Source: Sphaerolaimus hirsutus (Eukaryota > Nematoda > Chromadorea > Monhysterida > Sphaerolaimidae). From it: DNA of 64,000 bases. Where the stretch lies: NCBI GenBank assembly GCA_964036195.1, contig OZ038455.1:14649855-14713854 (forward strand), in the 5' to 3' direction. Shown piece by piece: positions 1 to 64,000 of this stretch. A model generated the notes under the pieces. That model had not been told where the DNA came from, ran no database searches, and saw only the letters and a program-made list of their open reading frames with translations. The position numbers were made by a program, and so were the translations under genes. The first letter of the stretch is position 1; the number at the start of each line of letters is the position of its first letter.

Positions 1-103
1 ATCCCGATCCCGATCCCGAAACCCCAATCCCGATCCCGATCCCGATCCCGAAATCTCAAAAAGTGAATCCCGATCCCGAAAAGTCAATCCCGTTTGAACC
101 CTA
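1..103. mobile_element. Right end of a TAGGGTTCAAACG-family hAT-like MITE
   Basis: The window opens inside an ATCCCG hexamer satellite that ends in CGTTTGAACCCTA at 91-103. The same terminal motif closes the complete elements at 58130-58643 and 59947-60714. The left end is outside the window. The following bases (104-171) hold a similar CCCGA-rich block ending in AACCCTA, possibly an older relative. Confidence 0.6.
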
Positions 104-173
104 CCGATACCCGACCCGAAATTTTTAGGACCCGATACCCGAACCCGAAAATTTTGAAATTTCCAACCCTAGC

Positions 174-255
174 GTGTTGCGTGTACCCATGCTCATGTTT
201 ACCGGGTGCTCATCGTGCTATACCCGGTGCTCATCGTGGCCAACGTATGATGAGC
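174..255. repeat. CCCGGTGCTCAT word repeats, left block
   Basis: Short copies of CCCGGTGCTCAT and its complement recur here and at 646-735, 1215-1360, 12685-12780, 13010-13060 and 13190-13220. They look like word-built arms of degraded foldback elements. The MITE at 256-645 is inserted into this block. Confidence 0.45.
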
Positions 256-645
256 GATGGGTGTCCTATGGGGGGGGGGGGGCTGCCCAGCCCAAATCCG
301 CCAGCTATCTATCTATCCCCAGGCAAATTTTTTGGCTACTACCCCCTTAGCCCCCCCCCAAATCGCTCAGCTACCTGCCTACCTGGACTGATTTTGACCT
401 TTGAATTTGCGGCTTTCGCCTATATACATGTTTATATACCTATTTTTAGCCATTTTTAGCCTGTTTTTAGCGTTTTTTTTTCCCTTTTCTGCTTTTTATG
501 CACTGAAAAAGCCTATATATTTTGCCCCCGCGAGCTCCCCCCCCCAAGCCCCACCCCAGAACAATTTTTAAGCTATCTATCCCTCGGGAGGAGCGATTTG
601 CTATGTATCCAGCCCCCGCGAGGGCCAAAATCTTGGAGACCCCTG
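256..645 (+). mobile_element. CAGGGGT-family hAT-like MITE, 390 bp
   Basis: The 8-bp TSD TGATGAGC is present at 248-255 and 646-653. The right end reads ACCCCTG; the left end has decayed (GATGGGTGTCC in place of CAGGGGTCTC). Inside are the family words TATCTATC, AATCGCTCAGC and a degraded GAGGAGCGATTTGCTAT unit. It has no coding capacity. It is shorter than the 526-bp copies through internal loss. Confidence 0.8.
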
Positions 646-734
646 TGATGAGCACCGGGTGGGGCGTGTCCATGAGCACCGGGCAGCTGCATAGATGAGC
701 AGCCAGATGAGCAGCCCCATTCGCAGCATGCACT

Positions 735-1210
735 AACGATGGTAAACAAGAAATTCGTTTTCGAATATTCGTATTTTTAGGACTTTTCGAATTTATATTT
801 CACTGCTAGAAAAAAACACTAAAATATCGAGAGAAAAAAAATTCGAAAAATTCGAAAATTTGAAAACGTTTTCGAATTTTTCTCAATATTTTTGGCTGAA
901 ATTGCGCATAAAATACAGAAACGCAATTCTGAATATCAATTTCACAAGTATAATATCTGTTCATAGCAGCAGAACATGAATGTGCAGATGTGTCTGCGGT
1001 AACAGTTTGAAAAGCTGCAAAACATAAAGATGTGTTCTAAATTCAGCAAAAAATGCAATAACTTGGTGCAAAAACTCAAAAGGTAGCCAAAAAAATTCGA
1101 AAATTTAAAAACTAAATTCGAAAACTATTTTCGAAAAAATTGAAATTTGAAAAGGCATTATCAAAAAAACACCTAAAAATTGATTCAAATACTTTTTTGA
1201 AAGGGTTTGC
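735..1210. repeat. AT-rich TTCGAAAA word-repeat region
   Basis: Both edges are rich in ATTCGAAAA/TTTTCGAAT words in inverted orientation (about 751-880 and 1085-1165), suggesting another word-built hairpin element. No gene is visible. Confidence 0.35.
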
Positions 1211-1739
1211 GGGTGCATCAAGCCCGCCTGGTGCTCATGGACACACCCGCCCTGTGCTCACGGACGCGCCCTGCCCGGTGCTCGTCATACATTGGCCACG
1301 CTGAGCACCGGGTAAAAATGAGCACCGGGCATCGCACCATGAGCACCGGGTAAACATAAGCACGACGTTTAGACTAGAGTAGGTATTTCATACCGACGTG
1401 TGTCCTCTCTGGGTGTTTATGATATTTATAATATCGGCAACTCTGCTATGTGGCAATCCATAACGGTACGATAATGACGACATGATTTGAAAGGCTATCT
1501 AAAAACTATTCTCCTGTTGAAATTTTTTTTCAAAACCCGTCAAATTATGAATCTGTTGAAAAACACAAAAAAACGTTAGGGGTAGGAAGAACCTTTGAAT
1601 ATACCAGCCATATCACTGAATTCTGCCTGGCCTGGCATCACAAACGGTTCAAATATTTTTCAAGGATTTTAGCAGGTGCCACGCAGATTTTTAGCGCTTG
1701 TCAGAGTTTAGCTGAACTGCCTAAGTTTTTATTTATATA

Positions 1740-2295
1740 CAGGGGTGGCATTTTCAGTTACCGCTGGAAAAACGCGATAGCTTGAGCTAGGGTTGAGTTA
1801 TCACAGTGAAATTTTAGCACAATAGAGTAGACTCCATAGGACACCTATTCTGAAGTTTGCAACCCAAGCGGCCACATTTTGGGTGAGTTGTGGAACACAC
1901 AGTTTTTAGTGTGATTTTGTGACTTGGCGTCACCCATAGGAAAAATCGAGGGTGGCATTAGAGGGGGGGGTCACCGGTCTTCGGTGTCGTCCCATTCTGT
2001 CATACATTGGCCGATTTTGAGTCCCTTTGAGTATGTTGGGATTTTGGGTCGAGGCTACGACGAAATTCTTTTTTCGAATAGCACCCCAGTCCCGAGATAA
2101 GGGGGGTCAAGTCACAAAATTACACTAAAAACTGTGTGTTCCACAACTCACCCAAAATGTGGCCGTTTGGGTTGCAAACTTCAGAATAGGTGTCCTTTGG
2201 AGTCTACTCTATTGTGTTATAATTTCACTGTGATAGCTCAACCGTAGCTCAAGCTATCGCGTTTTTCCAGCGGTAACTGGAAATGCCCACCCCTG
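1740..2295. mobile_element. Near-perfect 556-bp palindromic MITE with TA TSD
   Basis: The arms begin CAGGGGTGGCATTTTCAG and end CCCACCCCTG, and are complementary for well over 200 bp each. The element is flanked by TA (738-739 and 296-297 of their kilobases), as expected for a TA-targeting family. The short centre at about 1950-2080 is unique. It sits 115 bp upstream of the SDE2 exon, probably in an intron. Confidence 0.75.
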
Positions 2296-2409
2296 TACCT
2301 AGCTATATTTACACCACACTACCCGTGATGCTATTTACTTCAGTAAATTTGTATGATCGCATATTTCAAACCATGTAAAATAATTATAAAATCTGTCCTT
2401 TTTTCCCAG

Positions 2410-2576
2410 CTGAAGAAATCGCCGATAAACCCATCTCAAAACCGTTCAACATTGACGATTATTCTCCAATCGATTTGGATTCGTGCCAAAACTGCGAGGA
2501 ATTGCAAAATTTGGGCCTGGACCATTTGAAGGCGGATCTTATGCGTAGGGGACTCAAGTGCGGCGGGAATGTGCAG
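2410..2576 (+). CDS. SDE2: SDE2 homologue, penultimate coding exon (SAP-like domain)
   Basis: SDE2 is a nuclear replication-stress and splicing factor with an N-terminal ubiquitin-like fold and a C-terminal SAP-like DNA-binding domain. This exon encodes that C-terminal domain, including ELQNLGLDHLKADLMRRGLK followed by CGGNVQ, the family signature. It follows a TTTCCCAG acceptor and starts with the last two bases of a codon. It ends in phase 0 at a GTGCGC donor. Earlier exons lie left of the window. An acidic, Cys-containing linker (IDDYSPIDLDSCQNC) precedes the SAP helix. The identification rests on recognised family sequence, not on a search. Confidence 0.9.
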
Positions 2577-2652
2577 GTGCGCGCACTTTTCTTGTGTACA
2601 AATAGTAATGGATAGTTTCAGAGCGCTGGCGCAGTTTGAGGGAGCCAAGAGC

Positions 2653-2905
2653 CAGGGACGTAGCCAGGATTTTTGAGCGGGGGGGGGGCGCCCCCCCCCC
2701 TAAAGATTGACCCGTGAAGAAAGGGAATTGCGCCGTGGTGCTGGCGCCACGTCATGGCGCCATTGTCGTTGGCATAGGCGCCAAGCCGCTTATACAGCTC
2801 AGACCGTTTATCACCCTAAAAATCGATACCGGAAATGACGATTTGGTGCATTTTTGTCAAGCTCACCCGGGAAGGGCCCCCCCCCCCCCTCTGGCTACGT
2901 CCTAG
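2653..2905. mobile_element. CAGGGACGTAGCCAGG hAT-like MITE in SDE2 intron
   Basis: The left end is CAGGGACGTAGCCAGG and the right end CTGGCTACGTCCTAG. The flanking 8-mers are CCAAGAGC and CCAATAGC, an 8-bp TSD with one mismatch. G and C homopolymer runs sit just inside the ends, as in the larger copies at 40075 and 51586. It lies wholly inside the last SDE2 intron. Confidence 0.75.
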
Positions 2906-3093
2906 CCAATAGCGCCTTTGTCGTTCTCAGTTGCGCGGCATGCTTCGAATGGCGCCACACGCCGCGCTACAATCTTGTTCGTGTGTGATATCATTTGAAT
3001 CACGATATTTCATCAAAATTTTTTTATATTTGTTTCATCGAACAAACGTTTTTTCATCCCTACTTCTAACGACGTATCTACCTTGATTCACAG

Positions 3094-3171
3094 GAACGTG
3101 CCGCACGTTTGTTTTCTGTTAGAGGGCTGGCAGCTGATGAATATCCAAAGAAAATTCGTGCGAAAAAGTGA
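3094..3171 (+). CDS. SDE2: SDE2 homologue, last coding exon
   Basis: After a TTCACAG acceptor the frame continues in phase 0 with ERAARLFSVRGLAADEYPKK and ends IRAKK followed by TGA at 3169-3171. The ERAARLFSVRGL block followed by a short basic tail is the characteristic C-terminus of SDE2. The intron between the two exons is 517 bp and hosts a MITE. AATAAA-like signals occur from about 3800 on, but the 3' UTR end is not fixed. Confidence 0.9.
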   Translation, partial: ERAARLFSVRGLAADEYPKKIRAKK

Positions 3172-4095
3172 CTCGTCTAGATGTGTCCCATGCTTGTTGT
3201 GAATGTAAGTATATTTTTACATACGTACATCATATTTATTTGTTTCTGGCTAAATACTGTATCCATGCGATTGTTCGAAGCACTTTCAGTACCCGTTGTT
3301 TTTTTGCGTGTTTCCATTATTTGGGAATTGTTGTGTACTAAGATTCTTTGTGGAACTCGATTTATGCTTCACACTGACCACCAATTTCATTGTGAAAAAT
3401 AATGAGTAATGTACATATTAGAAAAAAAAGAAAATAAGCGCCTGTCGTGAAGTAAATATTAATACCGAATTTTCGTGGATAATTTTCCCATTTCCTGTCT
3501 GATAATGTAGCGATGGAACCGATGGTTATCTTTATTTGGTGTTGGTTGTCAATTGAACGTTGTAATTAAAATTAATTATATAAACTGGATTGCACGTGAA
3601 TCGTGAATTCATTCAAATGAATACTCAAATTTGAATTATTAAAGAATCAAATGATTATCAGACACCTTTAACTAAATCTTGTCAATATGTGTGTAGGGCC
3701 AATCTGTTACCATCGTTTCATTAAAATTCAGTAAGATCGTGAATGTTCAAAATTCTGACACATCCATGTCACAAAAATTGATCTTGATCACATCTTCAAA
3801 AATAAATGGTAGCTATACAGCAAACTACTCCGTAGAAATATACAGTATTTCAACAATAAAAGTGAACAATATGAATGTATGGAACAGTATGCGAAATGAT
3901 ATGCAAGTATGTAATATGACACCTGAAATGACTAAATGAATATAAAATTCACCCACTGCGATTTTGATTATGAACAATATTGCATGAGTATGCGTGAACC
4001 CTTTTTGTGACAAATGATTGCCGCTTCGACACAAACATCGTTTGGTAACATATGGTAAATAGTAATGGGAAAGCGCCAGAAAAATGGCGCCAAGC
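3172..4095. other. SDE2 3' UTR and intergenic AT-rich DNA
   Basis: I see no conserved coding sequence or recognisable repeat in this stretch. Open frames here are short and lack composition or family signals. Possible polyadenylation hexamers (AATAAA) occur near 3801 and 3856. Confidence 0.4.
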
Positions 4096-4099
4096 CGTA

Positions 4100-4416
4100 T
4101 ACCGTATTTCTTCTAATAGAACTACATACCTCCAATAGAACAGCATGTGTTGGCATGTTCTTACACTTACGAAATCAATAGAACGGCAGGTAATAATTAC
4201 GTTGGAAGAGTGCCAAAACAAAAATGTTAGAAAATTAGATGGCGGGCACATTCAAGGGGTTCAGAACTATGATTCACGGTTGTTTTCACATTTGGTTTTG
4301 CTTGAATTAATGCTCTTATATCAAAATGTTGTTCACGTTTCATTGAAAACTTCATGTTCAAATGAAAAATGTGTGAAAAAATAGAACGGCGCTCTTCTAT
4401 TAGAAGAAATACGGTA
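4100..4416. mobile_element. CCGTATTTCTTCTAATAGAA inverted-repeat element
   Basis: The left end is TACCGTATTTCTTCTAATAG and the right end is its inverse, CTATTAGAAGAAATACGGTA. It is flanked by and inserted into GGCGCC-rich DNA (4060-4095 and 4437-4585) that ends in TTCCATCACTA, so it appears nested in a TAGTGATGG-type element. Fragments of the same type occur near 33000-33110 and 49390-49480. Confidence 0.65.
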
Positions 4417-5358
4417 TTCGAAAGACGCGCGAGAGATACAGGGCGTCATGGCGCTGTTTGCCAAGAGAAATGGCGCCGGAGGTATTGAGCGCCATTAAAT
4501 ACTGTAAATGGCGCCACTGGCGTAAGCACGGCGCCGGATTCAGTACAAATGGGCGTCACAGAAAATGGCGCCATTCCATCACTAGTGAGGAATAATAAGG
4601 TCAATTCTTGATAAAGTATCCCGAGGGAGTAGTGGTAGTCAAATGTCGTGTAAAATAAGATTTTTTTACTGAACTGTTGACATTTTGCCCCCTTGGGGTG
4701 ACTAACAATAACCAACGCTAAAATAGTAACCATATATATCTACATCTTCGTACATAAGCTAAAAAATAAGAATCGACTGTCAGCTCATTACAATCACACA
4801 TGGAGCATACTTGTATTTTTACTCCCAAGAAAAGTGATTAATGGACAAATACCCAGATAAAAACCCATCACAATCTAAGACAGCAGGTATTGCACGGATA
4901 AAATGCACATTATTTACAAATTCACTTTTTTGTACCAACATTCAGTTTTATTATGGTTGTTCTAATGGTAAAAAATAGTTAAATAGGTACATTAGATATC
5001 TCCAACAAGCACAGTGAGTAAATTTTTCGCTGAAATAAATAACATTTACCTAAATGGCGGGGGTATTTACGGACTAGGAAAAACGATTATAATTGTTGCA
5101 CACTTTCAATTTACCCAAGTGAAAATCTAATCATCTATTTTGCTACTTCAAAGGAAGGGACATACTAACACTTAAATTTTAAAGATAATTTAAATTTAGA
5201 TATTTAGAACGATAATTTACTCACTGAGCTTGTTTGTGCGGAATCCAATCGTTTAATATTCTTTATGAAAGTGCAATCTAATTTCAACAAGAAATACCAT
5301 TGGTTCAACACCATGTAACATTTACATCATTGTCAGTATGTTAATTCAATTCAAACTA

Positions 5359-5690
5359 CCGTATTTGCTTGAATAGTACCCCCCCTTCAATAATTCCCCC
5401 CCTCGAATAATCCCCCCTGTAACACGAGTGAGGAACTAATAATTCCCCCCCCTCGAATAATCCCCCCCTTAAAAGATTTGATTAATTTGTTCTACCTAAT
5501 TTTAACAAAAATGGCACGTTATTGTGTTTATAAGGCATGTGTCAGGAAATGAGTTGATGGAAACATGCTTGAAAATTTTGACGAAATAATAATTCCTCCC
5601 CTTGAATAATTCCCCCCCTCGAATAGTTCCCCCCTCAAAAATGTCTGACGAAATAATAATCCCCCAGGGGGATTATTCAAGCAAATACGG
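5359..5690. mobile_element. CCGTATTTGCTTGAATA MITE with TA TSD
   Basis: The ends are CCGTATTTGCTTGAATA and its exact inverse TATTCAAGCAAATACGG, with TA on both sides. The inside repeats the phrase TCGAATAAT plus a C run in both orientations. This copy is the clearest member of the CCGTATTT superfamily in the window. Confidence 0.75.
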
Positions 5691-5739
5691 TATTCTTGTC
5701 ACTTCAGTGACATAAGGTCAACTGCCACACATTAGTAAG

Positions 5740-7962
5740 TAAACTGCGTTCGGATCAGGTCCGGCAGTCAGTTTCTGACCTGACCGCTGACGCCATAACC
5801 GCCGCTATGGGGGAATTAAGTGATGAAATTTGGGTGGGACGTAGCCGACATTCCCCCCCCCTACTATACTCCAACGCGGGGGCGACGGCGACCCTTCTAA
5901 GTTTGGGTCGCTGAATACGAGAAAAAAAATTGAAAGAATTTCGCTGTCCGCGTCAAGTCCGGCACCCAGTGAATTACGACCACTTTGGCTGCCTTAACTC
6001 CAGAAACGCGGACACCAGACAGCAGAAATTTTGGGGGGTTATCGCCAATATACTGTGGCGTCATCGACCCACTAAAAGTGTTGCTCACTGCGTATACCGC
6101 GTGGTTTCTTTACATATGCAGTGTACGCATCAGGTTCAGCACCCACTTGCGTTTAACCCAGAAAAATTCAATTTAAATCTATTTTTCGTTAGACACTTTA
6201 AAAGTTGGTTTAGGATGCCCTCTAGGGGAGGGTTAAAGGCAGAGTTGTTAAAAGGTACGTACGTTTACTCGAAAAATACGCGTACGCGTGTATGCGGTAA
6301 ATACGTTTACATATACTTTTTAAAAAAATACCGTACGCACTCGTACGCGTACATTTTCAAAGCATACGCGTACATAAAATGTATTTCAGAAAATTCAATG
6401 TGGGTGATATTTATAAAGTGACTACAGTGCTATGTATTTACAGACGTGGTTCCGTTGAATATAAAAGATACGCGGGGGTAGCCCGCTTTAAAAATAAAAA
6501 AACGCAACCTAATCGAAATGGCTGCGGAGACAATCGAAGTGGAAACGAGTCGCGAGAGCGACGATGGAATGGATGATTCATCCGGTACCGCTGAAATCCC
6601 AGCTGGGGATGAACTGGGCTGGATGAAGCTGGGCACTGGTTTGTGTTGGGAAAAGGTTGCACCTCGCTCCCGAAACATTACAGAAGGAGCTTTTCATTCG
6701 CTTCAATTATAAGAAGTGTCTCTAGTGATTTACCAGATTTGGATGAGTTAGGTTATATTTTTGTTGCTGCTATTCTTGCTATTTTTATCTCCTACAATAA
6801 AGAGACCCTGAAAACTATGTTTTCTATCATTTTCTTAAACAAAAACATATGTTGTGCGGTACACGCATGAAAAAGTGCCCACTTTACACCCACTTGAAAT
6901 ATGATTGACGCCTCACGAAAGGTGTAGCGTCAGGAATGACGAAAGGTGGTCGTTTCTACACTCGCAAGAAAAGTACCCAAATTTACGCGTACGTACGAGT
7001 AAAAAAAAAGTATTTTACGTTTTCGATACTTTGTGGTGAGTAAAAATAAAATACTTACGATTACATATACTTTTGAAAAAAGTTCAGTAATCCTAACAAC
7101 TCTGGTTTAAGGTATAAAATTGCATAAAAGACCTTACCCAAAAATGCCCCACTAAGCAATTTTGATGGGGGTGAATGTTCTGACATCACCTATGACATCA
7201 TTGCAGTACAAATTTGTATGGTGATGATGTCATAAGTGACTTCATTACATTCAACCCCATTAAAATTCATTAGTGGAGCATTTTTCGGGTAAGGTCTTTT
7301 ACGCAACTTTTTACCTTGAACCCTCCCCAAGTGGGCATCCTAAACCAAGTTTTGATGTGTCTAACAAAAAATTGATTTAAAGTGAATTTAAAGGATGCAA
7401 CTGTAGGGGCATTGCAAAGTTCCTGTTAAACATCGCTTAACAGGTTATTTCACTGCATTGTACAGTATGGCATGGGTCTGTAGAATTGTTAATCTGCATT
7501 ACATGACTGCATAGAGCCCATTGAGCAGTTTTGAAAAAAAATTATCAGGCGCCGGACCGGATGTGGACCGCACATCTATTAAAAGACGCATTGTACCAGC
7601 GAGCAACACTTTTGGTGGGTCGCTGGCACCCGCCATTTAGTATACAGTAGGGGGGGTGTCGGTAATATCCCCCCCAGTGTCAGCTTTGTCCTGTCCGCGT
7701 TTCTGGAGTGACGGCACCCGAAGTGGTGAAAAACCACTGGGTGCCGGACTTGACGCGGACAGCGAAAACAGCAAAAAAATTGTTGCGTGTTACGGCGACC
7801 CACACTTAAGTGGGTCGCCGTACCCCCGCTTTAGTGTATAGTAGGGGGGGAATGTCGGCTACGTCCCACCCAAATTTTATTTCGTAATTCCCCCCATAGC
7901 GGGAGTTATGGCGTCAGCAGTCAGGTCAGAAACTGACTGCCGGACCTGATCCGAACGCAGTT
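5740..7962. mobile_element. 2.2-kb inverted-repeat element with about 340-bp arms
   Basis: AAACTGCGTTCGGATCAGGT near 5740 and its inverse near 7962 start long complementary arms. The arms cover 5740-6085 and about 7605-7962, and include GGGACGTAGCCGACATTC and a CCGCGTCAAGTCCGGCACCC block. The arms differ by substitutions and small indels. The centre holds a further nested repeat (ACGCGTACG and TACTCGAGTA words, roughly 6240-7105) and a 64-codon ORF at 6518. No clean TSD was found; both sides read near AGTAAGT. Confidence 0.55.
6518..6712 (+). CDS. Short acidic ORF inside the large inverted repeat, unidentified
   Basis: This 64-codon frame starts MAAETIEVETSRESDDGMDD and continues with a serine- and glutamate-rich segment. 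An AATAAAG hexamer follows at about 6795. The balanced codon content is better than in the surrounding AT-rich DNA. I do not recognise a family. It could be a captured first exon, a relic of a transposon gene or chance. Confidence 0.25.
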   Translation: MAAETIEVETSRESDDGMDDSSGTAEIPAGDELGWMKLGTGLCWEKVAPRSRNITEGAFHSLQL

Positions 7963-7984
7963 TACATCAGTAAGTGTGGAGAAC

Positions 7985-9045
7985 GTCCGGTAACCATTCC
8001 GTCGAATATCACATTCAAACGTCTGACACATACTCCAAATCGGAGACCAAGGAAAAGACCAAAAAAATTGTCACACCAAACTGGACAGAGGTCTATGATT
8101 CCGGCCACCCTTTGGCACATTGCCAGTGGTCAAGGTAATGGGTACACTCGTGTCTCCATTGTGCACCCCACCCGTGACACTCTGCCTGTGCGGTGGCTTC
8201 GTGCCAGGCGTGCTATTGTGTTTCAGCGCGGCGGTTAAGCCATGGCCATTCTGGTGACATTTTCCGGCCCTGTCAGCAACGAAAGTGGGCGAGGTCGCCA
8301 ATCGGAAGGATTCAGTCGTTCTGCCGGGTACGTGCATCGCGTCTGCGTTCATATTGTGCAGATTTTTGCATGTACAGAAAAAAATGATGAAAAGAAGTTT
8401 TTTTACTTTAAGTTTTCTTTACTTTACTTATCGGGTGGGCGCGCCAGCGCCATCCCTCGCTGCCGAGGGAGGGCGCAAGCGACCCACCCATAATATGGTC
8501 AGACACACCAAAATGCGACAATCGCAAACTTAAAATCGCAATAACTTCGGAACGCAATGCGCTAGTGCAAAACCGACTGCACCATTAAAAAGCCCGTGTC
8601 GAAAAGTATCACCATGCAAATTTTCAGATCCAACGGTTGAGTTCGGAGGAAGTTATTACGGATTTTCTTTTTCAAGTACTGTTGTCGTTGTTGTTGTTGT
8701 TGTTCTTCTTGTTCTCCCGACAATCTTCAAACTGCAATAACTTCCTTGAAACACGAGCGATTTTCATGGTTGATGGCTCATATGAAAGAGCATATGATGC
8801 CATTTCTTATTTTCGGGAATTTTTTTCACAGGCTCCGCCCACTGCGGCAATAAAAAATACATATGCGGCAATAAAAAAAATTTGTTGATGTGCGCCATGA
8901 CTAGAGCTTTCAAATGAGCCAACTTTTGGCAATTTTGGTACAGATTTACAAAAGTTATTCAAGTTTGCTTATTTTGTGTAAAATGCGCAAACATGCCTGA
9001 ACTACTGCTTGATGTGATACTGAGCATGTGACCTTGCATGGTTAT
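7985..9045. other. Intergenic DNA without a recognised gene
   Basis: A GC-richer patch at 8050-8500 has open frames on both strands without family signals. The stretch 8550-9000 resembles low-complexity sequence with TTG repeats near 8680-8710. I see nothing that can be named. Confidence 0.4.
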
Positions 9046-9049
9046 TACT

Positions 9050-9665
9050 ATCAGGTCATAAATGTCTAGTGGTTAATGTCAAGTCATATGTCAAGTTATA
9101 AATGTCAAGTCAAATGTCAAGCAATAAATGTCAGGCCAAATGTCAAGTGATAAATGTCAAGTGATAGATGTCAAGTGATAAAATATTAAGTGATCAAATA
9201 TTAAGTGATAAAATATCAAGTCAAATATCAAGTGATAAATGTCAAGTGGTAGATTTCAAGTGAAATGTCAAGTGAAAAATGTTAAGTGATAGATGTCAAG
9301 TGATAAATGTCAAGTGAATAATTTCAAGTGAAATGTCAAGTTTAATGTCAAGTGATAAATGTGAAGACAAATGTCAATTGATAAATGTCAAGTGATAGAT
9401 GTCAAGTTATACAATATCAAGTGATAAAATATCAAGTGATAAAATATCAAGTCAAATGTCAACTGATGAATTTCAATTGAAATGTCAAGTTTAATGTCAA
9501 GTGATAAATGTCATGTCAAATGTCAAGTGATAAATGTCAAGTAAAATATCAAGTCAAATGTCAAGTTGTCTGTCAACTGATAATGTTCAGGTGATCATTT
9601 TCAAGTGGATAATTACAAATCATCAGTGTCAAGTGGTTAATGGTAAGTGATAATACAAAGTCAGA
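9050..9665. repeat. Degenerate tandem array of AAATGTCAAGTGAT words
   Basis: About 600 bp consist of variants of AAATGTCAAGTGAT (with AAATATCAAGTC, AGATGTCAAGTG and others) without strict period. The word resembles those in the stems of the foldback elements near 12120, 14280, 21200, 22450 and 50930, but here only one orientation is present. Confidence 0.8.
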
Positions 9666-9699
9666 TATGGCAATTGAGGCATCTAGTTCCGATTTGGCG

Positions 9700-10030
9700 C
9701 ATCTAGTTCTAGCATCTATTTTTTTCAAATTTGTTCACTTTTTTCAAAAAAATGTCATTTGTATATAAAATACAAAGTACAAATAAGATTTGTATAAAAA
9801 AATACTGTAATTTTTTTTAAAAAATTTTCAACAAAAAAAATATTAAAAAATATTCAAATTTTTTTAGTAAAAATTTTTTATTTTTTAAAAAAGTTTTTTT
9901 CTTCAAATTTTTAATATATTTTTTTTAAATTAAAAATTTTTTTGATTAACATAAAAAATTTTTCAAAATAAAAAATAAAGTATTTTTTTAATAATTCAAA
10001 ATGTCAAGTTATTTATTGCAGCTTATTTGC
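9700..10030. repeat. Poly-A/T-rich low-complexity tract
   Basis: Long A and T runs separated by single bases. No gene is present. Confidence 0.6.
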
Positions 10031-10356
10031 ATCAGCATTCATTTTATTGCATTTATAAATGAATTTCTATACTGACCTACAGGTTTATGCAACTGATCAC
10101 CCCCTATTTATACAATGTATTGATCATGCATTTTACTTAATATTCTGACGAAACCACCGCCCCCCCTTGAATAACTCCCCCCTCAAAAACTTCTGACACA
10201 AAAATAACTCCCCAGGGGACTTATTCGAGGATATAGGGTATTAGTATTTGGCTTCTTCTTGACTATAGATTGTATTTCTCAGTGCCAAATTTGGCATTTG
10301 CTTGATTTGCAATAACTTATAAATTTTTTGGGCCTGTGACCCCTGAAAAGAAGTAA

Positions 10357-10599
10357 ATCCAATAAAAAATGGCTAAAGCCAACAAAAAGTGGACGCTGCA
10401 GCCAAACATCAGTTTTCTGTGTTGATAGCCTATATTATTAGGATTTGTATACATTTTCCTTAATATACATCTTTTGATAGCTCAATCAGAAAATGGCATA
10501 GTATATTTATGATATATCACTTTTGTGCAATCAAAAGCATACAGATGTTTGGCTGCAGCGTCCACTTTTTGTTGGCTTTAGCCATTTTTTATTGGATAG
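10357..10599. mobile_element. Inverted repeat, about 57-bp arms
   Basis: ATCCAATAAAAAATGGCTAA at the left and its inverse at the right begin complementary arms that run through AGTGGACGCTGCAGCC. The 130-bp centre is AT-rich. It lies downstream of the CRIM1 stop, so it may be within the 3' UTR or beyond it. Confidence 0.65.
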
Positions 10600-10613
10600 T
10601 ACTTTTACATGTA

Positions 10614-10775
10614 CCGCAAATCCTCGAATAAGCCCCCTTGAATAACTACCCCCTTAAATCCTCCCCCCTGTTCGCCAGGTGAGGAAAAATACCCCCCCCC
10701 CCCTTGAATAACTCTCCCCTCAAGAATTCTGACGAAAATAATAGTAATTCGAAGGGGTATTTCGAGGAAATACGG
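10614..10775. mobile_element. Short CCGTATTT-superfamily element with TA TSD
   Basis: The left end is CCGCAAATCCTCGAATA and the right end TTTCGAGGAAATACGG, with TA on each side. The interior has C runs with TTGAATAACT phrases. It is 7 bp downstream of the CRIM1 stop codon. Confidence 0.6.
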
Positions 10776-10782
10776 TAAGCAA

Positions 10783-11052
10783 TCACCAAAAGCGTGACAG
10801 ATTTCTCAACAAAAAACACGCACGTCCTAGATGGCGTTGTCCAGCGTGCAGGTCCCCCTCGACTGCGGCACCATCACCACCAGCACCAGGTGCATCGAGC
10901 TCGTGTTGAGCGTGGCCAAGTAGGGCGATCTCTGGGAGGTCTACGATCTCATCTACGGCGTCTATGTGCTCGGCTTGTGGACACACTGGTTCCGGGGGTT
11001 CGCAGTGCACGTTGTCTGGGCAATTGCCCCCGCTGCATGGGGACTGTTGCAC
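10783..11052 (-). CDS. CRIM1: CRIM1 exon 27, cytoplasmic tail and stop
   Basis: Phase-0 exon after a TTCCCAG acceptor, residues 1159-1247, starting VQQSPCSGGNCPDN, then acidic (HIDAVDEIVDLPEI). The last residues FLLRNLSRFW and TGA follow a Gly/Ala/His-rich stretch. The distal part has less natural composition; an internal open +1 frame ends LDNAI with TAG. The exact C-terminus is therefore less certain than the exon itself. Confidence 0.65.
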   Translation of the reverse strand: MQQSPCSGGNCPDNVHCEPPEPVCPQAEHIDAVDEIVDLPEIALLGHAQHELDAPGAGGDGAAVEGDLHAGQRHLGRACFLLRNLSRFW

Positions 11053-14000
11053 CTGGGAAGGGGGGCGTGGTTTGAGCGTTTTGCCAAAAAATATCACTTT
11101 CGATGACAAATACCTCAAATTGAAAAATCTATCGAAATTCCCAACAAATTTAATATTGCCGCAATCTGCCGTTTCACAAACTTTTACAACTTCTAAAAAT
11201 CACACTCAAAACTCAAATGACTCTTTCTCAGAGGTAATTTTCTCACCGGCATCCAACCGGCCGCGTGGTGGTTGCACTGGGGCACGAGCAGATTGGCGTT
11301 GTCGTCGCCCGTGCCGTCGCTGCTGCCGTTGCCGGCGCCGCGGCGCTGCGAGTTAAGTGTCTAGATTTTAGGAGGACGTAAGGCGCACCATGTGACAGAC
11401 AGTAAGCGCCCTACGCGCAAAATTTTATTGAAGTTTTTGAGTAGTATTTGATTACTTTTTTTTGCGATTACATCGTTAAACGACAGTGTAGCATTCCGCA
11501 AAAAAGCCCATTCCGCATTTTTGCCCATCCCGCAAATGTGCCCATCCCGCAAGTTGCATCACCTGTGTGCGGGATGGGCACATTTGCGGGATGGGTCACA
11601 TAATTTGTGGGATGGGCACATGTGCGGAATGGTTTTTGATGCGGAATGGGCCCTTGCCAGGGACACACGTTACACCTTACAATGAGATCTACCATATCCC
11701 ACCAGAATAAAAAACAAACACAAAAAAAATTTCCATCATACTTATCCAAATTTGCTTTGATAAATATGATGAAATTTTTGTTATGTTTATTCTTTTATTC
11801 AGATGGAAGATGGTAGATTTCATCGTAAGGTGTAATGTCGCTGGAGTATACCTGTTAAAAAAAACCTGTGCACACAACTGCCTGATGTTTTATGTTTTTA
11901 AATTCATTTTTCATGCAAATGAAAGTCTTCACACCATCAAAATAGTGGTATAAAATACTCATGGGCAAACATCAACCAAAAATAGAAAAAATGTGAAGCT
12001 GACCCTGGCGCACGCGGTGTAGTATTTCTGGGAGGAATTCTCGCTCAGCTTGTCACAATTGTGATAGCGCCGCGTGAAGAACCTGCAAAAATTCAGTAGA
12101 AATTAGTTTCCACTATCAGACTCAAGCGACTGTCATGTAAAGTAATGCAAGCAGACTAAAATGTTATGTAAAGTGTCAAAAGTCAGGTAAAATGTCATGG
12201 AAAATGTAGAACGACTGGTATTTTGATCTCCATTTTACACGGTTTTATTTTACATGAATTTTGGCATTTTGCAGGACATTTTACATTAAACATTTTACAG
12301 AGTCTGGGAGTGGAACCCAGGTTATAACGGCCTGTCACAAAATGCAAACAGCGGATGTCCTCCCTCAAACAACCCCCCCCCCTTTACAAGCTTACCAGCA
12401 CAGCGTAACGCCCACGACGGCCAGTACAAAAAACAGCAATACAGCCACCAGCAGTGCAAAAATGGGCTGTGTCAGAATCAACGGTGCAATGGTGGTCGTT
12501 TCTGGCCCAGCTGCCACAGTGGTGGCATTGGCTCCATGTGGAAATTGACCAGTGTTGCTGACAGGTCCTGGTGGACTCGAAGTGGAGTAGAACAGAACCG
12601 GGCTACTCCCGATTTTCGTGCCTTTTGGTGAGTCTGGGGAAAAATGGATGCTGTTTAGGTTACATTTTAAAACGGCAAAGGACCCGTGCTCATCTCTACC
12701 CGGTGCTCATCTACTGCTCATTTTACGGCAACTGCCCGGTAACCCGGTGGCCGGTGGGGGGCAAAATGAGCACCGCGCAGGGGTCTCCAGGGGGGGAGTA
12801 ACCCCCCTCCAAACCGCCCAGCTATCTATCTGTCCCGGATGCTATCTACTTTTAAAAATTTTCTTCCTTCTACACCTTGAAAAAGCCAACATATTGAACA
12901 CCCCCCCCCCCATTTTCCAGCTATCTATCCGTCCGGAGGAGCGATTTGGTATCTATCCAACCCCCAAGAGGGTGAAAATCTAGGATACCCCTGATACTGG
13001 GTAAATAAATATGAGTACCGGGTAGCGCAGGAAAAGCACCGGGTAGAGATTAGTATTACAGTGCTAGTGCAGTGCCCATTTAACTATTCTATTCGCATTT
13101 CCCTGGGTATTTATCGCGTATCCGAACATCTACCTTCTTCATCGTGCCCCCCCCCCCCACCGGGCACCGGTAACCGGCCAGTTGCCGTAACTGAGCAGTT
13201 GATGAGCACCGCGTAAAGATGAGAACGGTCCTTTGTCATTCCGATGACTTTGCTCGATATTGGGGAACATGTATTTTACATCCACGTGCTTGAATGATTC
13301 CAAGCAAGATACAGAAACGCGCAACCGAAAACATCGAGGCCCGAATCCCATCAGCCCAGGACTCGTGCACGTGCACTCGTAAACCTGGTGCACATGTACG
13401 TAGGCCTGGTGCACATGTAGGCCCGGTGCACATACATGTGCACGGGGTACCGGCCGTCCTAAAACGAGACGTCCTCAAATTTGGCTTCAGGCGTTTTACC
13501 ACTACTAGTTACACAGATAGAAAATGCACCGTGAAACTGCTCATACAAGGTCTAGTGGCGGAAAGAAAAACGCCACAATTTTCAAATTCGGGCAAATGTG
13601 CACATGTAAACCCGGCTGCACCTGTAAAGTTACCAACGCATGCACATGTATGCACACGCCCGGTGCACATGGACGGACGATGCCCCGTGCACATGTATGT
13701 GCAGATAAATGTGCACCGGGCCAACATGTGCACCAGTCAAAAATAAATGTGCACCAGGCCTACATGTGCACCAGGTTTACATGTGCACAGCAGCAGGCTC
13801 AGTCAGGAGTAGTGATGGAAAAGCGCCATGGCGCTGGCGCCTGGCGCTAGCGCCAAAGCAAAAAGCGCCATGGCGCTTTTGGCGCTTGGCGCTAAAATGC
13901 TCTGGCGCCATTGGCGCTTGGCGCCGCCATCTGAGAAAGCGCCATGGCGCTTTTGGCGCTTGGCGCCATTTTCTGGTGGCGCTATTGGCGCCTGGCGCCA

Positions 14001-17000
14001 GCATTTTTAATAGCGCCAAAAAAGCGCCAGCCATGATTAAAAAAAATTCAAGAAAAGAGAATTAATTTTGCTAAATTATGGTATACTCAACATAATTTCA
14101 TAAATACCATATATACTCGAACAAATCCCCAGGGAATGTTTTTTTGTCAGACGTTTCTGAGGGGGGGGGGCATTCAAGGGGGGAATACACCATACATACA
14201 TGAAATATGAAACACATTCAGGAGGGGGCACTATGAAATATACTTAGGGGGCAGTCCCAAACCCTCTTAAAGTGTAAAGTAAAGTGTCAAATGTAAAGTC
14301 AACTGCAAAGGAAAGTGTCCATTGTCATGCAAAGTGTCAATCGTAAAGTAAAGGGTCAATTGAGTATCCAAACCTTTTTTCTGTATCCAAATAATAATTC
14401 CTGTATCTGGAAAAATAAGATTTGGATGCAAAAAGTAAAATTTGGATACAAAAAGTAAGATTTGGATACACAGTTGAGACTTTACTTTACATTTGACTTT
14501 ACATCTGATACTTTTCATGACAATTGACACCTTACCTTGCATTTGACTGATTTTACATTCATCACTTTACAAGGCATGGGACTGCCACCAGGTCTGAGTA
14601 AGCTGGGGAAATATTACCCTCTGGAAATACCCCACCGAAAATGAGTGTAAAGAGGATGTATATAAACTGCCTTTTGTGATCTGTGTTATGCAGAACACAC
14701 GTTAAAACAATGACTGAGTTACATTAGGACAAGGATGATTATGCATTCTACTTATATATTTTAAAATTTGGACGCTTATATTTACGTTATATTGTTATCG
14801 TCTGAGTCAGGGGTATCCAGGATTTTGTGCCTCTTGGGGGTGTGGTAGAAAGCAAATCACTCCTTCCAGGGATTGATAGCTGAAAAAACTGTTTGGAACA
14901 CCGTGCCACAAAATTTAAACACATTTAGTGTTTGGCGCTGGCGCCATTGGCGCTTGGCGCCATAGCCTCCTGGCGCCATTGGCGCTTGGCGCCGTTGTCC
15001 AGAAAAGCGCCATGGCGCCTTTGGCGCTTGGCGCTAAAACGCTGTGGCGCCTTTGGCGCTTGGCGCCGTGGTCTGAAAAGCGCCATGGCGCTTTTGGCGC
15101 TTGGCGCTAGAAGCCTGGCGCTTTTTCCATCACTAGTCAGGAGCACAGTCAGACGATAACAAAAAAAAGTAAATTAAAAAGGAGCCGACCAAAAATGCAA
15201 ACGGGGCAGCATTGCGAGTGGGCGGTGAGCGCCAACAGGCCGCCCGTGCAGTTGACCGGTGTCAGAGGGGGGCACGCCGCAGGCGAACACGACGTACGAC
15301 CGCCCTGCGAACCGTGCGTGTGCAGTAGTGCAACATTACGATTGAAGTGTGTCTGGAGACCCACCTCTAAACAGGTGCAATTGATGCAGGGCCCGTCGAG
15401 CCACGCCTCCCCCTCCGCGTACAGCTGCCCGTTGTAGCTGCACGCGGCCCCGTTGGACAAGTCCTCTGCGCACGTTCAATTGAATATGATTAAATTTAAA
15501 CGAGACCTGATGTCGGGAAGCCTGACACACATTGATGGTAAAACATGGTTGGGTTGAGTAGACGCCAATAGTCAGATAAATTGATGTTCTGATTTTTGGC
15601 TCAAAGCTGTTGTGAAACTTGATAGAAAAACGTCAGAAGTAATAGCGCCAATGACGTCATGGCGTCACACCCTCGGCGCACACAAATAGCGCATACAAAA
15701 TTTGGGCCCTCATTCCATCGCTGATGGTGAATCAGGCAGCTGGTTCTGATTGAATTAACACTCCGACCCTAACGCACCCTGACACAGGGGGCAGCAGGCG
15801 CCTTTCATGTACAGCGGCGCGCCCGCGCTGCACGAAGTCCTCGCGCACGAGCTCGTGTTGCACAGCGTGCGCCCACCCTCGTCGCATCTGCCGCATTGGA
15901 AAGTTGGTTGCACTTGGGAGTTGTTCGTGTTTGAGTGTTGCAATGGGGGGGGGGGTAACGTATTTCTCCGTGCAAACCACCCCGGTGCTATACAAAATCG
16001 AGACCCTTTACAGCAACCTTTTTTAAAAACTGTATAACACCCGGGTGTTAGATCAGAGGGTGTTTTCCACGGAAACTACACTAAACTTCAAAGTTGTGCT
16101 TTCGTTTTCTATTTATGATATACGTCCCTACATATTTAGGCTTTTTTGTTCCCCGCGTGCAGCAATAAAATGGAAAAATGCGTGCAGCGAAATTACAACG
16201 AGTGGCGCGCGCCACACACAATATTTAAGCAATTCAAATCGAGTGATCTTTTTGAAACCTAAATAGCATAGCACCCCGGGGGTGCTATGCAGCCGTGTAA
16301 CACCCCGGGTGTTGTGCACGGGGGGTCCTTTACACGGAGAAATACGGTAGAAGTTACGTCATATTTTGATGCGCAGTATGAAAAATAATAATAAATATAA
16401 AAACTTCGTGCTAAATATAAAAACGTTCTACATTCTCTGAAAAATACAAGGCATTTTTACTTTACAGGGGTTGCGTGCATTACTTACGGTTGGCAGCCTG
16501 CCAACATACGACATACTTCACTATCCGTGCATAGTGCCAAGCCAAGTCACTGGAGCTAACTCACAAGCAAGCGGTACATTCAGACGCAAACCAAGTGGAT
16601 CCGGCGGGCCGCACAACACCGTTTTCATCGGTGCAAACCGTTGGCGCTGTGCCAATTAAAGCGACATCCTTCAACCGGGGAGTGCCTAAATTGGCGTCAC
16701 TTCCACCCGCAGATGGGTTTTTGGTTGTTGAAGATGATTCTGTTTTTGAACTGGACGGCTGCAGACACCTGCGGTTTTTGGTTTCAATTGATGTTTGGCT
16801 GAGTGACTTCATTTGAGACCAAAAACGTTCATTGAACTGAAAAAAATACAACGGCACTGTTTCAACTTTAAAAGTGCTGCGCACACTAGTTTTCACCCGA
16901 AATATGGAAAACTCATTCACATATCAGCTAGAACACATTTGAGTCTTCTAGAATGAGGTGTCCGTCAACTATGGTCATAAGTGACTCATTCTAGAAAACT

Positions 17001-20000
17001 CAAATGCGTTGAAAGCTGATTTATGAGTTTTCCAAATTTTGTGTAAAAACTAGTTTGCGCATGGGTAGTCAAAACCCCGCACACCGTCGCCACAAAAAAT
17101 CCCAGCTAAAAACGCAAAATAATCCATACAACCCGAATATGCAGTAAGCCCGCCAAACACCCAAAAATACCTGGGGCAGCAGTGCATTTCCCCATCGCTG
17201 TCGCTGTCCGAACTATTCTGACACAGGCGCGGCGCAGGGGGGCAGGCGCCAGCCGAGTGGCACATTATTTTGCCCATACGACAGGTGCAATTGATGCACG
17301 GCGACACGTTGAAGGTGGCCCCTTCGGTGTAAATGCGTCTGCGATAATTGAAGGCTGGTTTGCCTGGAATATAACCACGCGGTTACATGAATACCTATAA
17401 CCCCGCGGGTCTTTGAATACCAGCCCACGTGCGCAGTAGGTAATTGTATGGTGATTTGCCTCTATTTCCAATTCAAACTGGCCATCAAATCGTTAAATTT
17501 TGTCACAGATCCCATAAACTTCAATCCTGCCGACAAACCTAAAAGGCCCGTCTGTATTCAAGCAGTACACCTCAGTTGGGTCGTTTGCCGCTGGAGGCGG
17601 TGCCGGTGAGGTCGCATTGGAAGCCGATCTTGGCGCAGGGGAACACCTTGGACAGCACTCGCCTGCGCATGCGGACACACAGCATAATTCATTGCAGAGA
17701 TACTTCAAAAAGCAAGAGGAATAATTTTGAATGTTTTTTTTTGTATTCACGATCTTTACCTAGTGCACCGTTCAATTAAAATTTTTGTCGATTTGTTACA
17801 CTATGATAGCAACTTTGCATTTTAGGACTTGCATTTCCAGTTTTAGAATGGGTAACTAATTATAATTAGCATTTCAGTGCATACCGATGTGTGTTTTCCA
17901 GTGCTGCCAGTCGCAGTGAGCCGGATCCCATGGGCTGCATTCGAGCAGGGAACAATATGCCCTTCCGTCGATTGAACAATAACAGTGCCTGTGATTAGAA
18001 ATTCTATGATTTGATGGGGATGGGAAGTATATTTACGTTGATATTTTATCAGACAAAAAGTAGTTGACACATTTTTGTGTGGAGCTACGGGTTTTAATTT
18101 TAAAAAGACATTTTGGGGTTTCATCATTCCTTGCAATAACGTTGTGTTGTGACGGAACATACGTTACACTTTATTTTTGTTTCTAGCATTCATCCATTAG
18201 TAGACAATGTTCAGCCTTTTCAATTCAAGATTTTCATATCTTAGAGTGAAAAGAATAAATGAGCACCAATTTCAGAGCTTTTTCGCACGCTAATATTTGT
18301 GTAATAAAATATCAAATATTATAAAAGTTGGGTATTAGCGTCTGCCACCTGCAGCCATCGTGCCAATATTCTCCCGGCTCATAACTTTTCGATTGCACCT
18401 GCCACAGCTCGCCCCCGGTGCCAATTTTTTCAACGGTGCACTTTTTTCCTTCTCTCGGCACTGGGCCAAGTTTCGTGTCCAAGTCGCTTTCGCCTAAATT
18501 TACAGGTAAATGACGTTTGGATAATAAGGGTGTAGGAACTTTAAATTAAGGATCCCATTAACGATAGGCTTAATTAGGGATCTCAAAACATTTTGATGCC
18601 TGAGCACCTTAAATTATTATAATTCAGAATTGGTGCGATGATTCTATTTTAGTTTACCGTATTTCCTCGAAATACCCCCCGGGGTGATTGTTTCAGAGCG
18701 AGCATTTTGAGCGGGGTCAAACGAGGGGGGTATTTCGAGGGGGGTATTTCGATGGGTGTATTTCGAGGGCGGTATTTCGAGGAAATAAAGTATATATGAT
18801 AATCAAAATACAGCAAAATCTAAACAAATAGCAAACCTTCGCCGATCTCATCGCCGCCGCTGCACTGGCACAATTCGCAACCGTGCGCGTTACGCAATCG
18901 GCCGTAAATGCACTTTTTGCCGCACAAATGCTCGGCTGGGCAAGCGACGCATTGACAAGTGGGGCACATTTGCGAAGTTGAGTTGCCCTCAGCTTGTGAA
19001 GTGACGTCGGCTGGGGAAGTGGCACTAGGAGCTTGTGAAATGGCGTGCCCGTGTAGGCATTGCAGCTGGCAGGTCGATGGCAGCAGACTTGAACAACCCG
19101 CTGCCGGCGTGCTTTCTGTAATGATGGCAAACCCTCTCGAAAAAATTATTTTTAGTGCTTTTTTTCTAAAACGACTTTTAGAATTTCGCATTTTTCTAGA
19201 AACACATCGATTTTTAAGTGTTTTTCTAACGTACAAACTATGAGAAAAATAGGAAAAATATGAACCTGTGTGTCCATCGGGAGGACTGGCACAGCCGCAG
19301 TGAAAGCAGCCATCGTTGGCTCGCCTCAAGCCGTGCGTGCAGCGAAGTTGGCAAGCGTCCAAGTTTGGACAGTTGGGCCCGCCCGCGTGCACCACTGTCG
19401 GTTCTGAGTGTGGAGTGTTGATTTTTAAGCAGTTGAAATCAAATTTTTCCAATTGTCACTTTTATCGACATTTTCTACCATACTTCTGCGGTATCAATGC
19501 AAATTTTCTTCTGAAAAATTCAGGGGTTCATATTTTGGGCACTTTCCAATTATATTGGTAATTTCACAGTTGCCCATTTTCATATTTACACGTTATAACA
19601 CTTATTTTTGCATCTATCAACGGAAAAACACGATAAAAATGACCGAAAAAATAACTTTCAAATGGACTTACTATCACAAACAGGGCAGCACTGGTCTGGT
19701 ACCTTCCTCGCTGCCGACAGTGCGCAAGTGCGTCTGCGAGTTATTGCAACAGCTCTGGGAAATACTCAACGATACATTTATCAATGACCCATCGAATAAG
19801 CCCCCCCCCCTCAAATTTATCACCCTATAAATTTAGGGTATTTCGAGGAAATGCGGTAAAATACTTCTACACACACCTACCTACAACTCTGCGTGTAGCA
19901 CTTTGTCCTGCCGTGCGGCGGCACGCAGGTGCACGTGGTGCACTCGTCCACGGCCCAGCTCTGGTTGAAGGGCACCTTGGCGCCCGTGTCCGTGATGCAG

Positions 20001-23000
20001 CCCAGACACGTGGGGCAGCAGGACGTGTCTGACAGCGACACCCATTGGCACCCGCCCAGCGTCACGTCTGAAAATGGGGGGAAAGGGTGAGAGTGTGCAT
20101 TTTGAATTGATTTTATTATTGATACCTACCTATGTAAATAATTTATATTTAAATAGGGTTCGATGTATTGAATGATACCACAACTTCTTTTTTCTCTCGA
20201 GCCCTTCTATTTTTTCTTTTAGATCCATTCATGTACTGTCAGCAAATCTTGTTGGCAAATATCCCACTTTCATCCGAAAAATTAACAAAAACTAATCGAT
20301 ATTATAACAATTTTCACAGTGTTGGTCAACAACCAAAAACTCACCATTGACAGCTTTTTCACACTTTTTCCTGGCGCAGTGCGCCAGACCATCTTTGCAA
20401 ACGCATCTGCTGCACCTGTCAAACCACACGGCGCCATTTGTACTGCACTTGGTTGTTGGCAAGCTTCCAACTGCTGGGATCACTGGTATTAGCGCAGAAA
20501 TCGACGGTGGCTGCTGTGAATTGGGAGGGGTGGGTAGTTGTGGAAATGTCTGGCCGTGTTTTTGTGTGATTAAATTGGAATGTGAGATTGGTTTGTAACT
20601 AGCGTCTTCACTAGCGTCTTTATTTTACTTTACTTTACGAGTAACTAGCATCTATTGCATTGTGAAAAAAATTTTCTTAAAAAATATTGGCTTGGTGCAT
20701 ATCTGCGCAAAAGAGTATTTTTACGTTATATCATCCGCCAGAATTTGTCGCCACGTTGCCACGTATTGTTTAGATTATTGAGCATATCGTTCATGCATGA
20801 GATCTGGCTACTGGTAAAAAAATGCTTATGCTGCGATAAAGGCATTTTGCAATTTCCAAATTCTTCCCAATTTTCAAACTTTTATTCAAAAAGTTAAAAA
20901 AAGACAATTAAAAAATGAAATATGAAAATTCAAAAACTATTTTCGCAAGAAATTCGAAACTCAAAATCCACTTTTCTCTCAAAAAACCTTTAAAATCAAA
21001 TCATCCTTCCAGTTCAACTATTATAATAGCAATCGCAAACCGCAGCGCACCGATGCGAGTGGTTGGTCCGACTGCAAGTCGTCTTGCTGCAGCGCCGCCG
21101 CGGACGTCTGTGCCAGCACGAAACTCTCCGATCCCGACAACGATGTGTCTGGAAAAAACACGACAGGTTTATGTGGCTCGAGATTGCTACAAGGGGGCAG
21201 TCCTATGCGCTGAAAAGTGTGAAGTAAAGTGTCAAATGTCATGCAAAGTGTCAATTGTCATGACATGTGTAAAGTAAATTGTCAATCGTCATGCAAAGTT
21301 CAGTATTTTAATGAAATCTCTTCGTTTTTGTTTTGATTGACATTTTACATGACATTTGACACAGTTTGTATAAACCCAAAACCCAAACCCCCCTCACCAT
21401 TAGCCGCCCAATTAGCAGCGCGAGCGTGGCAGGTGAACCTGTCGCAGCAGGCGCCGGGCAGCCCCACCCCCCTGGCCACCAGCACCGGTTCTGCCACGGC
21501 AGCTGGCGACGGCTGCTGGCCCAGCTGGCCACTGCTGCAGTCCACCGGCACCGGGGGGCAGATGCCCGGCTTGCATTCGCAGCTGCCGGGGGGGGGGGGG
21601 CGGGGATTTGGGCGTGGGGTGGATACTGGGCAGTTTTGAGTTGGATGATTGGAAAGGGGATTTGGAGAACTATTACTCACGAGTAAACTTAAGTAAAAGT
21701 GAGTATTTTTCATCAATTGTGCCTCAATTCTCAATCAAACACTAATTTTTGTATATTTTTATATCTGAAATACGTTTTCTTTACTCAAGTACTTTGAAAT
21801 TCTATACGTAAAAGCGAGTATGTACAGGTACTTTACCAGAGGAAGCGTAAAAGTGTTTACTCACTACTCGAGTATACGTAGGTATTTGTAAAGTAAACGT
21901 AAACACGATTGAAAAACTATGCTTAGCTTTGTGAGTACTAGCATCATCAGTAAAATATAAAAGTTATTAAAATATGTAATAGCCAAATGCATTTACAAAC
22001 CAGTCGATACCAACGCATGGTGAAGCACAACAACGTCCTTCGAGAGGCTTCCTCAATTGACTGTCATCGGGGCACACGACATTCACACGCGGACACTTTT
22101 TTGAGGAACAGTCCGCCTTTTCGCTACTCGATGACGGGCTGTCTACGTCTGAAAAGCAGTTGAAAAATAGAAAAATACACGGAAAAGTTGAAAAATGAAC
22201 GCCAAAAGTCAAAACTTTCAGTTGACAAACCGATGAGTTCGCAAGAATATTGATCGCAGCAGGATCCGGGTTTATTCGAGTGGCCAGTTTTCACCAGCAC
22301 CGGCTTGTGTCTAGGTGCGCACATTGGTTTTTGGGTAGGACACGTCTGCAAGGTTGGAATACGGATTACACCATGGCCCGATTCCAATTTGAACGTATGG
22401 CGGGTGCTAGGCGCCCGACAAGCTGGGGGCGGTCCCAGACCCTGTAAAATGTCAAATGTCATGCAAAGTGCCAAAAGTCACGTAAAAAGGCAACTCTTAC
22501 GATTTTGCAGGGCATTTTACATGACTTCTGACATTTTGCATGACATTTGACATTTTGCAGGGCATTTTACAAGGTTTGGGATTGGCACCTGGGCGTTACC
22601 AAACTCAAACGTGTCGAATTTAAATTAAAAACACTCACCTTGCATACACATTTCGGCTTTTTGACGACCGTACTTTTTGAGGCAGCATTCGTTTCACAAC
22701 AGATAGTTCTCAATTTGTCCAAATTTACATTATCATCTGGATTCAATTCCGCAAGTGGACAAGTGACAAGAACAGCGGTAAGCCGTAGGTAAATTTTTAG
22801 TGATGTAAAAGTCAAATGATTACATAAATGAAACGTATTTATTTGCAAGTGGCCAGCGTGGCTGGTTTTATAGCTAAGGTTTGTAAAACTGATAAATCAG
22901 TTCAAAACACATTTCAGTTTACTGCAATGAAAAAATTTATCTCCGTCAACAGTAGATGATTGACTGTCATCCAGTTTGGTCATTTTGGCCGTAAAGTGTG

Positions 23001-26000
23001 CGTTTAGCCAATATTCAAATTCTTCAACCGCATCCAGGTTTACTTGTTAGTAAAGTTGTCACTCAGCATCTCACTTACCACTTAGCACTTTCCCACTCAC
23101 TTGCCCACTTGCGGAATTGGCACCAGGCTTCGCATCGGCAACTGCATCATAGGCAGCTAATAGAACTCCGCCTTTTTCATCACCAATCCCATCTGTAGTA
23201 TCATAGTGAGGCAAAAGTTTCCCAGTGATTGTGTCGTAGTATTCAATGGTGCTGTCCGATGGGCAGTGGATATTTTCGAACGACACTGTGGGTTTGTTTT
23301 GATGTGCGTCCGCGTTTTTGTCGTTAAGTGTTTCGCAGTCGATTTCCTCGCACATTTGCTGCATTTCTGCAAGTTGAGGGGGGCTTTATAAAGCTTAACA
23401 ATCATTTAAAAATAGCTCCTGAATCCTAATGTTGTTAAATAAGTCACCCGCCGCCCCCCTCGAATAAATTCTAGGTCAACGCAATGGCGCTACGCACACT
23501 AGTTTACTCAACTGCCAAGTAAACTCATAAATCAGCTTTGAACGCATTTGAGTTTACCAGGATGAGTTGGCACTCAACTAGGAAGGGATCGCACTTGATT
23601 TTTTCAACTTATTGTTATTTAAAATTTTGATTTAAGAAAATCACAGGGTGGAAACTTAATTTTTTTATTATGCGGCACTTAACATTGACACATTTTTATT
23701 CTATACCCCATATTGAACAATTTTTAGAAATCTGATTTGATTTTTTTTAAATCAAGGTTTGAAAAAATTGTCTTTTCCCAACCCTACTTTCAACCACAGT
23801 TGACGAATTTTCAAAATAACTAATTCTGGTGAGCTTAAATCTGTTCAAGAAATATGCCATATCATATGCATTTGTGTTGGGGAATAAAAACGGAAAAATG
23901 CAGTAAAAAATGACAGGTGATAAGTCATAAATCAACTATTTGCGAGCATTTTTGCATGATCCTTGCTGGCAGTTTGGAACGAAAAACGTCCCTGAAGACA
24001 GAACGAACATACAGTCGCAAAAATGACTTTTGGCGGTCAAATGATTTGTAACGATGGCAAACTGAATGAAGAAACAGTGTGTTCGATGGTGTTTTCAAAA
24101 ATTTCTCCTTACAATCAGTTTTCAAATTTTCAAATATTTTACCAGAACAGTTTTCAAGTTTCGAATTTTGTTATCGAATTTTTTTGAAAACGTTTGAACT
24201 CAAACACTGAACTTTTGAATGTTTTTGGTCATTTTTGATGCTTACCAACAATGTCCTAGAGCTTTCCAGCTGTTGCTAAAATGTCTTCAGTCGTTTTTTG
24301 CATATCTTTCCTATTGTGAATTTCATCGCAGTGCCTTGTGTAACTTTGTTTTTTTTTGACGGAGAAAAATAGTTCGAACACCCAATAACATCGAAAAACG
24401 TTTTAGTGTCTTCTAATTTCTGTTTGCCAACGTTTTTTCTTTTAGATGCATCGTTGTCAGCGTTGAAAGTGCTAAATATATGGTGGATAAATTAAAAAGT
24501 GAAACAGAAGTTGGGAAATACATCAATGTTGCAGACATAAGTCGCTTTTTGTAAAAAAAATTTGTTTATAAAAGACTCGAGGAGCAGCTAGATTAACAAT
24601 TACCTAAGTTAAATAGATATTTAAATAAATCGGTCTCCCGCCACAAACTTGGTTCTCGACGGTAATAGCTTTGACTGGCGCTAATAAAACAAACCGAAGA
24701 TTGCATCGGAGATAAAATAAATGTGATGTCATAATTCATGTCTTAAAAAATGACTGACACAAATAAAAACATGTCAATACAATCTCCAACTTGAGTTTTA
24801 CTCGGTTTTTACTGTTTATGGGCGTAAAACCAAATTATGCAATATAGAGCCCACACACGCTAGTTGACATCGCAAATTTGTGTCAACTCAATGTCAACTA
24901 AATAACACAAAAAGATTTTTAAAAGCAGCACACTTAACAGAACCGATGCAAATTAAGTGTCATTATGTAAAATTAACTACCTATGCTCTATCATATAGGA
25001 AAGTTGAAATCACCTTATTCACAAAAATTTAGTTGACACGAGGTCAGTTAACATCCAGCGTGTGTGGCGCCATTCTCACATTCACATCTTTATACTCAAC
25101 CACAGAACTCATTTTATTGGCACGTGCCAGAAATTTGTTTCACCTGTGCGAAAAAAAATCAAATGCCCAGTGGGTGGGCAGTTGTTTATGGGAATAACCA
25201 GCTGAAACAGACCGATGTGCGAATCCTTGAAGCAGACGTTACACGGTGGCCCACATCTGTTTTCAACCTACATCAATTTATGTTAGCATTTGAAAAAATA
25301 AACCATTTTCACTTTATGTAAGAAAACATGAACTCAGAACTTTCTAGTTCTCAGAAAGAACAAAATATGGTAAAGATAAATTTAAAACATGTATTTTTAT
25401 ATTCTCTGATATAAATAGCAATATCAGAAAATCATCCAAAAAGAAAATATAATTAAATCTCTCTAAAAAAACTGGAATGTGAATACAAATGTAACCATTT
25501 TAAGATTTCGTTACATTTTCAAAAAAATCTACCAAGATCTTTGTTATGGCATTCAAAGTATATTGCGACCTACCGCAGTGACACACTTAACAATTAAATC
25601 CATCATGTCCGATCTGCAAAAAGAGCCAAAAATTGAATAACTTTTTCCACAGACCACTTCCACATTTTATACTGTAGCACGGCAATCACATCGCTACATT
25701 CATCAAAATATGGTAGAAATTGTGGCAGGCATGAGGTCGACTCAGTCAATCAAAAATTGTGCCATTGGTATTAAGGTTTTTTCAATTATTATCAACTTTG
25801 AAAACATTTTTTGCCAATATTCAGCACCACGCGCTGCTGTTAGAAAATGCTCCGACAAAATCATTTTTGTGCCAATTATAAATATAAAAAATTAGCGCAA
25901 GCGTGCAATTTTACGTTTGAAATCACTGGGTATTTGTTAGTGCTGTAGTATACATACGGCATAAACAACAAATACACATGTAAATAATTATATTTGACAC

Positions 26001-27284
26001 ACATACTCTTCTAAGCTTACCAGAACTTGAAAGATGAAAAAATTACCTATAACTGTTTTATAGCTGCCAAACAGAAACGACGGGTCAGAGTAAATACAAC
26101 ATTTTCACGTACATACATATTTACACGTGGGCGTTTTGCCCGACACAAAAAACTTGTCGGGCTAATTGATTTTCGCGCCGGAAAAAAGCGACTTCGCTGC
26201 CTGCAGGATTTATTGCGCCAGACACGAGATTCGCAAAAAACACCTGCCCAGGGTCTGCAACTAAATGTGTCATAAAATTGGAGAAAAATTGGTGGCATAT
26301 AATTGAAATGCAGTTTCAAAGACTGCAAAAGGTGAAATGAGGGTCAATATAGAAAAAAATGGGACAGTGCAATTTGTGTGCTTGGTGCATTTACCCTATT
26401 TACCCCTCGAAATACCCCCCTCAAAATGGACACTATGAGTTTATAAACCCCCTCGAAATACCCCCCCCCCCAAATATAGTGTATAGAGAACGTAAATGAC
26501 AAAAGCTACGGTTTGGTTTGTAATCCGGGAAGTGTAGAACACACATTAAAAACAATGACTGTGTTATGTTAGAACAGGGTTTATTCTGTCTGCTAAATAC
26601 CGTATTTCCTCGAATTACCCCCCGGGGGGTTTATTTTTTCAGAGTGGGAATTTAGAGGGGGGTTAAACGACGGGGGTATTTCGAGGGGGAGGTTTGTTAT
26701 TTCACCAGAAATTTTTCGAAATCCCAGTACTAAATTGTTGTTTGAAACCTACACAAACGTCGAAAAATGCAACAAAAACCGCCATTTATAACACTCTATG
26801 GACTTATAAATGTATGTACGTAGAGAGTATATAACCGGTTCTAACACAACACATTCATTGTTTTGAACATTTGTTATGTGTTTCCCAGATCACAAACCGC
26901 ATTACGCTCTCTATACACTAAATTGGGGGGGGGGGTATTTCGAGGGGGGTTTATAAGTTCATAGTGCCCATTTTGGGGGAGGGAGGTATTTCGAGACAGG
27001 GGTGTTTCGTGATGGGGGGTATTTCGAGGAAATACGGTATATAAGTCTATGGAGTCTTATACATGGCGGTCGTTGTTGCATTTGTCGACGTCTGTGTAAG
27101 TTACAGACAACAATATAGTACTGGGATTTAAAAAAATTCTGGCTCAATAATACCCCCCTCAAAATACCCCACACTCGTTTAACCCACCTCTAAAATCTCA
27201 CTCTGAAAAAATAAACCTCCTGGGTGTATTTTGAGGAAATACAGTAGTACATATAAAACATATGTGTATTTATGTATATACATT

Positions 27285-27334
<50 letters not shown>

Positions 27335-27335
27335 T

Positions 27336-27391
<56 letters not shown>

Positions 27392-30300
27392 ATGCAGGGA
27401 TGTTGTAGATTTGGGCCCCTGTGCAGGTTCATAAAATAGTTAATTGCTCCTCCAGAGGGATAGATAGCTTTAAAAATTTGTGAGGTGGGGGGGGGGGGGT
27501 TCAGGGGTCTGCAGGCATTCAATATACATATAGGCTTTTTCAAGGTGTAGATGGAAAATCACTGAAAGTATATGTAAAATTGCTTAAAAATTGCTTGGAT
27601 ATAGGCAGGGGTATCTTGAATTTTGACCCTCCAAGTGGTTGGATAGATAGCAAATCGCTCCTCCGGAGGGACAGATAGCTGAAAAACTTTCTGGGGGGGT
27701 TGGGGGGTTTGGGGGGGAGGGTTGTGGTGGTTTGATAAAAAGGCTTTTTTGGGGGAATAGAAGGAAGAAAAGGGAGAAAAATCGCTAAAAGTAGGTGTAA
27801 AATAGCTCAAAATGGGATAGAAGAGCATATAGTACTTAAAATAGCTGAAAAAAGGCAGTTAGACACATGAACCAGTGATTTTGGAGGTGAAAATCTATAT
27901 ATATGTATGAAAAATAGCGATTTTGAGCAAAAATTTGGGTATAGTTTCTGAAAAATCGCTCCAGGTAGGTAGATAGCTGGGCGATTTGGGGGGGGGGTTT
28001 AGGGGGTAGTAGCCCAAAATTTTGCTTCCAGGATTGATAGATAGATAGCTGAGCAGCCTCCGGGATAGATAGATAGCTGGGCAGTTGGGGGGGGGGTAAC
28101 CCCCTCCCAACCCCCCCATTCGAGACACCTAGATATAGGTAAAGATAGGTAGATAGGCACAAAATATATAGTCAAAAATAGCTGAAAATGGGCAATAAGG
28201 CATATGAACTAGTGATTTTGAAGTTGAAAATGGGTCAAAAAGAATCAAACCTAATGATTTTGAGTGAAAATTGTGGCAAAATTTCTCAAAAATTATTTCA
28301 AATTGATCGATAGCTGTTTTCTGGGGGAGGGGGATTCAGGGGTAGTAGCCAAAATTTTGGCTCTGGATAGATGGATATACCTGAGTGGCTTCCACAATAG
28401 ATAGATACCGTAAATGCTCTATTAGGACGACCCCCCTCCAATAAAGCGACCTCTCCAATAGTACGACCCCCTTTGGCACGTTGTGTAAGTATAAAGCGAC
28501 CTTCTCCAATAATCTGACCCCCTCCAATAATGCGACCCCCTCCAATAATGCGACCCCCAAGAAGAATAAAAAACAAGAAACGGACATTGAAAATGATGTC
28601 GCAATGGTCGGACGCTGCTAATTCGGCAAACTTTACCCCAAATTTAGCAAATTTTGTGACTTTGTGGTGATTATTGCTGTACAATATTGCTTTACGATGC
28701 CATGCTCATACGAGTTAAATGAACAGTTAAGTTGTTGAGGTGTCGAAAAATACAATGCGACCCTCTCCAATAAAGCGACATCTCCAATAATGCGACCCCC
28801 AAAAATGTGCTGAAAACAATAAACCGACAGTTGCCTTATTGGAGCATTTACGGTAGCTGGATCGTTGGGGGGAGGGGGCGGGGTAAACCCACCTTATTCA
28901 AACCCCCCACCCATACTAGACTCCTTGATGTTAAATCATAGCACCTTTGATGCAAACTGGAGCAGTTTTTACTTGATGTGAAATATGTGTGACAGTTTCA
29001 CAAAATGGTCAGACTAGTAAGCACAAGAATATGACTGAAAAAACAGCAGTCAAAAATCCTATTGCTATTAAAAACACTCAACCCAAATCTTTCAGTACAC
29101 ACCAACGAACGGCGCCTGGCGGGTAAATGCTTTGAAGTGGGTAAATGAAAATGTCGTTTGAAATACAGAAAAAAATTCGTCGAATGTTGTGGGAAAAATT
29201 CGACACGATGTATCATCAAATATCACATTCTACCCAAAGCCAAAAATCATACACTTGAATGATAAAATGCGTGCCTTGAAAAAAAGCGTTTGCGCCCAAC
29301 AAATGTAGCAGATGCAATTCAATAGATATGCAAATACTAAGAGAAAAGCGTGATGGGATAAAGAGAGCTTTGTCTCAACATCACAATTCTCAAATAACAA
29401 TAATAATAGCGCCAATGTAAACAATAACATCAAATAGTCAAAATCACACCGCAATTCTTGGGTCTTCCTTGCAAACAACACAATGATCGTCTTTACGGTG
29501 TGGTCGACTAGATTTTTTGACAATTTTCTTTCACCAAAACATTCCTGTTTCTGTGCTAGTGCTGTTTTTATACTAATGAACTACTGCTTCCTAGCAATGT
29601 ACCATTTGTCATTGATAATTGATAAAAAATTGAAGTTGCAAAAATGGGGGCAGCTCACACATCTTCCAGCTAAATAGCTAGGTAAATACGTATTGAGTAT
29701 TCACAATTTTGCAGATTGTTATACAGAAACAAAAATACTTGAGATAGCCAAAAGTAATAAAATTTAACAAAAATAAGCTTGAAGAGTAGAATTAAGAAGA
29801 GCCAAAATGTAATAAACATTAACCACCGTGTATTGTTTACAAAAATGAGATCTGTTTGCCCATGGGCCGTGGCCGATTGACACCTCTCTGTCTCTAGGTG
29901 ACTTGATTGAATATTTGTTTGCAAAACGGTTACCATATCATTGTGAATAACACCACAGGTCCCAAATTCAATTAGAATGTAAGGCGCAGGTAAGGCGCCT
30001 TAGGTTCCAATTAAATTTGGTGCCTGGGGTTCTTATGAAGTGGGGAGCATGGAGGTCTGCTTGAGTTAGCCCTTATGAGTAGTTTACGATTGTTCTAATT
30101 ATAAGTGTAATGATTAATTCTAACAAAATAGATGCAGCAAAAAATTATCTAGGTATACTCTGCGGACCGTATTTTTCGGATGCATATTCTAGTGAAACAA
30201 TTCATGATGACTCGCAATGAAAGAATAAAAATTGTTCAAAAATAATAAAAAAACGATTAAGGAAAAACAAACAAAAACCGCTGTAAGCGACTCCGCCTTT

Positions 30301-33300
30301 TTATTTTTAAATATTTTTTTTGTTAAAGTACCTGCACAAGTAGTATCCTGCTGGCGCGTTATCAACATGCGTAATTTTGGACGAGGTCCGCTGAGTATAG
30401 CAAATTTCATTTTTATTTAAATTGTATTATTCACTAAAAGCCATAATAAAAGTGATCGAAAGTTGTCCGCGCAAAGGTTTTCCATGAAGGAAATTTCATT
30501 ATACAATAAATCAAAGTGCCTAAATCAATAATTGAGTTCTCCCTAAATTTTTATGCCATGCCCAGTTTTACTTCATGAAAGAATGGACATTTTCACGTAC
30601 CTAATTGATGAATCAGGCGCAAAAGTTTTTACATTTTTATGTGCACACAAAATAACAAGATTACCTAATTTCAAAAGTGATACACGCATGGATAAGTCCC
30701 GTCCGAAAAACGTGAGCTAAAACGAAACAACATTATCTACAGACAAAAATAGAAACAGATTACGTAACATTCTAGCATGGAAAAATAAATATCAATGACA
30801 AAAAACGAACACATAGATAAATAAATTATGCATACAGTTGGTGAAAAGTGTGAGACTATAGAAAATATCAAACATTCTGTAACTGTAAGTACTAGGGATG
30901 TCCAAGGGGTTTTTTCAAAGGTTTTTTAAATAAAAAACCATCGAAACCGTTATTAAAAAAAAAAACCTTGACCAAAATCTTTTTGTACTAAGCACTAGGT
31001 AATCTGCAATTTTTTTTGCGCGCAAGTGCGCAATTTCACATGCACCTTACTGTATGTGGTGGTTTTCATTGGTTTTGCGGCATTTTTAATGTAAATCATC
31101 CTTCCATTTGTTCATGCTATTGTGCCATAATAAGCTGTGATATGTTAGTGTAGTATATAATATCCAGTCAATGTGCCTCCATATACTTGTAGAGTGTGAA
31201 AAATTATTTCTAATGAATTAGCCTTCTATTGTGCCTGCGCACACTAGTTTTCACACGAAATTTCGAAAATCAGCTTAGAACGCATTTGAGTTTTTTACAA
31301 TGAGTTACCCGTCAACTACAGTTGACGGAGATTAAAAATGAATCATTGTGGAAAACTAACACGTTTAAAGCTCATTTATGAGTTTTCCAAATTACCTGTG
31401 AAAACTAGTGTGCACAGGGCCATTGTAACCCAATTTAAACACTATTCCAAGGCCAACTTCACTTGAAGTCACAAACATTTGACAAAAGCCAATATTCGTA
31501 ATAAGTCGACATAAAACAGATACTTTTGACAGAAATCACCACTTATAATGATATCCCATGGCTCCACAGCCATTATATGGCTAAATATAACACCACAAAG
31601 TACTGTCACCTGTCTGATATACCAGTATATGTTGACTCATAACCATATCTGGGAGCTTTTGAAAGAAACAACGGTTTTATTTTAAAATAAAACCCTGTTT
31701 TTGAAAAAACGGTTTTTAAATAAATAAAAACCTGTCGTTGAAAAAAACTTTTTTTGGCCATCCCTAGTAAGTACTTGTATATTTACTTTTCTAGAGTGAT
31801 TTTGCGAAAAGATCCATTGAATACAGTATAATTGAAGATACAGTATAATTGAAGATACAGTATAATTGAAGATACAGTATAATTGAAGATACAGTATAAT
31901 TGAAGATACAGTATAATTGAAGATACAGTATAATTGAAGATACAGTATAATTGAACTCGGTGAATTTAATTTGACATTCATCTGAAGATCAACTCAAAAT
32001 AGCGGCACTGTTGACTACAGTTTGATAGGACGCTCTTCTCGCAAATCATAGCAAAATTATTTTTCACGCCACGGTGATAACGAATAAATATATTATATCA
32101 AACGTTCAATTTAACAGGCGTTCGGCGTGCATAAAAAACCCAGTGTAAACAACAGTGCCCAGAAAGCAAACATTTTCAAATAAAATAGAAATGCAAATAA
32201 AAAGGGCACAGCTCAATTTTATTTCTCTCGAGGATCGCCACATTTTTTCAGTTGGTTGCGAGAATAAAACTATTTATAAATAAAAAAACCTGAAAGAAAA
32301 ATGCCTCAATTTATAAACGGACAGTTGACCTTGATTTGTGTGAACGCTCATCGCAGATCGACTAATCATGAGAAAAAGTGTGCAACTAGTGATAGCAAAA
32401 ATTCATAAAAGTGACGTCATGTCGCCTGCTGAATAAGCACCGGGGGTCAAATTCAATTAAAACATAAGTCGTCCGATACGTGAGTAAGCGTAAAAAAGTG
32501 TGGGCTACAGAACCAATTAAGAGTTTTATCAGCGTTCATTATTTTTAGAGTTTATTTTTAAGAATTCATTATTTCAGAGAGATTTCCGATTTCAGAGATT
32601 TACACAATTTTCAGAGATCACAGTCCACCGTTTCGGGAGACATCTATTTTTCAATGATTATACGTCATCCTAAATTTCGACGTAAAATCATTGAGAAATC
32701 TATAGGTATTTTCAGAAAAAGTTAAACTTTCAATCAGAGTTTTGGACACGACTAAGAAATGGATTAGTACTTCGTCCACTAGAAATTGGAGACGAGTATC
32801 GTGATGGAAAAAGCGCCAAGCGCCAAAAGCGCCATGGCGCTTTTTATGAGTGTGGCGCCAAGCGCAAATGGAGCCACCGCAAAATAGCGTCAAGCGCCAA
32901 AAGTGTCATGGCGCTTTTTCCTTGGCGCTAGTGCCAGCGCCAGGAGCCAGCGGTTTTCTGTAACTAAACCAGTATCATCATCCACTTTTACCGTAAATCT
33001 TCTAATAGAAGAACGCCATTCTATTTTTATCATCAACTTTTCTAACTGCCGTTCTACTGGAGGTGCCGTTCTACTGGAGGTGCCGTTCTATTGGAGGCAG
33101 CCCTGCGGTCAGCGAGGTAGGTAAATACAAATACCTAATTTGATCTCCATTGAGCGAACCACACGACAAATTTGGTCAGAATGAAAATACACGGGTAAGC
33201 GCGCCTAAAATGCATGCGATCATTACATGCTAATAAACGGGCCATTGAATGGCCCAATTAGCAAGGGCAGAATGAAGCCAAATTCAAGCCAGACCACCCA

Positions 33301-36300
33301 TTGACACATTAATTGGTGGCGTTTTGTGGTGAAAACAATCGAATAGACTAGACGCTGGGTAATTAAACTGCCACGAAATGTCTCCTTATCTGGTATTTAC
33401 AAAGCGTGCTAATATTTAGCGCCCAGTTAGATAGTATTTTTAAAATGGTTCAATCCGAATAGACGGGAAATTTGAAGTGACACGATCTCTTAACTTTCAA
33501 ATTATACGTAAATGTAAGGTATTTATTTTTCACTCCTCACCCCCCCCCCCGAGTACAGAAAACGTAGATAATTTTTTTTACTTTTACTCATGAGTAAGCG
33601 TGAGTAAAATACTGTTAAAAACGTAAAATATAGTATTTTTGGGGAAATTTTGTTCTAATTTTCACTCAAAATCACCAATTTTTTTGTTGCCCATTTTCAC
33701 TCCAAATTCACCTATTTTCAGGGTTTTTGGCTACATATGATGTTATATACCCATTTGTTTGCTATTTTTCTCCATTTTCAGCACTTTTTCACCCTTTTCT
33801 CCCTTCCATGCCTTGAAAAAACTATATAAATGATTATCTGAAATACGTTTTCTGTACTCGAGTACTTTCAAAAAATATACGTAAAAGCGAGAACACGAAC
33901 TTTTTTCAAAGGAAACGTAAACATATTTACTCTGTACTCGAGTATACGTATTTTTAGTAAAAGTAAATACGTTTTAACGACTATGAAGTCCACACGTCTG
34001 ATCAACAAAAAATTCGAAAAGTATTTTCATTGGAAAGCGAAACGTATAAATCAGTCAAGTGCCAACCGGCCAAATAAACGCAAAAAAAGACAGAAAAAAG
34101 CTAACCTTTCACGGTTCTCAGCGCGTCAAAGCAATGCCGTTCAGTGGGGAATGTATAATAAAGAGTCGATTCTTGACTTTGATTTAATGATGATATTCTC
34201 TCTTTTGTGTCTTTTGAAAATTCGGCCACTTTTTCTACGTCGACGCAGAGATCCTCCCTGTAAATAGAATTCTTTTAATTGACCATTTTCAAGTAGAGTT
34301 ATTTTATTTGTTGAAAATCTTTCGAAAAATTCTAGGTAGCGGAATTTTGAACATTAAATGTCTGGAGTTCGTTTCTTACTTTTATCGCACATCGTTTTTC
34401 GTTGACAATCAGAAATATTTCCTATTCACGTGTTCTTAATCGCGGTTTGTTTTTTTCACCACAGTTCGTTTATGTTTTTTTACACCAGCTAAACCCGGTG
34501 TGAAAGAGTTCATAGAGATTTGAACAGGTAAGTATTTTTATGAAATCAAAGCTATTAGCGGTGCAAGTAAAGTGTTGAATAGTATCGCTTGGGAGTATTT
34601 AAAAAGAGAGTAATTGACAGGTATTTAACATGTATTAATTATCCCTGTTGTCTGCGTTGACACCGCGACCGCTCAGCCCCAATGTTTCCTACAGTTTCTC
34701 TACAGTTTGTTTACCGAAACTGCCATGTTTTTAGGGGCGGGGTGTTGTGTCTTTAAATTTTGAGTCGACATTGGCAATGTATGTCAAAAAATTGAAAAAC
34801 AATTTATTTATTTTTTATAAAGTTGACGTAACACGATACAAAAATCTTTATCCATTTATTTTGCGGCGTTCGACGCCATTTACACGATTCCAGCGCCATG
34901 ACGTGCTGCAAAAACGCCATGGCGGTGGCGCTAGCGCCATAGAAAAAAACGTGTCATCGCGCATTGGTATTTGGTAAACAACAAATTAAAATGACAACAC
35001 CAGTTAAAAAGTCCACGGTTCACTGCAAAAACCAAAAACCATGGCACCATGACCAACGCCACATGTCGCGCCAACAAACCATTTGAACCAGTTTCACTTA
35101 TGAAAACAAACAAATTTTCGCGCCCACCTGTGACACACACAGCCATCGTCAATGTCATAAACGTCGCAGCCGGTCACCAGTAAAGAAGTTTCACATTTCA
35201 ATTTCCCGGTTGATTTTGGATCCTTGATAAAACCTGGGGGGATTTTGAGATAATTGTTTATATTCAGCCAATATTCACAGTCTATTGGGGGGGGGGGGGG
35301 GGTGAATATTTTGAACGTGAAAATGGATGATTGAAAATTGGGTATATATATACACAGGTGGCAAACTTTTGTCTAAATTAAAATATTACTACATCCGATT
35401 TTATTGGATATTAATTATGAACGCGTTCCAATTTTCACGACACATGATCAAGTTCATATCTACCTATTATGACATTCTTGATAGTTAAATTGTGCACATT
35501 CCATCTAAATTTTACAGCGGAATAAATTCAAAGTTCGCAAATGGTTACCTAAATTATTTATTTGTCAGTGAGATACTAAATCCTTGACGAGACGTTAATC
35601 AGTGTGTCTCAATCCATGTGCACAGAACTGGTCAAAAAAGGTAATATTCTGACTAAAAATTATGACATCTTATTCTACACGTGAAAACATCGCAATTAAA
35701 AGACTACGCTTATTAAAAACAAACAAACAAAAATACATGAATACCAGACCGAAGCAAAACACAGGGAAGAAAAATGAAACTTCAGATAAATAGTGCCCAG
35801 CTTACTGTGCACAGCTACGTGAGCAAAAAAGCGCTGTTTTTCGCCACGGACAAACCTTTCAAGCATTCAAAACTCGACGCAGGGACGGAGAATTTATTTT
35901 TTCTTCAAATTACGCATTTACCTACATTTTACAAGTGCACGTTTACTTTGAGACAATTCTTGTATATTAACAACATTTTTCCGCCAAAGTACTACTTGAA
36001 TGCTTTTTTAGTGCCAAAGTGACACGATTTTATTTTATTTGTACAGGAAAAAGGACCAAAAGAGCTATTGCGCCCGCACACACAGTTGACACCGTAAATT
36101 TGTGTCAACTTAATAGTCTGAATGGCAACTAAATCACACAAAAGATTTTTAAAAGCTTCACGCTCGCCAGAAACAATGAAAATTGCATGACACGATATAA
36201 AGTTAACCATGCTCTATCACATAGGAAAGTTGAAATCACATATCTAGGTAATTATCTAAAATTTAGTTGACATTCAGTTGACATGAATTTTAATGTCAAC

Positions 36301-38147
36301 AAGTGTGTGCACGTGCAGGCCCATTGCCGCGGACCGCCTAATAGCACATGGACCGCATATCGTTACGCATCGAATGGAAACACGAATGTTTCGCAATTTT
36401 TAGTGAACGAAAAATGGGAAGGACTGAGTATGAGTAACTGACTTTTGCACGTGCCGTTGTCGCACAGGAGGCCAGCTGCGCACCGGGCATTTTCTGGAAA
36501 AAAAGTTTTGATTTTGATGGAAACATTGATCCGATTACTTGCCGTATATTCTTGAATATGTCCACCCCACCCCAGGCAACATTTTACTACAGATGTGTAT
36601 CAAAACACCTTCTAGGTTGAGTAGCTCCCGTGTCTTCTATCAGTGGATGGAAATGGTGGGCGGGTACTGCAAATGATATACTGTCTGTAGTTGACTTTAA
36701 GTATACTGACTGCACACAAGACAGTGATATCTACCATATCCCATATGAATAAAGAACCATTTTTACTTTTTATCCGAACTTACATTTTACTAAATACTTA
36801 CATTTATGATCGCCGAATGTATACTCGGCGGACATCACATTTCGTATGGAAACCTACCATAACCAATCAGAATGATGAACCAATCATTATGCAGCTTTTT
36901 CTTCGTAACTTTTCGTTATTACACTTGAATGATTAATTACGAAATTTATCGCAAGATTTTATTCATTAAATTATGGTAGGATTCTGCGCAAAGTATGCGC
37001 TCCACTTGGTATATTACATTGGTAGTACTGTATGTGTTGACATGGCAACATAGGTAATCTGCAAAAACTTATGTCAGTTCAGTCTTCAAAAAATGAAAGT
37101 GATTCCCTCCCGATTGTTTATCATCCGCAGGCAGACCAGTACCAATTAGGTACATATAGTTTACTCTAAACTCGTGTGGCTAAAAATTTTTCCCCTAATG
37201 ACCACCTGTGAAAATTGACAGATGAAACAATATCTTCCAGATATTTTACAGGGGGTGCTATTCAAGAATCGACGGTGTTCACATATGCGGTTTCCTACAG
37301 TGACACAGACACAGTGCCCAAATGCAAAGCTGATGCACTCGTTACAAGGTTTTTTGGTCAAATGTTGATGGAAGACATTTTCTAAAAAATACAACAATAA
37401 CAGGAAGGTCTTCTTGGTGTCAATAGGCATATCTAAATAGGTACCTCACTTCTTGCAGGAATAGGTACACTCCGTTTTATCGCTGGAATCAATAATGACA
37501 CGATATGATTGTACCTATGTGTCTGCAAGAATAAAGAAAACATTATTCCCAGCCTTAATCTTGATTAGAAAATTGACAACTTATATGGGCCAAATGCTAA
37601 TGCTGGAATTTACATTTGCGCACGCGAACCGATTTGCTCCGGCCGGCGGCCCAGCAGGGTTCGTTTTTCACAAACTTAAATTTAATTCCAAGCAAATTTA
37701 TGGGATTCTGTTATATTGGCACTAGTGATGTGAAAGGAAAGCGCCATAAAACTGGTGCATATTTGTGGTATCTGGTTTCAATAGGCTACCTAATTGACAA
37801 CCCGAGCTAACCTAAACTATTCCATATCTGGTAAATCTTAAGCTTTTTACAAATTTTAGTGCATCGAAATGAGATCCATCAACTACTGTTTCCAGAAATC
37901 AAAAAGAAGTCATAGCCCAAGGTTTCGGTTCCAAAAATGAGGGGGTATCCGGTTCATGTCGGTTCGGGTCTCCAACCCTATCCACACTATAGGAGAAAAA
38001 TTGCACCTGTATCACACGTATCGTGCTCCAATTTCACACAAACTCTGCAACAAGCACACGGGTCCGCCCACACTGTCGAAGCGCAATCTGCTGGAGAAGT
38101 TGGCGCCGCGCCAAGTGCGCCAAAACTTTTGGATTTGCACGGGGCAT
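10783..38147 (-). CDS. CRIM1: CRIM1 homologue: cysteine-rich BMP-binding type I membrane protein (gene span)
   Basis: CRIM1 proteins bind BMP/TGF-beta-type ligands through extracellular von Willebrand factor C (VWC) domains and tether them at the surface. Twenty-seven exons join without a phase conflict into 1247 residues (the partial first codon counts as residue 1). Order: IGFBP-like region 4-63; CRIM1-specific Cys blocks 78-340; linker 375-425; VWC1 about 430-480; VWC2 about 482-545; antistasin-like repeats about 556-680; VWC3-VWC6 about 705-1041; membrane segment about 1077-1098; tail to 1247. This is the vertebrate CRIM1 architecture. I see three antistasin-like units where vertebrates have four. 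The signal-peptide exon was not found. Exons 5-27 are packed in 12.6 kb; the four 5' exons spread over 15 kb. Many introns carry MITEs. Confidence 0.93.
11247..11345 (-). CDS. CRIM1: CRIM1 exon 26, cytoplasmic tail
   Basis: A 33-codon phase-0 exon between a CTCGCAG acceptor and a GTGAGA donor, residues 1126-1158. It starts RRGAGNGSSDGTGDDNANLL and ends HHAAGWMP. It fits the phases on both sides. There is no domain; its identity rests on position and phase. Confidence 0.7.
11486..11855. repeat. Word-repeat hairpin (CCCATCCCGC) beside an inverted repeat
   Basis: At 11490-11660 the words CCCATCCCGCAAATGTG and their complements form a hairpin. At 11665-11853 a second inverted repeat carries ACACCTTACAATGAGATCTA and its near-inverse. 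Both lie in the CRIM1 intron between exons 25 and 26. Confidence 0.55.
12004..12082 (-). CDS. CRIM1: CRIM1 exon 25, juxtamembrane tail
   Basis: The TTTTGCAG acceptor adds one base to the TG from exon 24 to give Trp1099. The exon then reads FFTRRYHNCDKLSENSSQKY up to ...CAR, residues 1099-1125. The basic RR right after the membrane segment fits a stop-transfer signal. The donor would be GTCAGC, weak but in correct phase. Confidence 0.8.
12117..12330. mobile_element. Foldback element built from TGTCATGTAAAG words
   Basis: The left arm begins near CGACTGTCATGTAAAG. The right arm ends ACATTTTACAGAGTCTGGG followed by the shared end motif GGAACCCAGG. Stem words such as AAAATGTCATG occur in both orientations. 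It lies in the intron between CRIM1 exons 24 and 25. Confidence 0.55.
12396..12567 (-). CDS. CRIM1: CRIM1 exon 24, membrane-spanning exon
   Basis: Residues 1042-1099. A Thr/Ala-rich stalk (GANATTVAAGPETTTIAP) precedes a hydrophobic helix, IFALLVAVLLFFVLAVVGVT, at about 1077-1098 with Cys1098 at its inner edge. The acceptor at CACCAG was chosen because it alone matches phase 1 of exon 23; an alternative AG lies 10 bp downstream. The donor is GTAAGC. Confidence 0.88.
12778..12993 (+). mobile_element. Shortened CAGGGGT-family MITE
   Basis: The left end is CAGGGGTCTCCAG and the right end GGATACCCCTG, with the family words AGCTATCTATC and GGAGGAGCGATTTG between. The flanks do not form a matching 8-bp TSD, and CCCGGTGCTCAT words surround it. 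It is an old or rearranged copy. Confidence 0.6.
13370..13800. repeat. GTGCACATGTA word-repeat array
   Basis: Repeated GTGCACATGTA and CCCGGTGCACATG words occur in both orientations. They generate spurious Cys/His-rich open frames on both strands. The words resemble the CCCGGTGCTCAT family. The array lies in the intron between CRIM1 exons 23 and 24. Confidence 0.65.
13810..15135. mobile_element. 1326-bp hAT-like element, TAGTGATGGAA ends, nested foldback inside
   Basis: The 8-bp TSD GTCAGGAG is exact at 13802-13809 and 15136-15143. The ends are TAGTGATGGAAAAGCGCCA and GCTTTTTCCATCACTA. About 200 bp inside each end is an array of GGCGCC/GCGCCATGGCGC words. The middle carries a foldback element (about 14250-14590) and CCGTATTT-type C-run fragments. 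There is no transposase frame. It ends 54 bp from the donor of CRIM1 exon 23. Confidence 0.85.
14250..14590. mobile_element. Foldback element (AAAGTGTCAA stem, GTATCCAAAT loop)
   Basis: The ends are GGGGGCAGTCCCAAACCCT and GGCATGGGACTGCCACC. The stem is made of TAAAGTGTCAAATG words. The centre repeats GTATCCAAAT and ATTTGGATAC, the same loop phrase as in the larger foldback at 45570-46035. Confidence 0.7.
15190..15304 (-). CDS. CRIM1: CRIM1 exon 23, second half of VWC6
   Basis: Residues 1004-1042. After a TTCGCAG acceptor it reads GGRTSCSPAACPPL and ends with the VWC terminal motif QCCPVC. The donor GTCGGC leaves one base, completed by exon 24. Confidence 0.9.
15365..15465 (-). CDS. CRIM1: CRIM1 exon 22, first half of VWC6
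   Basis: Residues 970-1003. It starts EDLSNGAACSYNGQLYAEGE and ends with the CINCTCLE core. The acceptor is TGCGCAG and the donor GTGGGT, in phase 0. Confidence 0.9.
15778..15887 (-). CDS. CRIM1: CRIM1 exon 21, second half of VWC5
   Basis: Residues 933-970, LCDEGGRTLCNTSSCARTSC up to GACCPLCQ. The acceptor GCGGCAG completes a Leu codon begun in exon 20. The donor is GTGCGT. Confidence 0.9.
15958..16347. mobile_element. CGTATTTCTCCGTG inverted-repeat MITE with TA TSD
   Basis: The left end is ACGTATTTCTCCGTGCAAAC and the right end TTACACGGAGAAATACGG, with TA on both sides. Next to each end are CCCCGGTGCTATAC-like phrases. It matches the outer element at 59632-60824 and sits in the intron between CRIM1 exons 20 and 21. 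Confidence 0.65.
16565..16768 (-). CDS. CRIM1: CRIM1 exon 20, end of VWC4, Ser/Thr linker and first half of VWC5
   Basis: Residues 865-933. The first base completes the Arg of CCPR and Cys866 closes VWC4. A Ser/Thr-rich linker of about 40 residues (SSSKTESSSTTKNPSAGG) follows, then VWC5 starts at VCTDENGVVRPAGSTW and reaches ECTAC. The acceptor is ACCGCAG, the donor GTGAGT. Confidence 0.88.
16874..17065. mobile_element. Inverted repeat with CACACTAGTTTTCAC ends
   Basis: The left end is GCGCACACTAGTTTTCACCC, the right end AAAACTAGTTTGCGC. The interior arms contain ACTCAAATGCGTT/ACACATTTGAGT around a GTCAACTATGGT centre. Related copies are at 31231-31422 and 57611-57857. Confidence 0.6.
17171..17338 (-). 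CDS. CRIM1: CRIM1 exon 19, most of VWC4
   Basis: Residues 809-865. It contains RIYTEGATFNVSPCINCTCR, MGKIMCHSAGACPPAPRLC, an acidic SDSDSDGE insert and HCCPR. The acceptor is ATCGCAG and the donor GTATTT. Confidence 0.9.
17539..17662 (-). CDS. CRIM1: CRIM1 exon 18, end of VWC3 and start of VWC4
   Basis: Residues 768-809. GECCPRC closes VWC3. A Pro/Ala/Ser linker (APRSASNATSPAPPPAAN) leads to VYCLNTDGPFR, the start of VWC4. The acceptor is TGCGCAG and the donor GTTTGT. Confidence 0.88.
17885..17988 (-). CDS. CRIM1: CRIM1 exon 17, core of VWC3
   Basis: Residues 733-768. It reads HCYCSIDGRAYCSLLECSPW and then a Trp/His-rich segment (DWQHWKTHI). The acceptor is TCACAG. The phase-1 donor GTATGC joins to the GECCPRC of exon 18. 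Confidence 0.88.
18349..18493 (-). CDS. CRIM1: CRIM1 exon 16, linker and start of VWC3
   Basis: Residues 685-733. VPREGKKCTVEKIGTGGELW leads to SYEPGEYWHDGCR, which with exon 17 forms the GCRHCYC core. The acceptor is AATTTAG and the donor GTGGCA. Confidence 0.87.
18656..18791. mobile_element. CCGTATTTCCTCGAAATACC element (short copy)
   Basis: It starts CCGTATTTCCTCGAAATACC and ends with the inverse phrase TTTCGAGGAAATA. The inside has repeated GGGGGGTATTTCGA. It lies in the CRIM1 intron between exons 15 and 16. Confidence 0.6.
18837..19115 (-). CDS. CRIM1: CRIM1 exon 15, two antistasin-like repeats
   Basis: Residues 592-685. The first unit is CSSLLPSTCQLQCLHGHAIS, interrupted by a Ser/Thr/Ala-rich insert and resuming at MCPTCQC. 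The second is CPAEHLCGKKCIYGRLRN followed by AHGCELCQC, a clean antistasin spacing. The acceptor is TTACAG, the donor GTTTGC. Confidence 0.9.
19266..19403 (-). CDS. CRIM1: CRIM1 exon 14, antistasin-like repeat 1
   Basis: Residues 546-592. CPNLDACQLRCTHGLRRAND is followed by GCFHCGC, matching the antistasin pattern of CRIM1. The acceptor is CACTCAG. The phase-1 donor is GTTCAT. Confidence 0.9.
19672..19733 (-). CDS. CRIM1: CRIM1 exon 13, end of VWC2
   Basis: A 62-nt exon, residues 525-546, ending QCCPVCD. It completes VWC2, which otherwise lacks its last three cysteines. The acceptor is CTCGCAG and the donor GTAAGT. Confidence 0.88.
19881..20067 (-). CDS. CRIM1: CRIM1 exon 12, end of VWC1 and most of VWC2
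   Basis: Residues 463-525. CCPTC closes VWC1. VWC2 then runs CITDTGAKVPFNQSWAVDEC, TTCTC and GRTKCYTQSC. The acceptor is TTTTCAG, the donor GTAGGT. Confidence 0.9.
20345..20513 (-). CDS. CRIM1: CRIM1 exon 11, linker and first half of VWC1
   Basis: Residues 407-463. A Pro/Ile/Ser linker (QPPSISALIPVIPAVGS) leads to KCSTNGAVWFDRCSRCVCKD and KKCEKAVN. The start was set at the TTCACAG acceptor because it is phase 0 after exon 10; another AG lies 3 bp further in. The donor is GTGAGT. Confidence 0.85.
21051..21148 (-). CDS. CRIM1: CRIM1 exon 10, Ser/Gln/Ala-rich linker
   Basis: Residues 374-406. TSLSGSESFVLAQTSAAALQ continues as a polar linker without cysteine between the Cys blocks and VWC1. The acceptor is TTTCCAG and the donor GTGCGC. 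It was placed because it fits the phases on both sides; the sequence itself is not a family signature. Confidence 0.65.
21185..21370. mobile_element. Foldback element with AAAGTGTCAAATGTCATG stem words
   Basis: It starts GGGGGCAGTCCTATGCGCTG, has TGTCAAATGTCATGCAAAG words, and ends in TGACATTTTACATGACATTT. It lies in the intron between CRIM1 exons 9 and 10. Confidence 0.55.
21398..21625 (-). CDS. CRIM1: CRIM1 exon 9, CECxxGxC block
   Basis: Residues 298-374. A Pro-rich stretch precedes GSCECKPGICPPVPVDCSSG, and a Gln/Ala/Val stretch leads to GVGLPGACCDRFTC. This matches the second CRIM1 repeat of the type CxC...GxPGxCCDxxxC. The coding C run near 21587-21600 is a likely place for sequencing slippage. 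The acceptor GCCCAG was chosen by phase; the donor is GTGAGG. Confidence 0.82.
21655..21915. repeat. TACTCGAGTA/AGTAAAAG word repeat
   Basis: Words such as ACTCACGAGTAAAC, TACTCGAGTATACG and ACGTAAAAGCGAGTA recur here and at about 6240-7105, 33535-33985, 38225-38440 and 53090-53580. They define a further dispersed family without a clear end motif. Confidence 0.5.
22011..22148 (-). CDS. CRIM1: CRIM1 exon 8, DCxxxxC...CC block
   Basis: Residues 252-298. VDSPSSSSEKADCSSKKCPR, then VVCPDDSQLRKPLEGRCC and ASPC. It corresponds to the DCRTVEC region of vertebrate CRIM1. The acceptor is TTTTCAG and the donor GTATCG. Confidence 0.88.
22231..22345 (-). CDS. CRIM1: CRIM1 exon 7, GKPGxCCDxYxC block
   Basis: Residues 214-252. 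TCPTQKPMCAPRHKPVLVKT continues to NKPGSCCDQYSCELI, close to the vertebrate motif GKPGECCDLYEC. The acceptor is CTTGCAG in phase 0; the donor is GTTTGT. Confidence 0.92.
22431..22590. mobile_element. Foldback element with AAAATGTCAAATGTCATG stem
   Basis: The left end is GGGGGCGGTCCCAGACCCTG, the right end CAAGGTTTGGGATTGGCACC. Stem words TGTCAAATGTCATGCAAAG and GGCATTTTACATGAC are complementary. It lies between CRIM1 exons 6 and 7. Confidence 0.65.
22639..22736 (-). CDS. CRIM1: CRIM1 exon 6, CC...CVC block
   Basis: Residues 181-213. DDNVNLDKLRTICCETNAAS leads to KKPKCVCK. The acceptor GAATCCAG sits only about 6 bp from the end of a foldback element (22743-23121), which therefore supplies the upstream acceptor context. 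The donor is GTGAGT in phase 0. Confidence 0.82.
22743..23121. mobile_element. Foldback element, CCGCAAGTGG ends, in CRIM1 intron 5
   Basis: CAATTCCGCAAGTGGACAAG at the left faces its inverse CACTTGCCCACTTGCGGAAT at the right, which is followed by the shared end motif GGCACC. The interior includes CAGTTTACTGCAATG phrases seen in other inverted repeats. It almost fills the intron between exons 5 and 6. Confidence 0.65.
23184..23366 (-). CDS. CRIM1: CRIM1 exon 5, CEEIDC block
   Basis: Residues 120-181. MQQMCEEIDCETLNDKNADA, then IHCPSDSTIEYYDTITGKLL. It matches the vertebrate EEEKPDCSKARC...RCPEDS segment in position and cysteine pattern. The acceptor is CTTGCAG. The donor GTGATG leaves one base. 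Confidence 0.85.
23490..23590. repeat. Fragment of a CACACTAGTTT-type inverted repeat
   Basis: GCGCTACGCACACTAGTTTA is followed by AAATCAGCTTTGAACGCATT and AGTTTACCAGGATGAGTTGG, phrases shared with 16874-17065 and 31231-31422. It is a partial copy in CRIM1 intron 4. Confidence 0.45.
23600..24845. other. AT-rich CRIM1 intron 4 sequence, nothing recognised
   Basis: No exon signal, RNA gene or repeat is recognised here. Short open frames on both strands have no family signals. Confidence 0.4.
24849..25069. mobile_element. Inverted repeat with CACACACGCTAGTTGACA end
   Basis: GCCCACACACGCTAGTTGAC at the left and CAGCGTGTGTGGCGCC at the right enclose AT-rich arms containing TTTGTGTCAACT and AGTTGACACGAGG. 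A second copy is at 36072-36322. It is a subtype of the CACACTAGTTTTCAC group. Confidence 0.6.
25080..26390. other. CRIM1 intron 4, no recognised feature
   Basis: AT-rich DNA with scattered short open frames. I see no conserved protein or RNA. Confidence 0.4.
26600..27037. mobile_element. 438-bp CCGTATTTCCTCGAAT MITE with TA TSD
   Basis: The left end is CCGTATTTCCTCGAATTACC and the right end TATTTCGAGGAAATACGG, both flanked by TA. C/G runs lie next to each end, and internal copies of GAACACACATTAAAAACAAT lie on both strands. A fragment adjoins at 26395-26475 and another at 27140-27245. Confidence 0.7.
27270..27390. repeat. (AT)n microsatellite, two tracts
   Basis: Two alternating AT runs separated by ACATTATACA. 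A degraded CAGGGGT-family fragment in reverse orientation follows (27395-27545). Confidence 0.85.
27606..28131 (-). mobile_element. Full-length 526-bp CAGGGGT-family MITE
   Basis: The 8-bp TSD GATATAGG is exact at 27598-27605 and 28132-28139. In this orientation it begins CAGGGGTATCTTGAATTTTG, carries one GATAGCAAATCGCTCCTCCG unit, and ends CATTCGAGACACCTA, slightly decayed. Its length is identical to the copy at 55853-56378. It has no coding capacity and lies in CRIM1 intron 4. Confidence 0.85.
28408..28853. mobile_element. CCGTAAATGCTC MITE with TA TSD, nested in a MITE fragment
   Basis: The ends CCGTAAATGCTCTATTAGG and TTATTGGAGCATTTACGG are inverse, with TA on both sides. Removing it restores AGATAGATAGCTGG, a normal phrase of the CAGGGGT family (fragments at 28310-28407 and 28856-28915). 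The interior repeats CCAATAATGCGACCCCC. Confidence 0.75.
28920..30330. other. AT-rich CRIM1 intron 4, nothing recognised
   Basis: No conserved coding sequence, RNA gene or repeat family was identified here. Confidence 0.35.
30332..30390 (-). CDS. CRIM1: CRIM1 exon 4, short 59-nt exon
   Basis: Residues 100-120, GPRPKLRMLITRQQDTTCA. The acceptor is ATACTCAG and the donor GTACTT. Phases match exon 3 (AG + C) and exon 5 (G + AA). The QQDTTCA segment aligns in position with the SQDMCLSAL segment before EEEKPDC in vertebrate CRIM1. The exon is small and isolated by 7 kb, so the call rests on phase, position and one cysteine. Confidence 0.6.
30893..31766. mobile_element. 874-bp hAT-like element, TAGGGATG ends, 8-bp TSD
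   Basis: The 8-bp TSD GTAAGTAC is exact at 30885-30892 and 31767-31774. The ends are TAGGGATGTCCAAGG and TTGGCCATCCCTA. Just inside each end are AAACCGTTTTTAAATAAA-like A/T words. Another inverted-repeat element (31231-31422) is nested in the middle. There is no transposase frame. Confidence 0.85.
31231..31422. mobile_element. CACACTAGTTTTCAC inverted repeat nested in the TAGGGATG element
   Basis: GTGCCTGCGCACACTAGTTT at the left and GTGAAAACTAGTGTGCACAG at the right are inverse ends. The arms carry GAACGCATTTGAG and the centre AACTACAGTTGACGG. Confidence 0.7.
31821..31958. repeat. 17-bp minisatellite, 8 copies
   Basis: The unit ACAGTATAATTGAAGAT is repeated eight times with almost no divergence. 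It lies 50 bp beyond the right TSD of the 874-bp element. Confidence 0.95.
31990..32790. other. CRIM1 intron 3, nothing recognised
   Basis: AT-rich DNA without a conserved open frame or identifiable repeat. Confidence 0.35.
32798..33125. repeat. GGCGCC-word fragment and TTCTAATAGAA fragment
   Basis: CGTGATGGAAAAAGCGCC opens a partial TAGTGATGG-type element (to about 32960). It is followed by CCGTAAATCTTCTAATAGAA and three copies of GCCGTTCTAYTGGAGG, a partial copy of the 4100-4416 type. Confidence 0.5.
33130..35125. other. CRIM1 intron 3, word repeats and unassigned DNA
   Basis: 33535-33985 has TACTCGAGTA and AGTAAAAGTA words. A basic 94-codon open frame at 33983-34267 shows no family signal. 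GGCGCC words recur at 34885-34945. Confidence 0.35.
35128..35233 (-). CDS. CRIM1: CRIM1 exon 3, LxTGCxxxxGxCxC block
   Basis: Residues 65-100. FIKDPKSTGKLKCETSLLVT is followed by GCDVYDIDDGCVCH. It aligns with the vertebrate FKPCNENLIAGCNIINGKCEC segment after the IGFBP domain. The CCCCCAG acceptor completes Ser65 with exon 2; the donor is GTGGGC. Confidence 0.85.
35240..36060. other. CRIM1 intron 2, nothing recognised
   Basis: A G run at 35286-35302 and AT-rich DNA; no gene or repeat family seen. Confidence 0.35.
36072..36322. mobile_element. Inverted repeat with CACACACAGTTGACA end
   Basis: CGCCCGCACACACAGTTGAC at the left and GTGTGTGCACGTGCAGGCCC at the right. It shares AGTTGAAATCAC and ATGCTCTATCA phrases with 24849-25069. 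It lies in CRIM1 intron 2. Confidence 0.6.
36443..36493 (-). CDS. CRIM1: CRIM1 exon 2, end of IGFBP-like region
   Basis: A 51-nt exon, residues 48-65, reading NARCAAGLLCDNGTCK, a typical IGFBP-like C-terminal motif (CxxGLxC...GxC). The acceptor is TTTCCAG; the donor is GTCAGT, uncommon but in correct phase. Confidence 0.75.
36500..38000. other. Intron between CRIM1 exons 1 and 2
   Basis: A Cys-rich open frame at about 37240-37370 (- strand) is discussed as a finding. 37929-37980 ends in CCAACCCTA and resembles the TAGGGTT group. The rest shows no recognised feature. Confidence 0.35.
38007..38147 (-). CDS. CRIM1: CRIM1 exon encoding IGFBP-like domain (first exon found)
   Basis: Residues 1-48, starting DAPCKSKSFGALGAAPTS and continuing ADPCACCRVCVKLEHDTCDT. 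The CACCRVC core followed by a spaced C is the IGFBP-domain hallmark (CGCCxxCA in vertebrate CRIM1). The acceptor is ATTCTCAG, so a separate 5' exon with the start codon and signal peptide must exist upstream. The donor is GTGCAA. Confidence 0.82.
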
Positions 38148-38539
38148 CTGAGAATTGTGGGGGGTCACGGTTCAGTATGAGGGGTAGTGATGGAACGGTG
38201 CCATTCGAGCAGATTTGTGAAAAATATGTAAAGTAAGCGTAAACGTTACGTATTTTTATTATTATTAAGTGAGTATCTTTTCAATTTTTTCCTGGAGAAG
38301 ATCTAATATGTATTTTCTCTTAATAAGTAATTCTTATGAATATTTTTCAAGGTTTCTTTATTTTCGAGTTAAGAGCAATGCCCGTAAATGCCGCTTAAAA
38401 TACGGTTTCTGTACTCGCGTACTTTCTAAAAGTACCGGTTTATGGCCTTTTTAAATGGTGGAAGTGCCGCAACGCTTTTTCCTTAGCGTTAACGCTACGA
38501 AAATTTCGCATTGTAGAATAATAGTTGATTAAACGCATA

Positions 38540-38986
38540 CCGTATATCCTCGAATAAAATTTCGCATACCGTATATCCTCGGATAAAACCCCAGGGGAGT
38601 TATTCTTTCGTCAGAAGTTTTGGAGCTGGGAGTTATTCAAGGGGGGGGGGGGTGTTATTCAAGGTGGGGAGTTATTTTTTCCTCGGAATTTTCACTTTTG
38701 TCATTGTATGAATGCATTGCATGAACTCATGTGATCCAGGTATTTAACAGTTGAACAACAACCAAAGCAAGGTATTCATGCAAAAATTTGTGTTCATCAG
38801 CATCTGAATTTTTCAAATACATATTGTGGGTACACATACCAAATGCCCAGAGGGGGGGGGGGAAGTTGTTCAAGAGGTGGGACTTATTCAAGGGGAGGAG
38901 TTATTTTTTCCTCACCTGGCCAACAGGGGGGAGTTATTCAAGGGGGATGTTATTCAAGGGGGAGGACTTATTCAAGGATATACGGT
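38540..38986. mobile_element. CCGTATATCCTCGAATAAA element
   Basis: The left end phrase CCGTATATCCTCGAATAAA is present twice in tandem (38540 and 38568). The right end is TTATTCAAGGATATACGGTA. C/G runs and GAGTTATTCAAGGGGG phrases fill the flanks of an AT-rich centre. Confidence 0.6.
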
Positions 38987-38999
38987 AATTAATTTTAAG

Positions 39000-40060
39000 T
39001 TCAATCAACTAAATAATACAACATGACTATTTATTCCAGGCTATTTTCCACAAAGGATTTAAATCCATCCTAAATTTTCCAATCAAACATAAAGATTCAT
39101 TTTTTCTGTTTTGAATTTGATTTTGAAGAAATCCCATTCCGAACCTGTACAATCACAACCAGCACTGAAGGTATCTGAAATTGAGTTCTCAATAAATATC
39201 AGTAAAGCTATGCAAACGTGGAATAAAGCGTATTTTTGTAGAAATTTTGGCATGACGGCGGTTGAAAAATAGCTAGATAAATAAAATCTCTGTACACTGG
39301 TATTCAATAGGACAGAATGATAAAAATAAATAATAGAGCGTTTTTTTAATAGCCAAGATTAATTATGAAATCGTGTCGCTAAAAAGTGCAGCGTTTTCGT
39401 AAATCCAACGGCCGAAATCCATATCGGAATGGCCGCTTGAATCCTCGTTTTCTACAAGGCAAACTCGAAATGAGATTTTTTCCGGCGAACGCGAGATATT
39501 CAGTATTGAATTAAAAGTAAGTACCTACATGCAAATGAAACAAAATAGGTAGTTCAAGTGACATAAAATTGCAATAAAATCACACTTTGCATTCGGAGTT
39601 GTTTGAACGAAAAAACGACCCGCGCACTTATGCGTTTCTCGCATTCGCAACACCCAAAGTTTCTTATCACAAACACCATATATTTACGTCGCACTAGATT
39701 GCAATAAAGAACTCAAAAAAAGTGGCCGCAACCGTTCGACATTAGAGTTGGAAAAAAGCGCCGGAAAAAGTAGGTGCAAAATCGAATAGGTTTTCTTTAC
39801 GCCCACTCATATACATCATGTAAATATTTATAGGTAAAGGGGTACTTACAGTTTGCCGAATAATTAAAGTTGAAACAACAAACACAGTCTCGACAATTTT
39901 CAAGTACACAACTGAGTACGCTTAGAGATATCAACCCCTAAATTGACACGTTCAAAGCACTAACAAATACTTTTATCGTGAATTTTACATCATTTTTCAC
40001 TGGATTTGCCGACAAATTGTGAGATCTTCCTGACGTAAAATACAGTAACATAAATATCTT
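39000..40060. other. AT-rich DNA upstream of CRIM1 exon 1, nothing recognised
   Basis: Probably CRIM1 intron; no exon with a signal peptide was found. Confidence 0.35.
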
Positions 40061-40074
40061 GAGGACTACAGGAG

Positions 40075-40467
40075 CAGGGACGTATCCAGGATTTTGGAGC
40101 GGGGGGCTGCTTGTTTACGGAGCCCCGCGAACGGGGGGCTCAGCCCCCCCCCTAAAATTTTTCCTACATGGTGGCGTAATAGCGTCATGGCGCTGGCGCC
40201 AAAAATCGCTAATTTGTATGTAAATATACATACAAATAGGGCGATGAACACGCCATTTAGTGTAATTTATAGTGAATTGAGAGTAGGATGACCCATTTTC
40301 TGAAAATAAAGCTGTGTGATCGAGAAATGCGCGCTTGCGCGCTAATTTTTTTCATAACACCTTCAAAAGTCGTACCAAAAGTCGCATTTTCTACGACTTT
40401 TGAGGTCTCACACGGGAAGGGGGGGGGCTGCAGCCCCCCCCCCCCCGCCCCCCCGGATACGTCCTTG
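40075..40467. mobile_element. CAGGGACGTATCCAGG hAT-like MITE, exact TSD
   Basis: The 8-bp TSD TACAGGAG is exact at 40067-40074 and 40468-40475. The ends are CAGGGACGTATCCAGG and CCGGATACGTCCTTG. G and C runs sit inside each end around GCTGCTTG/GCTGCAGCC, and GGCGCTGGCGCC occurs inside. The 393-bp copy carries no transposase. Confidence 0.88.
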
Positions 40468-40567
40468 TACAGGAGCTTTTTGGATGATTTTCGGACACGA
40501 TATATGCAGATACTTTCAACATGTCAATTGGGGGATTGGTATCTCTAAGCGTTCCTGTGTACCTGCC

Positions 40568-40750
40568 CTATATCCTCGACACCCCCCCCCCCCCAGGGGG
40601 TTTATTATTTCGTACTGCAAATTTTGAGGGTGTTTAATCGTCGGAGGGAATATTTCGAGTGTGGGTTATTTTCCACAGTGCACATTTTGTGGGGTGTACT
40701 TCGACGGTGGTGGTATTTCAGGGGGGGGGGATATTTCGAGGAAATACGGT
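40568..40750. mobile_element. CCGTATTTCCTCGA-type fragment
   Basis: It opens with CCTATATCCTCGACACCC and ends in ATTTCGAGGAAATACGGT. C runs and GGTATTTC phrases lie between. The left end has decayed. Confidence 0.5.
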
Positions 40751-40789
40751 CGTTGTAAATCGAGACAAAATTATCATTTCAACTTTAAT

Positions 40790-42930
40790 TTTTAACCAGG
40801 CTGTGAGTCCCCCCTTAAGAAATCTATTCTAGATGGCATGGGACCTAATTTATTTAGGACAGACTGAATGGGACTGCCCAAAAAACGTGTGGTGCTAATC
40901 AAATCGTGTGCGCAGTGATAGAAATTGTCACTGGCAGGTTCCATCTCTAGTTGCCAGTGAGTCACTGGTGGCAAATATTGAATAAATTTTAACTGGTGCG
41001 TTACTTTTACATGAACTTCTAAACGCGCTTCATTCATTTTAGTATACAGTTTTGAGTGCAGGTGAATGCAATGACATCACCAATGACGTCATCCAGGAAC
41101 AAATCAGCCATTTTTGAACCTATTTCCGCACTTTTGCATTCATACAGATTAAAACGTGGATGAATGCAAAAGTCATTGGCAGCCTTTTTAGGGTAGTGGT
41201 TTTTATGCAAATTCGAAACTTTAATGCTGCTAGAGCACTGTAAACCAGACTTAAAAAGTGTGATGCCAAAATTAAATAAGCTATTTTGTTTGGCTGGTGC
41301 TCACTTGGGTCGCATAACTAATCTACCAAACCATACCCTAAAATTGGGCATTACACTGAAGTTTACTACCACTGTATTTTGATTGCTCAAATTAATAAAT
41401 TAATGCAGGATAAGTTTTGCTGTATTTCACAGCTGTTCACAGCCATTTCAGACATTTACACATCCCCCCAAAGCTCGAGCTATGGCAGTGTGTGTCAAAT
41501 TAATCAGTGACTGCCGGATGTGGGTGGGGAGCAGTTTATATTCACCTAATGTTACCATAAGACTATCACAGATTAAAACACACTTCAAAAAGGTAAATAC
41601 CTATACTTTAATGTGAAAAGCAAAAACTTCCTCGGCGGGCATAATGCTATCCCAATAAAAAAATATCTCTTTGGATTTACAATGCTCTTAACTCAACTAA
41701 AAACGTTTCGCTTTATTTTCTCTTTCCTTTCTCTGTTATAGTTTTTAATAAGCAAGCATTTTAAATATATCAATATCAAATTCCACGCAGAAAAATTACC
41801 TGAATTACTGAACTTTTGTTGACATTTTTGCGTTTTTTACCGAAAGCAAATAATTCAGGATGGCACAGGACACATTTTAATCCACGAAATAAATATTTGT
41901 TGTTGTATACAATTTAATGTTTATACTGGAAGCAATTTGTTTGCGCAATTGGAAATAATTTTTGTCAATTTTTATTTAAATGTTGAATTATACAACTGTT
42001 TATGATTATATCAGCTGTTGATTTTTTTTTAAAGGCACAAACAGAAGATACAAATGGCCACTTTTCGAAAACGAAAATGTGTACATCACAGGTGTCAAAT
42101 ACCTACCTCACAAAAATACCAAATGACGAATGGAGAACCAAACACAGCATGATTTACCTTTTCTAAACTTAGAAATGGATGGATTGATTCCAATAGAAAC
42201 TGCAAATAGCGCAGCTAGAGGCCCATATCATCTGTTTCAGCTGAAATTTCAAATCGCGCGCAGTCCAGGGAAATTCCATTATTTGCACAAAGATTGAATT
42301 TCAGCCCATTATAACCGAGTGAAAGCCGAGATATAGGCCCAAAAGAAGGTAATGGCATGCAAACAGCGCATACATGAGCGAAAATGTAGTCATATACAAT
42401 TTTTGCATCCAATTCGAAACACATCGTTGCTGTGTAACGATAACATAATCATTTGATTGCACCTTATTATTTTTTTAAATTTAAATTAAATTTAAATGCG
42501 ACTTATTTCGTCGTAAGATTTTCTTGACTTGGGCAATTATTCGATTATTCAAGGTTGAGTTAGTGACCAAAGCGCACTGTTCATAATTTACTGTATTTAT
42601 GAATCGGGAAGGAATGATACCCTTGAAAAATCTGAAACAGAACAGAACAGAAACGTTGTTGCTTGCACATAGCGTACGGTACCTTGTCTTTTCTAGCATT
42701 ATTATTATGGGGCAGTGCCAGTTCCTTTTTCTGGGATAATAGCAGCAGGGATTAAAACTTTAATTATATGCATGATAAAATATGTAAACCTAGGGACCCC
42801 CCCCCCCCCCCCCGCCCCCTTCACGGGCCAGGTATAAAATATGCTCAGAAATAGACTTTCATAAAGCGATTTTGTAGGCATTTTACCAAAATTTTTCGCG
42901 CAATAGCGCATTTCTATCCTCACAATATAG
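40790..42930. other. Two kilobases without recognised gene or repeat
   Basis: AT-rich DNA with short open frames only; a C run is at 42799-42815. Confidence 0.35.
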
Positions 42931-42946
42931 GTATGTATATTGTCGC

Positions 42947-45524
42947 CAGGGGTCTTGAATGGGGGGGGGGGTTGGGGGGGGTTACCCCCCCCCCTCAAAC
43001 CGCCCAGCTATCTATCTATCCCGGAGGCCGCTCAGCTATCTATCTATCCCGGGGGCAAAATTTTGGGCTACTACCCCCTAAAACCCCCCCCAAATCGCCC
43101 AGCTATCTACCTACCTGGAGCGATTTTTCAGAAATTTTCGCCCAATTTTCGCTCAAAATCGCTATTTTTCATACCTATATATAGATTTTCACCCGCAAAA
43201 TCACTAGTTCATGCATCTAACTGCCTATTTTCAGCTATTTTAAGTACTATATGCTATTGTATACCCATTTTGAGCTATTTTACACCTACTTTTAGCGATT
43301 TTTCTCCCTTTTCTTCCTTCTATGCCCCGAAAACGCCTATATATCGAACCACCACAACCCCCCCCCAGAAAATTTTTCAGCTATCTATCCCTCCGGAGGA
43401 GCGATTTGCTATCTATTCCTCCGGAGGAGCGATTTGCTACCTATCCCTCCGGAGGAGCGATTTGCTATCTGTTCCTCCGGAGGAGCGATTTGCTACCTTT
43501 CCCTCCGGAGGAGCGATTTGCTACCTATCCCTCCGGAGGAGCGATTTGCTATCTGTTCCTCCGGAGGAGCGATTTGCTACCTTTCCCTCCGGAGGAGCGA
43601 TTTGCTACCTATCCCTCCGGAGGAGCGATTTGCTATCTGTTCCTCCGGAGGAGCGATTTGCTACCTATCCCTCCGGAGGAGCGATTTGCTACCTATCCCT
43701 CCGGAGGAGCGATTTGCTACCTATCCCTCCGGTGGAGCGATTTGCTATCTGTTCCTCCGGAGGAGCGATTTGCTACCTTTCCCTCCGGAGGAGCGATTTG
43801 CTACCTTTCCCTCCGGAGGAGCGATTTGCTACCTATCCCTCCGGAGGAGCGATTTGCTATCTGTTCCTCCGGAGGAGCGATTTGCTACCTTTCCCTCCGG
43901 AGGAGCGATTTGCTACCTATCCCTCCGGAGGAGCGATTTGCTACCTATCCCTCCGGAGGAGCGATTTGCTATCTGTTCCTCCGGAGGAGCGATTTGCTAC
44001 CTTTCCCTCCGGAGGAGCGATTTGCTACCTATCCCTCCGGAGGAGCGATTTGCTATCTGTTCCTCCGGAGGAGCGATTTGCTACCTTTCCCTCCGGAGGA
44101 GCGATTTGCTACCTTTCCCTCCGGAGGAGCGATTTGCTACCTATCCCTCCGGAGGAGCGATTTGCTATCTGTTCCTCCGGAGGAGCGATTTGCTACCTAT
44201 CCCTCCGGAGGAGCGATTTGCTATCTGTTCCTCCGGAGGAGCGATTTGCTACCTTTCCCTCCGGAGGAGCGATTTGCTACCTTTCCCTCCGGAGGAGCGA
44301 TTTGCTACCTATCCCTCCGGAGGAGCGATTTGCTATCGCTCCTCCGGAGGAGCGATTTTCTACCTTTCCCTCCGGAGGAGCGATTTGCTACCTTTCCCTC
44401 CGGAGGAGCGATTTGCTACCTATCCCTCCGGAGGAGCGATTTGCTATCTGTTCCTCCGGAGGAGCGATTTGCTACCTTTCCCTCCGGAGGAGCGATTTGC
44501 TACCTATCCCTCCGGAGGAGCGATTTGCTATCTGTTCCTCCGGAGGAGCGATTTGCTACCTATCCCTCCGGAGGAGCGATTTGCTACCTATCCCTCCGGA
44601 GGAGCGATTTGCTACCTATCCCTCCGGAGGAGCGATTTGCTATCTGTTCCTCCGGAGGAGCGATTTGCTACCTTTCCCTCCGGAGGAGCGATTTGCTACC
44701 TTTCCCTCCGGAGGAGCGATTTGCTACCTATCCCTCCGGAGGAGCGATTTGCTATCTGTTCCTCCGGAGGAGCGATTTGCTACCTTTCCCTCCGGAGGAG
44801 CGATTTGCTACCTATCCCTCCGGAGGAGCGATTTGCTACCTTTCCCTCCGGAGGAGCGATTTGCTACCTATCCCTCCGGAGGAGCGATTTGCTACCTATC
44901 CCTCCGGAGGAGCGATTTGCTACCTATCCCTCCGGAGGAGCGATTTGCTACCTATCCCTCCGGAGGAGCGATTTGCTATCTATTCCTCCGGAGGAGCGAT
45001 TTGCTACCTATCCCTCCGGAGGAGCGATTTGCTACCTATCCCTCCGGAGGAGCGATTTGCTATCTGTTCCTCCGGAGGAGCGATTTGCTACCTTTCCCTC
45101 CGGAGGAGCGATTTGCTACCTTTCCCTCCGGAGGAGCGATTTGCTACCTATCCCTCCGGAGGAGCGATTTGCTATCTGTTCCTCCGGAGGAGCGATTTGC
45201 TACCTTTCCCTCCGGAGGAGCGATTTGCTACCTATCCCTCCGGAGGAGCGATTTGCTACCTTTCCCTCCGGAGGAGCGATTTGCTACCTATCCCTCCGGA
45301 GGAGCGATTTGCTACCTATCCCTCCGGAGGAGCGATTTGCTACCTATCCCTCCGGAGGAGCGATTTGCTACCTATCCCTCCGGAGGAGCGATTTGCTATC
45401 TATTCCTCCGGAGGAGCGATTTGCTACCTATCCCTCCGGAGGAGCGATTTGCTACCTATCTCTCCGGAGGAGCGATTTGCTACCTATCCAACCACTCGGA
45501 GGGTCAAAATTCAAGATACCCCTG
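42947..45524 (+). mobile_element. Expanded 2578-bp CAGGGGT-family hAT-like MITE
   Basis: The 8-bp TSD ATTGTCGC is exact at 42939-42946 and 45525-45532. The ends are CAGGGGTCTTGAATGGGG and TTCAAGATACCCCTG. The first 430 bp and last 40 bp match the 526-bp copies at 55853 and 27606 phrase by phrase. The extra 2.05 kb comes solely from expansion of the internal CTCCGGAGGAGCGATTTG unit, which those copies hold once. The single exact TSD shows the array is part of one insertion. Confidence 0.92.
43383..45490 (+). repeat. 28-bp minisatellite, 75 units, higher-order structure
   Basis: Each unit contains the palindrome CTCCGGAG followed by GAGCGATTTGCTA and a variable 6-8 bp tail. I count 75 units from 43391 to 45489, all 28 bp except a 27-bp unit near 44335. 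Three main tail types (TCTGTTC, CCTTTCC, CCTATCC) recur in ordered runs. 44641-45060 and 45061-45480 are a 15-unit, 420-bp tandem duplication with a single mismatch seen. No forward frame contains a stop, so three long open frames cross it. Confidence 0.95.
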
Positions 45525-45569
45525 ATTGTCGCCAACGCCCATACTTCCACGGCGCTGCGCCTACAGGGG

Positions 45570-46040
45570 CCAGTTCCGCAAGTGGACAAGTTAAGAGTTA
45601 AAAGTTAAGAGTTGAGTAAAATGACAAATGGCAAGTTAAGAGTACAGTTGAATGATAAATGATGAGTTAAGAGACAAGAGTAAATTTAAGAGTAAAGTGA
45701 AATGACAAATGATTAGTTAAGAGATAAAAGTAAAGTTAAGAGTCAAGCAAGTGTATCCAAATCTTATTTTTTTGTATCCAGATCTTATGTTTTTGTATCC
45801 AAATATTATTTTTCGACATAATATTTGTATACAAAAAAATAAGATTTGGATACGAAAAATAAGATTTGGATACACTTGCTTGACTCTTCACTTTACTCTT
45901 ATCTCTTAACTAATCATTTGTCATTTAACTTTACTCTTGTCTCTTAACTCATCATTTAACTTTACTCTTAACTTGCCATTTGTCATTTTACTCAACTCTT
46001 AACTTTTTAACTCTTAACTTGTCCACTTGCAGAACCGGCA
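45570..46040. mobile_element. Large perfect foldback element built from AGTTAAGAG words
   Basis: GGCCAGTTCCGCAAGTGGAC at the left and its inverse (GTCCACTTGCAGAACCGGCA) at the right. The roughly 180-bp arms consist of TTAAGAGTTAAAAG and ATGACAAATGGC words and are almost exactly complementary. The centre (45745-45880) repeats GTATCCAAATCTTATTTTT in both orientations. It begins some 40 bp after the expanded MITE. Confidence 0.85.
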
Positions 46041-46525
46041 CCAGAAAGCGCCAGAGACATGGCACCATTCCGTTATTTACTGGGCCGTTATTTTGGGGGG
46101 ACGCACCCTCACCCCCGTTTGCCGAGCTCCGTATACAATCCCCCCTCCCTCAAAAATACTCTGTAAATATTATACCTGAATTGTGCCAAGCATTCTTTTC
46201 TGGTTCCAGGTGAACGCAAAAAGAACACAGATGATTTTATGCGATGGGCAGTGGGTCGATGATGCATGTGCAGCGCCAGGCAATATATTCTATTTCTAAA
46301 ATTCATATTCAAGATGTCTGATCTTACTTTTGAACTTTTTTCAAGTAATAACTTTTACCTTCTTCAGTCACCAATTTTTACCTACTTTATTTATCACATT
46401 TTACAGGGAGTAGGTAAATATATTCCAAGTGCGTATTTACGTAATTTACTTTTTCGGGAAATACTGTACATCAAACAACTATCTGAGCCACAAGGCTGAA
46501 ACGCATTGAAACCTATCTACTTTGG

Positions 46526-47115
46526 GACAGTTCCGCACCCTGTAAAGTGTAAAGTCAAATGTCTTGTAAAACGTCAAATAAGATAGAAAAATGAATTACC
46601 GTATTACCTCGAATTAACCCACCCCCTTGAATTGACCCCCCCCCCCTCGAAATACCCCTGAAATTTGGCTGAGGAAATAATACCCCCCCCCCCATTGAAT
46701 GTAAAGACACCGTACATGACAAATACCACAGTTTGTGATCTGTAACTCGTTGAAGTGCAATGCAGAACACACGTTAAAACCGATGATTGAGTGACATTAG
46801 GGAAGGTTTATGTGTATATACAGTCAAATATGACTATAAACACATGTACATCTATGTCATTGTTTGATTTATTACGTCTGGGTATGGGGAATTTCCAAAT
46901 ATTTATGGCGGAATAATAGACCCCCCTCGAATAATCCCCCCCTCAAACTTTGCTGGCGAAATAATAAACCCCCTGGGGGTATTTCGAGGTAATACCGTAA
47001 TCAAATGAGTAGTTGTTATTACTGTGTTAGAAGAGTTAGGATTTTAGAAGAGTTGTTATTATTTTTGAACTTTTGACAATTTGCATGACAATTGACAAAT
47101 TTGTACGACATGGCA
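46526..47115. mobile_element. Foldback ends around a CCGTATTACCTCGAA element
   Basis: GGACAGTTCCGCACCCTGTA at 46526 starts a foldback arm (TAAAGTCAAATGTC words). 46599-46998 carries CCGTATTACCTCGAATTAAC and the inverse TTTCGAGGTAATACC ends with internal C runs. TGACAATTTGCATGACAATT near 47080 looks like the other foldback arm, so one element appears nested in the other. Confidence 0.5.
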
Positions 47116-47119
47116 TCTA

Positions 47120-49385
47120 GGTATAATGAACAGAAATATGGCTTCCTGTGGAAATATTTAAAATTTTAATTTGCTCAAATTCGAGTCATTAATTTTATCA
47201 AACGCTCATCTCAATGTTGCACTGATTTCAGTCCAGGACACAAAAATGAAAACAAAAAACCTTTGTAAAAAATACGAATATTGCAGAAACCACTTTGAGG
47301 CAATACAACTGACAATTACCGACTGAGGTCAATGTGATTTAAATTCTTTTGTATTAAAGAGGAATGCAATCATGTAATATGCCATTATACATGTGGGATT
47401 GTGGTTTTGACAAAAATGTATGTATTTTACAAAAAAAATTAAGAGAATGGTGGAAAATTCCAAAATTAATTGCACTTAAAACACTTTCATCCACGATAAA
47501 ATATGTCATGAAGAAACAAAAGAAATTACCTATGATATTTATCGTGATGGACAAACGTCACATAGGTAGGTAAATCGGGGTGCTCAGATGTAAAAATTTG
47601 CCATAAAAAAGTGTGGGAATTTAAAATATTTTGCCGTAAGAGGTAAATAATTACATTCCTGAAATGACATTCCGAAAGGAATGCTTTCTGTTGCTAAAAG
47701 TCACGCATTATGAACATTTCATACACATGACTGGATACTTTCATTTGGGCACAGATTCATATTTTAATGGATCAAAAGGCTGGATGAAAACACTTAGTGA
47801 AATGAGAATGGCAGAAAAATGAATTGTTATTTAAATGAAAATAGCGACATGAAAAGAAATGGGGCGAGATAAAAATGGAACCACGCCGTCATGAAGTGTG
47901 CAAACAAAAAATTTGAACGTAAATAGATACAAAAACTATGGTTTACGCAAACAAGCACCATGAAATATCATCCGAAAAACAACAGTTTTTTCTCGATTTG
48001 CTTTATTTCCAGATGTCAGATTCGAAAAATTAAAGGTAGAAATGTTAAGGCACTTTCACATTTCTAAAAAACGCATTCGAACGTTTAAGTTTAAGTAAAA
48101 CTAATAGAACTCTCACACTTAAATAATTCCCCTGTCTGACATTGCTACAGTAGACACAAAAAGCAGATCACTTACAAAGGATGTATATTTATGAATGTTC
48201 AACTCTTTTTCACACATCCGATTTTACGCATTTTGGTAAAGTCGGGGTAAATGTAAGATAATCTCTGGTAGCCTCGGTATTTTGCCCCGTTTCCCTCATA
48301 CTTTTCCTTTATTAAAATAAGAAATAAAAATGTTTTGAACCAGATCGTGGTGCGAATAAATGCAATATAAATATGGGAAAATGTGTAAAAATGCTGCTGG
48401 TGACAATTCTAGACATTCTCTACGAGTAATTTTATGTTCCGCTAAAAAATGATTATATATGCTATTGTATCAACAATTCAATGGGTGTAAAGCCACTTGA
48501 AAATGGATTCTGTTCGGTGCACATATGCACATCTGGACAAAAATATTGAGACAAAAGGAATATGTGTACACAAAATGTATAAAAATGTACAAATAAACTT
48601 TTCAATATCCAAGTCAGATTAGAATAAATATTTATTACAAATGCTCAGCGGTGCATTTCTTCTAGATGTTTTCGTTTGATTTCCATGAAAAAATGTACGC
48701 ATGCACAGTAATGGCTGGGCAATAAAAAGTGACCTTCAGTAAGATAAATTGATGTTTAGTCATTTTTGATAACCAAGGGTACATATTGATATCGTCCAAA
48801 AAAACAGCAGCAAGTGAACATCGATTTCCACGTGACGTTCACACGAGGTTATCGTTTCTCAGTGTGACGGCAGTGGATTTTATTTTTTGTGCATTTGTTC
48901 CACTGGCAAAAGGAACCATTTGTTCCACTGTTGAGGAAACGTTTATGTAGATACTTCTCATACAAAAAACAAAAGCGTAAAGGAATTAAAATTAAAAGTA
49001 TTTTTATATTGTATAAAATCCTTCGTAATTTAGACATTCTACGACATAACACCATTTTCATCTGACACAGAATGTTGGTTCGAAACTCATCACCCCCACC
49101 CGATTTAATCTCAAAACAATTGACCAGCTCTTTAAATGTGTGACACAGCAGTACTCAGTCTAGCAGTTTTTTTTCACTCAAGCCCCACCCATACGGCAAA
49201 CAGCAAACAATGCAAAATTTTACCGGAGCAGTGAGCTAATTTCTTGACCACGCCCAAAAAATAACAAAATCAGAAAGCAGGTGTCACAAAAATGAACTAA
49301 AAATAATTTAGCATATGGTCTGTCCTGAAGGCTTTCGTCTACCATTGGATCGTCCTATACGATCCTAGTGAGGTTTCAGTTGTGT
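47120..49385. other. AT-rich stretch without recognised gene or repeat
   Basis: Only short open frames; no conserved protein, RNA or terminal-repeat element was recognised. Confidence 0.35.
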
Positions 49386-49667
49386 TAAAAACCTTAGATC
49401 TTCTAATAGAAGAGCGCCGTTCTATTTTTTCGTCAACTTTTTTGCCTGCCGTTATATTGGAGGCAGACATTCTAATGTTTTCATAAATTTTTCTCACATT
49501 TTCTCATTTGAACACAGTATTATTTTAAATGAAACTTGAGCCAAATTGATTACCTACTTTACATAAAAGTGGATGATGATACTAGCTTCCAACTTTACGT
49601 TTTCAACTGATATTGCATCGAAATTTTATTTGAAAATCGTCGCAACCGGTAGACCTGGTGCCAGTGT

Positions 49668-49870
49668 CGCAAAATGAGAAGTGAAATGGCAAAGGCGAAG
49701 TAGAAGCGCAAAGGCGAAGTGAAACGGCAAGTGAATTGACAAAAGCGAAGGAAAAAAAAGAAAAAGTAATTTCCCTTCGCTTTTGCCAATTTCCTTCTCA
49801 ATTCACTTGCCATTTTACTTCGCCTTTGCCATTTCACTTCTTACTTCTCATTTTGCGGAACTGGCCCCAT
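49668..49870. mobile_element. Foldback element built from GGCAAAGGCGAAGTG words
   Basis: The ends are GGTGCCAGTGTCGCAAAATG and CATTTTGCGGAACTGGCCCC. The arms carry GAAATGGCAAAGGCGAAG and the inverse CTTCGCCTTTGCCATTTC. The end motif is shared with 45570, 22743 and 50905, but the stem word is different. Confidence 0.8.
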
Positions 49871-50002
49871 GCATGCACCGCAAAGGTTTTGGGCACGATA
49901 AAAAGATGAACTAGTACTTCGTCGAAGACAAAATTTTACGCTTGAATTTTATGTCGAGCTTAATTCCAGCTAATATACCCCGAATGAAACCTCACTACCT
50001 AA

Positions 50003-50273
50003 AAGTGATATAAAAGCGCAATGGCGCTAGCGACTAGTCGCTAGTGCCAAAGCAAAAAGCGCCATTTTGCCATATTGGCGACATTCCCGAGAAAAGCGCC
50101 ACGGCGCTTGGCGCTATTTTTTGGTGGCGCCAGGAGCAAAAACGCCTGGCACTGGCGCTTGGCGCTAGCGCCAACGTAAAAAGTGCCATGGCGCTTATTT
50201 CTCTGTGGCGCCATCGGCGCTAAGGGTCCAAAAAGCGCCAAAGTGTTGACGCTTTTTACACCACTTCTCACTA
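50003..50273. mobile_element. GGCGCC-rich element ending CACTA
   Basis: AAAGTGATATAAAAGCGCAA at the left and GCTTTTTACACCACTTCTCA plus CTA at the right. The interior is arrays of GGCGCTAGCGCC/GCGCCATGGCGC words. It is related to 13810-15135, but the flanks do not give a clear TSD. Confidence 0.5.
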
Positions 50274-50274
50274 G

Positions 50275-50433
50275 GTTCGTCCAAGACCATCCAGAATCCA
50301 AGGAAACCATCCAGAAATGGCAAAAGTGACATAGTGCAAGGATACACAGTGACGAAATGGTACCCCACTGACGCCGATCACGAAATAAAATCTAGAGCGC
50401 CAGAGCACCCAGTGATGAAAATACACCGGAAAG
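50275..50433 (+). CDS. Possible orphan coding exon, unidentified
   Basis: After CTCACTAG a frame of about 53 codons runs SSKTIQNPRKPSRNGKSDIV, then GYTVTKWYPTDADHEIKSRA and PEHPVMKIHRK, to a possible GTAAAT donor. Composition is protein-like, and the KW...ADxE...R...HP spacing faintly recalls a T-box, too weakly to assign. The opposite strand is also open. It could be a stray exon, a retrofragment or chance. Confidence 0.22.
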
Positions 50434-50519
50434 TAAATATGCCACCGCACTGGCCCCAAGGGTATCCGTTAAGGGGCACCTTGCGGCACCTGCAAAATCT
50501 GTTCAAGTGGAGCAATTTT

Positions 50520-50785
50520 TCAAGGGGGAATTATTATTTCGTAAATTTTTTTTGTTTTTTTTTCGACTCATTTCACGGACGATGCTTTATTACGAAATAC
50601 CGTAACATGTAATTTTTGTCCAAATTGGACACAACAAATTGACCATATTCCTAAAAGGCGAAATGATTCAAGGTGGGTTATTTTTTCCTCACTCGTCTAA
50701 CGGGGGGGGGGGGGGGGATTATCCAACAGGGGGAATTTTTCAACAGGGGACATTATTTGAGTGCCGGAATTATTCAAGCAAATAC
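50520..50785. mobile_element. CCGTATTTGCTTGAATA-type element, degraded
   Basis: GGGGAATTATTATTTCG phrases, a G run at 50701-50717 and the end phrase TTATTCAAGCAAATACG match the 5359-5690 copy. The left end is not clear. Confidence 0.45.
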
Positions 50786-50904
50786 GTATCGATGAATTCT
50801 CAACCGATTTTTTAATGGCTGAGATCTTTTTTTAAACGAACAGAATGTTGTTGCGATTCAATTTCAGCACTCAAATTTGTGATAAGAATGATTACAACTT
50901 GTGC

Positions 50905-51095
50905 CAGTCGCAGACCCTGTAAAATGCCCTTAAAAATGTCAAATGTCATGCAAAGTGTAGTCATGTAAAATGCCCGGTAAAATGGCAAACGTAGTTTTGC
51001 AATTTTACCGGGCATTTTACATGACTTTTGACACTTTGCATGATATTTAACATTTTACAGGATATATACAGGGTTTGGGACGGCCCTCAGGTGAT
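50905..51095. mobile_element. Foldback element, CCCTGTAAAATG arms
   Basis: GTGCCAGTCGCAGACCCTGT at the left; TACAGGGTTTGGGACGGCCC at the right. The arms contain AAATGCCCGGTAAAATGGCA and its inverse around a GTAGTTTTGC centre. Confidence 0.7.
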
Positions 51096-51585
51096 GTCAC
51101 ATCACAGTTTTTGAATATCGCTATACACAAAATAATGCACACCCTGTCGTACTGATCGGAGTTAAAAGAAAGTAAGTGCCTGCTGTACAGATAATTAACA
51201 CTTAGATAAATAAATCGCAAAAAAGCATGCGCCATGGCAGGTGACATTTAAGCATAATAAACATGAATAAAATTAGATTTATTTATTAAAATTATAATAC
51301 AACGAAAACATTATTCGTCAATCTGAAATAATTGGGAGCCAAAGGCATTCTCCAGGTATTTAAACAGCCGGAAAAGAGAAAAGTTGGTGATCCAATTACC
51401 GTATGTCCTTGAATAAGAGATCCCCTCGAATAACGTCCCCGGTTGGCAAGGTGAGAAAAAATAACTCCTCCTCTGGATGGAAAAGATGCTGCAAAAGTTA
51501 CTTAAAAAACGATCCATGAAGACGTCTGGGCTGATTGATCGAATGCAAATGCAGTGCAATGTGTGAAACGAATAATACAAGGAAT

Positions 51586-52020
51586 CAGGGACGTATCCAG
51601 GAATTTTGAGCGGGGGGGGGGCTGCTTGTTCACGGAGGCCGGCGAGGGGGGGGGGCTCAGACCCCCCCCCCCCCGAAAATTTTAGCTACATAGTGGCTGA
51701 ATGGCGTCATGGCGCTGGCGCCATTAGTAGGCGCCACGCCATGGCGCCATTGGCGTTGGCGCCAGCGCCATGGAATCCTGTATATGTATGTAAATATACA
51801 TACAAAACAGCGAAAAGTTCAACATTGAGTGTATTTATAGCGATTTGCGGCCACAAATCTGATGACAATACCTTACTTCTGGTGAAGAATGCGCGCTTGC
51901 GCGCAAAATTTTTGACGCTGATGTTGAAAAAGTCGCATTTTCCGGTCACTTTCTGGCCTCGCCCCGGGAGGGGGGGGGGGCTGCAGCCCCCCCCGCCCCC
52001 CCCCCCTGGATACGGCCCTG
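51586..52020. mobile_element. CAGGGACGTATCCAGG hAT-like MITE, 435 bp
   Basis: The flanking 8-mers CAAGGAAT (51578-51585) and CAAGAAAT (52021-52028) form a TSD with one mismatch. The ends are CAGGGACGTATCCAGG and CTGGATACGGCCCTG. It is about 40 bp longer than the 40075 copy and shares its GCTGCTTGTTCACGGAG and ATTTTTGACGC interior phrases. Open frames across it are by-products of the C/G runs. Confidence 0.85.
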
Positions 52021-52099
52021 CAAGAAATGTTGGCCTACGGCAGCCACAGCAGATACATAATGCGTACAATGAATGCAAGTTTACCCGAAAGATTTGAGG

Positions 52100-54340
52100 G
52101 GGGAAAAACTCGCCCTTGAATAACTCCACCTCGAAAACATCTGACGAAAAAATAACCCCGATGGGGTCTTATTCGAGGACATACGGTATTAGAGAGAATC
52201 TGGCATACAATAAAACAAAATTTAATGAATGTAAAATGCATTGCTGTAAGTGTAAGTTGTATTGTTCTTGAATACACGTGCCTATGTAATCTTTGTTTTA
52301 TTGAAAAGTTTATGAACCTATTTGTCTCATGCTGGAACTTTAGAGTAATGCGGTAGAATTTTTTTCGTATGGCGACCGGACACTTTACAGATAAATTACC
52401 ATGTCTCATCTGAATATAGAACCAAATTCTGAATTTTTATCATCACATTAACTTTTTTTTGAATTAGTGAGCAGATAATTTTTTGACGGGTGACTTTATT
52501 CATCGAAATATTGTAACACTCTGTATTACATGATGTCTGATCAGTTTTTTTCACCCACATTACACCAAGCGGGTATATAATAAAAACAAAATATTCTACA
52601 TGCCGCCTTACATTTTGATAGCCCAATTTACCGATTTGAAATCGGTAATTGGTCTGTCTTTCCACAAAACAAAAAAGTGAAAAGGAAGCGAGCGTGAATA
52701 AACTTATAAACGAATTACTTTGAACTAGGTTTGCAACCAGAGCAGAAACGAACCGATACCCCAGTACTTTTTGGAATTGATACCCAATACCCAGAACGGA
52801 ATCTACTACCGGACCCGGACCAAAAACCCGACACTGATACACAAACCTGAAGTAAATAAATACCCGAAATACTTTAACCGTGAATTTTTACTGAACTTTT
52901 TTTCCAGAATCCCCAACATTTCGCACATTTCCTCAGTCAAAAGTTTTTTTTTAGCTGAACGAGTCAGACAATCGAATATGAATAAAAATGCAATTCTTGT
53001 CATTAGTTATAAACTTATTTTATCCCAGAATTGTTAAAAGAATCAAATTTAAAAAATTATAAATAAATGTAAATTATTCTAAATGTACTCACTGCCTGAG
53101 TACGGAAAACAAAGTGAAATTTTTTACTTGTAATAAATGTACAAGAAACGCGAAGTACTTTTTACCTGAGAAAACCTAAAATGGTATATTTTTCTCAATT
53201 TTACCCGGGAAATGTAAAAGTACTTTTTCAAGGAGAAGTATTTTTCAATTGTTTTACTCATGAACGTTTAGTGGATTTTATGGTTAAAATCTAAAAGCGC
53301 ATTACTGCAACACTTTGTCAAGAGACGGGTATTCTATGGGTATTCAAAAATGGGTCAACGCGATACTCAAAAAATACTGGAAGCTCATGATTTTTCCTCA
53401 TAATATGTTGTGAATAGGAATAAAAATGTGTTCTGTACTCAGATACTTTCAGAACGTATTAGTATACAGATACTTTTTGAGGTAATGTAAACGTATTTAC
53501 CCAGTTTACATAGTTGTACTAATCATTCGAGTAAAAGTACCTATAAACTCAAATACGATGGCACTCAAAACAAGCCAATACGGTAATTTTATTACCCAAA
53601 CTCGAAATTGTAAAGTTTAGACCCTGAAAATCAGACCTCAATACCCGTAACTGGAACCCTACCCGAATCTTCATGGACCCGAAATTTGATACGCGGAAAA
53701 GAATTTTTTTGTATTTAAAACTAAACTATGAACTTCCATGTGAAAACATTATCACAAAAAGAAAATCAGAACGAGAAAAAGTTAAAAATTTAAAGCAGAC
53801 ATACAAGCAGTAACATCGCTAGATATAAAGTAAAAACCGCAAAAAATGAAGTGTTCAAAAGTGTCTCAAAATGCCACTCGCCATTGTGTCTGCGAACTAT
53901 TCACTTACCGAACACGCGCGTTCCATTATCAGCGTTCTATGAAACACCAGCACATGGAACGCTGATTAGCTAACAGAGATGGAAAGAATTTTTATTTTAA
54001 AAAAACTTTTGAAAAACCCTTTTGATGATGGATTGGGAGGCAGGCGTCTGGCGTACAGCGGGGGAGACCCCCCTCCCCCCCCCCCCCGAGGGTTTTTCGG
54101 GATTACAATACAAAACCGCCAGGTATAAATATAACCGTTAAAAACGTTTTTCATACTGTTTTCATCAATTTGTTGTATTTATTTGCCCCTATTTTTGGAT
54201 ACCTGTTTTGTGGTTGAAATAGTCATTTTTGACGTATTTCTTGCTCAATAACTCTCGTTAAACCTCTTTTCAAACTAGGTATGTATTTCAAATCTATCAA
54301 TGCAATGTAGCTATAGATAGATAGATATAACAACACATGG
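52100..54340. other. Repeat fragments and unassigned DNA
   Basis: 52095-52188 ends in TTATTCGAGGACATACGGTA (CCGTATTT group). 52727-53690 has ACCGATACCC/CCCGAAT phrases at both edges and TACTCGAGTA-like words inside, possibly a decayed TAGGGTT-type element. A C run is at 54069-54087. Confidence 0.4.
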
Positions 54341-54344
54341 GTTC

Positions 54345-54450
54345 AGTATGGGAACCCCCCCCCCCCAAACGCTCCAGCTTTCTATCTATCCCCGGGGTTG
54401 CTTAGCTAGCTATCTATCTCTCCCGAGGCAAATTTTTTGGCTACTATCCC
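54345..54450 (+). mobile_element. CAGGGGT-family fragment
   Basis: A C run followed by CAGCTTTCTATCTATCCCCG and CTCCCGAGGCAAATTTTTTG. Only the 5' part of the family is present. Confidence 0.55.
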
Positions 54451-54869
54451 TCGATTTTTTAAACGATAACGTAAAATATTGAATAATACATGAAAGAAGC
54501 TGAGTTTTTTAGCTATTACGTATTTATCACCACTATCTCATAGAATAAGCATGTGCATGTGAATAAGTGTGTGGGTGAGTTATGTGGCATAGAAAAAAAT
54601 CAAAGTAGATTGACACATTAAATTGGCCGAGAAAAAATGCCCACATATTCACGATCAAATCAAAAATATTGTTTTACAAGATATGCAATCAATTGAACAA
54701 GAAAATAAGTGCATATAAAAAGCAACCGATGATGTACGGATCCCGAAAATGTGCATTTGGACATTACAGCGCCAAAGTGTGAATCAAATCCAGCAAAAGG
54801 AAAAGATGGACAAATTGTGCAAAATTGCCTATGCCAATTTATTAACTTATCGGTTCGAACTCGTTTAAG

Positions 54870-55080
54870 TTTAATTAAGTGTAAAGTGTAAAGTTTAAAG
54901 TGTACAGTTAAGTGTCAAATGTCATGTAAAATGCTATGAAGTGTCAATCGTATGACAAACGTAAACTAAAGTGTCAATTGGCATGGAAAGTTCAGTAATA
55001 AAATCTTTTATTTTTGTATTGATTGACATTTTACATGAAATTTGACACTTTACACTTTACAGGGTCCTGGCTCCTGGTGT
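54870..55080. mobile_element. Foldback element with GTGTAAAGTG/GTCAAATGTCATG words
   Basis: AAGTGTAAAGTGTAAAGTTT on the left and ACACTTTACACTTTACAGGG on the right, ending with TCCTGGCTCCTGGTG. The loop holds AATCTTTTATTTTTGTATTG, also present at 21315. Confidence 0.6.
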
Positions 55081-55089
55081 AAAAGCTGC

Positions 55090-55845
55090 CTTCATGCTAG
55101 TCTGCAATAATAAGCTGAGATATGCTTTTCTAATAGTAAAATGCTTTTGACTCGAGTTGTGTTGGAAAGTCTAAAATAGAAATTAATAGCAATAGAAAGG
55201 TAGAAAGAAATTGTGCTGCCAGAAATCGCAAACGTAAAAATTTTGCCTTCAGAAAGCAGAAAAGCTAAATTAGTTAAGAAAATGGAAAGTTGACATCCGC
55301 AACCGGAAAGTCGGAATACAACCCATTTGAATATGTTTACAAATGCAAATAGATTTTGTGGAATTGTAAAATTGTCACCCGCGTGAAATTCTAAAATTGC
55401 CACAGTTATGTCGAAACGCAGCCTACAACAGGTAGCAGCAGCTCCTCCCAGCAGAAAACAGTTACCGTAAATAAACGGATAAAGCAGCGACACGTATTTT
55501 CCCGAATAAATTAATGTTCCTTGCATAGAGATATTCACTGTAATGGGTTTCTAAATACTTGCAGTTTCGCACACACAAAAAAAAACAGACGAGAAAGTGC
55601 TCATTCCGCACATGAAATATTTTAAACACGACTTATGTCGAAGTGGGTGGACAAATATACAAAATAGGGGGATATTTGAGGGATGGGTGCAGCCACATCG
55701 GTTCGCTCCGGCGTTATCCATTCATGATAATAACCTCACTATAGGGGGGTGGATATTTATACGGCTAGAGAAAATGGTGCAGAAAATACCCTTATAAATG
55801 GTGATAATAGTAAAATTAAGATAAAAGAGCAAAAAAATTTTATCT
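55090..55845. other. Unassigned DNA
   Basis: A 148-codon open frame on the - strand (55092-55538) is hydrophobic but shows no family signal. No repeat was recognised. Confidence 0.3.
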
Positions 55846-55852
55846 GGGTATC

Positions 55853-56378
55853 CAGGGGTCTCGAATGAGGGGGGGGTTGGGGGGGGGGGGTGTTACCCCC
55901 CCCCCCCCAAACCGCCCAGCTATCTATCTATCCCGGAGGCCGCTCAGCTATCTATCTATCCCGGAGGCAAAATTTTGGGCTACTACCCCCTAAACCCCCC
56001 CCCCCCAAATCGCTCAGCTATCTACCTATCTGGAGACATTTTTCAGAAACTATACCCCAATTTTCGCTCAAAATCGCTATTTTTCATACCTATATATAGA
56101 TTTTCACCTCCAAAATCACTGGTTCATGCGTCAAACTGCCTATTTTCAGCTATTTTAAGTACTATATGCTCTTGTATACCCATTTTGAGCTATTTTACAC
56201 CTACTTTTAGCGATTTTTCTCCCTTTTCTTCCTTCTATGCCCCAAAAAGCCTATATATCGAACCACCACAACCCACCCCCAAACCCCCCCCAGAAAATTT
56301 TTCAGCTATCTATCCCTCCGGAGGAGCGATTTGCTATCTATCCAACAACTCGGAGGGTCAAAATTCAAGATACCCCTG
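55853..56378 (+). mobile_element. Full-length 526-bp CAGGGGT-family MITE, reference copy
   Basis: The 8-bp TSD TGGGTATC is exact at 55845-55852 and 56379-56386. The ends are CAGGGGTCTCGAATGAG and TTCAAGATACCCCTG. It carries a single CTCCGGAGGAGCGATTTG unit at about 56317-56334. It is the best template for the ancestral state of the expanded copy at 42947. Confidence 0.92.
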
Positions 56379-56389
56379 TGGGTATCACA

Positions 56390-57600
56390 GGTACAAAACA
56401 TTTATTATACTAAACCATTGATAAAAATACAGCCAAGAGAAATAATAGCATATGACCCCGTTAGCTCACAGGTGGCGCTTTAATCGGAGATTTGTGCCAA
56501 TCTATTAATAGATATACGGTATGGCGCAGTATCCCGTGTGTGTCACAATTGCACAAGTTATTGAACATTTTCGATGAGCACAACAGCTATGCAAACAGCG
56601 CAGTAAAAGCCAGCGAGAAAACGCTTCATTTCATAAGTTTTAGCATATTCCACACAATGCGGGCATTGAAAAATTGTAGATATTTTAGGGTTCCCGCCGT
56701 TTTGAAAATCTCTCTGTGTATCGGTTCTAGATCTTTGTGTCAATTGAAAGGAGATTTGTTCAGTGCGAAAAATATAATACGCACTTCATACAAAATAAAA
56801 TAGTAAGTAATGTCATGGAAAATTCCATCAACTAATGCGATATAGAAGCTATAATAGCCATAAGTTGAGCGGGGGATGGGTGTATTTGAATAAACTTAAT
56901 TCGGGGAAATACGGTAGATAGTGGTATTTTGAAATGCGCGAGGGGAATGTAACAAGCAAAGTTTACTTGGGGGGTTTTGTTCAAGCATGGGGTACTCGGC
57001 ACCAGAATTTGCAACGAAATCCGCTTTCATTTTCAATTATCACGTAAATAGTTGGCGAGCGCTTTTAAGCAATTTTTAATAAAAAAACATCCGTTTAAAA
57101 AAATCACAGCATCGAATCCAATTTTGAAAAACGCTAGCAAAAGTTTTGGTATAGATGCATCAAGTAAAACGTGGAAATTGAGAAAAGTGTCAGAGTGACC
57201 AGGGTGGTTACTTTCATTCATGGTTTTGTAACATATTTAATGGCGTAGCACTTCCTTTCTCAAAGTTTGCAAATGTTTGCTGAAAAGTGACAAACACAAC
57301 ACAGTTGGCAAAGAAACTATTTAAAGTGAAAATTACCCACCACTCTACTATTCTATGGCTTTACAGTGATAATAAATATGACCATAGACGATATGACAGC
57401 ACAATAACCATAACTTAACATAGCTTCAATTATTATCTGTATCCACCTCCAACGTAATTTCGAATAAAAAAACATGCTTTCACAAAAATTGGGCAGCTTA
57501 AAAAACGCAGATTTTCAACCACCCAATACACATCAAATTTATTACATTGTGGCACATGTCAGTATTTACATTACTAAATACTATACAAAAACAATTTCTC
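56390..57600. other. AT-rich DNA, nothing recognised
   Basis: A short CGGGGAAATACGGTA phrase at 56903-56917 is a remnant of the CCGTATTT group. No gene was found. Confidence 0.35.
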
Positions 57601-57610
57601 AGTAACATAA

Positions 57611-57857
57611 TGTGCCTACACACACTAGTTTTCACCGTGACTTCGTGGGAAAACTAAAACAATTTCAAATGAAAATTAATGAATACGGTTGAATGATTTT
57701 ATTTTATTTAAATTTGAAATTAAATTAATAAAAGTTAAAGTTAGAAAATTTGAAAACTACAACAGATATAGCATACAATAAGAGTAGGCTGGATGTCGCC
57801 ATGTCGCCATTTCAGTTTTCACACAAGTCACGGTGAAAACTAGTGTGTGTAGGGCCA
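57611..57857. mobile_element. CACACACTAGTTTTCACCGTG inverted-repeat element
   Basis: TGCCTACACACACTAGTTTT at the left and AAAACTAGTGTGTGTAGGGC at the right are inverse, continuing through CACCGTGA/TCACGGTG. The centre is AT-rich. It is the best-preserved copy of this group. Confidence 0.7.
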
Positions 57858-58078
57858 ATAAACCCGCAAACTGGAAAAATATAACCTCACAGCAATATTC
57901 GTTCGTCAGTTCGGCACCAAATCGGCAGGGTCCAGTGCCAAAATGCTAGTCGGTTGCGCGTTCAAAATGTCACCACAGCATTCATTTTCGCTACCGGTTA
58001 AAGTGAATGTCTGAGAAAAATAAAAAATTTACATGTTCCTTGATGGAAGTGTTCACCACTAGGAAGTGAGAAGGTCTT

Positions 58079-58722
58079 GCAGGGGTATCTTTAATTTTGA
58101 CCCTCTTGGGGGTTTGGATGGATCGCAAATAGGGTTCAAACGGGACCGCGGTCCCGGTACATGGTTCGGCAAAAAGTCGGGACTGGGGCAATCCCGGTCC
58201 CGGTCCCGACGCCCCAGTCCCGGTCCCGGTCCCGACAATCGAAAAAGCCAGTCCCGGTCCCGGTCCCGACCACCCAGTCCCGGTCCCGGTCCCGGAAGTT
58301 TTTAGTGGTATCGGAAAGGGATGGATAAAATGTCATTTTTTCCATCCCTTCCACAAAATTTTGCCCACGCGCCAAAATATAATATCGAGTCAACAAATAC
58401 AGGTATATGAGACAAGCGGCAGTACTTTTTAATGAAAGGATAGCATTATAAGTGTTGATTTCTGCCGAGAAATCCATTTCTGACGACCCATTCCCAGTCC
58501 CGGTCCCGACAATCCCAGTCCCGGTCCCGGTCCAGACATTCAAAAATTCTTTGTCCCAGTCCCGGTCCCGACCACCCAGTCCCGGTCCCGACATTGAAAA
58601 AATTCTGGTCCCGGTCCCGAAAACTGGTCCCGTTTGAACCCTAATCGCAAATCGCTCCTCCAAAGGGATAGATAGCTGAAAAATTTTTCCGCGGGGGGGG
58701 GGGGGGTTTGCGGGGGTTCAAC
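58079..58722 (-). mobile_element. CAGGGGT-family fragment interrupted by another MITE
   Basis: GCAGGGGTATCTTTAATTTT at the left and AATCGCTCCTCCAAAGGGAT at 58645 are parts of one reverse-oriented family member, split by the insertion at 58130-58643. The right end is truncated in a G run near 58695. Confidence 0.7.
58130..58643. mobile_element. TAGGGTTCAAACG hAT-like MITE with GGTCCC satellite core
   Basis: The 8-bp TSD ATCGCAAA is exact at 58122-58129 and 58644-58651. The ends are TAGGGTTCAAACGGGAC and GTCCCGTTTGAACCCTA. About 170 bp inside each end is CCCGGTCCCG hexamer satellite, inverted between the two halves. The middle is unique AT-rich DNA. It is nested in a CAGGGGT-family copy. Confidence 0.9.
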
Positions 58723-58729
58723 ATGACAA

Positions 58730-59625
58730 ATAAAAATACCTGGACAAAGTCAGTCCATTGCTGTGCTTTGCGCAGGTGCTCATTTGCAGCAACAAAAGCG
58801 ACAAAATCATTCAATTTCGCCACGCGATCAGACATCAATGCTGTGTGTTCTCGGTCGTTCGGTCCTGTACGAAATTACAACAATATTTACATTTTGGCGT
58901 GGAATATACCGCAAAATAGGCAGGGAAATGGACATGGGTATTCTATACACACTCGATTAGCCCCCCCCCCCGAAAACGTAACTGCTTATTTGCGTAGCAG
59001 TTTGTATTTATATACCTCAAAGGATTTCTTCCGACATGGATAACAAGTGTTGTGTGGTAATTCAATGCTTATGTGATATTTATCGATAACAGGTGTTTTT
59101 CACCCATCGAGGTACAATTATTTTATTAGCAAGTGCCACTTTTACTATCTTCAATCCACAGTCTCAGTGTAATATTCGTCATTTTCTAAGTGACCAGAAA
59201 GGTTTTACAAAACATTTCCGAAACCGAAGATCACAAAGACCAAAGACCAACCGAAAAGTCTATTTTTCCAATCGGGTTTCGCCAATTGCGGAAATTCGCC
59301 CCTGAGTCTCAGCTGTGAATGAATCAATTTCATGTGTCGATGCAACTCGAATAGTTGACTAAATCTAGACCACTTTTCAAACTGAACACTGGGCAAGTCG
59401 ACTTGGCTGGGGGTGGCCTGCGATGAGATTTTTTGAAAAATTACATTTTGCATTTACCGCAATGTACGCATCCCACACTATTTTATGGTCGAAATTTTGG
59501 CAACAGATAACTCTTCCAAACACATTTTAGTTCACTAGAATGAATCAATTTTGATCCCCATCAACAGTAGTTGACAGACTCCTCATTCCGGTGAACTCAA
59601 GTGCACCAATCCCGTCCACAGGCAA
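58730..59625. other. Unassigned DNA
   Basis: Short open frames on both strands have no family match. 59500-59590 contains AGTTCACTAGAATGAATCAA and CAACAGTAGTTGACAG, arms of a decayed inverted repeat. Confidence 0.3.
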
Positions 59626-59631
59626 GGCTTA

Positions 59632-60824
59632 CCGTATTTCTCCGTGTAAACCGCCCCCCCCCCGTGCACAGCGCCCGGGGCGTTATACAGCTTTATAGCG
59701 CCCCATGGGGCGTTATGCTTGGTTTCAGAAACATTAGCCAAGTCAAAATATTTAGATGGCAAATCAAACTGAACGGTGATGTAATGTCCACTTAGTTTTA
59801 ACTATTTGAATGTTGCGAATTGCGGCACTCATTGTTATTCCGCTGAATGCACGTTTTTTGCATTGAATTCGCTGCATGCTGGGAGGGATAACAAACTATG
59901 TAAATATTTAACCACAAATTTGCTGTGTATAACGCCCCCCCCCCACTAGGGTTCAAACGATATATCGTATCGAATATCGAATATCGGATATCGACCATTT
60001 TTTAATATCGAATATCGAATATCGATATCGAAAATTTTGAAAAAATATCGAATATCGATATCGAAAATTTTGAAAAAATATCGAATATCGATATCGAATA
60101 TCGACCATTTTTTCGATATATCGAACCTGTATTGTGTCCCCAAATGTACTTTTCATTTTCATTTTTAGATGTTTTTGGTTGATCTGATGTGCTTATAGTA
60201 TTGTATTTGATGAGTAAAAGTGCAGTATTTATAATGTCATTGTTGTTGGAGTGCTAAATTTGAAGCCAGAAAACGCTGATATACTTTTTGCAACATGCCC
60301 TTAAGCAATTAGGTTATAAGGAGGAACTGTAATATCTACCAATTGTTATTTGTCTGATACACTTTGATTCATCATGTTTTTCTTCTATTTTCTACCATTG
60401 AGTGATGTTAAAATCACTTGTACCCTTGTTAAAATCACTTGTACCATTCACATTTCAGTAAAAAGATGATAAAACATGTGTGCGACCACATGAAAATACA
60501 ATATGCCACTTGAAATATGCCTTGCTATACCAAAAGCATATCGCAATATCGAATATCGAAAATATCAAAATATCGAATATCGACCATTTTTCAATATCGA
60601 ATATCGAATATCGATATCGAGGTTCCATATCGTATCGATATCGAATATCGAGTTTCAGAAAAAAATATCGAATATCGAATATCGATATCGAAAAGTCATA
60701 TTGTTTGAACCCTACCCCCCACCCAAGGATTTAACGCCCGGGCGTTATACAAGTTTTAAAAAAGGTTGCTGAAAAGTGCCTCGGTTTTGTATAACACACC
60801 GGTGGTTTACACGCAGAAATACGG
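59632..60824. mobile_element. CCGTATTTCTCCGTGTAAACC element with TA TSD, host of a nested MITE
   Basis: The ends CCGTATTTCTCCGTGTAAAC and GTTTACACGCAGAAATACGG are inverse with TA outside. Inner phrases GCGTTATACAGC and ACGCCCGGGCGTTATACA flank the insertion at 59947-60714. Without the insertion the host is about 420 bp, similar to 15958-16347. Confidence 0.78.
59947..60714. mobile_element. TAGGGTTCAAACG hAT-like MITE with GAATATCGATATC core
   Basis: The 8-bp TSD CCCCCCAC is present at 59939-59946 and 60715-60722. The ends are TAGGGTTCAAACGATATATC and CATATTGTTTGAACCCTA. Each arm is GAATATCGATATCGA satellite; the middle (60125-60540) is unique. The ends match 58130-58643 while the satellite word is unrelated. 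Confidence 0.88.
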
Positions 60825-61109
60825 TACAGTTCGCCACCCGCCCACCTGTATACACACTCTGTATTCAACAAATTTATCCTTTTTGCCCCAACTTTGACTT
60901 TGTGACGATTCTGAATTCCATCTAGCAGTATCCACTCGCATTGCACAAGAATAAGTGTCGGTGTTTTCCCACGTGCACTTGCAGACTTGACCACTGATTT
61001 TTTTTTTTTTTTTTTGGGGGGGGGGGTCCACAGAAAGGGGCGGGTTACCCTCAACTGCTCCACTTAATTATCTTTATATTAATTTATATACCTATTATAT
61101 TTATTGATG

Positions 61110-61490
61110 TTAGACGCCCACAGTGATCCATCTACCGGATGCATCCTATTTTGCCACTGTCCCGAGACCCGATGCCCCAAAAATGCTATTTGTGAAGAAA
61201 ATATATTAAAAATTACACCCCAATTTTTACTAAAAATTGCTGATTTCAAGGGGGTCTGGAGGGGTGTTTAAGGGGTCTGGAAGCATGGGCAAGGTTGACC
61301 CAAAACGCTCCAGCTATTCATCTATCCTGAAGCAACATTTTCAGCTACAGCACATGAACCCCCCAAAATCGGCCAGACAGCTATCATAAAGAAATTTATC
61401 ATAATTTTTGCTCAAAATCACTATTTTTGCCATTTTCAGCTTCAAAGTCTCTAGTTCATGTGCTTTGTTGCCTATTTACCCCTTTTTAAC
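61110..61490. mobile_element. Decayed CAGGGGT-family copy
   Basis: Phrases AACGCTCCAGCTATTCATCT, TTTGCTCAAAATCACTATTT and AGTCTCTAGTTCATGTGC follow the family order. The ends are lost. Confidence 0.5.
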
Positions 61491-61499
61491 GCTTTTAAA

Positions 61500-62350
61500 A
61501 TTGTGAGAGTTCTTCGTGGGTTTATTTGAGTGTCGGGAAATGCGCGCATAGGCTCGCAGGGGGAGGTAGAATTTAGGTCCAGGCGTCAGTCAACCCCAAG
61601 ATTCAAAACCTGAAAATTAAGTCTGTTCACAAAGCCCGCGGGCCAGGATCGATAGCGGCCATATCGACGTATTTTTAGGAAATATGTGCACTTGAAGATA
61701 TTGTGCAATGTTTTATTTTTAGATTTTACATGAAAAACTTTTGATAAGATCCCAGTCTTCAGCGAATCTCGATTGTTTTTTACACAGAAAACACGTCACG
61801 AAAAAACAAAAAGTTTCGGCTTTCTTGTGCCCACACACAATAGTTTTCAACGGTTGTTTTCTGCTGATTTTGAAAACAAGTGTACGTGGGTACATTTATT
61901 CACTTGAGCGAAACATCGTTCGTATTTTATAAATAAAAACTCTAAAATATGATTTAAAGTTCATTATTAAGTAGCTATTTTCCTTTAAACTAACAGAGTT
62001 AACTGGAGTTAGGTATATGGATATAAATAAAAGCCGAAATGCTCAAGAAATCAAATATATGAATTTCTAATGACACTAGGAGGACACGTGGGTATTGAAC
62101 ACTCAAAAAAATGCAAAATGAGTAAATACGTAATCAAAAAAAGTAACCGGATGACACGAGCCGGACACAAACAGAAAACCGTCAAACATAAATGTTATAC
62201 GAAGATCCGTCAACAACAAAATAACATTTTGGTACACCAAACATCTATTGAGAAGAAATACACTGCTCGCTGGGACCGCATACTATCAAAGAAAAACACC
62301 ACAACTTGATGAACAAAACTGAGCGAAGCAACTAAACAGCAAACAGAAAA
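61500..62350. other. Intergenic DNA downstream of PPP5C
   Basis: No conserved gene. A basic 79-codon frame at 62070-62309 (+) has no family signal and lies beyond the PPP5C 3' end. Confidence 0.35.
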
Positions 62351-62357
62351 AAACCCT

Positions 62358-62363
62358 TTTATT
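62358..62363 (-). promoter_or_regulatory. Candidate PPP5C polyadenylation signal
   Basis: AATAAA on the - strand, 110 bp beyond the PPP5C stop codon. It is the first such hexamer downstream. Not proven. Confidence 0.45.
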
Positions 62364-62472
62364 CGTGTGCGTTACGGTAGATTTCACTGTGAAGTGTGCG
62401 GTCAGCCGAGCAGATCTACCTGACGCTGTAAAGTCACCCTCTCTCAAAAACAAACAACAACTAAAACTGCGA

Positions 62473-62617
62473 TCACATGAGTGAAAATAGGCTGGAAAGT
62501 CCGCTGTAAGCCATCGCGGCGACTTTGGGGTGCGGCACCGCGTCGAAACTGGTGAATTTCGGCGTCAAATTGCCGCCGGTCATCGTGATGAAAGCACCCT
62601 TGTTACCCATCGTGTCG
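62473..62617 (-). CDS. PPP5C: PPP5C homologue, last coding exon
   Basis: Serine/threonine phosphatase 5 has N-terminal TPR repeats and a PPP catalytic domain. This exon gives [20 protein letters not shown], then [19 protein letters not shown] and TGA. CDxMGNK following SAPNY, and the AVPHPxVxxMAY tail helix, are diagnostic of PP5 rather than PP1/PP2A. The acceptor is ATTGCAG; it completes the Cys codon of exon B. Confidence 0.93.
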
Positions 62618-62920
62618 CTGCAATTGGAATGGGGCCCGGGGTGATGGGTTTGCGAGTATTTGAACCATGTGTGGAAATTCCGACCAGGGACCGATTTAAA
62701 AAATGGACAAGTGTTTGGAAAAGTGGGAAGTGGTTGGGTGGCAAGTCTGAAATTATGTCAAGTCTGAAAAATGTCAGAAAAATTATTCAGGTATTAGGTT
62801 AAAAATAAATCACACATCAAGGAAATGTTTTGCACTTCACCGGGTAGTTTATGTGCGATATCTGTGGTGCAAAACAGGGTAAAAATGCTGTTTTGTCCGG
62901 GGTCAAAATCTAGACTAACC

Positions 62921-63000
62921 AATAATTTGGAGCGCTAAAAACGGTGACACATTTGCCATCATGATGCACTTCGTAACCGTCCGGCTTCACCTCGTGAGAC
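62921..63000 (-). CDS. PPP5C: PPP5C homologue, penultimate coding exon
   Basis: It reads [20 protein letters not shown] and FSAPNY. The His of RSHE is a metal ligand of the PPP active site and the Tyr of APNYC lines it. The acceptor is TTCACAG and the donor GTTAGT. Both phases fit the neighbours (AG + G and TG + C). Confidence 0.94.
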
Positions 63001-63108
63001 CTGTGAAAAATACGCCAAATGTCTGAAAATCTTCTTAATAGAAATTTATAACTCCCAAAAATTCACATCGTTTGGTTCAAACAAAAAACGCATAAGTGTT
63101 GGCTACTG

Positions 63109-63601
63109 CAGGGGTTTGGTAGGGGGGGGGGGGGGGCTGGGGGGGAGGGTTACCCCCCAAATCCGCCAGCTATCTATCTATACCGGAGGCCCGCGCAGCT
63201 ATCTATCTATTCCGGAGGCAAATTTTTTGGCTACTATCCCCTAACCCCCCCCCCCCCCCCCAAATCGTCCAGCTATCTATCTATCTAGAGCGATTTTTGA
63301 AAAATTTTCGCTCAAAATCGCTAATTTTCGTACCTTTTTAGTTTTTCACCTCCAAAATCGCTAGTTCATGTTCATTATCGCCTATTTTGGCTATATATAT
63401 GCTTATATACTGATTTTTAGCCATTTTTCACCTACTTTTAGCGATTTTTCCGCCTTTTCTTCCTTCTATACCTCGGAAAACCCTATATATTGAACCCACG
63501 CGAACCCCCCCCCAGAAAATTTTTCAGCTATCTATCCCTCCGGAGGAGCGATTCGCTATCTATATGAACCCCCGCGGGGGTCCAAATCTACAAAACCCCT
63601 G
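63109..63601 (+). mobile_element. CAGGGGT-family MITE in PPP5C intron, 493 bp
   Basis: The 8-bp TSD GGCTACTG is exact at 63101-63108 and 63602-63609. The ends are CAGGGGTTTGGTAGG and CTACAAAACCCCTG. It holds a single CTCCGGAGGAGCGATTCG unit. It is more diverged than the 526-bp copies. Confidence 0.88.
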
Positions 63602-63747
63602 GGCTACTGTTTGGTACCCAGCATGCAGCAGAGTTTAAACAGAGTTGAGTGGGTGAAGACTTTTACTCAGTTTGGGTACTTTCAACAACAGTAAATCGTT
63701 TCCTCCACCGTCCCACTACTTTCCGAACACCCCCATCGTCGACGCAC

Positions 63748-63886
63748 CTAATAACATACTGCAACCGGTTGTCGGTCAGAAACTTGCGGGTCACATCGGC
63801 GCCGAATTGAATGCCCACTCCGCGCTTGGACGGCGACCGGCCGGGCAGCTCGCACGGGTCCGACCACAACAAGTCGGTCATGATGC
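63748..63886 (-). CDS. PPP5C: PPP5C homologue, third-last coding exon
   Basis: It reads [40 protein letters not shown] and LQYVIR. DLLWSDP is the PPP-family motif, and GRSxSKRGVxxQFGxDVT is specific to PP5. The catalytic Arg in KRG is present. The acceptor is CTCGCAG, the donor GTGCGT. Upstream exons (TPR region and the GDxHG and GDxVDRG motifs) lie to the right of the window; 63887-64000 is intron. Confidence 0.94.
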
Positions 63887-64000
63887 CTGCGAGGGGTGTG
63901 CTGATCGGGCTAAACGTGATACATACAACCGGTGATGCCGTTTATTGATGTAGGGAGTAATGTGGAAAAAATTCCATGAAATTCACCGATAGTGAGAGCA

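Follow-up and report, generated by a model that had tools for sequence, protein, structure and literature searches.

The window analysed here comprises 64,000 nucleotides of the Sphaerolaimus hirsutus contig OZ038455.1 and contains four copies of a hAT-type MITE, one of which carries 75 tandem units of 28 bp where its three sister copies carry a single unit (Table 1). The 75 cores of the array, of the form CTCCGG[A/T]GGAGCGATTT[G/T], lie at 43391-45479 and follow each other at 28 bp in 73 of the 74 gaps and at 27 bp in the remaining one. TRF called the array at 43380-45489 with a period of 28, 75.4 copies, 93% matches and a score of 3660. The core span leaves 489 bp of the element (42947-45524) outside. 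The TIRs are CAGGGGTCTTGAAT and ATTCAAGATACCCCTG, and the 8-bp target-site duplication (TSD) ATTGTCGC is exact on both sides. Cores, TRF and TSD agree and bear out the sequence-only reading, which had described the copy at 42947 as 75 units, with three variant types in ordered runs, inside one exact 8-bp TSD.

Table 1. Features of the expanded element, its sister copies and the adjacent foldback (positions within the window).
Feature	Position	Strand	Basis or remark
Sister copy, single unit, 5′ end mutated (TAGGTG), TSD GATATAGG	27606..28131	-	TSD by eye
5′ target-site duplication ATTGTCGC	42939..42946	.	
Non-autonomous hAT-like element with expanded array, 2,578 bp	42947..45524	+	TIRs, 8-bp TSD, subfamily alignment
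Related 28-bp direct pair (CCGCCCAGCTATCTATCTATCCCGGAGG x2), common to sister copies	43000..43056	+	TRF
75 tandem units and terminal 10-bp partial unit	43381..45489	+	
First unit, type p	43381..43408	+	same as commonest unit among single-unit copies
Perfect 22-bp palindrome ATCGCTCCTCCGGAGGAGCGAT in 27-bp unit v	44335..44356	.	sole exact occurrence in the genome
Tandem duplication of a 15-unit (420-bp) block	44565..45460	+	476 bp exact at lag 420
3′ target-site duplication ATTGTCGC	45525..45532	.	
Foldback element, long imperfect inverted repeats, ~25 bp past 3′ TSD	45557..46051	.	candidate cis factor
Sister copy, single unit, core at 56316, TSD TGGGTATC	55853..56378	+	script-delimited
Sister copy of related subfamily, single unit, core at 63538 (one mismatch), TSD GGCTACTG	63109..63601	+	script-delimited

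TIRs of hAT elements are short and start with CAGGG. The ends of the expanded copy conform to this consensus and are alike in the 53 copies that could be delimited; the terminal sequences are CAGGGGTCT.../...ATACCCCTG. The exact 8-bp TSD of the expanded copy is likewise that of a hAT element. With 3,470 cores in 348 Mb and delimited copies of mostly ~480-540 bp (range 312-627), the family is small, high-copy and dispersed, as MITEs are. A forward frame is open from end to end in 14 of the 52 delimited copies longer than 450 bp and a reverse frame in none of the 52; the copies are presumably too short for a hAT transposase. The PF05699 hAT dimerisation domain has 28 matches in the genome, compared with none in 14 control genomes.

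In its left part the expanded copy clusters with the copies at 55853 and 27606 and with L003, L006 and L008 (90-94% identity). All four window copies hold, close to the 5′ end, a direct pair of related 28-bp units, which TRF located at 43000, 55912 and 63163 and which was recognised by eye, in a more diverged form, in the copy at 27606. The copies at 55853, 27606 and 63109 had been said to share a single unit of the same sequence; each does hold one unit, but the core of the 63109 copy, CTCCGGAGGAGCGATTCG, is one base off.

A different dispersed repeat (42800-42930) adjoins the 5′ side of the expanded element and has at least 40 further matches with 75-83% identity (best 40 of 659 candidates). 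Within these best-scored 40 of 659, only this locus matches the initial ~238 bases of the 5′ flank, and no second haplotype of the locus was found. Elsewhere in the window, TRF detected a perfect minisatellite of ATACAGTATAATTGAAG (31821-31955, 7.9 copies at 100%) and 74-bp tandem units in two clusters rich in GGCGCC/GCGCCATGGCGC palindromes (13862-15109). Two of the ten scanned ORFs encode VWC (15152-15475) and antistasin (18823-19455) domains, perhaps as exons of one large extracellular protein gene on the minus strand (15152-19455).

Composition and order of the array

The units were named by their heads. Type A (CTACCTATCC) occurs 32 times, type T (CTACCTTTCC) 21 times and type G (CTATCTGTTC) 15 times, which together accounts for 68 of the 75 units; type t (CTATCTATTC) was found three times, and p, u, v and w are singletons. 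The order of the units is ptAGTAGTAGAAuGTTAGTAAGTAGTTAGAGTTAvTTAGTAGAAAGTTAGTATAAAAtAAGTTAGTATAAAAtAw. Since A precedes G in 14 of 15 cases and T follows it in 12 of 15, the array is built on a higher-order A-G-T unit of 84 bp. None of 1,000 first-order Markov strings reached a tandem block of 15 units. In a weaker test, on the longest repeated unit run at any lag, 1% of 2,000 Markov strings equalled or exceeded the observed value of 16. Collapsing exact tandem blocks, the 15-unit block first, reduced the 75 units to 21 in 18 steps, and the same procedure left a mean of 37 units in 500 shuffles, the minimum of which (21) equals the observed value. Odd units are placed at the edges of the array (p and t on the left, w on the right) as well as inside it (u and v), which unequal exchange would permit.

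The array cores are identical in 73 of 75 units and two differ. Against the majority sequence of its subfamily, the left body of the expanded element shows differences at 21 of 446 sites, ~6 of which lie in a G run; the corresponding values for five sister copies range from 2 to 25 differences per 442-445 positions. The body is more diverged than the cores, therefore the array is younger than the insertion or has been homogenised by exchange.

A protein-coding array was considered and rejected. The unit length of 28 bp is not divisible by three, so that one open frame means that all three are open, and the long ORFs look like a by-product.

Census of units across the genome

A search for the 18-bp core yielded 3,470 occurrences (1,785 and 1,685 on the two strands), and the reversed pattern used as a control yielded none. 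Collapsing the 73 exact array cores and the two cores of a dimer to one each gives about 3,397 loci, a figure that still counts twice any copy whose cores are spaced differently (for example L172). Tandem junctions in the 28-bp register are confined almost entirely to the array: a pattern with 25 fixed bases matched 72 junctions, 71 of them in the array and one at C2:5061000, and a looser pattern with 20 fixed bases and variable spacing matched 73, of which 72 are in the array and one is again the C2:5061000 dimer. In this dimer (L009), which belongs to another subfamily, 28 bp are duplicated exactly, and it therefore represents an independent first step.

A sample of single copies consisted of the first 100 of the 3,470 matches in contig order on C1 and is thus not random. 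All 100 contain one core, and no second core was found within ~50 bp in any of them with five substitutions tolerated. This contradicts equally long arrays in every family copy, one of two outcomes that the sequence-only reading had named as its own refutation. Both flanking 11-bp repeats (GCTATCTATCC) are intact in 53 of the 100 copies. The TSDs are exact in 46, 8 bp with one mismatch in seven and missing in 47, as counted by a script that chose among several candidate ends per copy, so that these numbers may include chance matches.

We also searched for homology with 140 bp of the array. The best 40 of 214 candidates were scored and gave 61 matches, 21 in the array and 40 elsewhere; three of the latter (on C14, C6 and C469) were inspected. 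The match at C14:21147718 is a diverged trimer in the 28-bp register. The other two loci (L171 and L172) have repeated 3′ modules that are spaced differently, by 59 and 54 bp at C6 and by 92 bp at C469; tandem duplication in the MITE family is thus not bound to the 28-bp register. Because the trimer and the modules with other spacings escaped both patterns, two expanded monomers in 3,397 is a minimum. No other long array was found with the two patterns and the homology search (best 40 of 214 candidates), which strongly diverged arrays could escape. The search for further expanded copies that had been suggested thus left the expansion unique among the copies searched, accompanied by one dimer and one diverged trimer.

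The 5′ units show a different distribution. Of the 100 sampled copies 55 have two 5′ units, 13 have one, 31 have none and a single copy has four. The exact junction of a 5′ pair occurs 960 times, corresponding to about 894 loci, and an exact two-junction pattern has 66 matches genome-wide, which we assigned manually to 54 loci on the basis of 28-bp adjacency. Of these larger 5′ arrays 44 match three units, eight four and two five, where the final unit may be partial, as the pattern includes just its first 8 bases. The two five-unit copies lie outside the window at C3:4996266 and C15:14222546. Comparison of gain from the pair (54 of ~894) with gain from the monomer (at least 2 of ~3,397) gives an odds ratio of 109, which was obtained with exact patterns and from unlike unit sequences. 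Growth from a 5′ pair is thus ~100 times commoner than duplication of a monomer, the monomer count being a minimum. Extra 5′ units may have been inherited by transposition and not gained independently. Most 5′ pairs remain pairs, which shows that a dimer alone is insufficient for expansion. The 5′ arrays end at five exact units, and a fitted geometric tail gives a log10 P of about -53 for 75 units. Such a tail essentially never reaches 75, so the long array needs another regime or a locus-specific push.

Origin of the array and comparison with known systems

We consider it probable (about 0.78) that a hAT MITE with a single unit inserted at this locus and that the unit was then duplicated in place and grew stepwise to 75 units. 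The inserted element would have carried its 28-bp unit between 11-bp direct repeats (GCTATCTATCC-17 bp-GCTATCTATCC), and rare slippage or short-homology repair between these repeats may have doubled the unit in place. From two or more units onwards, the structure of the array suggests tandem duplications of single units, of blocks of two to four units, chiefly around A-G-T, and of the 15-unit block, which would have led to 75 units and at the same time kept the array homogeneous. Because the exactly duplicated block is so large, unequal sister exchange or template switching during replication would be favoured over single-unit slippage for the late steps. Cross-unit pairing of CCTCCGGAGG, which requires two adjacent units, may raise the rate here, and the foldback ~25 bp away perhaps does so as well. 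The array is most likely a neutral, length-polymorphic minisatellite without evident function.

It is unlikely that the palindrome of each unit (CTCCGGAG) drives the expansion alone, via hairpins and polymerase slippage. The palindrome CCTCCGGAGG has a length of 10 bp, or 12 bp in types G and t, and is disrupted in only two array units, u and w, but the unit site of the 100 single copies also has a palindrome of 10-12 bp in 95 and of 8 bp in five, and none of them is expanded. A lone unit folds no better than shuffled sequences (-2.0 kcal/mol, z -0.1), while a dimer (-12.9 kcal/mol, z -3.75) and a trimer (-17.9 kcal/mol, z -4.3) fold far below them, which argues for a contribution once two units are adjacent. 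The C14:21147718 trimer, on the other hand, has CATCTGGAG at the palindrome site and, judged by eye, no palindrome. Unit v speaks for an involvement: compared with type G, taken as its parent from its place in the unit order, TGTT is changed to GCT, which completes ATCGCTCCTCCGGAGGAGCGAT, besides a separate G-to-T change. A clustered change that perfects an imperfect inverted repeat is the signature of a quasipalindrome mutation, and mutations of this kind are ascribed to template switching in passages of PMC3820800. Unit v therefore bears the traces expected of a mutation templated by a palindrome, as in quasipalindrome template switching, although this is one event and could have arisen by chance. 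Given the thousands of unexpanded copies with a palindrome and the trimer that is free of it, the palindrome was rejected as a sufficient cause; it is dispensable for small gains and is at most a helper. The earlier suggestion that it may promote slippage or unequal exchange keeps unit v and the folding of two units in its favour, against the unexpanded palindromic copies and the trimer. That the neighbouring foldback caused the expansion in cis is also rather improbable; it might stall replication, so that repeated template switching beside it would have built the 75-copy array. The foldback (495 bp) has 107-nt arms that are 87% complementary, plus other arms, and a folding energy of -212 kcal/mol (z -37.7) was computed for the segment 45540-46060. 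Among 13 family copies, of which L001-L009 have ends approximated from the core position, the 3′ flank of the expanded copy reaches -222 kcal/mol compared with -48 to -113 for the other 25 flanks, one of which is 399 nt only. The flanks of the L009 dimer are unremarkable (-71 and -75 kcal/mol), neither being comparable. The link between foldback and expansion is suggestive and concerns a single locus; if it were real, the quasipalindrome mutation in unit v could be an independent trace of template switching. Should this hold and apply widely, foldback elements would locally ignite the birth of minisatellites.

The remaining explanations concern whether the array arose here at all and whether it was selected. 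An expanded master copy that transposed to this site, its array predating the insertion, is quite improbable: one TSD enclosing array and element is compatible with either order, but no other copy with more than three 3′ units in the 28-bp register was found (two patterns, best 40 of 214 homology candidates), and the body holds more substitutions than the array cores. Inflation of one or a few units by mis-assembly is very unlikely as well. The exact 476-bp repeat is the type of sequence that an assembler could duplicate; against this stand the complex arrangement of several unit types, p, u, v and w being private variants, the intact element and TSD around the array, the position of the locus at 14.6-14.7 Mb within a long contig and the fact that beyond the array both tandem patterns match just the C2 dimer. 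We regard adaptive amplification as highly improbable. The unit would be a putative subterminal transposase-binding site and extra copies would boost transposition, in analogy to Tetris and Galileo, as argued in passages of PMC4079207. The motif AGCTATCTATC...GGAG is present near both element ends, but copies with more 3′ units have not proliferated (two patterns, 100-copy sample).

The proposed stepwise growth in place concerns one locus. The array is a minisatellite born within a MITE and not a genome-wide satellite, because in these searches tandem 3′ units in the 28-bp register are confined to the array, one dimer and one trimer and all 100 sampled copies are single. Long arrays at several loci, as a satellite in the strict sense would have, were not found with the two patterns and the best 40 of 214 homology candidates; the birth of a satellite from one MITE-internal unit, as first proposed, is right in that the expansion took place within one TSD, but 'satellite' overstates one 2.1-kb array. 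The first step from a single sequence to a tandem array is usually inferred afterwards, and here the states are visible in one MITE family: about 3,397 loci show the start state, and beside them stand separate first duplications, a stock of small 5′ arrays and one runaway. One genome thus allows first duplication and later growth to be counted and their rates compared, and the census points to a locus-specific cause of the runaway array.

Our literature search, weak and not species-specific, found nothing on this MITE family. According to passages of two reviews, monomers within MITEs grow into arrays, seeded by flanking microhomology (PMC12628747, PMC9659126). These sources describe miDNA4 of Xenopus tropicalis (Scalvenzi and Pollet, 2014), a MITE-internal monomer present singly or in variable arrays, for which short flanking direct repeats are proposed as the duplication seed. 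The family studied here likewise has a unit that is single in most copies and tandem in some, beside direct repeats of 11 bp. Unlike miDNA4, which is Tc1/mariner in these passages, it is hAT-like with 8-bp TSDs and a 28-bp unit, one locus of about 3,397 is long, and stand-alone arrays without element ends were not found (two patterns, homology search with the best 40 of 214 candidates). Tetris/TIR-220 of Drosophila virilis, an example of tandem-repeat birth inside a transposon, is also a non-autonomous DNA element in which internal repeats seed kb-size arrays and unequal exchange is invoked; as far as the excerpted text goes, it belongs to the foldback elements, its ~220-bp units lie in the TIRs and it was amplified in beta-heterochromatin, whereas here a 28-bp internal unit forms one array (PMC4079207). 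Xstir of Xenopus (Hikosaka and Kawahara, 2004; as cited in part of PMC12628747) resembles our case in that tandem repeats derive from MITE-internal sequence as a composite of MITE and array, but its stem-loop excision model joins two elements, and here one intact element lies in one TSD. Minisatellites born in Alu and other elements, in the sections consulted of PMC6947457, arise by a first duplication between short flanking repeats followed by expansion, as we propose here; the host in our case is a DNA transposon, and the states before and during expansion can be counted in thousands of sister copies. The kind of event is thus already known from miDNA4 and Tetris, and what is added is a countable start, intermediates and an outlier within one hAT MITE family.
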